From contig JAAYRL010000024.1 in assembly GCA_012518795.1 (NCBI GenBank), forward strand, positions 1 to 64,000: DNA of 64,000 nucleotides, in the 5' to 3' direction. Of this stretch, positions 1-64,000 are shown piece by piece. A model generated the notes under the pieces. It did no database searches. It saw only the letters and a program-made list of their open reading frames with translations, and was not told where the DNA came from. The position numbers were made by a program, and so were the translations under genes. The first letter of the stretch is position 1, and each line of letters begins with the position of its first letter. This DNA is from Clostridiaceae bacterium. Lineage in GTDB: Bacteria > Bacillota > Clostridia > Saccharofermentanales > DTU023.

Positions 1-942
1 ATGACAATTAAAATCGGTTTAGTTTCTCAACAATTTAAATTGTTGGATAAAATATCGATAGAGACAAGAGCGGATTCGGAAACTCCGGATCAAATAACAC
101 AACGCATGATGTTATCTTGCGAAAATTTGTTGGCTAAAAACAACATGGCTTTTCCGGATGTTTTGGCTATCGGCTTGGGAGCTCCCGGCACAATTTTAAA
201 TAAGAGTGGAATGTATACTTTTGCCGGCAATTTACCTTTTAGAGATTATCCGTTAAGAGAAAAAATGCGAAAATTTTATTCCGGTCAGATTTACTTGGGT
301 AATGATGCCAATGTAGCTGCATTGGGTGAGAGCAGAATCGGTGCCGGGCAAGGTACTGCAAATACCGTAATGATTACATTAGGTACCGGAGTTGGTGCGG
401 GTGTTATTATTAACAATCGTGTATATAGCGGCTTTAATGAGGCAGGTGTTGAATTTGGTCATATTGTGATCGAGGTCGACGGTGAGTATTGCACATGCGG
501 TCGCAACGGTTGTTGGGAAGCCTATGTTTCAGCAATTGGGTTAATCAGACAAACCAAAGCGGCAATTGCGGACAATAAGGATTCAATATTAGCACAGGTT
601 GCTGAAGAACAGGGAGAAGTAAACGGTAAAACTGTTTTTTTAGCTGTTGATCGAAATTGTCCGGTGGCAGACCGGGTATTTGCCAAGTATGCTTATTATC
701 TACAAGTTGGAATGGCAAATTTAATTAATGCTTTTATGCCTGAAATTATAATTTTAGGTGGTGGAATCAGCTACGAAGGTGACCGTTTAATCAATTCCTT
801 CAAGCAAGGTGCATTGGATGAGGCAATGCTTTTCGGCGTACCGATGCCTACTTTTAAAACAGCAGTTTTAGGTAATGCTGCAGGTATGCTCGGTGCAGCC
901 GTGTTTGCTTATGACTGTCTGGCCGACGGTTTAGCATATTAG
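1..942 (+). CDS. ROK-family sugar kinase, probable glucokinase (5' truncated by window edge)
   Basis: This ROK-fold kinase probably phosphorylates glucose or a related hexose with ATP in the cytoplasm. The ROK signature is clear: EFGH near residue 151 is followed by the zinc-binding CTCGRNGCWE at 164-173. The sugar-binding/catalytic NDAN lies at 101-104 and a GTGVGAG nucleotide loop near 128. The first codons (TIKIGLV) correspond to the inside of the family's N-terminal GGTxIKxGLVD phosphate loop. The ATG at base 1 is therefore an internal methionine and the true start lies upstream of the window. It sits 10 bp before truA. The substrate is inferred, since ROK proteins also include repressors and other hexose kinases, but no HTH domain is visible here. 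Confidence 0.85.
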   Translation: MTIKIGLVSQQFKLLDKISIETRADSETPDQITQRMMLSCENLLAKNNMAFPDVLAIGLGAPGTILNKSGMYTFAGNLPFRDYPLREKMRKFYSGQIYLGNDANVAALGESRIGAGQGTANTVMITLGTGVGAGVIINNRVYSGFNEAGVEFGHIVIEVDGEYCTCGRNGCWEAYVSAIGLIRQTKAAIADNKDSILAQVAEEQGEVNGKTVFLAVDRNCPVADRVFAKYAYYLQVGMANLINAFMPEIIILGGGISYEGDRLINSFKQGALDEAMLFGVPMPTFKTAVLGNAAGMLGAAVFAYDCLADGLAY

Positions 943-952
943 TTAGATTTTA

Positions 953-1741
953 ATGGACAGAAATATAGCACTTAAAATATCATATGACGGTTCATGTTTT
1001 CACGGTTGGCAATTTCAAAAAAATGCTTATACTGTTCAGCAAGCTATTCAGGACAGTTGGATTAAATTAAGTGGAGAAAAAATTAATATCGTAGGTTCAA
1101 GTCGAACTGATTCAGGAGTACATGCAACAGGTTTAGTAGCAAATTTTAAAACTTCAGTCAAAATACCGACTGATCGTATTCATCTGGCTTTTAATACGGT
1201 GTTACCTGAAGGTGTTAGTATCAAGGCAGCAAAAGAAGTCACTCCGGACTTTAATGCGCGTTTTGATGCACTGGGTAAACACTATTCATATTATTATTAT
1301 CATAGTGCAGCAAGACCTGCAATATTACGAAATTTTACTGCTCATATAACCGGAGCTGTCGATTTGCAAAAAATGCAGGAAGCCTGTGCCTTGTTTATAG
1401 GAGAGAAAGATTTTGCGGCACTTGCTGATCAAGGGACACCGGTTAAGACAAGTATCAGAGAAATTCTTCGATTACAAATTTCGGAATATACTGATAATAT
1501 TATATGTTTAGATATTGTCGGTACCGGATTTTTATATCATATGATCAGAATTTTGGCAGGTACCCTATTTTATATAGGAAATGGTAAAATAGACAGTAAA
1601 GATATTCCCCGATATCTTGCAAGCAAAGATCGAACGCTGATGGGTAAAACAATGCCTGCACAAGGTCTGTTTTTAAAGAAGGTTTATTATCAGCGAGTAT
1701 TATTCGGACAAGACGGATTGACCGATTTTTACAAAAGTTAA
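953..1741 (+). CDS. truA: tRNA pseudouridine(38-40) synthase TruA
   Basis: TruA isomerises uridines 38-40 in the tRNA anticodon stem to pseudouridine. The hallmark SSRTDSGVHATG is present with the catalytic aspartate at residue 53. The second family motif GTGFLYHMIRILAGTL lies near residue 189. At 262 aa it has the usual bacterial length. It follows the ROK kinase by 10 bp with no clear Shine-Dalgarno, which suggests translational coupling. It precedes pncB by 27 bp, so ROK-truA-pncB probably share a transcript. Confidence 0.95.
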   Translation: MDRNIALKISYDGSCFHGWQFQKNAYTVQQAIQDSWIKLSGEKINIVGSSRTDSGVHATGLVANFKTSVKIPTDRIHLAFNTVLPEGVSIKAAKEVTPDFNARFDALGKHYSYYYYHSAARPAILRNFTAHITGAVDLQKMQEACALFIGEKDFAALADQGTPVKTSIREILRLQISEYTDNIICLDIVGTGFLYHMIRILAGTLFYIGNGKIDSKDIPRYLASKDRTLMGKTMPAQGLFLKKVYYQRVLFGQDGLTDFYKS

Positions 1742-1768
1742 TAGATTAACATGATGTGAGGTAGACAA

Positions 1769-3223
1769 ATGATGAATCACAATTGGAATTTACGTACAAA
1801 TATGACCATGCTGACGGATTACTATGAATTAACGATGATGAATGGCTATTTGCAAAACGGATTGCGAGACAGCATCGCCTGTTTCGATCTTTTTTTTCGC
1901 AATGTTCCTGAATCAGGTGGTTATGCAATCATGGCCGGTGTTCAACAAATGATCGATTATTTGCAAGATTTGAAATTTGAAGCGGAAGATATTGAGTATC
2001 TGAAAGATCTAAATACATTTAATCAAGATTTTTTAGATTATCTGACGAATTTTGAATTTGTTTGTGATGTATGGGCAATTCCTGAAGGTACTCCTATTTT
2101 CCCGGGCGAACCGATTGTTAAAGTAATAGGTCCTCTGATGCAAGCTCAAATGATCGAAACGATGCTTCTGGTAACAATTAATCATCAAAGTCTGATTGCG
2201 ACCAAATCATCACGGATTGTCCGCTCAGCTAAGAATCGTCCGATAATGGAATTCGGTGCCAGAAGAGCACAGGGATATGATGCGTCGGTTTTGGGTGCCA
2301 GAGCTGCATATATTGCCGGGGTTGCAGGAACTTCATGTACGATAGCCGCTCAACAATTTGATATTCCTGCATTAGGTACGATGGCTCATAGCTGGGTTCA
2401 ATCTTTTCCAACTGAATATGATGCTTTTGTAGCTTACGCCAGAACATACCCCGATAATACACAATTTCTGGTCGATACTTATAACACTTTGCATTCAGGT
2501 GTTCCGAATGCGATTAAAGTAGCGCATGATATTCTTAAGCCGATGGGGAAAAGATTAAAAGCGATTCGGATTGATTCCGGTGACTTGACTTATTTGACTA
2601 TCAAAGCACGTGAGATGTTAGATGCAGCCGGACTTGTCGATTGTCAAATTACCGTCAGTAATGCAATGGATGAATATCTAATTCGCGAACTTTTATCGCA
2701 AGGTGCGAAAATTGACAGTTTTGGTGTTGGTGAACGTTTGATCACGTCCAGAGCAGAACCGGTATTTGGCGGTGTCTATAAAATGTCGGCTATTGAGGTT
2801 AACGGTGAAATTATACCGCGTATGAAAATTTCAGATAATACGGAAAAAATTACCAATCCGGGTTCGAAAGAACTTTGGCGTTTTTACGATCGAGATACCG
2901 GATTTGCCTTGGCTGATTTGATAACTTTGGAAGATGAAACGATTGATGATACACAAGATTTGGAAATTTTTGATCCGCATCATACTTGGAAACGTAAAAC
3001 CCTGACTAATTTCAGAGCGGAAAAATTGTTAAAACCTGTATTTGTTAAAGGACAGCCGGTTTATCCCAACATTCCTTTAAGAGAGATACGAGAATATTGT
3101 ACAGATCAAATGAATCGTCTTTGGGATTCGATCAAACGTTTTGAAAATCCGCAAACCTATTATGTCGATCTGTCGCAAAAATTATGGGATTTGAGGCATT
3201 CTTTCTTGGCAAATCACACTTAA
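1769..3223 (+). CDS. pncB: Nicotinate phosphoribosyltransferase
   Basis: It converts nicotinate and PRPP to nicotinate mononucleotide, the entry step of the Preiss-Handler NAD salvage route. The N-terminal MLTDYYELTMMNGY, the central EFGARRAQGYDAS with its active-site region, and KIDSFGVGERL near residue 317 are typical of the NAPRTase family. The 484-aa length also fits. The ATG at 1769 follows GTGAGGT with good spacing. No nicotinamidase or NAD synthetase lies in the window. Confidence 0.93.
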   Translation: MMNHNWNLRTNMTMLTDYYELTMMNGYLQNGLRDSIACFDLFFRNVPESGGYAIMAGVQQMIDYLQDLKFEAEDIEYLKDLNTFNQDFLDYLTNFEFVCDVWAIPEGTPIFPGEPIVKVIGPLMQAQMIETMLLVTINHQSLIATKSSRIVRSAKNRPIMEFGARRAQGYDASVLGARAAYIAGVAGTSCTIAAQQFDIPALGTMAHSWVQSFPTEYDAFVAYARTYPDNTQFLVDTYNTLHSGVPNAIKVAHDILKPMGKRLKAIRIDSGDLTYLTIKAREMLDAAGLVDCQITVSNAMDEYLIRELLSQGAKIDSFGVGERLITSRAEPVFGGVYKMSAIEVNGEIIPRMKISDNTEKITNPGSKELWRFYDRDTGFALADLITLEDETIDDTQDLEIFDPHHTWKRKTLTNFRAEKLLKPVFVKGQPVYPNIPLREIREYCTDQMNRLWDSIKRFENPQTYYVDLSQKLWDLRHSFLANHT

Positions 3224-3251
3224 TTCAGACTAAGTAAATTAGGAGGACTTG

Positions 3252-5486
3252 TTGCAAGCAAATTATCGACCTAAATCAAAAATCAGATCTAGAATTGTCA
3301 GCATTATTGTAATCCTAGTTTTGCTGGCTTCTATTATCTATTTGTTTTTTGGTAATCCTGCCAGATTAGATTCTGTAACTTTAGGTGCGGTTGAATATCA
3401 GGATTTTTCCAGATCTTTTTTTATCAATGCTCAATTAGAACCTGTGCATGAACAAATTGTAGAATTACCTGCCCAAGCCAAGATTAAAGAATTGTATGTT
3501 GCTGAAGGCGATCAGGTGGCTGAAGGAGACAAATTATTATTAATAGATACTAAAGTTTGGTCAGACGAAAGATCTGAACTGGAAAAAGAATTAGAAAATT
3601 TAGAGGAATCTCTTGAAGAACAATCTGATTTATCAGATTTAATGAATCAGGCGGATCTTTTATCTGCTGCCAATTTACAAAGTAATTTATTAAATGCTCT
3701 GCCTTACAGTTTTCAGATGCCGGATTATTCAAGTTTGGCAGGACTGGCTTTGTCTGATATTTTTGCGAATCAGACAAATTATAAGGAGTTATTAACTTTT
3801 CTTGATCAAGCAGTCTATTTAACTGAACAGGCACATATTTTTATCGAACAAATCAGTCAAATGTTAGATTTGGTTGCTAATTTTGAGCCAACTCAAGAAT
3901 TGGCTGATTTGCTTGATATCATGAAAGACCAATTGGAATTTTGGCATAAATTGCAAGCTTCTGTTATGGAGTTTATGCAAGAGCTCGTAGAGAAATTTTC
4001 CGACTCAGATTTGTATCCTGAATTAAAGGCATTAATCGCTGATTTGCTTATTGATGCAGATTCCAATCAAACGACAATTAATAATTTAATTTCTCGAATT
4101 GATGAATTCTTAAAAGAAATTGAAGATCTTGTACCAACGCTACCAAGTGTACCAACACTGCCAAGCGAATCAACGCTACCAAGTGTACCGACGCTACCAA
4201 GTGTGCCGACATTGCCAAGTATTGCAATACCAAGTATACCTATACCAAGTGTGCCAACGCTACCAAGTGAAACCGGTACTGCAGAGCCTTCAGGCACTGA
4301 AACTAATCCTACTCAATCTGATGACAACAATACTATTTCAACCACTACAGACATGTTAAATCCTGCAGGTAATTCTAATACCGCGCAGGATTCTGCCGAT
4401 CCTCCGGATAATAAATCAGGCACGACTCCGAATCCTGAAATACCAGAAATACAAGAAACATCAAAAACGTCAGAAAATACGGAAACATCGGAAACGCCGG
4501 AATCATCGGAATTACCGGATCCCGGTGCAAATAATTTAAATTCTATTCAATACTATCTACAGCAATATAAAATCGACACTAAATGTTCTAACAAAAAAAT
4601 AGGAATAATTGGCGAATTACAATTCACCAATCTTGTTCCTGTATTATCGAAGATTTTTATTAAAGCACACTTGCCTGTTATGCAATCGCTGATTCAACTT
4701 ATGACTAATTTTACGATGCCGAATATTGATCAAAATCTACAAAATATTTTGTTGCAAAGCAGTATGCAACAGGGATTGACTGTTAGCGTTCAATTGGAAC
4801 AAAGAATTTCAGAACTTGATCAATTAATAACCAGGTATTCTGAACCGATTACAGCTGATTTTGCCGGCTTAATAGCTGAACTCAATGTGGAACAGGATCA
4901 AACTACTGATCAAGCGATGATTGCCTTGAAAAACTTTTCTGAAAATGAATTGATTGCAGTTTATCAAGCTAATAAAAGAGATGCAATGGCGATTGAAGTA
5001 GGTCAAAAAGTCATTTATGATTATGAAGATTTGGAGTTGACCGGTGAAGTTATCTATAAGAGTCCGGTAGCAAAAAGTCAAAGTAAAATTATGTCTGATA
5101 GTTTGGATGGAATGTCTTTGCAGATGTTCAACAATACGTCCGGTACGGATAGCATTTTAGGTAATACAAATAGTGTATTAATTAAAATGAATATCAAAGG
5201 TGAAGACTTGAATGAAGTAATTATCGGTTTTGATATCGATTGTGAAATTATTGTTGAAGAAGTGAGCCAAGTGCTGAGTATACCTGCGGAAGCACTTTTA
5301 ATAGATGATGAACAAACCTGTGTCTATACTGTTGAAGCAGAACATTTGGTAAAAAAACCGATTGAAATCGGATTACAGGGAGCGGAATATATTGAGGTTG
5401 TATCAGGCTTAACAGAAGATGATTTAGTAGTTCTCAATCCGCGAGCTCAATTTGAAGAGGGACAGAAGGTCAAGGTTAATGAATGA
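3252..5486 (+). CDS. MacA-like periplasmic-adaptor/membrane fusion protein with Pro/Thr/Ser-rich insert
   Basis: This is an adaptor subunit for the ABC export system encoded directly downstream. After an N-terminal membrane anchor (residues 10-30) comes a lipoyl-like half (EQIVELPAQAKIKELYVAEGDQVAEGDKLLLID) and a long helical region. The C-terminal beta-barrel and membrane-proximal parts include SIPAEALLID and VVSGLTEDDLVVLNPRAQFEEGQKV. Usual family members are about 350-450 aa; this one is about 744 aa. The extra length includes about 50 residues of PTLPSV-type hexapeptide repeats (roughly residues 294-343) followed by a Ser/Thr/Glu/Pro-rich stretch. AGGAGG at 3241-3246 fits the TTG at 3252 better than the TTG at 3249. 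Its stop overlaps the ATPase gene. Confidence 0.85.
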   Translation: MQANYRPKSKIRSRIVSIIVILVLLASIIYLFFGNPARLDSVTLGAVEYQDFSRSFFINAQLEPVHEQIVELPAQAKIKELYVAEGDQVAEGDKLLLIDTKVWSDERSELEKELENLEESLEEQSDLSDLMNQADLLSAANLQSNLLNALPYSFQMPDYSSLAGLALSDIFANQTNYKELLTFLDQAVYLTEQAHIFIEQISQMLDLVANFEPTQELADLLDIMKDQLEFWHKLQASVMEFMQELVEKFSDSDLYPELKALIADLLIDADSNQTTINNLISRIDEFLKEIEDLVPTLPSVPTLPSESTLPSVPTLPSVPTLPSIAIPSIPIPSVPTLPSETGTAEPSGTETNPTQSDDNNTISTTTDMLNPAGNSNTAQDSADPPDNKSGTTPNPEIPEIQETSKTSENTETSETPESSELPDPGANNLNSIQYYLQQYKIDTKCSNKKIGIIGELQFTNLVPVLSKIFIKAHLPVMQSLIQLMTNFTMPNIDQNLQNILLQSSMQQGLTVSVQLEQRISELDQLITRYSEPITADFAGLIAELNVEQDQTTDQAMIALKNFSENELIAVYQANKRDAMAIEVGQKVIYDYEDLELTGEVIYKSPVAKSQSKIMSDSLDGMSLQMFNNTSGTDSILGNTNSVLIKMNIKGEDLNEVIIGFDIDCEIIVEEVSQVLSIPAEALLIDDEQTCVYTVEAEHLVKKPIEIGLQGAEYIEVVSGLTEDDLVVLNPRAQFEEGQKVKVNE

Positions 5487-6153
5487 TGTTTTAATCGAAA
5501 TGCACAATATTAACAAAACATACTGTACCGGAGAAGTTGAGTTTAAGGCATTGCATGATGTTGACCTGAGGGTAGAGCAGGGAGAGATGTTGGCCATAAT
5601 GGGTCCTTCAGGATCCGGTAAGTCAACATTAATGCATATTATGGGGCTGTTAGACAGTTTTGATTCCGGTTCATATATTTTTCTTGATCAGGATATTAAG
5701 CGTCTTAACTCAAATCAAGCAGCATATTTTCGCAATCAGAATATCGGATTTGTCTTTCAATCATTTAATCTTTTACCACGCTTAAATATTTTGGATAATG
5801 TGGCGTTGCCGTTAATTTATGCAGGTGAAAAGCGTTCTGTGCGTTTTGAAAAAGCTTATCATGTCTTGGAACAAGTTGGTCTGGCTGATTGGCGAGATCA
5901 TCGACCAAGTGAAATATCAGGCGGTCAAAAACAACGTGTTGCAATTGCCAGAGCTTTGGTATGTGAACCGATTTTATTACTAGCTGATGAGCCTACCGGA
6001 AATTTGGACAGTCAAGCTACTAAAGAAATTATGGAACTATTTCAAACCTTGAATCAACAAAATATGACTGTTGTAATAATTACACATGAAAAAGAAGTTG
6101 CAAAATATGTGAATCGAATAATCAAAATTATTGACGGGAGAGTGAAGTCATGA
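5479..6153 (+). CDS. MacB/LolD-type ABC transporter ATP-binding protein
   Basis: This ATPase powers the adjacent FtsX-like permease. Walker A GPSGSGKST, signature ISGGQKQRVAIARAL, Walker B LLLADEPTGNLD and the switch histidine in ITHE are all intact. The GNLDSQ tail of Walker B and the 224-aa size match the MacB/LolD/YknY branch. The ORF track begins at 5452, but the family N-terminus (VLIEMHNINKTY) fits the ATG at 5479. That start overlaps the adaptor gene by 8 bp, which indicates coupled translation. It overlaps the permease gene by 4 bp (ATGA). Confidence 0.92.
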   Translation: MNDVLIEMHNINKTYCTGEVEFKALHDVDLRVEQGEMLAIMGPSGSGKSTLMHIMGLLDSFDSGSYIFLDQDIKRLNSNQAAYFRNQNIGFVFQSFNLLPRLNILDNVALPLIYAGEKRSVRFEKAYHVLEQVGLADWRDHRPSEISGGQKQRVAIARALVCEPILLLADEPTGNLDSQATKEIMELFQTLNQQNMTVVIITHEKEVAKYVNRIIKIIDGRVKS

Positions 6154-7382
6154 TTTTTGAAAGTATTAAGATGGCTTTTTTCTCCCTGAAAAGTAATAAA
6201 ATTCGCTCGATTCTGACTATGATTGGTATTACTGTTGGAGTTGCAGCTGTTATTACAATAGTGTCTATGGGCAGTGGAGTTCAGGAGTTGATTTTGGGTG
6301 AGTTTGAACAATTAGGTGCTTCAAGTTCAACAATTTCGCTCAATTTTAATAAAGCCACTGACTCCGATCGAATTAATCAGGAAGATATTTCTGCTCTTCG
6401 CCTGCAGATTCAAAATCTAAAATATATTTCACGACCGGTTTATGCAATAGGTAATTATGAAGCAAAACATGAAGATCATTTAATATTTCTTATGGGCGTT
6501 GATTCAGATTTCTTAAAAATGTATTCACCGGAATTAGTAGCAGGCAGATTTTTTACACCGGTTGAATATGAAGATGGATTACCGAGTATTATTATTGATC
6601 CTATAGTGGCTAATCGGTTTTTCGGTTCAGCGGAAAGAGCAATCGGACAAGAAGTTGAAACACAAGTAGATCATCAGATTTTAAAAGGGAAAATTGTCGG
6701 AGTTATCAATTATCCGGGTGGAGATTTAATGAATTCCATGATGACGAGTGGAGGAATGATGACTGATGAAATACCTTTGTTTTTTTATACAACAGCTAAA
6801 ACAATCCAACATTACTTTCCGAACAATAATAGTGCAATGGGTATTATGTTGATGGCCAAAAGTCCGAATTTTATAGATCAGGTCAATACTCAGGCGATCA
6901 AACTGATTGAATTCCGTCACGACAATGCAGGTTTAGGTATATATAACAGTCGAAACATGGCTGATATGCTGCAACAAATTGAGAAAATTATGAATATTGT
7001 GACAATTGTTATTTCAGTGATTGCAGCAATTTCTTTAGTTGTCGGCGGTATCGGCGTAATGAATATTATGCTGGTTTCTGTGACCGAGAGATATCGGGAA
7101 ATCGGAATTCGCAAAGCAATTGGTGCTACGATGAATGATATTTTGATCCAGTTCTTAACCGAAGCGATTTTTTTGACAACGTTTGGCGGATTTTGCGGTT
7201 TAGTTGCAGGAGTTCTACTATCACGAATGGTTTCTGCAATTTTGAATTTTAGAGTTGTATTGAGTTTGCGTTGGATTGCTATCGCAATAATCTTTTCTAC
7301 TTTAACCGGTTTAATTTTCGGAATTGCTCCGGCACGCAAGGCGGCCAAACTTAGTCCGATTGATGCTTTGCGTTACGAATAA
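6150..7382 (+). CDS. MacB-like ABC transporter permease (FtsX domain)
   Basis: It is the membrane subunit of the adaptor-ATPase-permease exporter. One TM helix lies near the N-terminus (SILTMIGITVGVAAVITIVSMG). A large extracytoplasmic MacB-core domain covers roughly residues 45-270, and three C-terminal TM helices carry the FtsX motif GGIGVMNIMLVSVTERYREIGIRKAIGA. The C-terminal PARKAAKLSPIDALRYE is a typical ending. At 410 aa it is full length. Such systems in Gram-positives export peptides or antimicrobials; the substrate here cannot be read from the sequence. Confidence 0.92.
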   Translation: MIFESIKMAFFSLKSNKIRSILTMIGITVGVAAVITIVSMGSGVQELILGEFEQLGASSSTISLNFNKATDSDRINQEDISALRLQIQNLKYISRPVYAIGNYEAKHEDHLIFLMGVDSDFLKMYSPELVAGRFFTPVEYEDGLPSIIIDPIVANRFFGSAERAIGQEVETQVDHQILKGKIVGVINYPGGDLMNSMMTSGGMMTDEIPLFFYTTAKTIQHYFPNNNSAMGIMLMAKSPNFIDQVNTQAIKLIEFRHDNAGLGIYNSRNMADMLQQIEKIMNIVTIVISVIAAISLVVGGIGVMNIMLVSVTERYREIGIRKAIGATMNDILIQFLTEAIFLTTFGGFCGLVAGVLLSRMVSAILNFRVVLSLRWIAIAIIFSTLTGLIFGIAPARKAAKLSPIDALRYE

Positions 7383-7420
7383 ATGTAATCTGAAATTTAT
7401 TATGAATAAAACAGTCTATC

Positions 7421-7447
7421 AATAACATCAATAACATCAAAAACATC
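7421..7447. repeat. 9-bp tandem repeat, three copies
   Basis: AATAACATC, AATAACATC and AAAAACATC lie head to tail in the 187-bp gap between the MacB-like permease and the DJ-1 gene. There is no sign of coding. It is a small member of the short tandem repeats seen near gene ends throughout this window. Confidence 0.6.
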
Positions 7448-7485
7448 AAATTAATGTGTCATAATATTCAGTATTAGCAGATTGT

Positions 7486-7514
7486 TTTACAGAAAATCAG
7501 AATCTGACTAATAT
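7486..7514 (+). promoter_or_regulatory. Candidate sigma-A promoter for the DJ-1 family gene
   Basis: TTTACA at 7486-7491 and TAATAT at 7509-7514 are separated by 17 bp, about 55 bp before the start codon. The position and spacing fit, but the match is imperfect and an overlapping TATAAT-like hexamer leaves the exact -10 open. Confidence 0.4.
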
Positions 7515-7569
7515 ATAATAAAAGCAATCATTAAATTACGAGAAAAAGAAAACAAATAGGAGGTAAAAA

Positions 7570-8157
7570 ATGTCCAAGAAAAAAATTGCAGTATTATTTG
7601 CAGACGGATTTGAAGAAGTTGAAGCATTATCAGTTGTCGATTTTTTGCGGAGAGCAAATATTGAAACAACAATGGTTTCGATTAAAGATAGTTTAGATGT
7701 TACAGGAGCACATGAAATAGAATTAAAATGTAACGGATTATTATCAGATTTAAAAGCGAACATAGCGAAAGATTATGATGGTGTTGTTTTACCGGGTGGT
7801 CTGCCGGGAGCCGAATACTTGAGAGATTCCGAATCTGTTATTGAACTGATCAAACAAATGGCTGAAAATGATAAAATTATAGCAGCTATTTGTGCAGCTC
7901 CAATTGCTTTAGAAAGAGCCGGCTTGACGGTAGGAAATAAGGGCACTTCTTATCCCGGTTTTGATACGCAACTTTCTTATAGTGAATATAAAGAAGAAAT
8001 TGTTGTACAAGACGGTAATTTAATAACTGCCAGAGGACCTGCAACTGCAATATATTTTGCTTTGAAAATAATTGAAGTATTATGTAGTAAAGATGTCTCG
8101 GATCAAATTGCTGAAGATTTATTGGTGCCGCTGGTCGAGTCGCAGCTTGTCAATTAA
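7570..8157 (+). CDS. DJ-1/PfpI (ThiJ, YajL-like) family protein
   Basis: This is a cytosolic member of the DJ-1 superfamily. Relatives act as glyoxalases/deglycases, chaperones or redox sensors. The conserved acid ADGFEEVEAL is near residues 11-20 and the reactive cysteine is Cys108 in IIAAICAAPIAL. At 195 aa it matches the single-domain YajL/DJ-1 type. GGAGG sits just before the ATG. The CDF transporter starts 18 bp downstream, so the two are probably co-transcribed. The exact activity cannot be told from sequence alone. Confidence 0.9.
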   Translation: MSKKKIAVLFADGFEEVEALSVVDFLRRANIETTMVSIKDSLDVTGAHEIELKCNGLLSDLKANIAKDYDGVVLPGGLPGAEYLRDSESVIELIKQMAENDKIIAAICAAPIALERAGLTVGNKGTSYPGFDTQLSYSEYKEEIVVQDGNLITARGPATAIYFALKIIEVLCSKDVSDQIAEDLLVPLVESQLVN

Positions 8158-8175
8158 GTTGACAAATTAAAGATT

Positions 8176-9375
8176 ATGAAACTTAAGAACAATACATACA
8201 AAGTACAATCCACAATATCAAATGATGTGCGAACACAAATTGGTATGAAGGTAAGTATAATAGGCTTAGTAGTTAATCTGGGTCTTTTTGTATTGAAAAT
8301 TTTGGCAGGATATTTTTCGGGTAGTATTGCGATGGTTGCCGATGCGGTTAATAATTTGTCTGATTTTGCATCGGCAATTATTGTGTTAATCAGCTTTAAA
8401 ATATCCGCCAGACCGGCTGATCGTGAACATCCTTTCGGTCATGCCAGATTTGAATACATTGCTTCCGCTATTGTCGCAATGTTTATTCTGTTTTTAGGTT
8501 TCGAATTAGGAAAATCTTCAATTGAAAAAATAATTAATCCTTCCACTATTTCGGTATCGTGGTTTTTCTATGGAACATTAATTTTATCCATTCTCGTTAA
8601 AACTATACTTTATTATTATTATATGCAACAGAGTAAAATAATTGATTCCATCGTGATTAAGGCAACAGCTAAAGATTGTTTAAGTGATATTATAGTCAAT
8701 TTAGGTTTTTTAACAGGAATTTTCCTAGGGAAATTATTAGGTTTGACAATAGACGGTTATGCCGGTATCCTGATGTCTATTTTTATTCTATATTACGGTA
8801 TTTCAATTTTACGCCAAACTGCAGATCAGATCTTAGGTCAACGTCCGGATCGTCAGATCAAACAATTGATCAAACAGTTAATTTTAGAGAAGCCGGGAGT
8901 GTATGGCCTGCATGATCTGATAATACATGATTATGGTGTAGACAATTATTTTGCTACAGCCCATGTTGAAGTTGATGCGGCTCAAGATATTATGGTTAGT
9001 CATGATATTTTGGATCAAATCGAACGTGAAGTAGCAGTTAAATTTAATATTAATCTTCTATTGCATATGGATCCGATAGATTTGGACAATCCTGAACAAA
9101 ATCGTTGGGGAATTTTAGTGGAAAAATTAGTGAGTTCAATTGATTCTCATATTTCTATACATGATTTTCGACTTCAAAAAACAGATCAACTTTTACTTTT
9201 AATCTTTGATCTGAAAGTTCCGGATAATCAAACACAGTCAAATGAAGAATTGCGTGCTGAAATTGAAAGAAGTGTCCGTAAAATTGAACCGAATACGAAA
9301 TGTTTTATCACGATTGACCGCAATTACGCATCTGAAACTGTCGACTTAATTACCGGCAATGTTCAACAGTCTTAA
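8176..9375 (+). CDS. Cation diffusion facilitator family efflux protein (Mn-type metal site)
   Basis: This divalent-metal/proton antiporter probably exports metal from the cytoplasm. It has six predicted TM helices in the first 230 residues and then a CDF cytoplasmic domain. TM2 carries VADAVNNLSDF, giving an NxxxD pair at N59/D63, and TM5 carries AKDCLSD, giving DxxxD. Zinc exporters use HxxxD in these positions, so the sequence fits the Mn-transporting MntE-like branch (inference from family knowledge). DREHPFGHARFEYIAS is the conserved TM2-TM3 loop. The C-terminus is extended beyond the usual domain, giving 399 aa. Confidence 0.88.
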   Translation: MKLKNNTYKVQSTISNDVRTQIGMKVSIIGLVVNLGLFVLKILAGYFSGSIAMVADAVNNLSDFASAIIVLISFKISARPADREHPFGHARFEYIASAIVAMFILFLGFELGKSSIEKIINPSTISVSWFFYGTLILSILVKTILYYYYMQQSKIIDSIVIKATAKDCLSDIIVNLGFLTGIFLGKLLGLTIDGYAGILMSIFILYYGISILRQTADQILGQRPDRQIKQLIKQLILEKPGVYGLHDLIIHDYGVDNYFATAHVEVDAAQDIMVSHDILDQIEREVAVKFNINLLLHMDPIDLDNPEQNRWGILVEKLVSSIDSHISIHDFRLQKTDQLLLLIFDLKVPDNQTQSNEELRAEIERSVRKIEPNTKCFITIDRNYASETVDLITGNVQQS

Positions 9376-9495
9376 TGAATATCTTGTGAATAATTATCAT
9401 CCATAAAACATGCCGGTTTTGTCGTTGCACAAATGAAAACAGCTTTTTGAATCTACTCTCTGATTTAAATTGAGCTTAACGTTTGTTTCTAAAAA

Positions 9496-10749
9496 CTATT
9501 CTCTGATTTGACCTTGCCCACGTACAAGGAATTTTTCTGAGGTTAATTGTTTAATCCCCATCGGACCTCGAGCATGTAATTTTTGCGTAGAAATGCCAAT
9601 TTCACCACCAAAACCAAATTCTCCACCATCAGAGAAACGAGTACTTGCATTGAGATAAACAACAGCAGAATCGACTTCGTTGAGAAATTTTTCTGCGTTA
9701 GTCACGTTTTGAGTCAAAATACAATCGGAATGTTGAGTTCCATGCTGATTAATGAAGGCAATCGCTGCATCAACTGATTCAACCTGGTGCAAAAGGATTT
9801 CTTTTGATAAAAATTCAACACCGAATAATTCTTCACCGGATAAATATGTTTGTATTTTCAAATCATGTGGTAACAGATTGTAGAGGTCTTGAGTAATATT
9901 AATTTTAACATCAGCTTCAAGCAAAGTCTCAACGATTTTTTCGGTTAAATAACTTTTTTCTGTTTGAATCAAAACGCATTCGACTGAATTGCAAGTTCCC
10001 GGCCGCTGTGTTTTAGCATTGAGTATGATCGGCAGGATTATGTCATCTTCAGCGGTTTCATCTAAATAAATATGGCACGTGCCGTCACCGGTAAAAATCA
10101 TTGGGATAGTAGAATTTGCCATCATTGATTCTTTGAGCTGTTTGCCACCACGGGGAATCAAGACATCGATATATTTATTTTGCACAATTAATTGATTCAA
10201 CGAATCACGACTCGGATCATCAAGTAATTGTACTGCGTTTTTAGGCATACCGTTAGCTTCTCCGACGCGTGCAAACAAATCTGCCAATATTCGATTAGAA
10301 TTTAAAGCAGCGGATGAGCCGCGCAGGATGGTAACATTGGATGATTTAAGACAAAGAGCAGCAGCATCAATAGTTACATTGGGTCTTGATTCATAAATAA
10401 TTGCCACAATACCCAAAGGTGCTCTTACTTTTTGGATTGACAAACCGCTTTCAGTTCTGAATCCCTCGACGACTTCACCGATCGGATCAGGGAAACTTGC
10501 AATGATTTCCAAAGAGTCTGCCATGCCTTGGATTCTGCTTGGATTGAGTGCTAAACGATCAAGCAGAGCGGAGCTGAGTCCGTTTTTTTCACCGGCTGCC
10601 AAATCTAACTTATTTGCTTCCAAAATTTTGGCCTGTTCGACGATTAATGCTTTGGCAACTTCTCTCAAAATTTTATTTTTAACTTTTGTTGATAAATTTC
10701 GCATTTCATTTTCTGCAATAACAGCTCTATGACACAATTGTTTAATCAT
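9496..10749 (-). CDS. proA: Gamma-glutamyl phosphate reductase
   Basis: ProA reduces gamma-glutamyl phosphate with NADPH to glutamate-5-semialdehyde, the second step of proline synthesis. The active-site cysteine is in KTQRPGTCNSVECVL. VIYESRPNVTIDAAALCLKSSNV and FGFGGEIGISTQKLHARGPMG are characteristic. The ORF track start at 10791 adds 14 residues. The ATG at 10749 begins MIKQLCHRA, as in the family, and follows AAAGGGGTG on the minus strand, so it is preferred (417 aa). It lies downstream of proB, separated by a repeat-filled gap. Confidence 0.95.
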   Translation of the reverse strand: MIKQLCHRAVIAENEMRNLSTKVKNKILREVAKALIVEQAKILEANKLDLAAGEKNGLSSALLDRLALNPSRIQGMADSLEIIASFPDPIGEVVEGFRTESGLSIQKVRAPLGIVAIIYESRPNVTIDAAALCLKSSNVTILRGSSAALNSNRILADLFARVGEANGMPKNAVQLLDDPSRDSLNQLIVQNKYIDVLIPRGGKQLKESMMANSTIPMIFTGDGTCHIYLDETAEDDIILPIILNAKTQRPGTCNSVECVLIQTEKSYLTEKIVETLLEADVKINITQDLYNLLPHDLKIQTYLSGEELFGVEFLSKEILLHQVESVDAAIAFINQHGTQHSDCILTQNVTNAEKFLNEVDSAVVYLNASTRFSDGGEFGFGGEIGISTQKLHARGPMGIKQLTSEKFLVRGQGQIRE

Positions 10750-10765
10750 AAATACACCCCTTTGA

Positions 10766-10970
10766 CTTTGAAAAATAAATTCTATGAACAATTTTCTTTA
10801 TACTTTAAAAAAAAATTCTATGAACAACTTTCTTTATACTTTAAAAAATAAATTCTATGAACAACTTTCTTTATACTTTAAAAAATAAATTCTATGAACA
10901 ACTTTCTTATACTTTGACTAAATAATTTCTATGAACTACTTTCTTATACTTTGACTAAATTATCACTATG
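10766..10970. repeat. 36-37 bp tandem repeat between proB and proA, five copies plus a partial
   Basis: Units begin at 10766, 10803, 10839, 10876 and 10912, with a core like TTCTATGAACAACTTTCTT. The last unit covers the proB stop codon (10944-10946) and a partial sixth copy lies inside the proB 3' end. Read along proB, every unit repeats AAAGTATAA, which is the Lys-Val-stop end of proB. The two units next to proB keep TTTAGTC; the distal three have drifted to TTTTTTA. This looks like stepwise duplication of the proB tail. Confidence 0.9.
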
Positions 10971-12044
10971 CACAACAACATCCGAATACTGATAACCAAG
11001 AATTTTCTTTATTTTTGATGTTTGTTGCCCTAATATTTTTTCGATTTCCTGATTATTATAATTGACAATACCTACTCCTACTTTTTCATTTTGGAAAAGA
11101 ATGCCGACTACTGATCCAATTTCGAAATCACCGTCAATTGATGTGATTCCGACCGGTAATAAAGATTTTCCTTTTTGAATTGCCTGGTAAGCTCCTTCGT
11201 CAATGTGGAGATTACCGGATAAAGTTGTAGCATAACGCAACCAGTATTTTCTTGCGTTGAAATTCGGTTCGGATGCGACAAAATGTGTACCGATATTTTC
11301 TCCTCTAAGTGCTCGACTGATGTCGTGTGGATCGTCTCCATTGGCTATTATTAAATCGGTACCATTTGACATAGCCATTTCAGCTGCCAAAATTTTGGTA
11401 GCCATGCCGCCGGTTCCGAATTTAGAACCGGTTGTTCCTGCGATATGTTTGATTTCATCAGTGATTTCTGTAATTTTATCATAACGCTTGGCGTTGGGAT
11501 TTTCTCTGGGATCTGAATCATATAAACCGTCAATATCAGTTAAGATAACAATCAGGTCTGCATCAACCAAGGCGGCAACAAAAGCTGATAAAGAATCGTT
11601 ATCACCGAGCTTGATTTCATTAATGGAAACTGAATCATTTTCATTAATTATCGGGATTATTTTTTTCTCAAGCAATAAACGACAAGTATTACGAGCATTA
11701 AGATAACGTGTCCGATTAGAAAAATCATCTTTAGTCAATAATAATTGAGCTATCGGATGATCAAAAGCAAAGAACAGTTGAGAATATAGTTGAATTAATT
11801 CAACTTGACCGACTGCTGCTAAAACCTGACGCTTATCAATTTCATTCGGCTTTTCATGGACATTAAGTATACCCATTCCGGCAGCAATTGCACCTGAACT
11901 GACAAAAATACATTCATAACCTTGATCGGTTAGAATAGAAATCTCTTTTACTATCTTTTTGATTTGTTGGACATCCAACTTTCCATCGGCATGGGTTAGA
12001 GTTGAGCTTCCGACTTTAATGACAATTCTTTTAAAATCTTTCAT
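10944..12044 (-). CDS. proB: Glutamate 5-kinase with PUA domain
   Basis: ProB phosphorylates glutamate to gamma-glutamyl phosphate, the committed step of proline synthesis. The amino-acid kinase domain (residues 1-260) shows IVIKVGSSTLT, FVSSGAIAAGMG, NENDSVS and GDNDSLSAFVAALVDADLIVILTD. A C-terminal PUA domain follows from about residue 275, giving the full 366 aa. The ATG follows AGGGAT. Only 77 bp separate it from the upstream glycosyltransferase gene on the same strand, too short for a T-box leader. proC is not in the window. Confidence 0.95.
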   Translation of the reverse strand: MKDFKRIVIKVGSSTLTHADGKLDVQQIKKIVKEISILTDQGYECIFVSSGAIAAGMGILNVHEKPNEIDKRQVLAAVGQVELIQLYSQLFFAFDHPIAQLLLTKDDFSNRTRYLNARNTCRLLLEKKIIPIINENDSVSINEIKLGDNDSLSAFVAALVDADLIVILTDIDGLYDSDPRENPNAKRYDKITEITDEIKHIAGTTGSKFGTGGMATKILAAEMAMSNGTDLIIANGDDPHDISRALRGENIGTHFVASEPNFNARKYWLRYATTLSGNLHIDEGAYQAIQKGKSLLPVGITSIDGDFEIGSVVGILFQNEKVGVGIVNYNNQEIEKILGQQTSKIKKILGYQYSDVVVHSDNLVKV

Positions 12045-12121
12045 AATAATCCCTAAGTATGTGAATTATTATTCATTGTACAGAAAATTAGTAACATTGT
12101 TAATCAAAACTGGCTAAAAGT

Positions 12122-13462
12122 TTATTTTGTTAAATGTTCTAATTCAACACCTTGTGTATGAGCAATTGGATGCCAAGTTGCATCTTTGCAAAATATGGCT
12201 GCCATCTGCAAGCCTGCCCAAACAATACCCAAAAAAGGATATGCAACTATTCCTTTAAAGTACTGTTTTAAGTTTTTATTCTCCAGCTTAACTAAGAGGA
12301 TTAAGCTAAGAACCGTTGCCATATAAGCTACAATAGGAACGATCAGATCACGTGCAAACCAAGCCTGATTATCAACATATGTAGGTAGTAGAATTAACAT
12401 TTTTACAATAGACAGCAGGGCCGACACAAAAAAGAAAGGTATTTGAGCTAAAAACCAAAAAGCATCGAAAGCTTTATGATTATAATTCAGAGCATACCTG
12501 AACAGTTTGCCGGTCATTAAACGCATTGTTTGTACTGAACCCATACCCCAACGAAAGCGTTGCCGGATCATCGGCATGAATTCACTGGTCGGTTCATCGT
12601 AGAAAATTGCTTCTTTAATATAGACAGGCTTCTGATCTTTCAGAATCATTTGCATTGTGAATTCGACGTCCTCAGTCAAAGTTTGAGTATCCCAACCGGT
12701 ATCTTTGATTAATTTCAAATCAAAACTGAAACCGGTGCCACTGACGGAAGCTAAGGGTAAGCCGAGATTATTACGGGCTTGATGTAAAAAACGCGAACGA
12801 TTTAGATAAAATAATGCATTAGCCGAGGCGATAACGCTTTTTTCAGGACTTTTGCAATCCATATAACCTGCCAGGAAAGTTTCACCGGTCTGAATATGAC
12901 GATCCATAACTTTAAGAAAATTCGGATCTACTAAATTATCTGCATCGAAAATTACACAATGATCATATTTTACAAGCAATTGCTTCAAATTATGAGAAAA
13001 AAACCAATTCAAAGCATAACCTTTGGTTGCTCGTGTTTCGTCATTTCGCGAACAGACTTTTGCTCCCTCAGCTTTGGCAACTGCTGCCGTTTGATCAGAG
13101 CAGTTATCAGCAATTACAAAAATATCAAATAATTCTTTGGGATAATCCATTACTTTAAGACTTCTAATTAAATAAGGAATGACAATTTCTTCATTACGGG
13201 CAGATATTAATATTGCAAATCTTGTTTGCGGCTTGACCTCGGTTTTTGAAATTAATTCTATTTTTTTGTTATTGGGGATACCGCAAATCATGAGAAAAAA
13301 ATTATAACCGACTGTAATTACGACCAGCCAAAAAGCTATGTTGCAAAACAGTACAATCAATTTTGTCAATGTTGTTAAAGAGTCGCTCATGTCGCTCAAG
13401 TTCATGCTGATAGAAGTGTTTAATATTTGTATTCTATGGATCAATATCAAAAAGCTATTCAT
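12122..13462 (-). CDS. Membrane processive beta-glycosyltransferase (GT2, BcsA/IcaA-like)
   Basis: This is a family-2 glycosyltransferase fixed in the membrane, likely polymerising or transferring a cell-surface sugar. A TM helix (residues 33-60) precedes the catalytic domain, which has ISARNEE, the nucleotide-sugar DADN, the catalytic TEDVEF and the processivity motif QRFRWGMGS. At least three TM helices follow. GAGGAT lies just before the ATG at 13462, supporting the long start. It has no polysaccharide-cluster neighbours and instead heads a transcript into proBA, so its product is unknown. Confidence 0.85.
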   Translation of the reverse strand: MNSFLILIHRIQILNTSISMNLSDMSDSLTTLTKLIVLFCNIAFWLVVITVGYNFFLMICGIPNNKKIELISKTEVKPQTRFAILISARNEEIVIPYLIRSLKVMDYPKELFDIFVIADNCSDQTAAVAKAEGAKVCSRNDETRATKGYALNWFFSHNLKQLLVKYDHCVIFDADNLVDPNFLKVMDRHIQTGETFLAGYMDCKSPEKSVIASANALFYLNRSRFLHQARNNLGLPLASVSGTGFSFDLKLIKDTGWDTQTLTEDVEFTMQMILKDQKPVYIKEAIFYDEPTSEFMPMIRQRFRWGMGSVQTMRLMTGKLFRYALNYNHKAFDAFWFLAQIPFFFVSALLSIVKMLILLPTYVDNQAWFARDLIVPIVAYMATVLSLILLVKLENKNLKQYFKGIVAYPFLGIVWAGLQMAAIFCKDATWHPIAHTQGVELEHLTK

Positions 13463-13852
13463 ATTATCCTCATATGGTCTTATAGTTTTCCAACTTTCCC
13501 TATGTGGAAAGTTGAATTAAATTTTTTAATGCTTATAATCTACAAATCTACTGTTTGTTTTTTATCAGAACCCAATTGTATTTCTAACCGGTTGATAACT
13601 GTAAAAAGTAGATTTCCAAAAATTCCGTCAATAATCTTATCATAAAAATATTCAGTGTAAATTAAATCCTGATTAAGCTAAGAAAAAATTAATAAATAGG
13701 CAAAATAATATATGAGATTTTGAAAAAATCGAGCCATTAAGAGCTGTATTATTAAATAATTAAATTATTCGGAAGTGTTTTAGTAATATAACCCATGAAT
13801 TGAATGAAACTTGTAAACTGTGATATATTACTTGAGATTAATAAGATTGGTT
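13463..13852. other. Intergenic region between divergent genes, 390 bp
   Basis: This AT-rich gap lies between the divergently transcribed glycosyltransferase and the ABC exporter. I see one clear structure, a 9-bp perfect inverted repeat, CAACTTTCC at 13491-13499 and GGAAAGTTG at 13506-13514, 29 bp upstream of the glycosyltransferase start. No convincing ORF or RNA gene was found. Confidence 0.6.
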
Positions 13853-15661
13853 ATGTACATGAAACAATATCGAACAATTTTACCATTTATCAAACAACAT
13901 AAATCCCGATACTTTCTTGGTATTTTGGCATTGATTTTTGTCGACATTACTCATTTGCTTGTACCGCAAGTTTTGCGTGCATTTGCTGATTGGATGCAGA
14001 AAGGCGAATTAAATGTTGAGCGGATTACTTTCAGTGCATTGGCGGTTATTATCTTAGGTTTATGTGTTGCAATTGGACGTTACGGTTGGCGGATGAATTT
14101 ATTCGGTACAGCCAGAAAACTTGAGTATTGGTTACGTGCTAAACTTTTTAATAAATATTTATCTTTAGATGACAGTTTTTATAATTATCATCGTACCGGT
14201 GACTTAATGGCACATGTGACTAATGATGTTCTAATGGTCAGAAATTCAATGGGTGGCGGGATCATCATGATTATCGATTCAATTTTCATGACAATTTTTA
14301 CCGTGATAATGATGATTTATACTGTAGGATTTAAAACAGCTTTGATTGCTTTAACTGCTTTGCCGTTTTTAACAATCTTTGTTTTCTTTGTTTTAAAACC
14401 GATGCAGTTGAGAAGTCGGAGAGTTCAGGATAGTTTTTCTGAAATGACTAATGAAGTACAGGAAAACATTTCCGGGATTCATAATATTAAAGCATTCGGT
14501 ATTGAAGACAATCGCTCTCGTTCTTTTAGTCGTGTTAATCAAGACTATCAAAGAAAAAATATTGATATGATGCGCCTCAATGTTCTTTTTGACCCGATTG
14601 TATCTTTAATTTCAGGAATTGCACTTGTTGTTTTCATTGTTTACGGAGTTTATCGTTTATTGGATGGTAGCATGACTTTGGGTGATTTTGTTGCCATAAT
14701 CGATTATTTAAGACTGATGGTTTGGCCATTAATTGCGATTGCGCTGGTTGTTAATAGTTTTCAACGTGGTATTGCATCAATGACTAGAATTAATGAAATT
14801 CTTGCTGTAAAATCAAGAATAGTTGAATCTACCGCTCCGGCTGAAGTGGATTTGTCAAGTGTAAAAATTGAATTCAGAGATGTTTCATTTCGCTATAACA
14901 ATAAATCGCCCTGGGTTTTAAAAAATATCAGTTTTGTTTTGGAAAATCAAAAAAGCATTGCTATCTTGGGTAGAACCGGCAGCGGTAAAAGCACTGTTTT
15001 ACAACTTTTATTAAGGCGATATGATGTGAATTCGGGACAAATTCTGTTAAATGATATAGATATTAGAGACCTTGCTTTAACTGATTTATATCGGGCAATT
15101 GCTTTAGTCGAGCAGGAAAGCTTTTTGTTTTCACGTAGTATTGCCCGTAATATTGCTTTTAGCAGTTCTGATGATTATGATTCCGTTAAAGTTCGACGTT
15201 CAGCTGAATTTTCACAAATTTCTCAAGATATTGCTGCAATGCCGGACGGCTATGATACATGGGTAGGTGAGCGGGGAGTAACTTTGTCAGGCGGACAGAA
15301 ACAACGAATTTCACTTGCCAGAGCTCATTATAAAGACACTAAAGTTTTGGTGATGGATGATTCCTTATCTGCAGTTGATACAAATACTGAAAAAAGCATT
15401 CTTAAGCAATTAAAGAAATATCAACAAAGTTTGATTTTGGTAAGTCAGAGAGTTTCGACTGTACAAGCAGCAGACCAAATTTTGGTCATAGAAGATGGAG
15501 AAATCACGCAAAGAGGTGATCATGTTACATTATTGCAGGACACTGAGGGATTTTACGCAAGATTGTATCAACGTCAATTGTTAGAGTCCGAATTAACCAA
15601 AGAAATTAACAGCATAAAACAAGATAATTATTTAAAAGAGGACAACAGCTCTGTTTACTAA
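13853..15661 (+). CDS. ABC exporter half-transporter, subunit with degenerate nucleotide site (TM287-like)
   Basis: This type I ABC exporter subunit has six TM helices over residues 10-300 and a nucleotide-binding domain over 340-580. Walker A is GRTGSGKST and the signature VTLSGGQKQRISLARA. Walker B reads VLVMDDSLSAVD: aspartate replaces the catalytic glutamate, as in the weak half of heterodimeric exporters such as TM287/288 and BmrCD. The partner gene follows 74 bp later. The start is uncertain: ATG 13853 and ATG 13859 are possible, both with weak ribosome sites; the GTG at 13820 in the ORF track has none. Confidence 0.9.
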   Translation: MYMKQYRTILPFIKQHKSRYFLGILALIFVDITHLLVPQVLRAFADWMQKGELNVERITFSALAVIILGLCVAIGRYGWRMNLFGTARKLEYWLRAKLFNKYLSLDDSFYNYHRTGDLMAHVTNDVLMVRNSMGGGIIMIIDSIFMTIFTVIMMIYTVGFKTALIALTALPFLTIFVFFVLKPMQLRSRRVQDSFSEMTNEVQENISGIHNIKAFGIEDNRSRSFSRVNQDYQRKNIDMMRLNVLFDPIVSLISGIALVVFIVYGVYRLLDGSMTLGDFVAIIDYLRLMVWPLIAIALVVNSFQRGIASMTRINEILAVKSRIVESTAPAEVDLSSVKIEFRDVSFRYNNKSPWVLKNISFVLENQKSIAILGRTGSGKSTVLQLLLRRYDVNSGQILLNDIDIRDLALTDLYRAIALVEQESFLFSRSIARNIAFSSSDDYDSVKVRRSAEFSQISQDIAAMPDGYDTWVGERGVTLSGGQKQRISLARAHYKDTKVLVMDDSLSAVDTNTEKSILKQLKKYQQSLILVSQRVSTVQAADQILVIEDGEITQRGDHVTLLQDTEGFYARLYQRQLLESELTKEINSIKQDNYLKEDNSSVY

Positions 15662-15735
15662 AGATGAAGAAAAGCGATCAGATCTCTTTTTAATTTTTAA
15701 GTTAACAGAACAAGGACAACAGGGAGGAGGCATAA

Positions 15736-17562
15736 ATGACAAATCAGGAGAAATTAAATGCTGATTATGAAAAAGAGCAACTTGAAAGTCGTAAGAATTT
15801 CTCATTGAAACGTCTTTATGGTTATGCTTTACCTCATTGGAAAAAATTTCTTTTTGTAATTCTGTTGATTATCATCACGACAGGTTTGACATTAGTCCAA
15901 CCCAAATTAATTCAATTGCTTATCGATAATCAATTCCCTGTTCTTTCAGATCAAACAGTCTCAAGTGCAGAGCAAAATCTTGCGGTTTCAGCAACAATAA
16001 AAATTGCTTTGATTTATTTAGGAACTTTATTTTTTGCTTTCCTTACTGACTATGGCCAGGCATATTTACTTCAGGCTACCGGACAGGAAATTTTACGCAA
16101 AATAAGGCAAAACCTTTACAATCATATTTTACATTTACCTACTTCTTTTTTTGATCATTATCCGCTTGGCAGCTTGGTTACTCGCGTGACTAATGATACG
16201 GAAACTTTGAATGAAATGTTCACCTCCGTTTTATCGAACATTATTCGTAACATATTTCATTTAGGTGGAATCATAATTATTATGTTTTTACTGAATTATA
16301 AACTGGCTTTATTAGTGTTATTTTTATTACCGCTAATAATTTTCATTTCTATTGTATTTCGCAAAGCTATTCGCAAAGTATATTTTGCTCAGAGGAGAGT
16401 TTTGGCACTGATTAATACAAAACTTTCAGAAAATATATCCGGAATGAGGACGATCCAAATATTTGATCGCAAAAAACAGACCGAGAAGGAATTTAATCAA
16501 GTCAATCAGGAGTACTTGGATTTAAGCCGCAAAGAAGTAAAATATTTTTCGATTTATCGACCATCAATTGAAGTAATTCAATCATTGGGAATTGCAGCTT
16601 TAATTTGGTTTGGCAGCAAAGGCAACATGCAAGGCTTGATTTCTTTCGGAGTGCTCTATGCATTTATTAATTATATTCAAAGATTTTTCCGGCCGATTTT
16701 TGAATTGTCTGAAACATTCAATTTAATCCAATCAGCAGTTACTTCAACTTCAAGAATATTTCATTTATTGGATGAACCGATTGAGTCTGTAGGTGGAAAT
16801 TTGCGAATATCAAAGTACGGTTTAAAAGGTGAAATCGAATTTAAAAATGTCTGGTTTGCATATAATGAAGGTGAATGGGTTTTAAAAGATGTTTCGTTCA
16901 AAGTTGAACCCGGTCAATTTGTAGCTTTTGTCGGAGCAACCGGTGCCGGTAAATCGACAATTATGCATTTAATCTGTCGTTTTTATGATGTCAATCGCGG
17001 GCAGATATTAATCGATGGACATGATATTAAAGAATATAATATCAGTGATTTACGTCGAACCATAGGTGTTGTTCAACAAGATGTTTTTATATATTCCGGT
17101 TCAATTGCAGATAATATTACATTGAATAGAGAAAATGTAGATTATAAGGCAGCCAGAAAAGCAGCTTCTTTGGTTAATGCAGATCATTTTATTAATAAAC
17201 TTCCGCAACGATATCGAGAATATGTGACAGAACGCGGCAGTACTTTGTCAGCAGGTCAACGTCAGCTTCTGTCTTTTGCCAGAACGATAGCTGCTCAACC
17301 TTCAATTTTGGTTTTAGACGAAGCAACTGCAAATATCGATACGGAAACCGAACTTCTGATTCAAGATGCAATTAGGAATATGGCACGGCAACGCAGTATG
17401 TTGGCAGTAGCTCACAGAATTTCGACCATTGCCGACGCAGACAACATTATTGTTCTACATCAAGGAAGATTGGCAGAGCAGGGTACAAAAGATGAATTAC
17501 TGACGAAAGACGGACTTTTCAAAGTTTTGTACGAATTGCAATTTAGTCAAATATTCAAATAA
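15736..17562 (+). CDS. ABC exporter half-transporter, subunit with consensus catalytic residues (TM288-like)
   Basis: It is the second half of the heterodimeric exporter. Six TM helices (residues 35-320) are followed by an NBD with Walker A GATGAGKST, signature STLSAGQRQLLSFARTI, Walker B ILVLDEATANID with the catalytic glutamate, and the H-loop in VAHRIST. The LSAGQ variant and intact glutamate mark the TM288/BmrD-type partner. GGGAGGAGG gives a strong ribosome site. The likely role is drug or lipid export; there is no adjacent regulator to say more. Confidence 0.92.
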   Translation: MTNQEKLNADYEKEQLESRKNFSLKRLYGYALPHWKKFLFVILLIIITTGLTLVQPKLIQLLIDNQFPVLSDQTVSSAEQNLAVSATIKIALIYLGTLFFAFLTDYGQAYLLQATGQEILRKIRQNLYNHILHLPTSFFDHYPLGSLVTRVTNDTETLNEMFTSVLSNIIRNIFHLGGIIIIMFLLNYKLALLVLFLLPLIIFISIVFRKAIRKVYFAQRRVLALINTKLSENISGMRTIQIFDRKKQTEKEFNQVNQEYLDLSRKEVKYFSIYRPSIEVIQSLGIAALIWFGSKGNMQGLISFGVLYAFINYIQRFFRPIFELSETFNLIQSAVTSTSRIFHLLDEPIESVGGNLRISKYGLKGEIEFKNVWFAYNEGEWVLKDVSFKVEPGQFVAFVGATGAGKSTIMHLICRFYDVNRGQILIDGHDIKEYNISDLRRTIGVVQQDVFIYSGSIADNITLNRENVDYKAARKAASLVNADHFINKLPQRYREYVTERGSTLSAGQRQLLSFARTIAAQPSILVLDEATANIDTETELLIQDAIRNMARQRSMLAVAHRISTIADADNIIVLHQGRLAEQGTKDELLTKDGLFKVLYELQFSQIFK

Positions 17563-17607
17563 ATGATTTAATTTAAGTTTGTTTTCAAATCAATGATTTA
17601 ATTTGAC
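17554..17607. repeat. 30-bp-period direct repeat spanning the stop codon of the second ABC exporter gene
   Basis: TTCAAATAAATGATTTAATT at 17554 recurs as TTCAAATCAATGATTTAATT at 17584. The first copy contains the gene's last Phe-Lys codons and TAA stop. This is another case of a gene tail duplicated downstream. Confidence 0.75.
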
Positions 17608-17667
17608 TTTATATAAAATTAAGGTTAAAAATTAGAGAACACATAAGAAACATGGAGAGAAAAGATT

Positions 17668-18855
17668 ATGTCCAAAGACGACAATAATTTATTGAAAAAA
17701 CAATTGGTAAATTCTGGCAAACAAGATAAAAACAAGGAAAATCAGCAAACTAAATCCGGACAAGGCGGTTTTAAAGCATTCCTCAAAAAACAGAATATAG
17801 AAATTACTTTTAAAAGATATGCTTTAGATGCGATGGGTGCAATGGCACTCGGTTTATTCGCTTCACTTTTAATCGGCACAATTGTCAATACAATTGCAGG
17901 TTTAATCGGTGTTGAAACTTCTGTCGGTTCAATATTATCTCAAATGGGCAGTTTTGCAGCACGTGCAACCGGACCGGCAATGGCAATCGCAATCGGGTAT
18001 TCATTAAAAGCCCCGCCTTTAGTATTGTTTACTCTAACCGGAGTCGGCTTGGCAGCAAATGAATTAGCAGGTGCAGGCGGTCCTTTAGCAGTTTTTATCA
18101 TAGCTTTATTTGCTGCTGAAATCGGCAAACTTGTTTCAAAAACAACTCCGGTTGATATTCTTGTAACTCCGTTAGTTACCTTGACTGTAGGTGTAGGACT
18201 TAGTTTATGGTGGGCTCCGGCTATCGGTGCAGCTGCAAACAGTATAGGTTCTGCCATCATCTGGGCAACTGATATACAACCGTTTTTTATGGGTATATTT
18301 GTTTCCGTAGTGATGGGAATTGTACTGACCTTGCCGATCAGTTCAGCTGCAATTGCTGCTGCTTTCGGTTTGGTTGGTTTAGCGGGTGGAGCTGCCCATG
18401 CCGGTTGTTGTGCCCAAATGGTCGGTTTTGCTGTAATGTCCTATAAAGAAAATAAAACAGGCGGACTAATAGCCCAAGGACTTGGTACATCAATGCTGCA
18501 AATGCCAAATATAATGCGCAATCCGAAGATCTGGCTACCACCGATTCTGGCTTCAGCAATTACCGGTCCGATGGCAACAGTCTTATTTAAACTTGAGATG
18601 AATGGCCCTCCGATATCTTCCGGTATGGGAACCTCCGGTATGGTCGGCCCGATCGGTGTAATAACCGGTTGGCTTAATCCTTCCGAAGCAGCTTTAAGTC
18701 ATGGCGCAGTAGCTTTGGAAGCCAGTTTAATGGACTATATCAATTTACTGTTGATCAGTATTATTTTACCGGCAATTTTAACATATTTAATTGCGATACC
18801 TTTCCGCAAAATGAACTGGATCAAAGAGGATGATCTAAAATTAAATCTCGGCTGA
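17668..18855 (+). CDS. PTS EIIC-like membrane permease (PTS_EIIC_2 type)
   Basis: This is a polytopic membrane protein with about ten hydrophobic segments after a charged 45-residue N-terminus. Runs such as MGSFAARATGPAMAIAIGYSLKAPPLV, GGAAHAGCCAQMVGFAVMSYKEN and GPPISSGMGTSGMVGPIG fit the stand-alone PTS_EIIC_2 family, which shares the EIIC fold but lacks IIA and IIB domains. No PTS partner genes are nearby, so phosphotransfer-coupled uptake is doubtful and the substrate is unknown. It follows the ABC exporter pair by 105 bp. Its 3' end faces the first 56-bp repeat array. Confidence 0.75.
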   Translation: MSKDDNNLLKKQLVNSGKQDKNKENQQTKSGQGGFKAFLKKQNIEITFKRYALDAMGAMALGLFASLLIGTIVNTIAGLIGVETSVGSILSQMGSFAARATGPAMAIAIGYSLKAPPLVLFTLTGVGLAANELAGAGGPLAVFIIALFAAEIGKLVSKTTPVDILVTPLVTLTVGVGLSLWWAPAIGAAANSIGSAIIWATDIQPFFMGIFVSVVMGIVLTLPISSAAIAAAFGLVGLAGGAAHAGCCAQMVGFAVMSYKENKTGGLIAQGLGTSMLQMPNIMRNPKIWLPPILASAITGPMATVLFKLEMNGPPISSGMGTSGMVGPIGVITGWLNPSEAALSHGAVALEASLMDYINLLLISIILPAILTYLIAIPFRKMNWIKEDDLKLNLG

Positions 18856-18859
18856 TTTT

Positions 18860-18962
18860 TTGGAAGATAGATTCACATAATTTGAAAGCTAGATTCTCAT
18901 AATTTGAAAGCTAGATTGCACACTATTTAAAAGCTAGATTGCACATAACTTGAAAGATAGAT
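18860..18962. repeat. Degenerate 21-24 bp repeats leading into the 56-bp array
   Basis: About four to five imperfect copies of TTTGAAAGCTAGATTCTCATAA-like units run from the end of the EIIC-like gene to the array. One copy carries a solo left arm, TGCACACTATTTAA, at 18917-18930. That is 46 bp before the first full unit, half of the array period. Confidence 0.65.
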
Positions 18963-19384
18963 TGCACACTATTTAAGCCTATACCGGAGAAATCCAGACT
19001 AACCTTAAAAAGTGTGCACAGCCAGCCCATAATAGCCGGCTTTTTCAAAGGACATGCACACTATTTAAGCCTGTCCCGCCGGATTTCCGGACAACCTTAG
19101 AAAGTGTGCAAATTTAACTCCAGAAAGTCGATTTTTTAAAGGACATGCACACTATTTAAGCCTATACCGGAGAAATCCAGACTAACCTTAAAAAGTGTGC
19201 ACAGCCATCCCATAATAGCCGGCTTTTTCAAAGAACATGCACACTATTTAAGCCTGTCCCGCCGGATTTCCGGACAACCTTAGAAAGTGTGCAAATTTAA
19301 CTCCGGAAAGTCGGTTTTTTAAAAAACATGCACACTATTTAAGCCTCTACAGTGGATTTTCAGTATAAGCTTTAAAATTGTGCA
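18963..19384. repeat. Array 1 of the 56-bp palindromic repeat, five units at 91-92 bp phase
   Basis: Units lie at 18963-19018, 19055-19110, 19146-19201, 19238-19293 and 19329-19384, each exactly 56 bp. Each starts TGCACACTATTTAAG; the first four end CTTARAAAGTGTGCA, giving a terminal stem of up to 14 of 15 pairs. Two interior types alternate (A, B, A, B, then a diverged fifth). Units 1 and 3 are identical, as are 2 and 4. The 35-36 bp linkers also alternate but contain mismatches. The array fills the gap between two convergent gene ends. Confidence 0.93.
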
Positions 19385-19434
19385 ATCCAAAGTGTGCAAT
19401 CAAAAATGTGTAATCCAATGAGTAAAATATGATT

Positions 19435-20160
19435 TTACAACTTATCAATTAACATCTCATTTATTTTCTTGTAGAGAATTTCAGAGATTAATTTATGTCC
19501 TTCATCATTCGGATGTATTCCATCTTCACACATATATCTTTCAGGATTGATTTCTTCCAAAAATCTTTGTCGTACATCGATATATAGTGCACCGGTTTCA
19601 ATTGCTAATTCAGTTAATACAGAATTGTAACTTTCATGCCATTGGTAGATTCTTTTGGTTGAGCCACCTAAAAAAGTCAAAAGGTTCTCTTTATTCAAAC
19701 CCTTACTGAAACAATTGAAGTATCGATCAGGATCAAGAGGCGGCAAATTAATAATTACCGGAATAATATTTTTTTCCTGCAAATTATTAATCAACTCTTT
19801 GTATAATTCAAAATACGAATCTAAAGGAACGTTAGGTTGATGATTAAAACTCGGTTGTTGAGCAACATCTGCCCAAAAATAGTCACAATCGTTTCCGCCG
19901 AATCCTAAAAAAGCAATACCGGGTTCAACGATTTCTTCTTTTTTTCGTTGAAATATGGTCAAACCTTTTTTTATAGTAGCACCAAATGAAGCAAAATTTT
20001 TAACTTTAGCTTTGAATTTATCGGCTAAAATATTGATAAAGTTTTGTTTGCTGAGTTCATAGCGATTATCGACAGAATTATAAACAATTCCTTTGCATAC
20101 GGAATCGCCGAAAATATACCAATTTGATAAATAACGGTTGTCTAGAACTAATTGTGTCAA
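19435..20160 (-). CDS. SGNH/GDSL-family hydrolase
   Basis: This is a serine esterase or acetylhydrolase of the SGNH fold. Block I is YIFGDSVCKG with the nucleophile Ser20, block III GFGGNDCDYFW, and block V EDGIHPNDEGHKL with the Asp and His of the triad. No signal peptide is visible, so it is probably cytoplasmic. The ORF track starts at 20190, but a strong AAGGAGGG lies inside that extension at 20168-20175, 7 bp before a TTG at 20160. TTG is therefore the likely start, giving 241 aa. The substrate is unknown. Confidence 0.85.
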   Translation of the reverse strand: MTQLVLDNRYLSNWYIFGDSVCKGIVYNSVDNRYELSKQNFINILADKFKAKVKNFASFGATIKKGLTIFQRKKEEIVEPGIAFLGFGGNDCDYFWADVAQQPSFNHQPNVPLDSYFELYKELINNLQEKNIIPVIINLPPLDPDRYFNCFSKGLNKENLLTFLGGSTKRIYQWHESYNSVLTELAIETGALYIDVRQRFLEEINPERYMCEDGIHPNDEGHKLISEILYKKINEMLIDKL

Positions 20161-20533
20161 AACAAATCCCTCCTTATCTAGTTTTCGCAAACAATTTGCT
20201 CATGTAACTAACGACTTAAATCATATTATAAATATTTAATCATGTTCTCGACTATGTTTTCAGGTAAAGTAAACCAATTAACTTTATGATGTAGTTATCA
20301 AAACTATATTATATAGTTTTTGCAATGTCAAGATATGTTTGTTAAAATATATCTTAAATTGATTAAAAATATTAAGAAATTCCTTTGTATTATTGATTAG
20401 AAATCATTTTTAGTTAGAAGTTGTGTTCAAATTGAAAATATTTCTAAATTCAAATATTGTTTTTGATATTCCTTAAATTTTTTTTAATTAATTCTAATTT
20501 AACATTATAGAACTTTAATTTAAAGAGGATGTT
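20161..20533. other. Intergenic region between divergent genes, 373 bp
   Basis: This very AT-rich stretch separates the SGNH hydrolase and DUF1836 genes. It holds the hydrolase ribosome site (20168-20175) and a promoter-like TTGCAA-17 bp-TAAAAT at 20320-20348 on the plus strand. No small ORF or structured RNA stands out. Confidence 0.55.
20320..20348 (+). promoter_or_regulatory. Candidate sigma-A promoter upstream of the DUF1836 gene
   Basis: TTGCAA at 20320-20325 and TAAAAT at 20343-20348 are separated by 17 bp. It lies about 185 bp before the DUF1836 start, implying a long leader if it is used. Confidence 0.35.
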
Positions 20534-21202
20534 ATGGAAAACGAAAAAAATAAAGAAATAATGAAAAATAGTGACCTGAAATCCATCAAAAACGATCCGG
20601 CAACTAATAAAGAGAAAACTAAAATTAGAGTTTCCAAAAATGTTCCCTCTGAAACTAAATCAAAAACAAGAATCGGAGCACAGAAAAAAGTTCCGGTAGC
20701 TGAACAGGACCCGCCAATAAGCTTTGAACAAATTCTACGTGAGAAACGTCCGCAAGAATGGGATTTACTGCCTGATATAGAGCTCTATATGGATCAGTTA
20801 TTGAGCTACGTAAATCGTCAGGTTCCTGAAATGATGCGTGATCAGGAACTGACTAAATCAATGGTCAACAATTACATTAAACAACAGGTAATTCCTCGAC
20901 CTAATGGGAAGCGCTATACCAAACAACATATAGCCGAATTGAGTTATCTTTTGATGTTAAAAGAAGTATTACCGATTCAACAATGTAAAGAACTTTTTGA
21001 ACAATTAAAAATTGGTGACGATGTTGAGCAAAATTATGCAAAATTTCTGAATTTACTGGATGAAATATTGCTTGGTGGAGCTGACGATTTGACAAAAATA
21101 TCCGGAAAAGACACCGGTTCAGAAGCCTTGCGTTTTGCTTTGCTAAGTTATGTCACGCGCAGAATAGCTTTGTTTTTGATCAATCAAAACACGACTATTT
21201 AA
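20534..21202 (+). CDS. DUF1836 domain protein, putative MerR-like DNA-binding regulator
   Basis: It has a Lys/Asn-rich disordered N-terminus (about 60 residues), then the DUF1836 domain. SMVNNYIKQQVIPRPNGKRYTKQHIAELSYLLMLKEVLPI resembles a MerR-type winged helix: helix, wing with Lys-Arg-Tyr, helix. The family is typical of Bacillota and has no settled role, but is thought to bind DNA. GAGGATGTT precedes the ATG. It stands alone before the tRNA pair. Confidence 0.8.
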   Translation: MENEKNKEIMKNSDLKSIKNDPATNKEKTKIRVSKNVPSETKSKTRIGAQKKVPVAEQDPPISFEQILREKRPQEWDLLPDIELYMDQLLSYVNRQVPEMMRDQELTKSMVNNYIKQQVIPRPNGKRYTKQHIAELSYLLMLKEVLPIQQCKELFEQLKIGDDVEQNYAKFLNLLDEILLGGADDLTKISGKDTGSEALRFALLSYVTRRIALFLINQNTTI

Positions 21203-21279
21203 AGGAGTAAATGGTCTTTCTAAGTTTCCGGAATTCTTTTGCTCTTTAAAATGCGAGAAGAATCTGTTTGCAACAAAGA

Positions 21280-21309
21280 TTGGACAAATGATTTCTATTA
21301 TTGTATTAT
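21280..21309 (+). promoter_or_regulatory. Candidate promoter for the tRNA-Gly/tRNA-Arg pair
   Basis: TTGGAC at 21280-21285 and TATTAT at 21304-21309 have an 18-bp spacer. The -10 ends 30 bp before tRNA-Gly, a sensible distance for a tRNA precursor. Confidence 0.5.
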
Positions 21310-21339
21310 GTTTTAGCATTGTTTTCGGGGAGTTAATTT

Positions 21340-21413
21340 GCGGGTGTAGTTCAACGGTAGAACATCAGCCTTCCAAGCTGAATACGAGGGTTCGATTCCC
21401 TTCACCCGCTCCA
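21340..21413 (+). tRNA. tRNA-Gly (anticodon TCC)
   Basis: The cloverleaf is complete: acceptor GCGGGTG pairs with CACCCGC, the anticodon loop is CTTCCAA (anticodon TCC), and the T-loop is GGTTCGATTCC. The 3' CCA is encoded. It reads GGA codons, and by wobble other Gly codons. Confidence 0.97.
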
Positions 21414-21436
21414 TTATAGCTCCTCATTTCAATTAC

Positions 21437-21513
21437 GGGTCTATAGCTCAGCTGGATAGAGCAACAGCCTTCTAAGCTGTGGGTCGCAGGTTCGAATCCT
21501 GCTAGGCTCACCA
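21437..21513 (+). tRNA. tRNA-Arg (anticodon TCT)
   Basis: The acceptor GGGTCTA pairs with TAGGCTC with one G-U. The D-loop is AGCTCAGCTGGATAGAGC, the anticodon loop CTTCTAA (anticodon TCT), and the T-loop GGTTCGAATCC, with CCA encoded. It decodes AGA/AGG. It lies 23 bp after tRNA-Gly, and the two share a promoter and terminator. Confidence 0.97.
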
Positions 21514-21517
21514 TCGT

Positions 21518-21555
21518 GAAAGCACTGATATTAAGGCGTTTCAGTGCTTTTTTAT
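21518..21555 (+). terminator. Rho-independent terminator of the tRNA pair
   Basis: GAAAGCACTGA and TCAGTGCTTT form a 9-10 bp stem around a 12-nt loop, followed directly by a T-run. It begins 5 bp after the CCA of tRNA-Arg. Confidence 0.9.
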
Positions 21556-21602
21556 TTTTAAATTAATCTTCGAAAATTTATTTTGCACTATATTTTGCTC
21601 GT

Positions 21603-21694
21603 AATGACTTAAAAGTCAGCAGAATTTTGAACCGAATGTATGTCATAATATATTAGGGTGCATCAAATGACTTAAAAATCAGCAGAATTTTGAA
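21603..21694. repeat. 29-bp direct repeat containing a TGACTT/AAGTCA dyad, two copies
   Basis: AATGACTTAAAAGTCAGCAG... at 21603-21631 recurs at 21666-21694 with one change, a 63-bp period. The first copy has a TGACTT-AA-AAGTCA dyad. It lies between the tRNA terminator and the 3' end of the DUF3006 gene. Confidence 0.7.
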
Positions 21695-21701
21695 AGCAAA
21701 T

Positions 21702-21908
21702 TTAACAATCAAAAAGATCATTTAATCTCTCTGCTATATTTTCTTTTCTCTTTGCTGTTTCATCATGATCTATCTCAAAATATACCCTGATTACATCTCC
21801 CTCTTTTGCTTTGGAGGGTAAAAGAGATTTTTTAATATTAATTATTTCACCTTCCATCTCACATATAGCGTATTCATTTTCAAAACGATCAACTAATAAT
21901 TTAATCAT
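21702..21908 (-). CDS. DUF3006 domain small protein
   Basis: This 68-residue protein reads VDRFENEYAICEMEGEIINIKKSLLPSKAKEGDVIRVYFEID, the standard DUF3006 pattern of a small beta-rich domain. AGAGG sits before the ATG. It lies directly downstream of a metallo-beta-lactamase-fold lipoprotein gene on the same strand. DUF3006 genes are often found beside such ComEC-like hydrolases, so a shared function is likely, though unknown. Confidence 0.82.
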   Translation of the reverse strand: MIKLLVDRFENEYAICEMEGEIINIKKSLLPSKAKEGDVIRVYFEIDHDETAKRKENIAERLNDLFDC

Positions 21909-22041
21909 ATAAACCTCTATGAATAGTATTTCTTTAAAAGTCTCAGCACTACATTTTTTAATACTATGTGAAGTAGATTTCTCATAAAAATCTGAAGAGT
22001 AAATCTATTTATATATTAATGATATTTATAAATTAATGATA

Positions 22042-23475
22042 TTATGGATTGCATCTCTTGCAGGGAACATAACCTTGATTTATTGCATCGTTTCTGTCGT
22101 AGATCGGCACTTTATTACCGGGATTCATTTGATCGACAGAACTACAAGAACTATGATGAAATTTTCCTGTGTTTGAATTTCCTATATAAGGTGCTACTGC
22201 AGGTTGAATTATTGGTGCTTCGGTTACTAAAGTAGTTGTTGGCGGAACAGATGACTGTGTTACTGTCTGTGCAATGGTTTGTTCAACAGTAGATTCAACA
22301 GTAGATTCAACAGTAGATTTAATAGTAGCTTCAATAGTAACAGTTTGCTCCCCGGTAGTTTCACTGATATTTTGAGGTGCAGCTGAAATAGGCGTTTGTG
22401 TGGTTATTGTCTGAAGCACTTCTGTTGTTGGCAAAGTACCGGCTATTAGTCCATTATTGGGCTTTTGATTAAACGATATACTTTTTCCGTCTGAAGATGC
22501 AATGATTGATCCTTGTAAATCGGTTCTATAAATATCAATGTTGTTGTCTCTTAATCTTTGTAATACTTTAAGATCCGGATAGCCATAAGAATTGTCTTGG
22601 GCACAGGAAATGACTGCATAACTTGGAGTGACAGCTGTGATGAATTGATCGGTAGTGCCGGTATCTGATCCGTGATGAGCGACTTTTAACACGTCAGCAC
22701 TTATGTCTTGATTGCTGCTAATTATTTCTAATTCAGAAATTGCTTCAATATCTCCCGTAAAAAGAAATGAATTATCACCGTGATTTAATTTTAATGCAAT
22801 CGAATAATTGTTTAAATCTTCATAGAAGTCAGAAACGGGAGCAACTATAGTGAAACTTGCATCACCGAAATTGTAGACATCATTAACATTAGGCTGAAAA
22901 ACCTTGGCTCTGCTAAATGCGACTGAAGTTAAAAAATTGTCAAATGTCTCAGAAGTATGAGTTACATTAGGCATTATAATAGTATCTATTTCAATGCTTT
23001 CTACAATTTCAATAAGCCCGCCAATGTGATCTTCATGTGGATGTGTTGCAATAACATAATCTAAAGAATCAATATTTTGATCTTGGAGATAGTTATAGCA
23101 ACTTCGATCTTGTGAACCACCGTCGATCAACATGTTGTAGTCGCCATATTTAATTAAAATGCTATCTCCTTGTCCCACATCTATAAAGTGGACTTCTAAT
23201 CTTTCCTGATGGTCCTGTTTGATTTCCTTTGTCGTAGAAACAGCTAATGATTTTTTAGATTTTTCTGTCGAGGATTTTTCTGTTGTAGTTCTCGCAGCTG
23301 AAGTTTTTTCTGAAGTTACTTCTGAAGTGGTCTCTGATGCTGTTTCTTCAGAGACGCTTTCTATGGTTTTAGGTTTAGATGATTCCTTAATTTCAAGACG
23401 ACCGCGATTTGAACAACCTGAAAATATTAAAAATATTGAAAGTAAAAGTAAAATGAATTTATTGTATTTTTTCAT
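22042..23475 (-). CDS. Lipoprotein with ComEC/Rec2-type metallo-beta-lactamase domain and C-terminal Cys/His zinc-binding motif
   Basis: A signal peptide with lipobox FSGC (Cys21) anchors it outside the membrane. A Ser/Thr-rich linker leads to a metallo-beta-lactamase domain (about residues 90-335) with VHFIDVGQGDSILI and the metal ligands THPHEDHIGG, plus AHHGSDTG, as in the nuclease-like domain of ComEC. A second low-complexity linker contains STVESTVESTVEQT. The C-terminus (HHSSCSSVDQMNPGNKVPIY..GYVPCKRCNP) resembles Ada-type or thermonuclease-associated Cys/His modules. An extracellular nuclease or phosphodiesterase role is the best inference. Confidence 0.85.
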   Translation of the reverse strand: MKKYNKFILLLLSIFLIFSGCSNRGRLEIKESSKPKTIESVSEETASETTSEVTSEKTSAARTTTEKSSTEKSKKSLAVSTTKEIKQDHQERLEVHFIDVGQGDSILIKYGDYNMLIDGGSQDRSCYNYLQDQNIDSLDYVIATHPHEDHIGGLIEIVESIEIDTIIMPNVTHTSETFDNFLTSVAFSRAKVFQPNVNDVYNFGDASFTIVAPVSDFYEDLNNYSIALKLNHGDNSFLFTGDIEAISELEIISSNQDISADVLKVAHHGSDTGTTDQFITAVTPSYAVISCAQDNSYGYPDLKVLQRLRDNNIDIYRTDLQGSIIASSDGKSISFNQKPNNGLIAGTLPTTEVLQTITTQTPISAAPQNISETTGEQTVTIEATIKSTVESTVESTVEQTIAQTVTQSSVPPTTTLVTEAPIIQPAVAPYIGNSNTGKFHHSSCSSVDQMNPGNKVPIYDRNDAINQGYVPCKRCNP

Positions 23476-23846
23476 ATATCTGTAAAATCTCCTGATTTAT
23501 CGATAAAACTATTTTAACATGAAGCGGATTTTGATTTCTTATAATTAAACCATTTTCTTTTTTTCATATATTTATCTTTAATAATAGATAGATAAAAATT
23601 ATTACATAATTAAATTCTGTAATTAAACAAGAAGTGAAAAATTAATTGTTTGTGAAATACTTTTGAATAATTTCTTATATTGATTGAAAAAACAAAAGAT
23701 TATTGTCACAATATATGCGGTGTCAGATTTGCATTCTGCTTTTAAAAATCGAATCATTAAAATTTTTTATTTGTTATTAAGTTAACATCTGATATATATT
23801 ATGATTGTTTAAAAAATAATTTGTTGTCACTGGAAGGAGTATATCT
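23476..23846. other. Intergenic region between divergent genes, 371 bp
   Basis: This AT-rich region lies upstream of both the MBL lipoprotein and the H+-PPase gene. A possible promoter for the PPase is TTGTTA at 23771 with TATATA/TATATT at 23793-23800. No ORF, strong hairpin or RNA gene was recognised. Confidence 0.5.
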
Positions 23847-25952
23847 ATGAATCAATTAACGGTTATTCTTATAGTTTCATTTGCGGTCAGTGTGCTGGCT
23901 TTTTTCGTTGCTTGGCTACTCTATCGTTGGCTGGTTGGAATCAGGGTTGAGAACAAGCGAGCTCTTGAATTATCGGGATTGATTCGTGAAGGCTCGAATA
24001 CTTTTCTTAAACGAGAGTATCGATATCTTGCATATTTCGGTTCAGCAGTTGCGGCTCTTATTTTATTATTCCTGCCTAAACCTATTTGGCAAGGGAATGT
24101 TATAGATAATATATCAATGGCTTTAGCCTATATTACCGGTACGTTTTTTTCCGGACTGGCCGGAAAAATTGGCATGGAAGTTGCTACACGCGCCAATGTA
24201 CGTGCTGCAGAAGCTGCAGCCAAGCATGGGATCAGCTTGTCTTTTTTAAGTGGTTTTCGTGGTGGAGCAGTTATGGGTATGGCAGTTGTCGGTGCCAGCT
24301 TATTAGGTGTATGTGCAATTTACGCTTTTACCGGTGATGCAATAACCTTGTTAGGTTTCAGTTTCGGGGCAAGTTCAATGGCATTATTTGCTAAAGCCGG
24401 TGGTGGTATTTTTACAAAAACAGCTGATATCAGTGCTGACTTAGTCGGTAAAGTCACTTTAGGGTTGCCTGAAGACGATCCGCGTAATCCGGCTGTAATT
24501 GCTGATAATGTAGGTGATAATGTCGGTGACGTAGCAGGTATGGGTGCTGATTTATTCGATTCTAATGTTGCCGCTATGGCTGCTGCCTTAGTAATGGGAA
24601 TTTCACTAGATCAACAGGCCGGCAACAATCTCAATGTAATGACTGTGTTTTGTTTTGCGACAGTTGGTTTGTTGGCTTCAATCATCGGTGTAGGAACAGC
24701 CCGTTTAAAAGAAGGTGAAAATCCAACAAAAGTGTTAAATTCGAGTACTTATGTTACTACTGCCATATATTTAATTTTAACTGCCGGTTTGACAGCTATA
24801 TTTAATTTCTCATGGAGAGTATGGGGAGCTGCGGCGATCGGATTAGCTGTAGGGTTAATAATCGGTTTGACTACGGATTACTTTACCAATGATGAACGCA
24901 GGCCTGTGCGTACCGTAGCCAAGATGTCTGAATCGGGTCCTGCCTTTACTATTCTTTCGGGTATTTCATATTCCTTTATCAGTGTACTTCCGGCTATGCT
25001 GGGAATTGCTGTTGCTGCTTTACTGGCATACACTATATGTAATCCATTGGGCGACGGTTATGCTATGTACGGCATTTCAATGTCTGCTGTCGGTATGCTA
25101 TCTATAGTTGGTATGATTATCTCAAATGATGCTTATGGTCCGATTGTCGATAACGCACGCGGTTTGGTTGAGATGGCTGAATTAGGAGATGAAGCTTTGG
25201 AAATAACAGATGAATTAGACAGTGCCGGAAATACAGTCAAAGCTATTACCAAAGGATTTGCAATCGGTGCAGCAGGTTTGACGGTCATTTCTATGCTGGG
25301 TGCTTATATTACTGAGGTTAATGTTGCAGCAGTTGAGCAAGGTATCATCAAAGCCGGTGAAAGTCTATTAAAGGGTTTTGATATTCTTGATCCTTTGGTA
25401 TTTTTTGGTTTAATTGTTGGTGCTGCGGTTCCGGCGGTTTTCTCTGCCATGTTAATGCGTGGAGTTGATAAAAATGCTGTACGGATGGTTGAAGAAATCC
25501 ATCGTCAATTTGATGAAATTGAAGGGCTAAAGGAAGGTGCAGAGGGTGTAGTTCCTGAATATGATAAATGTATATCTATTGCAACAGATGGTGCATTGAG
25601 AGAACTTATTCCTGCCGGTTTATTTGCGATAATAGCGACTGTTGTTGTCGGTTTTACCGGTGGGGTTTCTGCGATAGGCGGTTTCCTGACCGGAAATATT
25701 GTCACCGGATTATTACTTTCACTATTTATGTCAAATGCAGGTGGCCTCTGGGATAATGCCAAGAAATATATAGAAGCAGGTAATTGTGGCGGACCGGGTT
25801 CTGATGCTCATAAAGCTGCGGTTGTCGGTGATACAGTTGGTGATCCGTTTAAAGATACTGCAGGACCTTCAATCAATACGCAAATTACTGTTGTGTCTTT
25901 ACTTTCTTCATTGATGGCATCCATTTTTCTGGCTTTTTCATTGTTTGGCTGA
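23847..25952 (+). CDS. hppA: Membrane-bound H+-translocating pyrophosphatase, K+-independent type
   Basis: It couples PPi hydrolysis to ion pumping across the membrane. There are about 16 TM helices in 701 aa, the family length. The PPi/Mg site motifs DDPRNPAVIADNVGDNVGDVAGMGADLFDS and GDTVGDPFKDTAGPSIN are intact. The K+-selectivity loop reads GNTVKAITKG with Lys465. In K+-dependent enzymes (H+ or Na+ pumps) this lysine is alanine, so this enzyme fits the K+-independent proton pump class. GGAAGGAG precedes the ATG. It is likely a single-gene transcript, ending 6 bp from the convergent tetR gene. Confidence 0.96.
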   Translation: MNQLTVILIVSFAVSVLAFFVAWLLYRWLVGIRVENKRALELSGLIREGSNTFLKREYRYLAYFGSAVAALILLFLPKPIWQGNVIDNISMALAYITGTFFSGLAGKIGMEVATRANVRAAEAAAKHGISLSFLSGFRGGAVMGMAVVGASLLGVCAIYAFTGDAITLLGFSFGASSMALFAKAGGGIFTKTADISADLVGKVTLGLPEDDPRNPAVIADNVGDNVGDVAGMGADLFDSNVAAMAAALVMGISLDQQAGNNLNVMTVFCFATVGLLASIIGVGTARLKEGENPTKVLNSSTYVTTAIYLILTAGLTAIFNFSWRVWGAAAIGLAVGLIIGLTTDYFTNDERRPVRTVAKMSESGPAFTILSGISYSFISVLPAMLGIAVAALLAYTICNPLGDGYAMYGISMSAVGMLSIVGMIISNDAYGPIVDNARGLVEMAELGDEALEITDELDSAGNTVKAITKGFAIGAAGLTVISMLGAYITEVNVAAVEQGIIKAGESLLKGFDILDPLVFFGLIVGAAVPAVFSAMLMRGVDKNAVRMVEEIHRQFDEIEGLKEGAEGVVPEYDKCISIATDGALRELIPAGLFAIIATVVVGFTGGVSAIGGFLTGNIVTGLLLSLFMSNAGGLWDNAKKYIEAGNCGGPGSDAHKAAVVGDTVGDPFKDTAGPSINTQITVVSLLSSLMASIFLAFSLFG

Positions 25953-25958
25953 TATTAG

Positions 25959-26555
25959 TTATGGTTGTTGAAATGCCGTAAGAATATCTCGTAAACGTTG
26001 TTCAGTATCAGGATCTTGTCGCATTCGCTCAGCTACGCCGGGCATTGAGACAGTTGCAGCTAAACCGTGAACCATAGACCACATTGCAAGCAAAATATTA
26101 TGTTTTTGTTTTTCAGAGATGGGAAAGTTTTCAAAAATTGATTCAGCGGCGTGTTTGAGTACCGAAAAGGCTGGATTTTCATTATATTGATTATTTAAAA
26201 GAATGGCTTCTGCATGGTTGCTTCGGCTAAATAATACGGAAAAATAATTGGGTTTGTTTAGAAAAAACAAGATGTAAGTAAGTCCCAGTTCAATTATCAG
26301 CGATTTATTTCCGGAATGAAGTTTTTCGGTTTCTTGAAGTTGCTTGGTTAATTCAAGCATGACAAAATCTATGATTGCACGGATAAACTCGTCTTTATTT
26401 TTAAAGTGTGCATATGGTGCAGCAGAACTTACACCACATTGTTTTGCGACTTCTCGCAGTGAGAGCTTTTCTTCACCGTATTGTGCGAGCATTTCTAAGC
26501 CTTGGCGGATCAAAGCTTGGGGTAGATTTCCATGATGATAGTTTTGTTTTGCCAT
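25959..26555 (-). CDS. TetR/AcrR-family transcriptional regulator
   Basis: The N-terminal HTH is well matched: GEEKLSLREVAKQCGVSSAAPYAHFKNKDEFIRAIIDF (residues 27-64). A ligand domain follows, with FENFPISEKQKHNILLAMWSMVHGLAATVSMPG typical of the TetR C-terminal family 13/WHG type. The ORF track starts at 26567, but TTGGGAG lies 5 bp before the ATG at 26555 (MAKQNYHHGNL), giving 198 aa. No obvious efflux gene is adjacent; the metallophosphoesterase is divergent. Confidence 0.9.
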   Translation of the reverse strand: MAKQNYHHGNLPQALIRQGLEMLAQYGEEKLSLREVAKQCGVSSAAPYAHFKNKDEFIRAIIDFVMLELTKQLQETEKLHSGNKSLIIELGLTYILFFLNKPNYFSVLFSRSNHAEAILLNNQYNENPAFSVLKHAAESIFENFPISEKQKHNILLAMWSMVHGLAATVSMPGVAERMRQDPDTEQRLRDILTAFQQP

Positions 26556-26704
26556 GTTTACTCCCAAGTAATTTACTCATAGTTTTCTTAATCAAGTGTA
26601 TTTTGTATAAAATATTCCTGATCAATGAATCGTATAAATAATAAAATGATACTTAAAACTGAAATACTTATCAAATTAAGTCAAGAGATTTATCTATAGC
26701 TATA

Positions 26705-26734
26705 TTGAAAATTAAATATTTTCTGATGTATACT
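26705..26734 (+). promoter_or_regulatory. Candidate promoter for the metallophosphoesterase gene
   Basis: TTGAAA at 26705-26710 and TATACT at 26729-26734 have an 18-bp spacer. They lie about 44 bp upstream of the GGGAGG ribosome site at 26778-26783. Confidence 0.5.
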
Positions 26735-26788
26735 CTTAAAGACTTAATTTTAGCCGCAAATTATTTGCCGTAATATTGGGAGGTTCTT

Positions 26789-27607
26789 ATCAGTAGATAT
26801 TTAATTGTCATTATCATTTTTGTTTTTATCTTGTTATTGATATTTATTATCAAAGGTCTTAACAACACATTAATCGTTACGAAACATAGAATGTTATCAC
26901 CGAAAATTGATAAGTCGTTTAAAGTTGCGATTATTGCTGATTTGCACAGTTGTTATTATGGTGAAAATCAAAATGAATTAATCAGGGCAATTGACTCTAA
27001 TCAACCTGATTTAGTGTTTTTTATTGGAGATATTCTTGATGAAAAAATGCCGGATGATAATGCATATATCACTTTAAAAAGACTAACTCGGAAGTATCCT
27101 GCTTTCTATGTTTTCGGAAATCATGAATTTTATACAGGTAAAATCGATCAGATAAAACAAATGGTCGGTGATTTAGGCGTTAAAATTTTAGCCGGAGAGC
27201 AAGCTGAAATTGTGATTAAAGAGAATAGGTTAATTATTAAAGGTCTGTCTGATCCGGAAATTGGTGCTGAAGAATATAACCGTCAATTAGAGGCTATTAA
27301 GGTTAGCTTTACAAATAATTTTACTTTTCTTTTGGCTCATCGACCTGAGCGGATTGACGATTATAACAAGATTCGACATGATTTGGTTTTAAGCGGACAT
27401 GCCCATGGTGGTCATTGGAGGATACCGAAAATTTTGCCGGGGATTTATGCACCGCATCAAGGATTGTTTCCCCGTTACACTTCCGGATTTTATCAATTAA
27501 AGCGTAGCAAATTATTGGTCAGTCGCGGCTTGAGTCGAGAAAACATTAAAATTCCCAGGTTCTATAACTCACCTGAAGTTATAATTTTAGAATTAGCAAA
27601 AAGTTAA
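26789..27607 (+). CDS. Membrane-anchored metallophosphoesterase (YkuE/YaeI-like), probable ATC start
   Basis: This is a calcineurin-type metallophosphatase. Motifs are IIADLHSCYYGEN (DxH), FFIGDILDE (GD), FGNHEFYTG (GNHE), and SGHAHGGHWRIP (GHxHGG). Family relatives act on lipid or nucleotide phosphates outside or near the membrane. The ORF track starts at a TTG (26831) with no ribosome site. The frame is open back to 26774, and GGGAGG at 26778-26783 lies 5 bp before ATC (26789). That start adds SRYLIVIIIFVFILLLIFII, a proper membrane anchor. The start codon is an inference. Confidence 0.85.
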   Translation: MSRYLIVIIIFVFILLLIFIIKGLNNTLIVTKHRMLSPKIDKSFKVAIIADLHSCYYGENQNELIRAIDSNQPDLVFFIGDILDEKMPDDNAYITLKRLTRKYPAFYVFGNHEFYTGKIDQIKQMVGDLGVKILAGEQAEIVIKENRLIIKGLSDPEIGAEEYNRQLEAIKVSFTNNFTFLLAHRPERIDDYNKIRHDLVLSGHAHGGHWRIPKILPGIYAPHQGLFPRYTSGFYQLKRSKLLVSRGLSRENIKIPRFYNSPEVIILELAKS

Positions 27608-27832
27608 TTAGGGTCTGCTGCCCAAAACATATTTTGCCCGAGATTTCCAAACAAGAGCTCGTTGACCTAACTGAAAAAATTAAATTTAGAATTAAAAATC
27701 TGACACAAAGTTAATTAAAAATTAAATCTGTATTCTATATCTTTCTGTTACAATTAAATAAGCAAAATAATCATTGTTTTATAGGAGCTGAGGTTTGTCT
27801 AACGAACAAATTTTTTGTTGTGGAGGTTAGCA

Positions 27833-29305
27833 ATGAAAAGAATAGTAGCACTTTGTTTAAGTATTTTAATGATAATTTCATTAATCACAGCTTGTGATAA
27901 AAATAATACAAATTCTTCTGAAAAAGAGGATGATAATAGTCTTTCGAATGATAATGATCAATCAATCAGTGAGAATACTCAATTAAACTCTGAAAAAAAT
28001 GAACAAATAAACGGAAATGAATTTGAAAAAGCGGCGTTAGCTAGCCCGGATTATCCGCAGATGGCTCAATATCCGGATGAGATGTCATTTATTGATACGA
28101 AAACCGGGGAATTTGATCAAGAAGGATTTGATCAGGTTTATGATGCGTGGAGGGCTGATCGCGATAAACAATTTACTTATATAGAAAAATTTTCCGGCGA
28201 TTATTACAGTTATTTTTCTGATACATCTAAAACAATTTTAGCAGATCAGAATCAAAAAAATCCTGTTTATTCACCTCTGAGTTTATATATGGCTTTAGCT
28301 ATGTTAGCTGAAACAACGGATGGTCAAAGCAGAGAACAAATTTTGAATTTGTTGAAAACCCAAGATATTGCCAGTTTAAGAACTGATGCGGAGGCAATCT
28401 GGAATAGCAATTATTGTCAAGATGGTGCTTTGAACAGTCTACTGGCAAATTCGCTTTGGCTGGATAATGAATATGAGTATCAAACGGATACCATCAAAAT
28501 GTTAAGTGAAAATTATTATGCCTCAGCATTTCAAGGCGAAATGGGATCTAAACAATACAATGATCAATTACATTCTTGGATTAACGCTAATACCGGTAAT
28601 TTATTGAGTGAGCAGGCAGGCAACTTAGCATTTGAACCGGATACAATTTTAGGTTTGGTTTCGACAGTTTTGTTTCAAGCAAAATGGGTTAATCAATTTG
28701 CGGAAAGCAATACAAAAAAAGCTACTTTTCATGGTGTAGATGAGGATATTGAATTTGATTTCCTGAATTATAGCGGCAGTGATACCTACTATTGGGCGGA
28801 GAATTTCGGAGCTGTTAGATTACCATTGGAATCCGGTGGTAATATGTGGTTCATGTTACCTGATGAAGATGTTGAACCGCTGGATATCATCAAGAATGAT
28901 CAATTCTATCAATTGCTTGAAAATGATAATTGGCAAGATCAAAAATTTCTTACTGTAAATTTCAGTGTGCCGAAGTTTGATGTCAGTTCTGATTTTAATT
29001 TGAATCAACCATTGCAGAATCTTGGAATCAAAGATGTTTTTGAGCTAAATCAGGCGGACTTTACACCAATATTAGCAAATGATTCTGATCCGGCATTTTT
29101 ATCAACTGTCAAACAGGGAACCAGGGTTGCGATTGATGAAGAAGGGGTGACTGCTGCAAGTTTTACGGCAATGATGATAGCAGGTGCAGCAATGCCACCG
29201 GAAGAAGAGATCGATTTTATTTTAGATCGACCATTTGTTTTTGTTATTGATGGTATAAGCGGCTTACCAATCTTTGTCGGTATTGTTAACCAAGTGGAGC
29301 CTTAA
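27833..29305 (+). CDS. Serpin-family protease inhibitor lipoprotein
   Basis: A signal peptide with lipobox ITAC (Cys21) is followed by an acidic linker and a complete serpin domain. Serpin landmarks include NPVYSPLSLYMALAMLAETTDG, LANSLWLDN, TVLFQAKWVNQF and the closing FDRP-like LDRPFVFVIDGISGLPIFVGIV. The reactive loop hinge is EEGVTAASFTAM, with small residues that allow insertion, so it is likely inhibitory. The scissile bond falls near IAGAAMPP, which suggests elastase-like targets. GGAGG precedes the ATG at 27833; the ORF track start at 27815 is too early. Surface-held protection against host or competitor proteases is the inferred role. Confidence 0.92.
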   Translation: MKRIVALCLSILMIISLITACDKNNTNSSEKEDDNSLSNDNDQSISENTQLNSEKNEQINGNEFEKAALASPDYPQMAQYPDEMSFIDTKTGEFDQEGFDQVYDAWRADRDKQFTYIEKFSGDYYSYFSDTSKTILADQNQKNPVYSPLSLYMALAMLAETTDGQSREQILNLLKTQDIASLRTDAEAIWNSNYCQDGALNSLLANSLWLDNEYEYQTDTIKMLSENYYASAFQGEMGSKQYNDQLHSWINANTGNLLSEQAGNLAFEPDTILGLVSTVLFQAKWVNQFAESNTKKATFHGVDEDIEFDFLNYSGSDTYYWAENFGAVRLPLESGGNMWFMLPDEDVEPLDIIKNDQFYQLLENDNWQDQKFLTVNFSVPKFDVSSDFNLNQPLQNLGIKDVFELNQADFTPILANDSDPAFLSTVKQGTRVAIDEEGVTAASFTAMMIAGAAMPPEEEIDFILDRPFVFVIDGISGLPIFVGIVNQVEP

Positions 29306-29340
29306 ATAGATTGCCTTACCATTTAGTGATATAAATAAGA

Positions 29341-29664
29341 TTAAAATACCAACAACATTAAGGCGATTGCCACAATTCCGATAATCATTGAAATGAAAAT
29401 GTTTTTTGTTTTATATGCAATAAAAAACACAATCAGGGAAGGAATAATTTTCAAATTAACCAGAGGATTGAAACTTAAATTGTTCTCCCAGAAAACCAGA
29501 TCAGAAAAGACAAGTGCGGAAAAAATGGTAACAGGTATGAAAGACAGCCATTTAGTGAGTGATGGCGGTATTTCTTTATTCTTGAAAAACAGCATCGGTA
29601 TTATGCGAGGAATAAAAGTAGCTATTGCTGCACCGAATATAATAATCCATTTTTCAGTTGTCAT
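29341..29664 (-). CDS. azlD: Branched-chain amino acid transport protein AzlD
   Basis: This small subunit of the AzlCD exporter has four hydrophobic helices in 107 aa and the typical RIIPMLFF and LKIIPSLIVFFIAYKTKN. AAGAGGTG lies just before the ATG at 29664, so the track's 29670 is replaced. It overlaps the azlC stop by 11 bp, indicating coupled translation. It converges on the serpin gene. Confidence 0.88.
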   Translation of the reverse strand: MTTEKWIIIFGAAIATFIPRIIPMLFFKNKEIPPSLTKWLSFIPVTIFSALVFSDLVFWENNLSFNPLVNLKIIPSLIVFFIAYKTKNIFISMIIGIVAIALMLLVF

Positions 29665-30376
29665 GTTCACCTCTTAGACTATTATGTTTTTGATCGGTTT
29701 GTGTTTTATTACTCAGAATAAAACCGATTGTCGAAGCGATTACTGCTGCAATAACTAAAGAAATATTATTTTGCAAAAGCATTTTAAATATAATCGCCAA
29801 TATTCCGGAAATAATAGCAACGATCAGGTGAACTTTAGATACGACTTGTTCTACAAGCATTGCGATAAACATTGCAACTAAAACATAATTGACAACAGTC
29901 AGAGAAATATTAATATTTTGACCGATCAATGTTCCGCAGAAACTGCTGATGATCCATGAAAAATGAGCTAATAGATTGGTGGTCAATGCTTTACTTGGTG
30001 TCCAATCAGGATTTGTTGTGAATTGAGTTATATTGGTGCCGAATGTTTCATCGACGATAGTTTGAGCAAATAGCAGATAAAATCCGATTGATTTTCCTTT
30101 CAGATATTGTATTAAGCCTGATGACATCAAGAGGTGTCTCGAATTAACAAAGAAAATTGTCACAATGATTGAAATCGGTGAACTTCCGACAGATACTAAT
30201 TGGGCAATCATAAACTGTCCTGCTCCGGCGAAGACTAATAAACTCATTATCATTACACTGAAAGGAGAAAAACCGGCTTTATCCAGAGCAATACCGCAAG
30301 CAAGTCCAAGCGGAATATAACTCAACATTACATAAACAATTTTTTTGAATCCGGCAAGCCAATCTTTTCGTGACAT
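29654..30376 (-). CDS. azlC: Branched-chain amino acid permease AzlC
   Basis: This 240-aa membrane protein carries the AzlC pattern: SYIPLGLACGIALDKAGFSPF, SLLVFAGAGQFMIAQL, FFVNSRHLLMSSGL and QTIVDETFG. Together with AzlD it forms a branched-chain amino acid exporter. No Lrp- or AzlB-like regulator lies alongside. The ribosome site is weak. Confidence 0.92.
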   Translation of the reverse strand: MSRKDWLAGFKKIVYVMLSYIPLGLACGIALDKAGFSPFSVMIMSLLVFAGAGQFMIAQLVSVGSSPISIIVTIFFVNSRHLLMSSGLIQYLKGKSIGFYLLFAQTIVDETFGTNITQFTTNPDWTPSKALTTNLLAHFSWIISSFCGTLIGQNINISLTVVNYVLVAMFIAMLVEQVVSKVHLIVAIISGILAIIFKMLLQNNISLVIAAVIASTIGFILSNKTQTDQKHNSLRGEHDN

Positions 30377-30594
30377 ATTTTCAACTTATCTATGATATTT
30401 GTATATATATTTTATAATTCATATTATTGCAATGTATAGTATAAAATTAATTTTTATGCAAAATTATTTTTAAAATTACATTTTTAAATTATACCAAAAT
30501 ATATAAAATAATCTATTCTAAAATAATTAACTTGTATTTTGCATAGATAATTAAAATACTATAACATCTTAGAATTTCTCTCGTTCAGCTCAAA

Positions 30595-31611
30595 TTATTC
30601 AATATAATGTTTGAGAGGATTCTTCTTTGGTGAACCGAGATATTCAGATTTAATCAGTTTCCCATGTGCTAAATAACGACCGGTTGTGCTCCACCACATT
30701 CGGTTTTCAACTTTGCAACTGACCAGAACAACCTCGTTATCAACCTTAGGTTCTCTTTCAAAGAGATATTCGTATAATAGAGAATTATCGATCTCAAGCA
30801 TTTCATGTACTACATAATGATAACGAGTCTTGGTTTCCAATAAATCTATGGTAAATTCATCGCCGACTTCTATCTCATTCAAGCGATTGAAGACTCGACC
30901 ATATTCATCAAACCAATGTCCGAAAATTAAAGCTCGACCGGGTTGGCCTATTTTAGCAGATTCTGCTGTATGACCGGCCCCGTATCTTAATGCAATCAGC
31001 GAATCATTATCAGCAATTGGTGTCGTTAAGTCAATTTTAGGAATTTTTAATGTCCCGATGAAATTAATTATGACATTTCCGTATTGATCTAAAACCGGGG
31101 CATCAACTTCAATTCTTTCGCCTTGTCCAAAATCTTCATAACCTTCGCCCGGAACCTTGTTTGCATCGGGATTGACAGTAATAGTGATGGAAGGCGTGAC
31201 CGGTTCATTTTCCGGAATGTCATTCGTTTCTGTATTAGTATTTGACAATTCTAATACAGCATCTATTTCGGCAATAGCCGATTGTTCAATCGCGGATTGT
31301 CTTTTTGAGCGTAATTTAGGCTCTAAAAGAAAGTATGCCGCACCTAAAAAGCAACCAATAATTAAGATATCCAAGATGATAATGATAGGCCTTTTTTTCT
31401 TCTTTTGTTTTTTTTCTCGCTTTTTCATTTGTTTGCTTGCAAGATTAGTTGAATTCTGCAAATCTGACGTTTCCTGTGAGTTGGATGAATTCTGCGAATC
31501 TGATGATTCTGTTGAATTTTTCTCGGTTGCATCAAGATTATCTTTATCAGCTGAATCAACAGGTTTTTCACCATCTTGCTCGAAAATTGGATTTGGTCTG
31601 ATTTTATGCAT
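30595..31611 (-). CDS. Sortase-family transpeptidase with long charged cytoplasmic tail
   Basis: It is a membrane-bound sortase that would join secreted proteins to the wall or to each other. It has a disordered Ser/Asn/Asp-rich N-terminus, a Lys-rich stop, one TM helix (LDILIIGCFLGAAYFLL) and a sortase beta-barrel. The catalytic His is in LIFGHWFDEYG, the Cys in VVLVSC and the Arg in TTGRYLAHG. LVSC replaces the usual TLxTC. GAGGT precedes the ATG at 31611 (338 aa), not the track's 31650. No LPXTG-type substrate gene is in the window. Confidence 0.82.
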   Translation of the reverse strand: MHKIRPNPIFEQDGEKPVDSADKDNLDATEKNSTESSDSQNSSNSQETSDLQNSTNLASKQMKKREKKQKKKKRPIIIILDILIIGCFLGAAYFLLEPKLRSKRQSAIEQSAIAEIDAVLELSNTNTETNDIPENEPVTPSITITVNPDANKVPGEGYEDFGQGERIEVDAPVLDQYGNVIINFIGTLKIPKIDLTTPIADNDSLIALRYGAGHTAESAKIGQPGRALIFGHWFDEYGRVFNRLNEIEVGDEFTIDLLETKTRYHYVVHEMLEIDNSLLYEYLFEREPKVDNEVVLVSCKVENRMWWSTTGRYLAHGKLIKSEYLGSPKKNPLKHYIE

Positions 31612-31812
31612 TTCAACCTCAAGTGTTCTATAACTGAAAATATTATTCAATAATTTATATACGTTAATATAAATATGATATAACCGTATTGCAAAAAATA
31701 AAAGTTAATCTTCAAAACATCTATTGAAAACACCTATCGAATAAAGAATTTGTTGAGAAATTATGATTTGTGTTATCTTATTAATGTGTCTTTTATATAG
31801 GGGGTATAATTA

Positions 31813-33738
31813 ATGAACAAAAAAGGTAAGATTTCAGTAACAACAGAAAATATTTTTCCGATAATTAGACAATGGCTTTATTCTTCACAAGATATTTTCT
31901 TGCGTGAAATAGTGTCTAACGGAGTTGACGCGATTACTAAACGTCAACATTTAGCAAATATAGGTCAAATTGACGAATTTGATAATCCGCGGATAGATAT
32001 TGTTTTGGATCAAAAAAATCAGACCTTAACCGTTTCAGATAATGGAATTGGCATGACAGCGGAAGAAGTTGATAATTATATCAATGAAATAGCCTATTCC
32101 GGATTAGTTGATTTTGTCGAGAAATATCAAAAAGAGGGAGATCCTAAATCACAAATTATTGGCCATTTCGGTTTGGGTTTTTATTCTGCTTTTATGGTAG
32201 CTGATAAAGTGGAAATTCAGACTAAGAGTTGCTTTACGGATCAACCGGCTGTTCATTGGCAAAGTGAGGAAGGGATCGAATTTGAAATGACTCAAGGCCA
32301 ACGTGACGAATCCGGAACAGACATCATTATGCATTTAACAGAAGATGCTGCCAAGCAATATACCGAATTTGAATTACGTTCGATAATCAGAAAATATTGT
32401 CAATTTATGCAATATCCGATCTATTTTAATGTTCTTAGGGAACAAGATGAAGCTGATAAAACAGAAAAAGCCGAAAGTCAAACAGAAAAAGCAGCTGATG
32501 AGCTTAAGGAAACTGAAACGGAACAAAAAACTGAAAAGCCGATTAATAACCCGAATCCTTTATGGAATAAACGACCGGCCCAAGTTGAAAAACAGGAATA
32601 TAAAGATTTTTATTATGAAGTATTTCCTGATGGCAAAGAACCTTTATTCTGGGTCCATCTTAATTTAGATTATCCTTTTAGAGTAAAAGGAATTCTCTAT
32701 TTCCCGAAACTAGATCTGCAATATGAAAGATTGGAGGGAAGAATTAAGGTTTTCTATAATCAAGTTTATGTTGCAGATAATATACCGGAGATTATCCCGG
32801 AATTTCTATTCTTATTGCGAGGCTGTATTGATTGTCCGGATTTACCGCTCAATGTTTCGCGTAGCTTTTTACAGGATGATCAATATGTAAGAAAATTGTC
32901 CGCACATATTGTGAAAAAAGTTTCTGACCGTTTATTGGAAGTCTATCGAAAAGAAACTGACCAATATAAAGAATGGTGGCAATATCTCCAATTATTTGTG
33001 AAATATGGCATGATGAGTGATCAGAAATTTTCAGAACGTGTTCACGACATTGCGTTGCTTAAAGATGTATCAGGTGAGTATACAAGCCTGAAAGATATTG
33101 CTGAGGGTAATATTTATTATACTCCGGGAGAAAATGAACTTTCAGCCTATACCGCAATGGCCCAGCAACAAGGTAAAACAGTCTATGTTCTGGATCAAGA
33201 GATAGATTTGCAATGGATGTCTTATCTGGAATTTAATTCACAAGGTAAAATCAAATTTGTCAGAGTTGATGCAGAATCAGAAACAGAACAGCCCGATGAA
33301 AAAGCAGAAAAGATCGGTGAAGAACAAAAGACAGTTTTGGCAGATCTGTTGAAAACACTTGGTGCAGATCAATACGAAGTAAAATACCAAGCAAGCGGTT
33401 CAGACAGTCTGCCTTTGTTAATTCGTGAAAGCGAAGAATTTAGGCGTATTAATGATCTTTTGGATCAAGTAAAAAGATCAGGTGATCAGCAAATGCTGGA
33501 ATCTATGGAACAAATGCTGCAAAAGGATGAAAACAAGCTTTCTTTGATTGTCAACACAGATCAACCGTTGATGGAGCGATTGGAAACACTGAATCAAGAT
33601 GAGGCGACTAATCTCATTGATTATTTTTTGAAGTTAGCAAAATTAGGTCAGGACAGTCTTAAAGGAGCAGAATTTATTAAGTTTTTAGAATTGAGCGCAA
33701 AATATGCCTTTGAATCAACAGAGAGAGACAAAAACTGA
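31813..33738 (+). CDS. htpG: Chaperone protein HtpG (Hsp90)
   Basis: This is a cytoplasmic ATP-dependent chaperone. The GHKL ATPase domain has LREIVSNGVDAI (ATP-lid Glu and Asn kept), VSDNGIGMTAEEV and GHFGLGFYSAFMVAD. The middle domain contains YFPKLDLQ..RIKVFYNQVYVADN and LPLNVSRSFLQDD. A C-terminal dimer domain completes 641 aa. An acidic/Lys insert of about 40 residues (EADKTEKAESQTEKAADELKETE) lies between the N and middle domains, like the charged linker of eukaryotic Hsp90 but unusual in bacteria. No CIRCE element is seen upstream. Confidence 0.94.
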   Translation: MNKKGKISVTTENIFPIIRQWLYSSQDIFLREIVSNGVDAITKRQHLANIGQIDEFDNPRIDIVLDQKNQTLTVSDNGIGMTAEEVDNYINEIAYSGLVDFVEKYQKEGDPKSQIIGHFGLGFYSAFMVADKVEIQTKSCFTDQPAVHWQSEEGIEFEMTQGQRDESGTDIIMHLTEDAAKQYTEFELRSIIRKYCQFMQYPIYFNVLREQDEADKTEKAESQTEKAADELKETETEQKTEKPINNPNPLWNKRPAQVEKQEYKDFYYEVFPDGKEPLFWVHLNLDYPFRVKGILYFPKLDLQYERLEGRIKVFYNQVYVADNIPEIIPEFLFLLRGCIDCPDLPLNVSRSFLQDDQYVRKLSAHIVKKVSDRLLEVYRKETDQYKEWWQYLQLFVKYGMMSDQKFSERVHDIALLKDVSGEYTSLKDIAEGNIYYTPGENELSAYTAMAQQQGKTVYVLDQEIDLQWMSYLEFNSQGKIKFVRVDAESETEQPDEKAEKIGEEQKTVLADLLKTLGADQYEVKYQASGSDSLPLLIRESEEFRRINDLLDQVKRSGDQQMLESMEQMLQKDENKLSLIVNTDQPLMERLETLNQDEATNLIDYFLKLAKLGQDSLKGAEFIKFLELSAKYAFESTERDKN

Positions 33739-33739
33739 A

Positions 33740-36700
33740 GTGAATAAGATTTCTACAATTTTTATCGAACGCGAACCGTCTTGTGATGTGCGTTTGCAAT
33801 CTATCAGACATGAATTGAGTGTAAATTTCGGTGTCAAAGCAGCATCTGAGATGCGCCGTTTTTCCCGCTTTGAAGTACAAGGTTTGAATATTGAAGAAAT
33901 TTGGCGTGTTAATTATCAGGTTTTTTCGACTTTGGGACTCGACTATGTTGTTGATCCGACCGAATTGTTCGATCAAGATTATGTTTTGGCTTTAGCGCCA
34001 AGTCATCAAAAATATGATTTAAAATCTGCCAGTGCATTATATTTATTAAAATTTTATTATCCGTATCGTGACTTATATGTTCGCAGCTCGGAAATTTTAG
34101 TTTTTTCTCAACCTGTTTCTGATTCGGAAAAGAAATTAATTCACGAGTTATATGTCGAGCAAACAAATTTGAGTATTTCCAGATTAAAACCCGCTGATGA
34201 TTTGTCATTGGAATATAGACAACCTGATTCAGTACAGGAAATAGCCGATTTTACAAAATTGTCGCAAAAAGAATTGAAAAAATTGCATGAAGAATATAGT
34301 CTGGAGATTGATCTTACTTCACTGCAAAAAATTCAAACTAAATTTAAACAAGAAAATCACAAATTATTGGAAACCGAACTCCATTTAATTGATAGACTTT
34401 GGTGTTCTAAAAATAAAATATTTAAGATAGATTTAGGTGAAGTTTCTTTTGCCGAAGATATTGATCCTCAGATTAAAGCGAGTCACAATAAATTTGATGC
34501 AGAGCGAAGCGGTCTAAATTTTTCAGAATATCTGGAACAAATTTCAAAAAGTGGTGCAGCTGAAAATTCAAATTTCAATTTTGAAATAAAAATAGGCACA
34601 ATATCGGATCAAGCTGAAAATCAGGACGCCGGTAATTTTGCGAGTTTAATTAAATCAAATATGATCAGGAGAGAAAAACCGCTTCAGGCAATGAGATTAA
34701 GTACGTATTCTCCCTTACAAGGCCAAACAATATTTTCTCGTAATTCAAAACAACAAGCTGATATTTTACATAAAACAAAGCAGATCAATACTTTACGTGA
34801 GCGAGCTAAACAAGTTTCTCTTTATGCGAAAAAGTCTGACATACCGATAAGTTATGTGAAAGAATATTATTCAGATCAATTTTCTGAACAAGGTTATGAA
34901 ATTGCCGGTCTGTTATCATATAAATCTCAAGCTTCATCACCTATACAAGAGATTTTTCCAAACGATCTTGTAGTTATTTTGGGTTCGCGTACAGATTTGT
35001 CGGAAAACAATTTGTCATCTAAGGCAGAGCAAAATAAACTTTTGCAGAGATTTCTAACTGATCCTCATAATCAAATTATGTTGAAAAAGACATCTATTCT
35101 GGATCAAGATGGTTTAGTCGTAACTGCAGCAAAACTTGCTAAAGGTATTGTGTTAAATTTAGATGTCATGCCGTTGGCTCAAGGTGGTCTTTCAGGTATG
35201 GACATAGCTTTTTCTAAAACTAATGACCGAGTATTGGCAATTGTTGGTATAGAGTATCGCCATAAATTTATCAATATTGCTCGCGATAATGATTTAGAAG
35301 CTACAGTGATCGGCAAGATAACGGAGAAAGATAAAATTATTGTGAATTTCCGTGGTCAGACAATTATTAACTTGGACAAAAAAATATTTGATTTTACTAA
35401 TCGAAATCTAACGGTAAATCCCGCTATTCAATTGGGCAAATTACAAATTTCAGCTGATCAAAGATCTTCCTTTGCTCAATATGTAAAAAACAGAATCGGT
35501 AGCATAAATGTTACCTCACAAAGAGGATTAATTAATAATTTTGCAGCTTATATTGGTGGAAATAATGTTTTGGCGCAATTAGGCGGTAGATTTGAAAGTT
35601 CTCCTGAACCGGGCATGATTGCCCGAATTAATTTAAATGATTTAAATCAACTAACAAGTAACAAAACTGATGGGAAGGCAACAAAATCAGATTTATTTTC
35701 ACTGATTACGCACAGCTATTATCCGGAAATAATTAGTCAAAGTCCTTATCATGGTGCATATTATGCAGTTCTGAGTTCATATCTCAAAAACATAGCTTTG
35801 GGTGGTAATCCAAAGACTGCAGTAATCCATTTGTTAATCGGAATTAGTGAACCACAACATGATCAAACATGGGGCAATTATTACAGTGCCGTTTTAGGGG
35901 TTTATCAAGCGCAAAAAGATTTCGATTTACCTTTAATCAAACTGCAAACTGAAATTCTTTCATCGGATAAAAAATCAACAGAATCCACGCTAAACTTACA
36001 AACGAATACCGCAGATGAATTACCGATCGTAATCGGGTTCAGCTTTAATACAAAAAACAAAAAAAGATTTGCAACTGCAACTCTATCTGAACCCGGTTTA
36101 CAGGCTTATCTTGTAGACTCAATTAATAATCCGCAAGTGCAAATTAGTAAAACAAAAACGAAATCGCTTTTATCACTGATCTATCGTTTGATTGATCAAG
36201 GTAAAATCAAACATGCTTTAATCAGTGAACATGATTTAGTTACGGATATAATTAAATCTTGCTTCGGAGAAGGTTTAGGGTTTGAATTCAGTTCGAAATT
36301 ATTGAACAAGGATCTTCTCAATGATACGTTAGGAAGACTGGTTATTTTTACAGATCAAAATAATGCGGATTTGTTGCTGGAAAAAACAAGCTTAACCTAT
36401 CTTGGAATGACAACAGAAACAAGAACGATCAAACGCCTCAATACGGTATTAGATTTATCAGAATTAAGTTCTTTGTATGAAACCGGATTAGCAGATATTT
36501 ATCCGATAGAGAATAGTTTCAGCGATTTATTCGGTGTAGAAGAGAATACTCTCTCAGTTCAAACTAATGAGAATGATGTACCTTTAATTGATTTTAATAA
36601 AAAGTCACGGATAAAGTCGCGTAAAAAAGCAAAAACACCCAAAGTTTTACTTCCGGAATTTAAGAGTTCAATAGGTGTTACCCGATTGCAGCAAGTATTA

Positions 36701-37405
36701 TCGGATGCAGGAGCAGAAGTTGAACGTTTTATTATCAGTTCCGGCAAAGAAGAATGGACTAAAAAATCAATTAGAATTTTTGCTGATAAAATTACCGAGA
36801 CTGATGCTTTAGTTTTAGCAGGAGGTTATGATCTTGAAGATCAACCTGACGGTGTAGCCAAATCTCTCTGTCTTATTTTGGAGCAAGATTCCGTAAAACA
36901 ATCAATTAATGATTTATTAGCCCGAGATGGGAAAATATTGGGTATCGGTAACGGCTTCCAAGCTTTGATTGCCTGTGGACTATTACCTTATGGCAGATAC
37001 AGGGAATGGGGCGACAAGCAAGCTTATTTTGCTCCCTATCAAGAATATTTCGGTAATAATAGAATGCTTGAGCTTGAAGTGGTTAGTAATATAGGGAACT
37101 GGTTCAAAACAGAAAATTCAATTTTTCAAGTTCCGATTATAGCCGATTATTGGAAATTAAATATGCCACCGACTTTATGGGATTTCTGTATGGAACATGA
37201 TTTGGTTTTGACTAAATTCAAGATGGAGAATCAGGATTATATTGAATCACTGTCCAGTCCTAATGGCAAAGTTTTGGGTAGAATTACTCATCCTGAATTT
37301 ATTTCTTCGGATATTATCAATCTGCCTCTAAAACAAGATTTAGATTTTTTTCAACGTTTTGTGCAAATGCTGATAAATGAAGGGAAACAAGAAATTTTAG
37401 ATTAA
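33740..37405 (+). CDS. PurL-like (clade II FGAM synthase fold) protein with lost catalytic motifs
   Basis: It aligns along its whole 1221 aa with the single-chain clade II phosphoribosylformylglycinamidine synthase. Shared landmarks are QAMR, LDVMPLAQGGLSGMDIAFS, QSPYHGAYYAVLSS, TWGNYYSAVLGVYQAQ and a C-terminal glutamine amidotransferase. Yet the active sites are gone. The WSxHCRH site reads LWCSKNKIF (near residue 221). The HNHPTEIEPFGG region reads SDQAENQDAG. GGKDSMSG reads IKLQTEILS. The glutaminase cysteine of GICNGFQAL is glycine (GIGNGFQAL, residue 1070). The frame is intact. A GTG 1 bp after the htpG stop is the likely start. Probably a non-catalytic paralogue or regulatory pseudoenzyme. 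Confidence 0.8.
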   Translation: MNKISTIFIEREPSCDVRLQSIRHELSVNFGVKAASEMRRFSRFEVQGLNIEEIWRVNYQVFSTLGLDYVVDPTELFDQDYVLALAPSHQKYDLKSASALYLLKFYYPYRDLYVRSSEILVFSQPVSDSEKKLIHELYVEQTNLSISRLKPADDLSLEYRQPDSVQEIADFTKLSQKELKKLHEEYSLEIDLTSLQKIQTKFKQENHKLLETELHLIDRLWCSKNKIFKIDLGEVSFAEDIDPQIKASHNKFDAERSGLNFSEYLEQISKSGAAENSNFNFEIKIGTISDQAENQDAGNFASLIKSNMIRREKPLQAMRLSTYSPLQGQTIFSRNSKQQADILHKTKQINTLRERAKQVSLYAKKSDIPISYVKEYYSDQFSEQGYEIAGLLSYKSQASSPIQEIFPNDLVVILGSRTDLSENNLSSKAEQNKLLQRFLTDPHNQIMLKKTSILDQDGLVVTAAKLAKGIVLNLDVMPLAQGGLSGMDIAFSKTNDRVLAIVGIEYRHKFINIARDNDLEATVIGKITEKDKIIVNFRGQTIINLDKKIFDFTNRNLTVNPAIQLGKLQISADQRSSFAQYVKNRIGSINVTSQRGLINNFAAYIGGNNVLAQLGGRFESSPEPGMIARINLNDLNQLTSNKTDGKATKSDLFSLITHSYYPEIISQSPYHGAYYAVLSSYLKNIALGGNPKTAVIHLLIGISEPQHDQTWGNYYSAVLGVYQAQKDFDLPLIKLQTEILSSDKKSTESTLNLQTNTADELPIVIGFSFNTKNKKRFATATLSEPGLQAYLVDSINNPQVQISKTKTKSLLSLIYRLIDQGKIKHALISEHDLVTDIIKSCFGEGLGFEFSSKLLNKDLLNDTLGRLVIFTDQNNADLLLEKTSLTYLGMTTETRTIKRLNTVLDLSELSSLYETGLADIYPIENSFSDLFGVEENTLSVQTNENDVPLIDFNKKSRIKSRKKAKTPKVLLPEFKSSIGVTRLQQVLSDAGAEVERFIISSGKEEWTKKSIRIFADKITETDALVLAGGYDLEDQPDGVAKSLCLILEQDSVKQSINDLLARDGKILGIGNGFQALIACGLLPYGRYREWGDKQAYFAPYQEYFGNNRMLELEVVSNIGNWFKTENSIFQVPIIADYWKLNMPPTLWDFCMEHDLVLTKFKMENQDYIESLSSPNGKVLGRITHPEFISSDIINLPLKQDLDFFQRFVQMLINEGKQEILD

Positions 37406-37479
37406 TTGTGCAAAAAGGTTAATAATTTGTTAAATTTATTGTGTTTTGTATTGAAATTCCTTTTGACTGAGGCTTATTA

Positions 37480-37509
37480 TTGACCAACTCTAAAATAAGT
37501 AAATATAAT
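37480..37509 (+). promoter_or_regulatory. Promoter for the 3D-domain protein-ksgA-zapA-dut cluster
   Basis: TTGACC at 37480-37485 and a consensus TATAAT at 37504-37509 are separated by 18 bp, about 39 bp before the ATG of the 3D-domain gene. Confidence 0.65.
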
Positions 37510-37547
37510 TTAATAAAAGATTATATAATGGTCAATTAGGAGTAAAT

Positions 37548-38684
37548 ATGTTGAAGAAACGAATAGAACGGATATTGGGAACAGTCACACTGGCTTTATT
37601 GCTGGCTGTTGTTTCGGTATATTTTTTGCGTTCTGCCAATAATGAAGAATCAACAGACTTCCTGGCTGTAAATAAACTAACTCATGATCAATCAATTGAT
37701 ACCTCGGATTCAAAAGTTATGGCTGATCTTGATTCAATTAAACTTGATACATTAGCTGACAGATATGTTGATAATTTCAATCGTTCTCTAAATACAATCC
37801 CTGAAAAACTGAAAATCAATGTAAAAGAAATAAGAGATGTTGAGGGTGAACTTGAACTGGATTTAGATTCTATACGTAAACATGATAAAAATCTCTTGAA
37901 AACAGATTTAGTCATAGAAGAAGAATTGAAAATTGATAGTGAGATTGAAACTCAGGTTGAGAACATAGCGGAACAGCCGATTATGCTTGAATCATCGCCT
38001 GAAGCTTGGGTTGAGCCGGAGGCGCCTGCGGAAGTACCGACAGAACCGGAACCTGAAATTCCGGCAGAAGAACCAACTAAGACTGAAGTTCAGACTGAGT
38101 CACCGACTGAATCTGAAGTTCCGGTAGAAGTACCGGCTGAACCCGAAATACCTAATGAAACTGAAGCACCAACAGAAACAACGACTGAACCATCTGTTGC
38201 TCCGGCAGTACAAAGTATCCAATTTGTCAGTCCGGGATCAACCGCTGCTGCAGCTACAAACCATAGTTTAATTGCCGGGCTGATAAAGCCGAATGGTAAG
38301 GCATCTTATTATAATTTCACTGAAAACGGTGATGGTACGATTACTGTTGATGGATATACATTTGCCTATACCGGTTCACATTATAGTACAATTACCGGAT
38401 ATGACGGCATAGAGTGTTCGGGAACAGGCATTCCAAATAAGACTGCCAGCGGTCTTGCAACGACACGTGGCTTAGCAGCTACGGTTTTTCCTAAGTATGG
38501 TGGCTATCCTTTCGGGACAGTACTTTTTATCGAAGGATACGGATTAGTTGTAGTTGCGGATTATAACGGTATGGGAGAACAAGATTCCAGCTGGTTAGAT
38601 GTTTGTTATTATGATGGTGAACTGGCAACCGGTATTGATCCCGGCAGATCAACCAGCAGAGTGTTTATTTTAGCAACCAATTAA
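37548..38684 (+). CDS. Secreted/anchored 3D-domain protein with Pro-Glu-Thr linker
   Basis: A signal-anchor helix (residues 9-27) is followed by an acidic region and a linker of PAEVPTEPEPEIPAEEPT-like repeats (about residues 155-220). A C-terminal 3D domain (about 290-378) has TASGLATTRGLAATVFP, LFIEGYGLVVVADYNG and LDVCYYDG, as in YocH, YabE and the catalytic core of MltA. Such domains act on cell-wall glycans. The exact Asp triad is somewhat divergent, so activity is inferred. The stop overlaps the ksgA ATG by one base. Confidence 0.85.
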   Translation: MLKKRIERILGTVTLALLLAVVSVYFLRSANNEESTDFLAVNKLTHDQSIDTSDSKVMADLDSIKLDTLADRYVDNFNRSLNTIPEKLKINVKEIRDVEGELELDLDSIRKHDKNLLKTDLVIEEELKIDSEIETQVENIAEQPIMLESSPEAWVEPEAPAEVPTEPEPEIPAEEPTKTEVQTESPTESEVPVEVPAEPEIPNETEAPTETTTEPSVAPAVQSIQFVSPGSTAAAATNHSLIAGLIKPNGKASYYNFTENGDGTITVDGYTFAYTGSHYSTITGYDGIECSGTGIPNKTASGLATTRGLAATVFPKYGGYPFGTVLFIEGYGLVVVADYNGMGEQDSSWLDVCYYDGELATGIDPGRSTSRVFILATN

Positions 38685-39553
38685 TGTTAGATTTATCAAC
38701 TACTAAAGAAATTTTAAATGAATTTAATATTCTGCCCCGACAATCATTGGGGCAGAATTTTTTGATTTCACAACCAATTGTGCAAAAAATTATTGAAATA
38801 AGCAATCTTTCAAAACAAAGTCATGTTCTGGAAATTGGTCCCGGATTGGGAAGTTTGACATCAGTATTGCTTGAGTTTGCTGCTAAAGTATCAGCTTATG
38901 AAATTGATGAGCAGATGATAGCTGTGTTGGAACAACGGTTGTCTGACAAATCAAATCTGGCATTATATCACCAAAACATTCTTCAAGCAGATTTACATGC
39001 ACTGTATGCCAAAGAACAGAATTTTCAAGTTGTTGCAAATTTACCTTACTATATTTCAGCAGAAATTATTGAAAAACTATTGACCGAAGTACCTAATATG
39101 AAAAGTATGACTTTAATGTTGCAAAAAGAAGCGGTTGAGCGAATCAGCTTAGGACCAAATGATAGTCGTTATGGTCCGACGGCCATCCTGATACAGTTAT
39201 ATGGCAAGATAACCGACAAAATCAAGGTTGCTTCTTCTTGCTTTTATCCTCAGCCGGGAGTAAGCTCTCAAGTTATAAAAATTGCAAGAGATCCGAAGTC
39301 CGTTTTGTTTTTAAATATGGAAAATATGAATTTGCTTAAATTTAAGGATTTTTTAAAACAATGTTTTGCTCAACGGAGAAAGACAATACGTAACAATTTA
39401 AAAAATAATTTAAAGACAAAACTTTCAGAGCAAGAGTTGAGTAAAATAGAACAATTAAAGATTGTTGATTTTGATTTGCGCCCGGAACAAATTACTGCTA
39501 AAAAGTTTTGGCAATTATATCTGTCTGTGGCAAACTATAATGATAAAGATTAA
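38684..39553 (+). CDS. rsmA: 16S rRNA (adenine1518/1519-N6)-dimethyltransferase
   Basis: KsgA/RsmA dimethylates two adjacent adenines in the 3' hairpin of 16S rRNA late in 30S assembly. The SAM-binding VLEIGPGLGSLT and the catalytic NLPYYISAEII are present, along with PRQSLGQNFLI at the N-terminus and FAQRRKTIRNNL near the C-terminus. The size, 289 aa, is standard. It is coupled to the genes on both sides by overlapping stop/start codons. Confidence 0.96.
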   Translation: MLDLSTTKEILNEFNILPRQSLGQNFLISQPIVQKIIEISNLSKQSHVLEIGPGLGSLTSVLLEFAAKVSAYEIDEQMIAVLEQRLSDKSNLALYHQNILQADLHALYAKEQNFQVVANLPYYISAEIIEKLLTEVPNMKSMTLMLQKEAVERISLGPNDSRYGPTAILIQLYGKITDKIKVASSCFYPQPGVSSQVIKIARDPKSVLFLNMENMNLLKFKDFLKQCFAQRRKTIRNNLKNNLKTKLSEQELSKIEQLKIVDFDLRPEQITAKKFWQLYLSVANYNDKD

Positions 39554-39564
39554 TGGAGGCACAA

Positions 39565-40059
39565 GTGAAACAGAAAAAGACTGTGGCAGTAAAAATCGGT
39601 CAAATGACATATCATTTATCTGCAGAAGAAAATTCGCAATATATTGAAGATATAGCGCGAGAAGCAGATCGCTTGATCGGTGAGGTTCGTGAAAAAAATC
39701 CTGAATTAAGTACTACCAACATAGCTATTTTAGCTTTAGTCAATGCCTTGGATAAAAAAGCCAAAGAAGATCTCAACAATTCGAAATTGGCGGAAAATGC
39801 TGAAGAATATTTTGAAAAATACAAGCAACTTAATGCAAATGTTCTGAATTTACGGGAAACCTGTTGGGAGTTAAAAAAAGAATTATTATATTATAAAAAT
39901 CTTTGCGAAGTTTATGAAGAACGAATAGATGAGCTGAATCAGATTTCTTTTGCAGAAAGAATAAACAATAAACTTGATGGAATGAAAAATGATCAAAAAC
40001 CGTTGGACAAATTGCAAACAAGTTTTGCAGAACTGCAAACTGATTTAGATGAGGAATAG
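39565..40059 (+). CDS. zapA: Cell division protein ZapA
   Basis: ZapA bundles FtsZ filaments at the division ring. The N-terminal globular part reads KTVAVKIGQMTYHLSAEENSQYIEDIAREADRLI, followed by TNIAILALVNALDKKAKEDL and a long coiled coil, typical of the family. The ORF track takes ATG 39553, but GGAGG (39555-39559) lies after it and 5 bp before GTG 39565. GTG is therefore preferred (164 aa). The extra 60 or so C-terminal residues are common in Clostridia. Confidence 0.88.
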   Translation: MKQKKTVAVKIGQMTYHLSAEENSQYIEDIAREADRLIGEVREKNPELSTTNIAILALVNALDKKAKEDLNNSKLAENAEEYFEKYKQLNANVLNLRETCWELKKELLYYKNLCEVYEERIDELNQISFAERINNKLDGMKNDQKPLDKLQTSFAELQTDLDEE

Positions 40060-40061
40060 AT

Positions 40062-40697
40062 ATGGAGCAAATTAAAGTTTGTCTGGAAACAATAGCAGAA
40101 ACTAATATTCCACAAAGCGGTTCATCCGGAGCAGCAGGCTGGGATTTAGTTGTTGCTCAAGATTGTATAATTTTGCCCGGACAAACAAAGTTAATCGGTA
40201 CCGGTATCAAGACAGCTATTCCCGCCGGTTATGAAATTCAAATCAGACCCCGCAGCGGTTTGTCGTTACGAACTTCATTGCGGATCCCCAATAGTCCCGG
40301 TACCATTGATTCTGATTACCGAGATGAGATTAAAGTTATTGCACAAAATACATTTAAAATTACTGATCTGGCAAATTTAATTCTTTTTGATTCAGATATT
40401 ATTGAACAATTAAAAGCATATGAAATGATTGATGGCTGGACTTATTTTAAAAACAATAATTCAAATGCTGATTTACTTGAAGCGTTTTCCGCAAAGCTAA
40501 AAGATCAATTGACAGAAATTTCGGTTTATCTTGATCAAGACGGTTACCCTTTTGGCACGATCAAACTAAAACAAGGTGAGAGGTTCGCTCAAATGGTTGT
40601 TGCGAAATACTTTTTACCGCAATTTGAAATTGTTCAGGATGTAACCAAAATAGGCACTGATCGCGGTGGAGGGTTTGGTTCAACCGGTACTGATTAA
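40062..40697 (+). CDS. dut: dUTP diphosphatase with a large internal insertion
   Basis: It hydrolyses dUTP to dUMP, keeping uracil out of DNA and feeding thymidylate synthesis. Trimeric-dUTPase motifs are in order: AAGWDLV (I), RPRSGLS at 62-68 (II), PGTIDSDYRDEIKV (III), QGERFAQMVV at 171-180 (IV) and RGGGFGSTG at 201-209 (V). The usual length is about 145-150 aa; here 211. The extra roughly 65 residues (about 99-165) sit between motifs III and IV. All catalytic residues appear present. The stop overlaps the convergent hydrolase gene by 4 bp. Confidence 0.92.
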   Translation: MEQIKVCLETIAETNIPQSGSSGAAGWDLVVAQDCIILPGQTKLIGTGIKTAIPAGYEIQIRPRSGLSLRTSLRIPNSPGTIDSDYRDEIKVIAQNTFKITDLANLILFDSDIIEQLKAYEMIDGWTYFKNNNSNADLLEAFSAKLKDQLTEISVYLDQDGYPFGTIKLKQGERFAQMVVAKYFLPQFEIVQDVTKIGTDRGGGFGSTGTD

Positions 40698-41749
40698 TCG
40701 TCCGGGATTTCGATGTTTTTCGGATTTGGATACCAAACATCCAAAAAACGATTAAGATTTGTAAGATATTCCATACTTTGAAGATTAAATCCCTCTAAAT
40801 GACCGGGTTCAGCTATTTCGAAAACTTTTGTCGTATCCGGATGTAAACGTAATCGCTCATCAATCAAAGTATCGATTGAGGATGATTCAAGTTTAGTATC
40901 AGGTAAATTACGGGTAATTAAGATAGGTAATTGAATTTTGGTAATAATCGAAATCATATTAGCATCCCGATTTGAACCGGAGGTAGCTTTTACTGCTGCA
41001 GGAACAAAACGACGTGCAATATGTTTATCATAAAATGATTGATTCGGTAAATCGGCACGAACATAATCATTGGCTGAAGCAGTAGGAGTATCTAAAATAA
41101 AACCTATAATATCATCACGCGTTAAATCCATTTCTTTGATATTAGCAGGTATTTCATTGACTGCTGCATCTTTGTCCGGCAGATAATCCCATGCCAATAG
41201 GCTTGCAACAGTTCCGGTACCTACACCGAATAGTATGAAATCAGTTTTGCCGCTAATATTTCGCATAGTATTCATTGCCGCAATGACATCTTCATATTCT
41301 GAAAAACCATAGCTTGAGATTTCACCTTGTGATCTTCCTGAATGCCTTAGATCGAAAGCGAGAATATTAAAACCGGATTGAATTAAATCGGAAAATAAAT
41401 CAGCCGTATCTAAGCCGAATTGAACTCGATCAGCATGATTGTGATGTACCAAAATAATATTGCCGCGAAAATCTTCAGCTTTATGAGAAAAGTACCAGCC
41501 GGATAATGTGGTCAAATTATCTAAAGATTTAAAAATGGTTTCCGTATAAACGGGCATTGTGTTTTCTGCAACATCGGGAAAAGGATCGGAAGGCACTCTA
41601 ACCAATTCATTAGCCTGCTTATATACTTTGGTTGCAGTTAAGATAACCGTCACAAGCGAAGCTATTAAAAATAATGCAATAATGATCGGTAGAATTTTGA
41701 ATTTCTTTTTATCTTTTTGAAATTTAGCTAAATTTGGATAAGAGTTCAT
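40694..41749 (-). CDS. Membrane-anchored alpha/beta hydrolase-fold protein lacking the nucleophilic serine
   Basis: A single N-terminal TM helix (about residues 18-40) anchors an alpha/beta-hydrolase domain. NIILVHHNHADRV, AFDLRHSGRSQG and the late His in EPGHLEGF follow the family order. The nucleophile elbow, normally GxSxG, reads FGVGTGTVAS, with glycine where serine should be (near residue 177). GAGG lies 5 bp before the ATG at 41749, so the track's GTG at 41755 is not needed. It may be a non-hydrolytic member, or use another nucleophile. Function unknown. Confidence 0.8.
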   Translation of the reverse strand: MNSYPNLAKFQKDKKKFKILPIIIALFLIASLVTVILTATKVYKQANELVRVPSDPFPDVAENTMPVYTETIFKSLDNLTTLSGWYFSHKAEDFRGNIILVHHNHADRVQFGLDTADLFSDLIQSGFNILAFDLRHSGRSQGEISSYGFSEYEDVIAAMNTMRNISGKTDFILFGVGTGTVASLLAWDYLPDKDAAVNEIPANIKEMDLTRDDIIGFILDTPTASANDYVRADLPNQSFYDKHIARRFVPAAVKATSGSNRDANMISIITKIQLPILITRNLPDTKLESSSIDTLIDERLRLHPDTTKVFEIAEPGHLEGFNLQSMEYLTNLNRFLDVWYPNPKNIEIPDD

Positions 41750-41823
41750 TTTCACCTCGAAATATTTGCTAAAGCAAGTATAAAAAATGCATAATAATAA
41801 AGCAAATAAAGGAAATGTGTAGG

Positions 41824-42873
41824 ATGAATAATTTACAAAAAATATATATATTGGGAATTGAATCTAGTTGTGATGAAACAGCAGCAGCAGTTGTAGCTAA
41901 TGGCAGAACAGTATTTTCAAGCGTTATTTTCAGTTCGGCAGAATTGCATAAAATATACGGCGGTGTAGTGCCTGAAATAGCTTCACGCAAACATGTTGAG
42001 GTGTTACCTTATGTATTAGATCAGGCGATAACTAAATCTGATATTACTCGAGATCAGATTGCAGCAATAGCTGTAACAAAAGGTCCGGGCCTCGTAGGTT
42101 CTCTTTTAGTAGGAGTATCTGCAGCAAAAACTTTAGCCTTGATTTGGCAAAAACCGCTTTACGGAATTCATCATTTAGCCGGACATATTGCTTCTAATTA
42201 TTTGACTTATCCGGAACTTGAACCACCTTTTTTATCATTGATTATTTCAGGAGCCCATAGTCACATTGTTTTAGTAAAATCTTATTCGAAATTTGAGATA
42301 ATTGCCAGAACCAGGGACGATGCACCGGGAGAAGTCTTTGATAAAATAGCGCGTGAACTTAATTTAGGATATCCCGGAGGACCAATTATTGATACTCTGG
42401 CAAAACAAGGAAAGAATGATTTATTTGACTTACCGCAACCCAGATTTGAGAATAGTTTAGATTTTTCTTTTTCCGGCTTGAAAACTGCAACCTTAAATAA
42501 GTTAAATCAAATAAAACAAAAAGCTGTGTTGTTAAATCAACCCTGGCAAGATCTAATAAATAATGCAGATTTTGCTGCGACATTTCAATCTGCAATAATT
42601 AAAAATTTATTGAATCATACGCTGGATGCAATTACCTTAACCGGGCAGAATAAATTGGTTTTAGCCGGTGGTGTAGCAGCCAACAGTGAATTGCGGTCAC
42701 AATTTCAAAAAACAGCTGAACAACATAAAATAAAGCTTTATTTACCGGAATTACAATATTGCACAGATAATGCCGCAATGATAGCCGCACAAGGTTATTA
42801 TGCATATCAAGAGCAAAGTCCTGAAACTTTAGCGTTAAATGCGTATGCAATGTTGGACTTGGAAAATGCCTGA
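41824..42873 (+). CDS. tsaD: tRNA N6-adenosine threonylcarbamoyltransferase TsaD
   Basis: TsaD transfers threonylcarbamoyl from the TsaC product to A37 of ANN-decoding tRNAs, with TsaB and TsaE. LGIESSCDETAAAVV begins the ASKHA fold. The metal-binding HHLAGHIASNYL is near residue 115. SGAHSHIVLV, DDAPGEVFDKIARELNLGYPGGP and LAGGVAANSELR are all standard. The ATG at 41824 fits the ribosome site better than the track's 41815. tsaB and tsaE are not in the window. Confidence 0.95.
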   Translation: MNNLQKIYILGIESSCDETAAAVVANGRTVFSSVIFSSAELHKIYGGVVPEIASRKHVEVLPYVLDQAITKSDITRDQIAAIAVTKGPGLVGSLLVGVSAAKTLALIWQKPLYGIHHLAGHIASNYLTYPELEPPFLSLIISGAHSHIVLVKSYSKFEIIARTRDDAPGEVFDKIARELNLGYPGGPIIDTLAKQGKNDLFDLPQPRFENSLDFSFSGLKTATLNKLNQIKQKAVLLNQPWQDLINNADFAATFQSAIIKNLLNHTLDAITLTGQNKLVLAGGVAANSELRSQFQKTAEQHKIKLYLPELQYCTDNAAMIAAQGYYAYQEQSPETLALNAYAMLDLENA

Positions 42874-42990
42874 ATTGAAATTGGTATATACGTAAATATA
42901 TAGATATAGTTAGCAATTTATGTATTTTCCAAGTCCGTAGCGAGTCATCGAGTTTGACTCGGCGAGCGAGGATTAAAAATTAAGGATTGT
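42855..42990. other. Inverted repeats at and after the tsaD 3' end (possible structured RNA or terminator region)
   Basis: GGACTTGGAAAATGC inside the last tsaD codons pairs with GTATTTTCCAAGTCC at 42922-42936 (14 of 15). Directly after, CGAGTCA-TCGAGTT-TGACTCG forms a 7-bp hairpin in a locally G+C-rich patch. There is no clean T-run, so a simple terminator is not certain. Confidence 0.55.
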
Positions 42991-43199
42991 TAATATATAG
43001 ATTTTTGTTACGCTTATGTTAAAAACAGAAATGTGAATAATGTTAATAACTTGGACAATCACCGATATTAAAGCGTTTTATGCTTAGAATAAGTTAATAA
43101 CAATGTTAATTATGTTATTAACATCGGAAATGACACCATTGCTGTTTTTCATATGTTATAATTCTGTAATAGATTATTAATGGAAATGTTAGGAAAATA
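42874..43199. other. Intergenic region tsaD-smpB, 326 bp
   Basis: It holds the inverted repeats after tsaD, then three copies of GTTAATAAC or its complement (43042-43050, 43093-43101, 43114-43122), the last two forming a perfect dyad. TATAAT lies about 40 bp before smpB. No ssrA (tmRNA) sequence was recognised here. Confidence 0.55.
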
Positions 43200-43655
43200 A
43201 TGAGCCGAATTGCTATAAAAAATATTGCAGTCAATCGTAAAGCCAGACATGACTATCATCTGCTTGAAACATATGAGGCAGGTTTGGAACTATTTGGCAT
43301 GGAAGTAAAGTCGATCAGAGAGAATAAAGTGAGCTTGGCTGATACATATGCCCAGATTATCGACGGTGAAGCTTGGATCATTGGAATGCATATCAGCCCA
43401 TATAAACAAGCAGGACAATTTAATGTGGATCCTGAACGCAAGCGCAAATTATTATTACATAAAAGAGAAATAATTAAAATACAAAACGATATTCAACAAA
43501 AGGGTTTGACTCTTGTACCAACTAAGCTTTATCTGAAAGGTAATTTAGTCAAAATAGAAATAGCTGTAGCGCGTGGGAAAAAATCATATGATAAACGACA
43601 AGATTTGAAAACACGTGAACTTGAACAACAAATTCGCCGACGAGTTGAAAATTAG
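43200..43655 (+). CDS. smpB: SsrA-binding protein SmpB
   Basis: SmpB binds tmRNA and delivers it to stalled ribosomes for trans-translation. The protein (151 aa) has the OB-fold landmarks IAVNRKARHDYHLLETYEAGLELFGMEVKSIRENKVSLADTYAQI and the C-terminal basic tail GKKSYDKRQDLKTRE that reaches the decoding centre. TAGGA precedes the ATG. Confidence 0.97.
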   Translation: MSRIAIKNIAVNRKARHDYHLLETYEAGLELFGMEVKSIRENKVSLADTYAQIIDGEAWIIGMHISPYKQAGQFNVDPERKRKLLLHKREIIKIQNDIQQKGLTLVPTKLYLKGNLVKIEIAVARGKKSYDKRQDLKTRELEQQIRRRVEN

Positions 43656-43736
43656 TTTGCTTTAAAATTGTTTTATAATGTACAATAATCGAGCTATCTA
43701 AATAATTTTATAATTAGAGTTAAGAGGTGAATCTCA

Positions 43737-44819
43737 ATTAGTAAGATTCTTGCAGTCGGTTTAACTATAGCCGGATCTGATAAAAATATAAATGAAGATT
43801 CTTTCCATTGTATGACCAGAATTTATCCGGACACATTGGAAAAATTGGAAATTCAGTCAGGACAATCGGAAGATCATTGGCAAGTCTACAGTATTACTGA
43901 CGGTATGGGAGGTTCAGGTATCGGTGATTTGTCAGGACGTATGGTACAGGAAACGTTAATCCAAGAAGTTGCTTCTTTGGGTGAGCTTGATCCTCAAACT
44001 TTTGATGTAGCAAATTTCTCATACCAATTTATGGCTTCAGCAAAAGATAAAATGACAGAACGCTTGGCTCGCTATAAAGATCAAGAAGTTGGTTGTTCTT
44101 TGGCTTTTTTGTTAATTAACGGCTCTGTAGCCTATACAATGTCGGTTGGTACAAATCGTATATATTTAATTCGCGATCAAATGATATATTCTATGGTCAA
44201 AGAACACAGAGCAGTAACTGATGGAATCGCTAAACCGCTAAAATATTTCGGATATAATCCAAGCAATCCGGAACTTGAACCGGAAAACTTGAATAAACTG
44301 ATTTTAAAGTCTGACGACATCATTCTATTAGTATCGGACGGAATCTACGATCTACTATCTGACAAGGAAATTTTAGATTTAAGTTTGAGTGATTCTTCCT
44401 TGGTTGAGGTAATTAATAACTTTCATGATTGTTTAAATGAAAAGCAGATTAATGATGATAGTACAATTCTCGGGTTAAAAGTCTTAGAGTCAAACAGTAT
44501 TCAAATTACTGAACATCTTTCAACTGACAGACCGACTGAGCCTATAGATATTTCTGAGGTAAGAAAAACGGCTTGGGAAGAGTTTGATTATTTGTCTGAA
44601 GAAGAATATTCAGAAGGAATAGACAGCAATTATTTTGATACTTATGCTGATTATTCGGATACAGAATATTTCCCGGACGATTATGAAATTGAAAAAGAGA
44701 TACCTTCTAAATCAAAATTAATACAAGGTATAATACTTTTTCTCAAAAGATACGGTATAGGAATAGTAATAGGTGTTGTTTTAGTATTCTTATTTTGGCT
44801 GATTTACTTACGCGGTTAA
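43737..44819 (+). CDS. PP2C-type serine/threonine phosphatase with C-terminal TM helix, probable ATT start
   Basis: This metal-dependent phosphatase probably reverses Ser/Thr kinase signalling at the membrane. Motifs are GSDKNINEDSF, the conserved NED metal motif, TDGMGGSGIGDLSG, LLVSDGIYDLLS and NDDSTILGLKV. An acidic linker leads to a single C-terminal TM helix (IVIGVVLVFLFWLIYL). The ORF track starts at an ATG (43812) that lies after the NED motif and so truncates the domain. AGAGGTGA (43723-43730) is 6 bp before ATT at 43737, which starts (M)SKILAVGLTIAGSDKNINED. No other start is available before an upstream stop at 43728. Confidence 0.85.
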   Translation: MSKILAVGLTIAGSDKNINEDSFHCMTRIYPDTLEKLEIQSGQSEDHWQVYSITDGMGGSGIGDLSGRMVQETLIQEVASLGELDPQTFDVANFSYQFMASAKDKMTERLARYKDQEVGCSLAFLLINGSVAYTMSVGTNRIYLIRDQMIYSMVKEHRAVTDGIAKPLKYFGYNPSNPELEPENLNKLILKSDDIILLVSDGIYDLLSDKEILDLSLSDSSLVEVINNFHDCLNEKQINDDSTILGLKVLESNSIQITEHLSTDRPTEPIDISEVRKTAWEEFDYLSEEEYSEGIDSNYFDTYADYSDTEYFPDDYEIEKEIPSKSKLIQGIILFLKRYGIGIVIGVVLVFLFWLIYLRG

Positions 44820-44856
44820 ATTTTCAGTATTTGTAATCCAATGAATACAAGCCAAG

Positions 44857-45507
44857 TCAATATTCCTCCATATTTTGAAAAGTAAGTTGAATTGCTAATT
44901 TAGCCATTTGTGCGGGACTTTCTTTCATTCCGTCACTTAACCATAATTTAATCACTGCAATTAAGCCGTTTACCAGATAAGGATAGCTATACTTGAAATA
45001 GGTCGGATCCTTAACTGAAATTGTTGATTTCCATTTGGAAAAATGGATTTCAGATCCGAGAGCAATTATGTTTTCTAACAGTTTGTTGGTTGGCGATTCA
45101 ACTAATAAAATTGGAGTATATTCTTTATATTTTTGCAAAAAACTAAACGTGTTTTCATATAAATTAATTTCTGGAGTCAGATCGTTTGTATTTAAATTGC
45201 CTGATTCTTCATTTGTAGTATTGCTTGTCTGAGAATTTAAACTTGCTAAATAATCGTCCAACGAATTCTTATATATTTGAAACAGATTTTCTTCAATTTC
45301 ATTTTGTAAATCAAACAAATTTGTATAGTGAAGATAAAAAGTTGAACGATTAATATTAGCTTTACTTGTAATTTCGCTAATTGTGATTTGGGAAAGAGGC
45401 TTTTTTTTCAGAAGAGAACATAAACTTTTGTATAAGGATTGTTTAGTACGCAAAACTCTTGGATCATCTGATTTTGAATTATTAAATACAGCTATTTCAT
45501 CAAACAT
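44857..45507 (-). CDS. TetR-family transcriptional regulator of the MMPL operon
   Basis: The HTH reads KPLSQITISEITSKANINRSTFYLHYTNLFDLQNEIEENL (about residues 37-76), a clear TetR N-terminus. The C-terminal part is all-helical with the YPYLVNGLIAVIKLWLSDGM pattern of the TetR_C_8-like group. It is divergent from the MMPL gene, with two inverted-repeat operators in between. It therefore likely represses both itself and the MMPL/heptad-repeat genes. Confidence 0.88.
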   Translation of the reverse strand: MFDEIAVFNNSKSDDPRVLRTKQSLYKSLCSLLKKKPLSQITISEITSKANINRSTFYLHYTNLFDLQNEIEENLFQIYKNSLDDYLASLNSQTSNTTNEESGNLNTNDLTPEINLYENTFSFLQKYKEYTPILLVESPTNKLLENIIALGSEIHFSKWKSTISVKDPTYFKYSYPYLVNGLIAVIKLWLSDGMKESPAQMAKLAIQLTFQNMEEY

Positions 45508-45562
45508 TTCTCTTGTCCTTTGTAGTCAATTATCTGGATAATACTTGAAATCATGAATTTAA

Positions 45563-45626
45563 TCAACAAATTTTGAAGAATTGTTGAATAATAAATATAA
45601 TCAACAAGATGTTAATAAATTGTTGA
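45563..45626. promoter_or_regulatory. Two TetR-type inverted-repeat operators between tetR and the MMPL gene
   Basis: TCAACAA-N11-TTGTTGA at 45563-45587 and TCAACAA-N12-TTGTTGA at 45601-45626 share identical 7-bp arms, with about 38 bp between sites. A promoter (TTGAAC 45623-45628, 17 bp, TATATA 45646-45651) overlaps the second site and points at the MMPL gene. Confidence 0.7.
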
Positions 45627-45792
45627 ACAAATTAATTATGCAACTTATATAATTTATTTAATGGTATTTATAATACTTAACAATACTCGATAAAACTTAG
45701 ATTATTTGAATGATATTTTTCTGAAACAATTTTTATAATCATAAAGATTCATTTTATCAATATAGCTAAATATCGAAAATTGTGAGGACTTT

Positions 45793-47910
45793 ATGCGGAA
45801 AATTATTAATTGGATTATCAAACATCATAAAGCGGTATTAGTCATCTTTATTTTCTTATCCGTTATAGCGGGAATAATGATGCTACAGGTAAAAGTCAAT
45901 TATAATTTGCAGGACTATCTGCCTGAAGATGTTCCATCAACCAAAGCATTGCAGGAGTTAGAAAATTCATATGAATTATCTATACCCAATGCCAGAGCGG
46001 CTTTTCCGGTAGATTCATTACAAGAAGCATTATTGATTAAAGAAAAACTTAAGGAAAGCAAAGGCGTAACTCAGGTATTATGGCTTGATGATTCCGTAGA
46101 CTTAATGGTTCCGCTGGAACTACAAAATCAGGATACGGTTGAAGCTTTTTATACCGGAGAAAAAGCTTTATTTCAATTAACTGCAGAAACGGATAATGCG
46201 GTTGAGGTTTTAGAAGGAATTTATGAGATTGATCCGGAAGTTGCTGTTTCAGGACAACTGGCAGATCTTGCTAATGCTCAAAATGCAGTCCAATCCGAAA
46301 TGATCAAAATTGTAACTGTCATGGCGCCGTTAGTGTTGATTATTCTGATTATCGGAACACATTCCTGGCTTGAACCTTTTATATTTATGTTTACAATCGG
46401 TGTAGGAATTGTTCTCAATATGGGTACCAATATCTTTTTAGGCGAAATATCGTTTATTACGCAAGCGGTCGGTGCTGTTCTTCAATTAGCTGTTTCAATG
46501 GATTATGCAATTTTCCTGCTCAATCGATTTAATGAAAATCGCCAAAAAGGTTACGATACTGAAACTGCAATGGCAATGGCAATGAGCAAAGCACTAACTG
46601 CAGTTGCCTCTTCAGCGATGACAACTGTATTCGGTTTTTTAGCCCTGATCTTCATGCGTTTCAGAATTGGGGCGGACTTAGGCATTGTAATGGCCAAAGG
46701 TATAGTTTTATCGTTCTTTTCGGTAATGGTTTTTATGCCGACACTTTTACTTGCTCTATATAAACTGATCGATAAAACAACTCATAAGCCCTTTTTACCT
46801 GATTTCAAATTCTTAGGTAAATTTGTTAATAAAGTGAAATGGCCGTTACTGATCTTGATTCTGATCATTGCAATACCGGGTTTTCTGGGGAGCAGAGCAA
46901 ATCATTTTATTTATGGCATGGGCGGATTGCCGGCAGGATCCAAAATGGAACAGGATAAATTAGCTATTGAAGAGGAATTTGGTGTGCAGCAACAAATGGC
47001 TTTGCTGGTACCTAAAGGTAATATTCAAAAAGAGTTGAAAATTCAGGATGACTTAGAAAATACGCAGAATGTTTTATCGGTAATTTCTTATGTTAATACG
47101 GTTGATAAAGCGATTCCGGTTGAAGTGATTGATGCTGAAGCATTGGAAATGATTGTGTCTGATAATTATACGCAATTCATTATTACCGGCGAAGTTGCTT
47201 CCGAGGGTGAAGCATCGTTCGAATTAGTTGAAAAAGTGCGTCAAATTGGGGAGAAAGCTTACGGTGATCAATATCATCTGGTCGGTGAGAATGTTGTCAT
47301 GCTCGATATGAAAAATACGATTGAAGCAGATGATATTATTGTTAACGGTTTAGCGATTCTGGCGATTGCCTTAGTAATAATGTTCGCTTTCCGTTCGTTC
47401 AGTTTGCCGATTATTTTAGTTTTGACAATTGAAATCGCAATTTGGGTAAATCTTTCTATACCGTATTTCACCGGATCATCGTTAAGTTATATCGGATATT
47501 TAATCATCAGCACGGTTCAGCTTGGAGCGACGGTTGATTATGCGATTTTATATACAGAACATTATTTAGACAATAGATTAAAACTGCATAAACGAAATGC
47601 TTTAATTCAGAGTGTACGTGAATCAGTTCCTTCATTATTACCTCCTGCACTGATTTTAACATTAGCAGGTTTTGCCCTGAACTTTACATCGACTTTAACT
47701 ATCGTTAAAGAATTAGGTTTAGTCTTGGGGCGTGGAGCAATTTTATCTTTGTTTATGGTAATTTTTATCTTGCCCGGTTTACTTTACTTATTTGATAAAA
47801 TAGTTGAAAAAACAAGCTATAAGCGAACTTTTTTACGTAAAGATCAGCCTGAATTAACTGAACAAATCAATGAATCTGAATTATATACAGAAAAAAGTTC
47901 TATTAACTAA
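45793..47910 (+). CDS. MMPL/RND-family membrane exporter
   Basis: The 705-aa membrane protein has two homologous halves, each with a large extracytoplasmic loop and a block of TM helices. Sterol-sensing-like blocks are LQLAVSMDYAIFLLNRFNENRQKGYDTETAMAMAMSKALTAVASSAMTT and VQLGATVDYAILYTEHYLDNR, with the Asp-Tyr pairs proposed for proton relay in MMPL proteins. It likely exports a lipid or hydrophobic compound. TGAGGA precedes the ATG. The secreted heptad-repeat protein follows 74 bp later. Confidence 0.92.
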   Translation: MRKIINWIIKHHKAVLVIFIFLSVIAGIMMLQVKVNYNLQDYLPEDVPSTKALQELENSYELSIPNARAAFPVDSLQEALLIKEKLKESKGVTQVLWLDDSVDLMVPLELQNQDTVEAFYTGEKALFQLTAETDNAVEVLEGIYEIDPEVAVSGQLADLANAQNAVQSEMIKIVTVMAPLVLIILIIGTHSWLEPFIFMFTIGVGIVLNMGTNIFLGEISFITQAVGAVLQLAVSMDYAIFLLNRFNENRQKGYDTETAMAMAMSKALTAVASSAMTTVFGFLALIFMRFRIGADLGIVMAKGIVLSFFSVMVFMPTLLLALYKLIDKTTHKPFLPDFKFLGKFVNKVKWPLLILILIIAIPGFLGSRANHFIYGMGGLPAGSKMEQDKLAIEEEFGVQQQMALLVPKGNIQKELKIQDDLENTQNVLSVISYVNTVDKAIPVEVIDAEALEMIVSDNYTQFIITGEVASEGEASFELVEKVRQIGEKAYGDQYHLVGENVVMLDMKNTIEADDIIVNGLAILAIALVIMFAFRSFSLPIILVLTIEIAIWVNLSIPYFTGSSLSYIGYLIISTVQLGATVDYAILYTEHYLDNRLKLHKRNALIQSVRESVPSLLPPALILTLAGFALNFTSTLTIVKELGLVLGRGAILSLFMVIFILPGLLYLFDKIVEKTSYKRTFLRKDQPELTEQINESELYTEKSSIN

Positions 47911-47984
47911 AATTGTATACTTTTTATTAACTTAGAAAATACTTATTTCATCAAATTAAAAGAACTAAATTTGGAGGAAATACT

Positions 47985-50471
47985 ATGATGAATAACAAAC
48001 AGACAACACGAAAAATCAAGCGAGGATTGAGTTTGCTTTGTGTTTTCGGAATTTTACTAAGTTTTGTATTCGCAAATTCTGTTTCTGCAGAAAAGGATTC
48101 GGTAAAGTCAGAAGCTGTTAAATCAACTTCAACTTCCAATGCAAATTCTGCAGACAAAAAGTCTGAAGTTGTCTATGCAAGTTTAAATCCTGACGGTTCT
48201 ACAAAGGAAATCTATGTTGTTAACCGTTTTTCTTCTCGGACTGCCGGTGAATTGACGGATTACGGTGATTATAGTTCAATCCAAAGTTTGACAATGTACG
48301 GAAATGCCGTTCAAAATGCAGATAAAATTGAGATTAATAAAGGAACTGAAAATTTTTATTATAAAGGCAAACTGAATAATGATCAGCTTCCTTGGAAATT
48401 CAGTTTTACTCATAAACTTGACGATCAAAAAATCGAACCTGCAGATTTATCCGGTGCGAAAGGTAAGTGGGAACTGGCAATAAGTGTAAAACCGAATTCT
48501 GAAATTTCAGATGCTCAAGGTGAAAATGTATGGGCGAAAAATTCATTGATTCAGATTTCTTTAACTATAGCTGATAGTGTTGCAGAAAATATTACTGCAA
48601 CTAATGGAATGGTTGCAGAAGCCGGAAGTAATCAAGTGGTGAATTTTACGATTTTACCAAATGCAGAATCCTCTGATTTCAGTGTTGAGGCAGAGATTGA
48701 TGATTTCTATTTACCTTCAATACAAATTGCTACTACTCCTTTTACTGAAGAAATGTTTGATTTTGAAATACCTGACTTTAGTGAAAATGAAGAATTAACG
48801 ACTTTGCAAGATGCAATCAAATTACTTTCTGAAGGTAGCCGTGAATTGGCTGACGGTATCGAAGAATTAAATACCGGAACAACAGAATTGGAAGATGCTC
48901 TCGAATTGATTGATCAGGGTGGAATTGATCTTGCAACTGCCGGTCAGGATTTATCTACAGGTGTAAATGAATATACAGCAGGTGTTTCTGAATTGTCGAA
49001 AAATAGTACAGATTTGCGTGCCGGTGCCCAAGATTCTGCTGCAGGAGCTGCTGAATTATCCACCGGGTTATCTACAGCTAATGCGGGGCTTACACAATAT
49101 ACAGCGGGTGTCAGTACATATGTAGACGGAGTTAATCAACTTGTATCCGGATTAACAGAACTGAATGAATCTGCGCAGGATATTATTGATGCTGCTGATC
49201 TGGTAGCTACAGGTTTTGCAGGTTTAAGTGCCGGTGATCAATTGAAAGAGGGCTCAAATGAGATTGCGACGGGACTTCAGACAATGTCTAAAGGCGCAAG
49301 TCAATTAGGTACTGTTGAGGATATAATCCAGCTTAAACAGAATCTAGCAGATTTTACTACGCAAATCAGTGGATTTGGTACTAAACTTAAAAATATTTCT
49401 ACGGAAATGACAGAATTGAAAAATGGTCTATCAGGAATTATCGGCGGTTTAACAGCAGTAAATGATTCAATCAGTCAAACAGCTCTAACAGAATATCTCA
49501 AAGGACTCAATTTTCCTGAAGCTCAAATCAATAATGATCCTATGGTTCAAAGCATTTTTAGATATCTTGAATATGAAACAGAAGCTGAAAAAGGACCGCG
49601 GGCAAGTTTAAACTTTTTGATTGGCAAATTAATTACGATTAGAAATAGAATAAGTACTGATAGCTTTTCTACAATAGAAAGCAGTTTAGCCTCAATGGCT
49701 AAAGTCGGTCAACTTGTGGATCTTTTAGATTTCGCTCTTGGCATTATTGAATTAAATGGTAAATATGTGGAATTTAATACCGGGCTAAGTACTTATGTTG
49801 ATGGAGTAAATAAATTAAGTTTTGGATACAAGAATGCTGATCCTAATCAACCTGATTTCTATAGTGGTTTAACTCAATATTTGGCAGGGGTCGGCCAAAT
49901 TAGTTTAGGAAGTGACGAGTTGTTGAACGGAGGTATTCAATTAAAGGATACAACAGCTCTAACTTATGGATATGAACAGTTAGGCACCGGTTTGGGTGCG
50001 CTGAGTAATGGTCTTACCGGTCTATCTACCGGTGTTGCAGGTTATACCGGAGGTGTTGATACTTTAGCGGGTAATTCGTTAAGTTTAAGCAATGGAGTCC
50101 AAGAATATACCAATGGTACGAGCGAACTTTCTACAGGATTGACAGAATTGTCGACCGGTTTTACTGAATTTAGTGACGGTGTTGATCAACTTGAAACAGG
50201 TAGCGCTGAATTGGCTGACGGTGCAGAAGAATTATATGAAGGCATTTTAACTATGGATGAAGACATCGATGAAATGATGGATGAACTATTAGCAGATTAT
50301 AAAACCGGTGAGCCTATGCCTTCTTTTGCATCAGCCAAGAATCCAACTCCGGCAAAAGTTCAATTTGTAATCATGAGTGAACCAATTCCGAAAAAAGCCG
50401 CACCGGAGCCTGTAATTGAAGCGGAACCGGATAAAAATCTTTGGGATCGTTTCTTAGATTTATTCAGATAA
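47985..50471 (+). CDS. Secreted protein with long Gly-marked heptad repeats (YhgE/Pip-like coiled region)
   Basis: A Sec signal peptide (cleavage near SVSA, residue 35) is followed by a beta-rich domain (about 45-230). Two blocks of heptads come next, such as GVNEYTA GVSELSK .. GAAELST GLSTANA GLTQYTA GVSTYVD GVNQLVS. They cover about residues 280-420 and 590-760 and are separated by a less regular helical part. Similar heptads occur in YhgE/Pip and MMPL-linked proteins. The C-terminus is short and charged, with no TM or LPXTG. It is probably the extracellular partner of the adjacent MMPL exporter. GGAGG precedes the ATG. Confidence 0.8.
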   Translation: MMNNKQTTRKIKRGLSLLCVFGILLSFVFANSVSAEKDSVKSEAVKSTSTSNANSADKKSEVVYASLNPDGSTKEIYVVNRFSSRTAGELTDYGDYSSIQSLTMYGNAVQNADKIEINKGTENFYYKGKLNNDQLPWKFSFTHKLDDQKIEPADLSGAKGKWELAISVKPNSEISDAQGENVWAKNSLIQISLTIADSVAENITATNGMVAEAGSNQVVNFTILPNAESSDFSVEAEIDDFYLPSIQIATTPFTEEMFDFEIPDFSENEELTTLQDAIKLLSEGSRELADGIEELNTGTTELEDALELIDQGGIDLATAGQDLSTGVNEYTAGVSELSKNSTDLRAGAQDSAAGAAELSTGLSTANAGLTQYTAGVSTYVDGVNQLVSGLTELNESAQDIIDAADLVATGFAGLSAGDQLKEGSNEIATGLQTMSKGASQLGTVEDIIQLKQNLADFTTQISGFGTKLKNISTEMTELKNGLSGIIGGLTAVNDSISQTALTEYLKGLNFPEAQINNDPMVQSIFRYLEYETEAEKGPRASLNFLIGKLITIRNRISTDSFSTIESSLASMAKVGQLVDLLDFALGIIELNGKYVEFNTGLSTYVDGVNKLSFGYKNADPNQPDFYSGLTQYLAGVGQISLGSDELLNGGIQLKDTTALTYGYEQLGTGLGALSNGLTGLSTGVAGYTGGVDTLAGNSLSLSNGVQEYTNGTSELSTGLTELSTGFTEFSDGVDQLETGSAELADGAEELYEGILTMDEDIDEMMDELLADYKTGEPMPSFASAKNPTPAKVQFVIMSEPIPKKAAPEPVIEAEPDKNLWDRFLDLFR

Positions 50472-50490
50472 CTTTTTCGATATGATGTCA

Positions 50491-50819
50491 TGCACACTAT
50501 TTAAGCTTGTACCGGAGAAATCCAGTCTAACCTTGAAAAGTGTGCATTTTTATATGAAAAAGCCTGATTTTCAAGTTATTATGCACACTATTTAAGCTTG
50601 TACCTTGGATATTCAGGATAACCTTGAAAAGTGTGCATTTTTATATGAAAAAGCCTAAATTTCAAGTTGTTATGCACACTATTTAAGGTTGAACCCTAGA
50701 TTTACAGAATAAACTTAAAAAGTGTGCATTTTTATATGGAAAAGCCTGATTTTCAAGTTATTATGCACACTATTTAAGGTTGAACACTAGATTTACAGAA
50801 TAAACTTAAAAAGTGTGCA
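50491..50819. repeat. Array 2 of the 56-bp palindromic repeat, four units at exactly 91 bp phase
   Basis: Units lie at 50491-50546, 50582-50637, 50673-50728 and 50764-50819, each 56 bp with 35-bp linkers. All start TGCACACTATTTAAG, as in array 1, and end AAAAGTGTGCA. The first unit shares the interior ACCGGAGAAATCCAG with the A type of array 1; units 3 and 4 share a different interior. Linkers (TTTTTATATGAAAAAGCCTG...) differ from those of array 1 but keep the length. Confidence 0.93.
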
Positions 50820-50892
50820 TATCAAAAATCATTTCAAGAAAATTGACACAAAAATCCGATAATTATTTTTATAATTATATTGAAAAAATATT

Positions 50893-50921
50893 TTGACAAA
50901 TCTTATTTAATCGCTTAAAAT
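50893..50921 (+). promoter_or_regulatory. Promoter of the fur-family gene
   Basis: A consensus TTGACA at 50893-50898 and TAAAAT at 50916-50921 with a 17-bp spacer. The first Fur-type operator begins at the last base of the -10, so repressor binding would block transcription. Confidence 0.85.
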
Positions 50922-50959
50922 GAAAACCGTTTTCAAATTCAATTTGAGAATGGTTTTCA
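50921..50959. promoter_or_regulatory. Two Fur-family (Zur-like) 7-1-7 operators
   Basis: TGAAAAC-C-GTTTTCA (50921-50935) is a perfect 7-1-7 dyad. TGAGAAT-G-GTTTTCA (50945-50959) is a second, weaker one 24 bp on. Together they make a larger dyad with 12-bp outer arms AAAATGAAAACC/GGTTTTCATTTT. The 7-1-7 layout is the hallmark of Fur/Zur/PerR boxes. Confidence 0.8.
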
Positions 50960-51000
50960 TTTTGTTTAAATTTATATTATTAAGGATTAGGAATAAAAGA

Positions 51001-51432
51001 ATGACTGGTGGATACAATACTCAACAAAAAACCGAATTAATATCCTATTTAGAGGCAATGAAAGGTAAACATGTCACGGTAAACCAAATAATCAATTACT
51101 TTTCTGAAATTGGTGTAAAAATCGGAGTTGCCACAATTTATCGTCAATTAAATAAATTGGTAGATTCCGGTCATGTAAAAAAGTATTTTATTGATGAAAT
51201 ATCAGGTTCGTGTTTTGAATTTGTAGGTGAAAATCATGAAGTCACAATAAGTGATTATTTTCATCTAAAATGTGAAATTTGTGATCAGTTAATTCACTTT
51301 GAATGTAAGGAAGTAAGGGAACTCCAAAATCATGTCAAAAGTGAGCATGGTTTTATCATTGACCCGGTAAAGACTGTTTTTTATGGAATTTGTAAAAATT
51401 GTTTTGAAACTAAAGTCAAAACATCTAAATAA
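51001..51432 (+). CDS. Fur-family metalloregulator, probable Zur
   Basis: The winged helix (HVTVNQIINYFSEIGVKIGVATIYRQLNKLVDSGHVKKY) is followed by a dimer domain with the structural zinc pairs CEIC and CKNC and a His/Glu-rich sensing segment (DYFHLKC, HFECKEV). At 143 aa from the ATG at 51001 it has the family length. The 27 extra residues in the ORF track are the translated operator. The znuABC genes downstream and the 7-1-7 boxes upstream make zinc sensing and self-repression likely; iron or peroxide sensing is less likely. Confidence 0.88.
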   Translation: MTGGYNTQQKTELISYLEAMKGKHVTVNQIINYFSEIGVKIGVATIYRQLNKLVDSGHVKKYFIDEISGSCFEFVGENHEVTISDYFHLKCEICDQLIHFECKEVRELQNHVKSEHGFIIDPVKTVFYGICKNCFETKVKTSK

Positions 51433-51454
51433 AATATTTTGATACTAAAGATAA

Positions 51455-51586
51455 GATAGCTAATTTAAAATAGAAAGATTTAGATTAAGATAGCTAATTT
51501 AAAATAGAAAGATTTAGATTAAGATAGCCAATTTAAAATAGAAAGATTTAGATTAAGATATCCAATTTAAAATAGAAAGATTTAAA
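51455..51586. repeat. 34-bp tandem repeat upstream of znuA, four copies
   Basis: Units start at 51455, 51489, 51523 and 51557, with a core like GATAGCTAATTTAAAATAGAAAGATTTAGATTAA. They are nearly identical. The last unit provides the purine-rich AGAAAGA just before the znuA ATG. Confidence 0.9.
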
Positions 51587-51587
51587 T

Positions 51588-52910
51588 ATGAAAAAAACAA
51601 TTAAAATTATTATTAGTTTGATGCTGGTTCTAACAGTTATTTCAAGTTGTAGAAATAATAATGATACTGCGGCTGACAATGATAAAACAAGAGTGGAAGA
51701 TTCTATTGGAGAAAAGATTGAAAATAATGTAACAGAAAATAATGAAGAAAATACCGAAGCAGAGATAGATAACACAGAAGATATTGATCTTAAAGTAAAT
51801 AATAATGACAAAGCTGAAAATAATAATGTTAAATCAGAGGAAAAATTATCAATTGTAACTACTATTTTTCCTCAATATGATTTTACAAAACAAATAGTTG
51901 GCGATAAAGCAGATGTAAAAATGCTTTTGAAACCCGGTGCGGAGAGCCATTCTTATGAGCCGACACCCCAAGATATTAAAACCATTCAGTCCAGTGATTT
52001 GTTTATCTATACAGGTGGTGAAAATGATACTTGGATCGAGGGGATAATTGAGTCAATGGGTGATAATGCACCTGACACAATGAAATTAATAGATATGGTT
52101 AATACAGTTGAGGAAGAAATTGTGGAAGGAATGCAACATGGACATGCAGAAGACCATGACCACACAGACGATAGTGAACACATACATGCAGAAGATCTTG
52201 ACCACGTACTAGATGATGAACATGCAGAAGACCATGATTACACAGACGATGGTAAACATATGCATGAAGAAGATCATGATCACACAGACGATGATGAACA
52301 TATGCATGAAGATGATCATAAGCATGCAGATGATAATAACGAAGATGAAGATGAAGATAAACATGAACATGAACATGTTCATGAGTTAGATGAACACGTT
52401 TGGACATCGCCAATTAATGCGATAAAAATTGTTGAACAGATTACGGACGTTTTGAGCGAAAAAGATCCGGATAATGCAGAAATTTATTCAACAAACAGCG
52501 AGGCTTATATTGAGCAATTAAATTATCTGGATCAGCAATTTAAGGATGTTGTCGAACATGGGAAGCGTAAAGTTATATTGTTTGGTGATCGTTTTCCGTT
52601 CCGTTATTTTGCAGAAGAATATGATTTAGATTATTATGCAGCATTTACAGGATGTTCAACTGATACTGAGGCTAGTGCTGCAACGGTCGCATTTTTGATA
52701 GATAAAGTGAACGAACTTCAATTGCCCGTAGTATTTTCGATTGAGCTTTCCAATGAAAAAATTGCCGATTCAATTGTAGAGGCAACTGCTGCAGAAAAAT
52801 TAACTTTTCATTCAATCCATAATTTGTCAGTTGAAGAACTCGAAGCTAATGAAACATATATTTCGTTGATGGAAAAAAACATTGAAGTTTTAGAAAAAGC
52901 TCTGAATTGA
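51588..52910 (+). CDS. znuA: Zinc ABC transporter substrate-binding lipoprotein with very long His/Asp-rich loop
   Basis: This lipoprotein (lipobox ISSC, Cys21) binds zinc outside the cell and hands it to ZnuBC. Cluster A-I family features are IVTTIFPQYDFTKQIVGDKADVKMLLKPGAESHSYEPTPQDIKTIQSSDLF, the metal His in DEHVWTSP, FGDRFPFRYFAEEYDL and the late SIELSNEKIADSIV. Between the first and second ligands a His/Asp/Glu loop of about 85 residues (184-270) holds imperfect DHTDDGEHMHAED repeats. Such loops occur in ZnuA but are usually shorter. The start lacks a strong ribosome site. It is likely Zur-controlled. Confidence 0.93.
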   Translation: MKKTIKIIISLMLVLTVISSCRNNNDTAADNDKTRVEDSIGEKIENNVTENNEENTEAEIDNTEDIDLKVNNNDKAENNNVKSEEKLSIVTTIFPQYDFTKQIVGDKADVKMLLKPGAESHSYEPTPQDIKTIQSSDLFIYTGGENDTWIEGIIESMGDNAPDTMKLIDMVNTVEEEIVEGMQHGHAEDHDHTDDSEHIHAEDLDHVLDDEHAEDHDYTDDGKHMHEEDHDHTDDDEHMHEDDHKHADDNNEDEDEDKHEHEHVHELDEHVWTSPINAIKIVEQITDVLSEKDPDNAEIYSTNSEAYIEQLNYLDQQFKDVVEHGKRKVILFGDRFPFRYFAEEYDLDYYAAFTGCSTDTEASAATVAFLIDKVNELQLPVVFSIELSNEKIADSIVEATAAEKLTFHSIHNLSVEELEANETYISLMEKNIEVLEKALN

Positions 52911-52961
52911 TAAAAACTGAATTGATAAAATCTGAATTGATAAAAACAGAATTGATAAAAA
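52902..52961. repeat. 15-bp tandem repeat growing from the znuA stop codon, four copies
   Basis: CTGAATTGATAAAAA, CTGAATTGATAAAAT, CTGAATTGATAAAAA and CAGAATTGATAAAAA lie head to tail. The first copy is the final Leu-Asn-stop of znuA. Confidence 0.9.
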
Positions 52962-53019
52962 ATGTAAATATAAAAGCGAAGAGCAAAGTAAAATTATAAA
53001 AGTATTAAAGAGGAATGGA

Positions 53020-53724
53020 ATGAGTTTAATCACCTGTAAAAATCTATCATTTGAGTATGAAGGTGTTCCTGCAGTAACAGATCTTAATTTTAGTGTCTCA
53101 GATGGTGATTATTTATGTATAGTAGGTGAAAATGGTAGTGGGAAAAGTACTTTAATTAAAGGGTTATTACGCTTAAAAAAAGCTTCTCAAGGTGAAATTA
53201 TTTTAGATCATGAATTGTCACCCGATGAAATCGGCTATTTGCCGCAGCAAACTGCCATTCAAAAAGATTTTCCGGCAAGCGTTTATGAAGTTGTCTTATC
53301 AGGATGTTTAAATAGTTTAGGTCTTAAACCGTTTTTTACCAGGAAAGAGAAAAACATCGCAAAAAGCAATATGGAAAAAATGGGTATTTTACATATGAAA
53401 AATGCTTGTTATTGCGAATTATCCGGCGGACAACAGCAACGTGTGCTTTTGGCCAGAGCCCTTTGTGCGACAAAAAAGATAATTGTGCTAGATGAACCTG
53501 TATCAGGTCTTGACCCGATTGTAACACAAGAATTATATGAGATTATTGAACATATTAATAATGTTCATAAAATAACCATTGTTATGGTTTCACATGATAT
53601 TAAAGCGGCAGTAAAATATGCAAGTCATATTTTACATTTACATAATTCGCAACTATTTTTCGGTATAACAGAAGATTATATACAAAGTGATATAGGAAAG
53701 AAGTATATTGGTGAATTTGTATAG
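53020..53724 (+). CDS. znuC: Zinc ABC transporter ATP-binding protein
   Basis: It is the ATPase of the zinc uptake system. Walker A GENGSGKST, Q-loop LPQQ, signature LSGGQQQRVLLARAL, Walker B IIVLDEPVSGLD and H-loop VSHD are complete in 234 aa. The short D-loop form fits manganese/zinc importers. It lies between znuA and znuB, with AAAGAGGA before the ATG. Confidence 0.93.
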   Translation: MSLITCKNLSFEYEGVPAVTDLNFSVSDGDYLCIVGENGSGKSTLIKGLLRLKKASQGEIILDHELSPDEIGYLPQQTAIQKDFPASVYEVVLSGCLNSLGLKPFFTRKEKNIAKSNMEKMGILHMKNACYCELSGGQQQRVLLARALCATKKIIVLDEPVSGLDPIVTQELYEIIEHINNVHKITIVMVSHDIKAAVKYASHILHLHNSQLFFGITEDYIQSDIGKKYIGEFV

Positions 53725-53747
53725 AACAATTTTTACAGGTGGATTAA

Positions 53748-54575
53748 ATGATTGATTTGCTAAAAGAAATTTTTTCTTATCCGTTTATGATACGAGCTTT
53801 TCTAGTTGGAACTCCGGTTGCTTTATGTGCTTCTTTGTTGGGTGTAAGTTTGGTTTTGAAACGTTATGCGATGATTGGTGATGGATTGTCGCATGTTGGA
53901 TTCGGTGCATTAGCAGTTGCAGCCGCCTTGAATGCTTCTCCAATGATTGTATCTATACCGATCGCGGTTATAGCAGCTTTTCTTCTGTTGCGTCTGAGTG
54001 AAAACAGCAAAATAAAAGGAGATGCTGCTATTTCTTTAATTTCTACCGGATCATTGGCAATTGGAGTAATGGTAATTTCTTTGAGTACCGGAATGAATAC
54101 AGACGTGAATAATTACTTGTTTGGCAGTATTCTCAGCATGGCGCAAAGTGATGTAATATTAAGCTTGGGCCTTTCTGCTGTAGTAATCCTTTTATTTGTT
54201 TTAACTTACAACAGGATTTTTGCTGTTACCTTTGATGAAAATTTTGCTAAAGCCACCGGGACCAATACCGAAGGCTTTAATATGATAATTGCTTTTTTGA
54301 CGGCATTAGTCATCGTTGTAGGAATGCGTTTGATGGGAGCGTTGTTGATAACCAGTTTAATAGTTTTCCCGGCATTGACCTCCATGCGTTTGGCGAAAAG
54401 ATTCTTCACGGTAACTCTGAATGCTGCGTTTGTATCAATAATATGTTTATGGTTAGGTTTAATTTTATCCTATGTATACTCAACTCCAACCGGAGCGAGT
54501 ATTGTTGTATGCAATATTATAGCTTTTGTAATTTATTCAATTATTAAAAAAATCCGAGAAACTAAAAATGAGTAG
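53748..54575 (+). CDS. znuB: Zinc ABC transporter permease
   Basis: This 275-aa ABC-3 family permease has about eight TM helices. GTPVALCASLLGVSLVLKRYAMIGDGLSHVGFGALAVA and LMGALLITSLIVFPALTSMRLAKRF are family signatures, the latter holding the coupling helix. CAGGTGG precedes the ATG. Its last 14 bp overlap the convergent NYN gene. Zinc is preferred over manganese because of the Zur-like gene and His-rich ZnuA upstream. Confidence 0.93.
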   Translation: MIDLLKEIFSYPFMIRAFLVGTPVALCASLLGVSLVLKRYAMIGDGLSHVGFGALAVAAALNASPMIVSIPIAVIAAFLLLRLSENSKIKGDAAISLISTGSLAIGVMVISLSTGMNTDVNNYLFGSILSMAQSDVILSLGLSAVVILLFVLTYNRIFAVTFDENFAKATGTNTEGFNMIIAFLTALVIVVGMRLMGALLITSLIVFPALTSMRLAKRFFTVTLNAAFVSIICLWLGLILSYVYSTPTGASIVVCNIIAFVIYSIIKKIRETKNE

Positions 54576-55416
54576 TTCTCAGTTTATTGGTGGGCTTGAC
54601 CCGTACATAAACATGTTTAGAGTTAGGTGCACCGATATTTGCATCTCTGATGTCAAGTTCAACTTGGTCGATTGATTCAAGCATATTAGTTAATTTATTA
54701 AAACCGAAGTTTCTGGGATCGAACGAGGGTTGTTTCTTCACCAATAAATTTCCGACTTCACCTAAATAGGCCCAACCGTTTTCATCTTCAACATCTTTAA
54801 TTGTTTGAGTAATAAAAGAAATCGTTTTGCGATTAAGATTTTGCAGAGCTCGTTTTTTCTTAGGAGTTTTTGCAAAACCGGTTTTGGTAGCAGTATCTTT
54901 TTTGACTTTTTCTTTGTCACTTGCCGGTTCTGTATCAGCATGATCACTATCAGACTCATCTTCATCTTCATCCAGAATTTCCAGATATATAAAACGATCG
55001 CAGGCTGCTATGAAAGGATTGGGAGTTTTTTCCTCACCGATTCCGTAGACAGTCTTGCCGGATTCGCGCAATCGGGTAGCCAGTTTTGTAAAATCGCTAT
55101 CTGATGAAACGAGACAAAAAGCATCGACTGTTTCAGAAAACAGAATATCCATTGCATCAATAATCATAGCTGAATCGGTTGCGTTTTTTCCTGTTGTATA
55201 GCTGAATTGTTGGACAGGGCTGATGGCATAATCCAAAAGATGATTTTTCCAGCCGCTAAGATTCGGTTTAGTCCAATCACCATAAATTCGTTTAATTGTC
55301 GGATTGCCATATCGGGCAATTTCTTCCATCATACCTTTAATAAAATGATGTGAGATATTATCAGCATCAATTAAAACAGCCATACGTACATCTTGTTGAT
55401 TTTGCTTTTTTTCCAT
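54562..55416 (-). CDS. NYN-domain putative RNase with C-terminal OST-HTH/LOTUS domain
   Basis: The N-terminal NYN/PIN-like nuclease domain has AVLIDADNIS, NATDSAMIIDAMDIL and CLVSSDSDFTKLATRLRESGKTVYGIG, keeping the acidic metal residues. A Lys-rich linker leads to a LOTUS (OST-HTH) RNA-binding domain at about residues 205-275 (YLGEVGNLLVKKQPSFDPRNFGFNKLTNML). This matches the LabA/NYN-LOTUS group. GAAGGT lies before the ATG at 55416; the track's TTG at 55428 is inside the ribosome site. RNA cleavage is inferred. Confidence 0.88.
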   Translation of the reverse strand: MEKKQNQQDVRMAVLIDADNISHHFIKGMMEEIARYGNPTIKRIYGDWTKPNLSGWKNHLLDYAISPVQQFSYTTGKNATDSAMIIDAMDILFSETVDAFCLVSSDSDFTKLATRLRESGKTVYGIGEEKTPNPFIAACDRFIYLEILDEDEDESDSDHADTEPASDKEKVKKDTATKTGFAKTPKKKRALQNLNRKTISFITQTIKDVEDENGWAYLGEVGNLLVKKQPSFDPRNFGFNKLTNMLESIDQVELDIRDANIGAPNSKHVYVRVKPTNKLRTTHF

Positions 55417-55586
55417 ATTAACCTTCAAAATAATAAATATAATAACTTAGTACAAATAATTTAACATAATAATGAGATCTTGTTTAGCATATTAACATAC
55501 AAAAACAAATGAATTAATGTATAATTAAAAAATAATATCAAAAATCAAGTGCATGTTATATCTATTATTCGAAAAAGGAGAGAGTT

Positions 55587-56669
55587 GTGTCTTTAAAAGT
55601 AGGAATGTTGACTAGTGGCGGAGACGCTCAAGGCCTAAATTCAACTATGCGCGGGGTAAGCAGGGCCTTGTGGAATCATGATCCGAAAACCAAAATATTT
55701 GGATTTCTCAATGGATATTATGGTTTAATGCACAGTAGCTATCGCCATATGCACGATTACGATTTTTCCGGAATATTAACTTTAGGCGGTACAATTCTGG
55801 GAACTTCACGCCAATCGTTTAAATATGTCAATGATCCTTTTTATGAAAATCAGCCGGAGGGAATAACCAGACTTGAAGCCATGATTCAAACTTATAATGA
55901 TCTTTCTCTGGATGCCCTGATTGTTTTAGGCGGTGGCGGGACACAAAAAACAGCAAATCTGTTACATTTGAATGGTTGTAATATTATTCATTTACCGAAG
56001 ACAATTGATAATGACTTATCCGGAACCGAATTGAGTTTTGGTTTCCAAAGTGCAGTTAATATAGCAACTGAAGTAATTGATGGAATACATACGACTGCGA
56101 CCTCACATGGCAGGGTGTTTATTGTTGAACTGATGGGAAATCATGTTGGATGGCTTGCACTATATGCCGGGGTTGCATCAGGCGCAGATGTTATCTTGAT
56201 TCCGGAGATACCGTACGATCCGATCAAAGTTGTTCGTGCTTTACAATCACGTGAAAAAAAGAAGAAACGTTTTTCAATAATTGCTATTGCTGAAGGTGCA
56301 AAATCCATTTATGAAGTCGATTTGGATGAAGATGCTCTTAAAAAACATAGAAAAAACACACATTCAGTAGCATATCATCTGTTAAATCAGCTTGAAGATT
56401 TAATGATTCAGGAAATTAGAGTTTGCGTTCCGGGACACTATCAACGTGGTGGTTCACCATCAGCATTTGACCGAGTCCTCACCACAAAATTGGGTGTCGA
56501 AGCTGCAAATGCGGTAATAGAAGGTGATTTTGGCAAAATGATCGGTATAGAGGGACAAAAAACAATGCGTGTTCCATTAGAAGAAGTTGCGGGGAAAATA
56601 AAGCGTGTTCCGTTAGATGACCCGTTAATTTTGGTAGCACGTCAAATGGGAATATTCTTTGGAGATTAA
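55587..56669 (+). CDS. 6-phosphofructokinase family protein
   Basis: It phosphorylates fructose 6-phosphate in glycolysis. The family blocks are TSGGDAQGLNSTMRG, GGTILGTSR, PKTIDNDLSGTELSFGFQSA (catalytic Asp141), ELMGNHVGWLALYAG and GHYQRGGSPSAFDR. The nucleotide-binding loop reads GGGGTQKT (115-122) where ATP enzymes have GGDGS and PPi enzymes GGDDT or GGED. A glycine in the second of these positions favours ATP, but the preceding Asp is lost. The start is GTG with GGAGAGAG upstream. ATP or PPi use should be tested, since a membrane PPase is also present. Confidence 0.88.
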   Translation: MSLKVGMLTSGGDAQGLNSTMRGVSRALWNHDPKTKIFGFLNGYYGLMHSSYRHMHDYDFSGILTLGGTILGTSRQSFKYVNDPFYENQPEGITRLEAMIQTYNDLSLDALIVLGGGGTQKTANLLHLNGCNIIHLPKTIDNDLSGTELSFGFQSAVNIATEVIDGIHTTATSHGRVFIVELMGNHVGWLALYAGVASGADVILIPEIPYDPIKVVRALQSREKKKKRFSIIAIAEGAKSIYEVDLDEDALKKHRKNTHSVAYHLLNQLEDLMIQEIRVCVPGHYQRGGSPSAFDRVLTTKLGVEAANAVIEGDFGKMIGIEGQKTMRVPLEEVAGKIKRVPLDDPLILVARQMGIFFGD

Positions 56670-56715
56670 TAATTTATAATTCTTTTATAATTAGGCTACT
56701 AAGAAGGAGATTGGC

Positions 56716-58269
56716 ATGGGAAATAATGTTTCATTCATCGCAGCTATTGAAGTTGGTTCACATGAAGTTTTCTTGAAAATCGCAGAGATTTTGCCTGACG
56801 GAAAAATATCAGAAGTTGAATCAATGTCCAGAACGATTAATCTCGGTTCAAATAGCTATCTTTTGGGCTATATTACCGGCGAAAACATCGGAAGATTAAT
56901 TGATACTTTAATAGATTTTAAAAATATAATTTCTGCTTATCCTGATATTGAAGTTATAGCTGCCTGCACTTCAGCAGTTCGTGAAGCAAATAATAGTTTG
57001 TTTCTGATTGATCAGGTTTATCGACAAACCGGATTTAAATTATTAGTTTATTCGAATCGATTGGAAATAGCTGCGATGTTGCGAGCGATTCGACTAAAAA
57101 TGCCTGAATTTGATCAGTTAACCGAAGAACCGACTTTATTTCTTGATATAGGTGCCGGAAGTACTCAGTTGACGTTATTTGATAAAGGAGAATTTGCTTT
57201 CACCCAGAATATTTTGCTTGGTTCTTTGCGAGTGCGTGACAGACTTTCGATTTTAGAGAAACATACTGCTGATTTCATAGCGCTGATGCGCGAATATATT
57301 TCCGGTGATTTAGATTATTATCGCTCTTTTGTCCCGAAAAAGACAGATTATAAAAATTTCATTTTGGTTGGCAATGATTTAGATATCTGGAGATATTTAG
57401 CCGATATACCTTTGATCGGAACTGCTGAATTATCAGTAGAAAAATTTAACGAATTATTTGATATCATAATTCATAATTCCAGTTTCGAATTGATGCGTAA
57501 ATTTGATATTAATCAAGAACAAGCAACTCTTTTATTACCTGTTTCCATGGTAATCAAAGAAATGTTCGAGTTTACTGGATTGGACCGAGTTATCTTACCG
57601 GACGTGATTTTAGCTGATGGTTTAATAGCCAAGAAAGCTGAACAAATTAATTTAATTGAAAAAGATCAAAGACTGCTTAATTATACTCTAAGTTTTGCAA
57701 AACAAATTGCTAAAAGAAACCATACTAATTTAAAACATCTTGAGCAAGTTGAAAAACTGGCAATGCAATTGTTTGATCAATTTCAAGAACAACACGGGCT
57801 TGAGCCTCGCTATCGATTTATTTTACAAATAGCTGCTATCTTACACAATATAGGTAAATTCTTTACAGTAAAACAAGATGGAGAAATCGCTTACGAAATG
57901 ATTAAATCTTCCGATTTAATTGGTTTAACCAATCAGGAAATTGAGTTAATTGCTCTATTAGTCAAACATCATACGGATGATTTTTTCACATTAGAATACG
58001 AAAAAATGTTTTTGACTTCTCAGGAACAATTGAATTTTGTAAAATTAGCAGTATTACTTAGTATGGCAAATGCTTTAGATACGGGACATAAAAGTAAAAT
58101 AAAAACAATCACAACAAAAGTTCGAAAACGACATATTAGGGTTATTCTTGAATCAAATCAGGATTTAACGTTAGAATCTTGGAGTTTTCAAAAAGTTGCA
58201 GAATATTTTCAAGAGATATTCGGTGATGAATTAAGATTGTCTATAGTACCTGAAAAAGAAAATAATTAA
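56716..58269 (+). CDS. Ppx/GppA-type phosphatase with C-terminal HD-like domain
   Basis: This ASKHA-fold enzyme hydrolyses polyphosphate or pppGpp. The N-terminal ATPase core has AAIEVGSHEVFLKI and LFLDIGAGSTQLTLF, followed by NILLGSLRVRDRL. The C-terminal helical HD domain (about residues 335-480) has ILHNIGKF, with Asn where HD proteins have Asp, and a later KHHTDD. The 517-aa length fits the two-domain Ppx. It directly precedes ppk (25 bp), strongly suggesting a polyphosphate role. Confidence 0.9.
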   Translation: MGNNVSFIAAIEVGSHEVFLKIAEILPDGKISEVESMSRTINLGSNSYLLGYITGENIGRLIDTLIDFKNIISAYPDIEVIAACTSAVREANNSLFLIDQVYRQTGFKLLVYSNRLEIAAMLRAIRLKMPEFDQLTEEPTLFLDIGAGSTQLTLFDKGEFAFTQNILLGSLRVRDRLSILEKHTADFIALMREYISGDLDYYRSFVPKKTDYKNFILVGNDLDIWRYLADIPLIGTAELSVEKFNELFDIIIHNSSFELMRKFDINQEQATLLLPVSMVIKEMFEFTGLDRVILPDVILADGLIAKKAEQINLIEKDQRLLNYTLSFAKQIAKRNHTNLKHLEQVEKLAMQLFDQFQEQHGLEPRYRFILQIAAILHNIGKFFTVKQDGEIAYEMIKSSDLIGLTNQEIELIALLVKHHTDDFFTLEYEKMFLTSQEQLNFVKLAVLLSMANALDTGHKSKIKTITTKVRKRHIRVILESNQDLTLESWSFQKVAEYFQEIFGDELRLSIVPEKENN

Positions 58270-58294
58270 TTGTAATGATTCAAAGGAGTAGAAA

Positions 58295-60487
58295 ATGTTG
58301 CCGACAATTAATGAAATAATCGATCAGAAGTTTTCCGGTAATAAGGAATATCCGGATTTAGAAGGCGAGCGTATTATTAATCGAGAACTGAGTTGGATGG
58401 AGTTTAACCAAAGAGTGCTGGAAGAAGCTCAAGACTCAACGAATCCTCTTTATGAACGACTCAATTTTTTGGCGATTACATGTTCGAATCTGGATGAGCA
58501 TTTTATGGTAAGAGTTGCTTCTTTATATAATTTAATCGAAGCCGGTTCAGAAAAAAAAGATGATGCTAATATGACTCCGTCGGAACAATTAGAAGCATTA
58601 ATGGCTCGTTGTCATGAGTTTTATAAGGATCAATATAGAACATTTAATAAACAAATTATGCCGGCATTACAAGCGGAAGACATTTATTATTTGACTATGG
58701 ATGAAACAACTGAAATGGAATATGATTACTTGGCGAAATATTATGATAATAATATCTACCCGGTTTTAACTCCTTTGGCAGTTGATGCAGGAAGGCCTTT
58801 TCCTTTAATTCCAAATCAAAATCTGAATCTTTTTGTCACTTTTGAAAATCAAGAAGATCAACCTGACACTTTAGAATCAACTTTCTTTGCAATTGTGGAA
58901 GTACCGTCAATTCTGCCGAGATTAATTAAATTACCGGGTGAAGAGAAACGATTTGTTTTAATAGAGGATGTAATTGCAGAGTTTCTCAATCAGCTTTTCT
59001 ATAATCAAGAAATTGAATCAACTGCATGTTTCCGTGTAATGCGAAATGCAGACTATGAATTAGATGATGAAGAAATTTCTGATTTGATGATTGAAATGGA
59101 AGGAATTTTGTGGCAGCGAGAACGTGGTGGCATTATTCGTCTGGAAATTCAAAAAGAAGCCGGCAAAAGCATTCTCAATACTCTGCAAACCTTGATGGAT
59201 GTTCCGGACAAAGCTGTGTTTAGAATAAAAGGTCCGATTGATTTGAAATTTGTTGATGAGATTAGAGATTTATATCCTGATGCAAATTTACGTTATAAAA
59301 AATTTAATGGCCAAATAGCACCGGCTTTCGGTTCCGAGCGAGATCCGGATTGTTTCGAGATTATTCGTGATAAAGATTTGATTCTACATCATCCTTTTGA
59401 GTCATTTGATCCGACGATCAAAGTTATTCAGCAAGCATCGCAAGATCCCGATGTATTGGCGATTAAACAAACACTATATAGAGTCAGTGGAAATTCGCCT
59501 ATTGTTAAAGCGTTGGCGGATGCCGCGGAAAACGGCAAGCATGTCATGGTTTTACTTGAATTAAAGGCCAGATTTGATGAAGAAAGCAATATTCACTGGG
59601 CGAGACGTTTAGAGAGAGCCGGTTGTCATGTAATTTATGGTCTGAAAGGTCTGAAAACTCATAGTAAAATTACTATGATTGTCAGAAAGGAAGAATCCGG
59701 CATCAAGCGTTATGTTCATTTGGGAACCGGAAACTATAATGATATTACAGCAAGAATTTATACGGATTTCGGACTTTGGACAGCTTCCGAGCAAATAGGT
59801 CAGGATGCGACAGATTTCTTCAACATGATTTCCGGTTATTCGATACCTATGGGATGGCGCAAAATTATTCCGGCACCACGTTGGTTACGCAAAGAAACTC
59901 TCAGCAGAATTAGACAGGAACAAAAGTATGCTGAAGCGGGGCATCGAGCTGTAATCGTTGCAAAAATCAATTCTTTAATTGATTCTGAAATTATTGAAGC
60001 ACTATATTCTGCTTCACAAGCAGGAGTTAAAATCTGCTTGATTGTCCGAGGTATCTGCGGCTTGAAAGCCGGAGTTAAAGGTTTATCGGAGAATATTGAA
60101 GTACGCAGTTTAGTTGGCAGATTTTTGGAGCATAGCAGAATCTTCTATTATTATAATGATGGTCGTGAAGATATTTTCCTTTCCAGTGCGGACTGGATGC
60201 CACGCAATTTAGATCGACGTGTTGAAATTTTATTTCCGATTGAAGATGAGGAATGTCGTGAACGAGTTTTAGAAGTTCTGATTTATCAGATGTTGGATAC
60301 GGATCGAGCAAGAATTATGCAAGGGGATGGTTCATATATCAGATTTAGAGATCAGACTCCTGTAGAGGAACGAGTAGATTCACAAATTGCTCTGATGCAA
60401 TCAGCTATACAAGCAGCCGAAGAAGTTCGTCAACGCCCAATGAATTTTAATCGTTATGAACCATTATCGGCACCGGAGAATTATTAA
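58295..60487 (+). CDS. ppk: Polyphosphate kinase PPK1
   Basis: It makes long-chain polyphosphate from ATP reversibly. The N-terminal RELSWMEFNQRVLEEAQD..LNFLAITCSNLDEHFMVRVASLY is diagnostic. The phosphorylated His is in GLKTHSKITMI (near residue 454) and the second catalytic His in GRFLEHSRIFYY (near 612). IKQTLYRVSGNSPIVKALADAAENGKHVMVLLELKARFDEE lies between. At 730 aa it is complete. AAAGGAG precedes the ATG, and it forms an operon with the upstream ppx/gppA gene. Confidence 0.96.
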   Translation: MLPTINEIIDQKFSGNKEYPDLEGERIINRELSWMEFNQRVLEEAQDSTNPLYERLNFLAITCSNLDEHFMVRVASLYNLIEAGSEKKDDANMTPSEQLEALMARCHEFYKDQYRTFNKQIMPALQAEDIYYLTMDETTEMEYDYLAKYYDNNIYPVLTPLAVDAGRPFPLIPNQNLNLFVTFENQEDQPDTLESTFFAIVEVPSILPRLIKLPGEEKRFVLIEDVIAEFLNQLFYNQEIESTACFRVMRNADYELDDEEISDLMIEMEGILWQRERGGIIRLEIQKEAGKSILNTLQTLMDVPDKAVFRIKGPIDLKFVDEIRDLYPDANLRYKKFNGQIAPAFGSERDPDCFEIIRDKDLILHHPFESFDPTIKVIQQASQDPDVLAIKQTLYRVSGNSPIVKALADAAENGKHVMVLLELKARFDEESNIHWARRLERAGCHVIYGLKGLKTHSKITMIVRKEESGIKRYVHLGTGNYNDITARIYTDFGLWTASEQIGQDATDFFNMISGYSIPMGWRKIIPAPRWLRKETLSRIRQEQKYAEAGHRAVIVAKINSLIDSEIIEALYSASQAGVKICLIVRGICGLKAGVKGLSENIEVRSLVGRFLEHSRIFYYYNDGREDIFLSSADWMPRNLDRRVEILFPIEDEECRERVLEVLIYQMLDTDRARIMQGDGSYIRFRDQTPVEERVDSQIALMQSAIQAAEEVRQRPMNFNRYEPLSAPENY

Positions 60488-60528
60488 TAGAATGAAATAC
60501 AGTTAATTATTTGACTTGGAGGACAATT

Positions 60529-61464
60529 ATGTCAAATCAACCTATTTTAGTTATATTAGCGGCAGGTATGGGATCACGTTATGGTGGACTTAAACAAATC
60601 GAACCGATTGGACCTAATGGAGAAATAATCATGGATTATTCTCTATATGATGCTTATCAAGCAGGTTTTAGAAGAGTTGTTTTTGTAATTAAAAAAGAAT
60701 TCGAACAAGAATTTGATGAGATTATCGGCAAGAGAATTTCGCGATATTTTTCGGTTCAATATGCTTTCCAAGATATTAATGATTTGCCTTACGGCTATAA
60801 CAATCCTGAAGAAAGAGTCAAACCCTGGGGGACATCGCATGCTTTACTGGCAGCTCGTGATATAATTGATGCTCCTTTTTGTGTAATTAATGCTGACGAT
60901 TATTATGGGCGCGAAGCATTTCAAATTGTTTATGATTTTTTAACTGAAATTGAAGAAAAATCGGCCGAATCAAAATCGCAATATTTGATGGTGGGCTATA
61001 AATTAATGAAGACATTAAGCAAATATGGTCATGTTTCAAGAGGAATTTGCGAAGTGGATTTGCAAGATAAGTTGATTCATATTGTTGAACGTAAGAAGAT
61101 TGTTGAACGAGATAATAAAGCTTTTATGACAGAAGATGATGGTCAGACCTGGGAAGAAATTCCGCATCAAAGTACAGTTTCAATGAATTTCTGGGGATTT
61201 GATATATCCTTAATAGATTATTTAAAAGCTCAATTTCCAACATTTTTAGATCAAGCTTTGGTTGAAAATCCCTTGAAAGCTGAGTTCTTGTTGCCGACAT
61301 CAATTGCAGAATTAATTTCAGCCGGTACAGTCGAAGTTGTTGTTAAAACCAGTCACGATCAATGGCACGGGGTCACATACAAAGAAGATAAACCGCAAGT
61401 AGAACAAGAAATCCAAAAATTAATCGATTCTGATGTCTATTCAAGTCCTTTATGGGAGGCTTAA
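60529..61464 (+). CDS. Sugar-phosphate nucleotidyltransferase-like protein
   Basis: The Rossmann-type nucleotidyltransferase fold begins VILAAGMGSRYGGLKQIEPIGPNGEIIMDYSLYDA, with the NTP-binding loop and metal-site NADDYYG near residue 123. It resembles NTP_transferase-family proteins annotated as UDP- or dTDP-sugar pyrophosphorylases, but the substrate cannot be read. GGAGG sits before the ATG at 60529 (311 aa); the track's 60511 start is too early. Its stop overlaps the argS ATG by one base. Confidence 0.85.
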   Translation: MSNQPILVILAAGMGSRYGGLKQIEPIGPNGEIIMDYSLYDAYQAGFRRVVFVIKKEFEQEFDEIIGKRISRYFSVQYAFQDINDLPYGYNNPEERVKPWGTSHALLAARDIIDAPFCVINADDYYGREAFQIVYDFLTEIEEKSAESKSQYLMVGYKLMKTLSKYGHVSRGICEVDLQDKLIHIVERKKIVERDNKAFMTEDDGQTWEEIPHQSTVSMNFWGFDISLIDYLKAQFPTFLDQALVENPLKAEFLLPTSIAELISAGTVEVVVKTSHDQWHGVTYKEDKPQVEQEIQKLIDSDVYSSPLWEA

Positions 61465-63182
61465 TGTTTGATTTTCGTTTAGCAGTTGCAGAAACTATTG
61501 TAAATCAAACAGGGTTTGAGATTACTGAAATCTCGACTCTGATTGAAATACCACCGAAAGAAGATATGGGAGATTATGCTTTTCCGTGTTTTCGTTTAGC
61601 AAAAGAATTAAAGAAAAACCCGGCACAAATTGCTGCTGAGATTAGTGAGAAATTAAATGAGAATTCTCCACAATGGATGATAGAAACCAAAGCAGTTGGG
61701 CCATATTTGAATTTTTTCCTGAATCGTGGCTATTATGCATCAGTAGTATTGAAAACGATACTGTCCGAATTGGATTCCTATGGTAAATTGCAAATAGGAC
61801 AACAAAGAAATGTCATTGTTGAATATTCTTCACCGAATATTGCCAAACCTTTTCACGTCGGTCATGCCTATACAACTATTTTAGGTCAGGCTATAGGCAA
61901 TATTTATGATGCTTTAGGTTTCAATGTAATTCGGATGAATCATCTCGGTGATTATGGTACTCAATTCGGTAAACTAATTATTGCTTGGCGCTTATGGGGT
62001 GATGAAACCGCATTAGCTAAAGAACCGATTGCTGAATTAACCAGAGTATATGTCAAGTTTCATTCAGTACTTAAAGAGCAACCGGAGTTGGAAGATCAGG
62101 CTCGGGAAGCTTTCAAGCGTCTTGAAAATAAAGAGCCGGCAGAAGTTGAATTGTGGCAAAAATTCAGGGATTACAGTTTGCTTGAATTCAATCGTCTTTA
62201 TCAGAGAATGGGTATTAATTTCGACAACTATAACGGAGAAAGTTTTTATTCTGATTTAATACCTGAAGTTGTAGAAATATTGGAAGAAAAAGGTTTATTA
62301 GAAGAGAGCGAAGGTGCTCAAGTTGTAGATCTTGAAGAATATGACTTAAATCCATGTATTATCCTTAAATCTGACGGTACCACAATATATGCTTCACGTG
62401 ATATAGCCGCTATTCTTTATCGGGATCGAACATATGATTATTATAAAAATATTTATGTGGTGGGTTTGCCGCAAACCAATCATTTTCAACAAGTTTTTGC
62501 AGTTTTGAAAAAAGCCGATTTTGCCAAAGCTGATCAAAATATTCATGTCGGTTTTGGTTCTGTGAAATTCAAAGACGGTGATTTTTCAACCAGAAAAGGA
62601 AATGTTATTTTATTGGAAGAACTGTTAGATCAGAGTGTAGCCAAAACTAAAGATATTATTACCAAAAACAATCCGAATATGAGTCAGGACGAGATTGATC
62701 AAACAGCTGAAACAGTTGGATTGGCGGCTGTTAAATATACTTATCTTAAGAACGGTCGAGAACGTGACATTATGTTCGATTGGGATGAGATGCTCGATTT
62801 TGAGGGGGATACAGCTCCCTATTTGATGTATACGTATGCCAGAGCAAAAAGCATTTTACAAAAAGCGAATTTTGTAAGTGACGAGCAAAATGAAATTGAT
62901 TACAGTTTGTTAACGGAAGCTGATGAGTTCGGAATAATTAAAAACATGTATCAATATCCGGAAGTTTTGATTCAAGCAGCTGAAGAATTTGAACCCAGCA
63001 TCTTATTGCGAAAAATTTCTCAATTGGCTCGCAATTTCAATCGTTATTACCACAGCACACCCATTCTTAAGACTGAAGACACGGCATTACGTCAAGCTAG
63101 ATTAGTGTTGATTTTTGCTGTAAGTGTAGTTGTGAAAAACGGTTTAAGGTTAGCAGGTATCAATCCGGTAGAACGGATGTAG
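61464..63182 (+). CDS. argS: Arginyl-tRNA synthetase
   Basis: This class I synthetase charges tRNA-Arg. The Arg-tRNA-synthetase N-terminal domain includes PPKEDMGDYAFPCFRLAKELKKNPAQIA. The HIGH motif is SSPNIAKPFHVGHAYTT and a KMSKS-like loop is FSTRKGNVI. The DALR anticodon-binding domain follows, ending HSTPILKTEDTALRQARLVLIFAVSVVVKNGLRLAGINPVERM. GGGAGG lies 4 bp before the ATG at 61464, 572 aa. It charges the tRNA-Arg(TCT) found at 21437, among others. Confidence 0.96.
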   Translation: MFDFRLAVAETIVNQTGFEITEISTLIEIPPKEDMGDYAFPCFRLAKELKKNPAQIAAEISEKLNENSPQWMIETKAVGPYLNFFLNRGYYASVVLKTILSELDSYGKLQIGQQRNVIVEYSSPNIAKPFHVGHAYTTILGQAIGNIYDALGFNVIRMNHLGDYGTQFGKLIIAWRLWGDETALAKEPIAELTRVYVKFHSVLKEQPELEDQAREAFKRLENKEPAEVELWQKFRDYSLLEFNRLYQRMGINFDNYNGESFYSDLIPEVVEILEEKGLLEESEGAQVVDLEEYDLNPCIILKSDGTTIYASRDIAAILYRDRTYDYYKNIYVVGLPQTNHFQQVFAVLKKADFAKADQNIHVGFGSVKFKDGDFSTRKGNVILLEELLDQSVAKTKDIITKNNPNMSQDEIDQTAETVGLAAVKYTYLKNGRERDIMFDWDEMLDFEGDTAPYLMYTYARAKSILQKANFVSDEQNEIDYSLLTEADEFGIIKNMYQYPEVLIQAAEEFEPSILLRKISQLARNFNRYYHSTPILKTEDTALRQARLVLIFAVSVVVKNGLRLAGINPVERM

Positions 63183-63186
63183 TGTA

Positions 63187-64000
63187 ATGGTAGAGAATTT
63201 TTCAGATCTTACATATATCAGACCTGATTTTTCTGAGATTTCGCAAATTTCTCGAGAACTAATTAAACGATTAAAAAAGTTTGTACCAAATGTGTCGAAA
63301 ATTCAATCGCTTTTTGATCGGTTTTCAGAAGAATATCTAAATTTTTTCTCGATGTTTAATCTATGTTCAATTTTGCGATATACCGGAGATGATTCTACTG
63401 ATTACTTTGAAGAATATAATATTTTATCGGATAATATTTCAAAATTACAGAATTATTATAATAAAGTTTTCTCGATTATTGCAGATCAGAATTTAAGATT
63501 TGAAGATGATACTTTAACCCATGTCTCTATCATTAACGCTGCACGCAGAATAGCCTTGACGGAGGCTAAAGTTGATAAAGACATACTTGATCAAGAACAT
63601 CAATTAATTGATAGAAATCGTAATTTTATAAAGAGTATAGCTATTGATATCGAAACGATTGAACCCGGAACATACTCCTATTTAGAACACCAAGATACAA
63701 AAACATATAAAATTTATATTGAAGAGCTGAATAATTGGCTGAGATTAGCAAATGCTGACACCAGAGTGCAAATTTATTATAAGTTTAGTCAAAAACTACT
63801 CGGATTTGCGGAAGAACGCGAGCAAGAATTTCACGAGTTAGTTAATAATCGTAAGCAACAAGCCGTACAGAGCAATCAAACTTATTTTGATTATATCACA
63901 GCAAAAAATAAGGGATACGGTTATTCAAGAAAACAATTAGTACTGTTCAAGAAATATTTACATGAGTATTTTTTACCGCTAATTGAGGAAATAATATCTT
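63187..64000 (+). CDS. M3-family oligoendopeptidase (3' truncated by window edge)
   Basis: This gene is not in the ORF track because it runs off the window. The ATG at 63187, 4 bp after argS, begins MVENFSDLTYIRPDFSEISQ and stays open for 271 codons. The YxRPDF start, the helical FEEYNILSDNISKLQNYYNKVFSII, LRFEDDTL and the repeated acidic helices match the N-terminal half of M3 oligoendopeptidases (PepF-like). The zinc motif HExxH would lie beyond the window, so the family call is moderate. No ribosome site is seen, suggesting coupling to argS. Confidence 0.65.
   Translation, partial: MVENFSDLTYIRPDFSEISQISRELIKRLKKFVPNVSKIQSLFDRFSEEYLNFFSMFNLCSILRYTGDDSTDYFEEYNILSDNISKLQNYYNKVFSIIADQNLRFEDDTLTHVSIINAARRIALTEAKVDKDILDQEHQLIDRNRNFIKSIAIDIETIEPGTYSYLEHQDTKTYKIYIEELNNWLRLANADTRVQIYYKFSQKLLGFAEEREQEFHELVNNRKQQAVQSNQTYFDYITAKNKGYGYSRKQLVLFKKYLHEYFLPLIEEIIS

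Follow-up and report, generated by a model that had tools for sequence, protein, structure and literature searches.

An array of 56-bp palindromes belongs to a gene-less repeat dispersed between the genes of a few related biogas-digester bacteria

The palindrome array and its family within the genome

What occupies the gap between two convergent genes with five palindromes set at an almost fixed distance? This question is raised by positions 18963-19384 of the stretch of 64,000 nucleotides from a Clostridiaceae bacterium analysed here (hereafter the window, which belongs to genome G000). A sequence-only reading of this DNA had described five 56-bp units with a period of 91-92 bp, and its description of the layout held in every respect. 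The array is composed of five imperfect palindromes whose starts (18963, 19055, 19146, 19238, and 19329) lie 92, 91, 92, and 91 bp apart. All five start with the same 15-mer (TGCACACTATTTAAG), and the first four share an A-A mismatch at pair 9. On the forward strand, unit 1 (18963-19018; subtype CCTATACCGG..., also matched by the covariance model) is followed by linker 1 (19019-19054; 36 bp, family majority sequence TGTTCAGCCCAGAAAAGCCGGTTTTATCAAAGAACA), unit 2 (19055-19110; subtype CCTGTCCCGCC...), linker 2 (19111-19145; 35 bp), unit 3 (19146-19201), linker 3 (19202-19237; 36 bp, differing from linker 1 at two positions), unit 4 (19238-19293), linker 4 (19294-19328; 35 bp, differing from linker 2 at four positions), and unit 5 (19329-19384), each unit being 56 bp long. 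As had been proposed, comparison of the window units revealed that unit 3 is identical to unit 1 and unit 4 to unit 2. The roughly six differences previously counted between the two 183-bp copies of the array are exactly six, and all of them fall in linkers (p = 0.0034 if spread evenly over the 183 bp).

The right arm of unit 5 is diverged (CTTTAAAATTGTGCA) and is followed by ATCCAA, a motif that also follows the single unit of the sister genome G005 at this locus. Fragments of the half-sites are tandemly repeated, in degenerate form, at both edges of the array. At the left edge, a degenerate tandem repeat with a period of about 23 bp (18859-18968, forward strand) carries half-sites (GATTGCACACTATTTAA) and reaches into the first bases of unit 1. 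At the right edge, the right half-site recurs in tandem every 14 bp (19375-19418, forward strand; AAAGTGTGCAATCC-like), with the last bases of unit 5 included. The array does lie between convergent gene ends, namely those of a PTS_EIIC_2 (PF13303) membrane protein gene (17668-18855, forward strand) and of a gene of the GDSL lipase family (PF13472; 19435-20190, reverse strand, stop at 19435).

The arm is not restricted to this gap. Across the 64-kb window, 21 arm matches with up to three mismatches were found against 2.8 expected, a number reached in 0 of 100 shuffles. A second array (50491-50819, forward strand) is formed by four 56-bp units starting at 50491, 50582, 50673, and 50764 with 35-bp linkers, and is placed between an 828-aa ORF and a 170-aa ORF. 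An ORF for a Fur-like regulator lies about 100 bp downstream of this second array and is followed by a histidine-rich ZnuA-like ORF (50920-52910), both assigned by visual inspection of the translation. The window also holds tandem repeats of a 37-bp unit in five copies (10765-10952) and of a 34-bp unit in four copies (51452-51607).

The search for further copies in the genome and its relatives that had been suggested was carried out and returned, in the genome itself, about 40 arrays with near-constant spacing and conserved arms. Genome-wide, the 15-bp arm with up to two mismatches occurred 165 times on the forward and 168 times on the reverse strand, and the reversed control gave 4 and 0 matches. 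In total, the genome contains roughly 165 units, distributed over about 40 intergenic arrays and nearly always combining the 56-bp unit with a linker of 36 (or 35) bp. Unit and linker counts were based on 39 stretches around array sites of the genome together with stretches from sister species. In this set, 214 of 229 units measured exactly 56 bp, and 51 loci had linkers of 36 bp, compared with 12 that had linkers of 35 bp; lengths of 15, 25, 40, or 46 bp were rare. Most linkers share a common consensus, indicating that the repeated module is about 92 bp long. For the same reason a CRISPR array was rejected: linkers within an array are alike and follow the genome-wide consensus, and are not unique spacers. 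Orientations based on the linker and on the A at position 9 agree, and the units run head-to-tail (one truncated locus at a contig end was set aside). Beyond the module, almost no homology was detected between the flanks of different arrays. Six units are identical between different G000 arrays; window units 1 and 3, for example, recur unchanged in C14. Neither the arm sequence nor the sequence family was found in the literature searched.

Distribution and change of copy number at orthologous loci

Covariance-model searches among 188 genomes of the order confined the unit to one genus, in which it is strong in three of seven species. It is abundant in G000 and G001 and reaches about 15 units in G005; G003 and G004 displayed at most three weak, diverged matches each, and G002, G006, and the 29 further genera of the order that were sampled had no match in these searches. 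Since the model counts saturate at the candidates scored and include both strands of each palindrome, unit numbers were taken from the arm search and from our own extraction. No copies of the family were found in phages, plasmids, or IMG/VR. The named records with arrays are the Clostridiaceae MAGs AS21ysBPME_111 and AS08sgBPME_347; a survey of MAGs from biogas reactors (PMC7038595) names its genomes by the same scheme. Overall, the repeat to which the window array belongs is short and gene-less, has about 40 copies, and has spread and multiplied between the genes of a small number of related bacteria from biogas digesters. Arrays in a 'Bacteroidales' MAG (AS23ysBPME_368; L114, L118, and L119) most likely reflect bin contamination, since a protein on the array contig displayed 94% identity to G004, 89% to G005, and at most 43% elsewhere, and the H+-pyrophosphatase of that bin had matches at 42% only.

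Other dispersed repeats were also observed in these genomes. One of them, about 36 bp long and flanked by two ABC transporter genes in the window (15678-15714), recurs with 89-100% identity at many places in G003, G001, and G005 and matched no Rfam family. Short intergenic stretches at L120:9705-9926, L120:18652-18842, and L121:8144-8233 have many matches in sister genomes and probably represent other repeat families.

Comparison of orthologous loci revealed that arrays change in place by whole 92-bp modules. The clearest measure is given by an array of four units in G001 (C88) and its single-unit orthologue in G005 (C62), which differ by exactly 276 bp, or 3 × 92, between collinear flanks that are 85-89% identical over about 1 kb on each side. 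Likewise, three units in G001 C126 correspond to one in G005 C60, and three in G001 C59 to two in G005 C6. The window locus itself contains five units in G000, about 2.5 in G001, one in G005, and none in G003 or G004. The array at C9:6245 is absent from G001, G003, G004, and G005, and further G000 arrays occupy loci that are empty in sister species. At L167:302-351 (G005 C44), a diverged unit carries a perfect inner palindrome (AAGGTTATGTATAC/GTATACATAACCTT), and G000 has a five-unit array at that locus. Empty loci exist, and at the compared loci neither a clean target-site duplication nor an exact insertion boundary was readable because the intergenic DNA is too diverged. We also looked for arrays with a variable 5' and a fixed 3' end, which would point to a mechanism of the retro- or rolling-circle type; the pattern obtained was not clear-cut.

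These comparisons also bear on whether the arrays are artefacts of assembling genomes from metagenomes. Many contigs do end within arrays, which speaks for such an origin. However, the same arrays occur in separately binned species assemblies (JAAYNE and DUPV), and collinear orthologous flanks enclose arrays of unequal length, which makes an artefact extremely unlikely.

Conserved half-sites, gene context, and possible host roles

Within arrays, differences per site amounted to 0.04 in the arms, 0.20 in the interior of the palindrome, and 0.19 in the linker. Interior and linker did not differ in divergence (p = 0.95), whereas arms and linker did (p = 3.5e-6). The earlier suggestion that the palindromes are under selection and the linkers are not therefore stands for the 15-bp arms and fails for the interior. 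The retention of the arms while the interior diverges at the rate of the linker suggests that sequence-specific half-sites are what is kept. Among 155 distinct units, pairs beyond the arms were about as frequent as column composition predicts. The alternation of subtypes, in turn, is no general trait, being present in 3 of 19 long arrays: units two apart are more alike than neighbours clearly in the window array and in L052, and more weakly in L116.

The non-modal linkers of 15, 25, and 46 bp form, with the modal 36 bp, steps of about 10.5 bp, that is, they lie about one DNA turn apart. Five of six non-modal cases fall on these steps, with 40 bp as the exception (p ~ 0.005, from a crude uniform null in which shared descent is not taken into account). 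We consider helical phasing of the linkers to be a lead and not a result.

Phased inverted half-sites could serve the host by binding a cooperative nucleoid-associated, partition, or supercoiling protein, in the way that BIME-2 is associated with gyrase or RIB/RIP with IHF. Such a function would fit half-sites that are kept as sequence without covariation, a near-constant spacing whose rare variants fall on steps of about 10.5 bp, and a position near gene ends. Nevertheless, the family is missing from G002 and G006 and almost missing from G003 and G004, all of the same genus, its copy number is labile at orthologous loci, and it has no known binder, so that we judge this role unlikely.

Among the 48 arrays with both neighbouring genes called, 29 lie between genes of the same direction, 17 between convergent genes, and 2 between divergent genes. 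Divergent gaps are thus rarer for arrays than among background gaps (2 of 48 versus 12 of 63, p = 0.02; an approximate value, as ORF calls were mechanical). The median distance from an array was 73 bp to a 3' gene end and 182 bp to a gene start. The strand of the units agreed with that of the genes in 8 of 14 tandem contexts, indicating no fixed orientation, and with the G-rich strand in 23 of 39 cases, with no replication- or transcription-strand bias.

Closeness to gene 3' ends would also be expected of a structured RNA element, a transcription terminator, or an mRNA stabiliser acting in 3' UTRs, and when the units were folded each could form a hairpin (z of about -3 to -6 with DNA parameters). 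Yet among 40 diverse units, compensatory changes did not exceed those of shuffles (3 two-sided pairs versus 4.0), and 90.0% of cells were pairing compared with 90.2% in the shuffles. Rfam returned no credible family, either at the gathering threshold or permissively on the array, and no intrinsic terminator (a GC-rich hairpin with a T run) was detected in the window array. The structured RNA array raised by the sequence-only reading thus found no support, and the lack of covariation, of a fixed orientation relative to genes, and of a terminator makes an RNA role very unlikely.

Likeness to known repeats and a proposed mobile origin

REPs and BIMEs are short intergenic palindromes present in many copies, clustered with linkers, lineage-specific, and variable in copy number (PMC2817692, PMC3733652). 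The family described here displays the same traits: it has many extragenic copies, is clustered by linkers, is specific to its lineage, and varies in copy number. The comparison with BIMEs made at the outset is hence apt as an analogy, the family being dispersed, intergenic, palindromic, modular, and mostly near gene 3' ends. In contrast to REPs, defined by a unit of 20-40 bp with a GTAG or CGTC tag at one end (PMC3733652), its units measure 56 bp and carry no such tag in the columns around the foot of the stem; they are arranged head-to-tail, whereas orientation alternates in BIME clusters. The enzymes tied to REPs and BIMEs are the Y1/RAYT transposases (PMC2817692). Searches for these (PF01797) gave 0 matches in all seven genomes of the genus, with 5 of 14 control genomes positive, a comparison to be read knowing that MAGs often lose repeats. 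The lack of both a RAYT/Y1 match and a GTAG/CGTC tag keeps the family out of the REP/BIME class: it works like a BIME without meeting the definition of one.

MITEs such as RUP and Correia/NEMIS are short, gene-less, dispersed, non-autonomous elements with terminal inverted repeats. The family shares its shortness, lack of genes, dispersal, and terminal inverted repeats with these elements, but it forms long tandem arrays, and no transposon or parent IS with its ends was recognised within the fetched array loci. BOX elements of Streptococcus pneumoniae are modules that lie between genes, vary in copy number, and contain a part repeated in tandem, in the order boxA-boxB(n)-boxC. These traits recur here, with a single type of 92-bp module in place of the boxA-boxB(n)-boxC order; the two are set apart by description. 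The imperfect palindromes, conserved mismatches, and head-to-tail arrays also recall integron attC sites, which could point to folded single-strand sites of a tyrosine recombinase in an array without cassettes. We find this highly improbable, as the 36-bp linkers contain no genes and the attC core-site pattern was not recognised by eye.

One unit of G000 is interrupted by an IS110-family element encoding an RNA-guided transposase (NF033542, PF02371, PF01548; L032:3408-4556, corresponding to G000 C3:17907-19055, reverse strand), inserted at C3:17.9-19.1 kb between ...CCAACCT and TAAATAGTG. What had appeared as a cargo of about 2 kb between two arrays is this insertion. Relatives of its protein are encoded by G006 (44%) and G005 (29%). 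Members of the IS110/IS1111 type are known to target REP palindromes (PMC1525189, PMC11208160); the position of this element inside a palindromic unit is similar, as a single insertion from which targeting is not established.

Based on these findings, we postulate that the array is probably a copy of a genus-restricted, non-autonomous family of mobile palindromic repeats, BIME- or MITE-like in behaviour and comparable to a small DNA parasite. This reading is favoured by about 165 units at about 40 loci with unrelated flanks and a patchy presence within one genus, by unit numbers that differ by whole modules at orthologous loci, by identical units in different arrays, by the absence of the C9:6245 array from four sister genomes, by arms that outlast the divergence of interior and linker, and by the scarcity of arrays in divergent gaps with 3' gene ends being nearer (73 versus 182 bp). 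The module joins a linker of 35-36 bp to a 56-bp dyad, in which two inverted half-sites (TGCACANNWTTTAAGNTTR...) enclose a variable centre, and it occurs both singly and in head-to-tail arrays. It expands module by module, identical units are present at several loci, and its half-sites are conserved. From this we infer a mobilising enzyme and its insertion chemistry: the half-sites would serve as recognition sites for a protein acting in trans. This would most likely be a transposase or recombinase, which would seed new loci and may assist tandem amplification, and slippage or unequal recombination would expand and homogenise the arrays. For the arms, the protein-binding option of the sequence-only reading is in this way part of the postulate. 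Against the postulate stands that no cognate transposase for the half-sites was found. The pattern can be explained without assuming a host-adaptive role.

The near-constant spacing of 56 + 36 bp despite sequence divergence also counts against the postulate, as it hints at a constraint on architecture that would not be required of a simple selfish repeat. This spacing could be accounted for by a new class of mobile dyad element, in which a putative non-RAYT protein would assemble on the array and copy or move it while keeping the helical phase of 56-bp dyads and linkers of 15, 25, 36, or 46 bp; we regard this as a rather speculative and improbable option.

Palindromic repeats as short and abundant as these are known best from Proteobacteria and a small number of further phyla, and RAYT transposases usually accompany them. 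In the present case, a clostridial genus harbours a comparable, expanding palindrome family in which no RAYT was found, whose units run head-to-tail with unusually fixed spacing, and which has sister species without the family. The origin and the mobiliser of such repeats thereby become testable by comparing closely related genomes.
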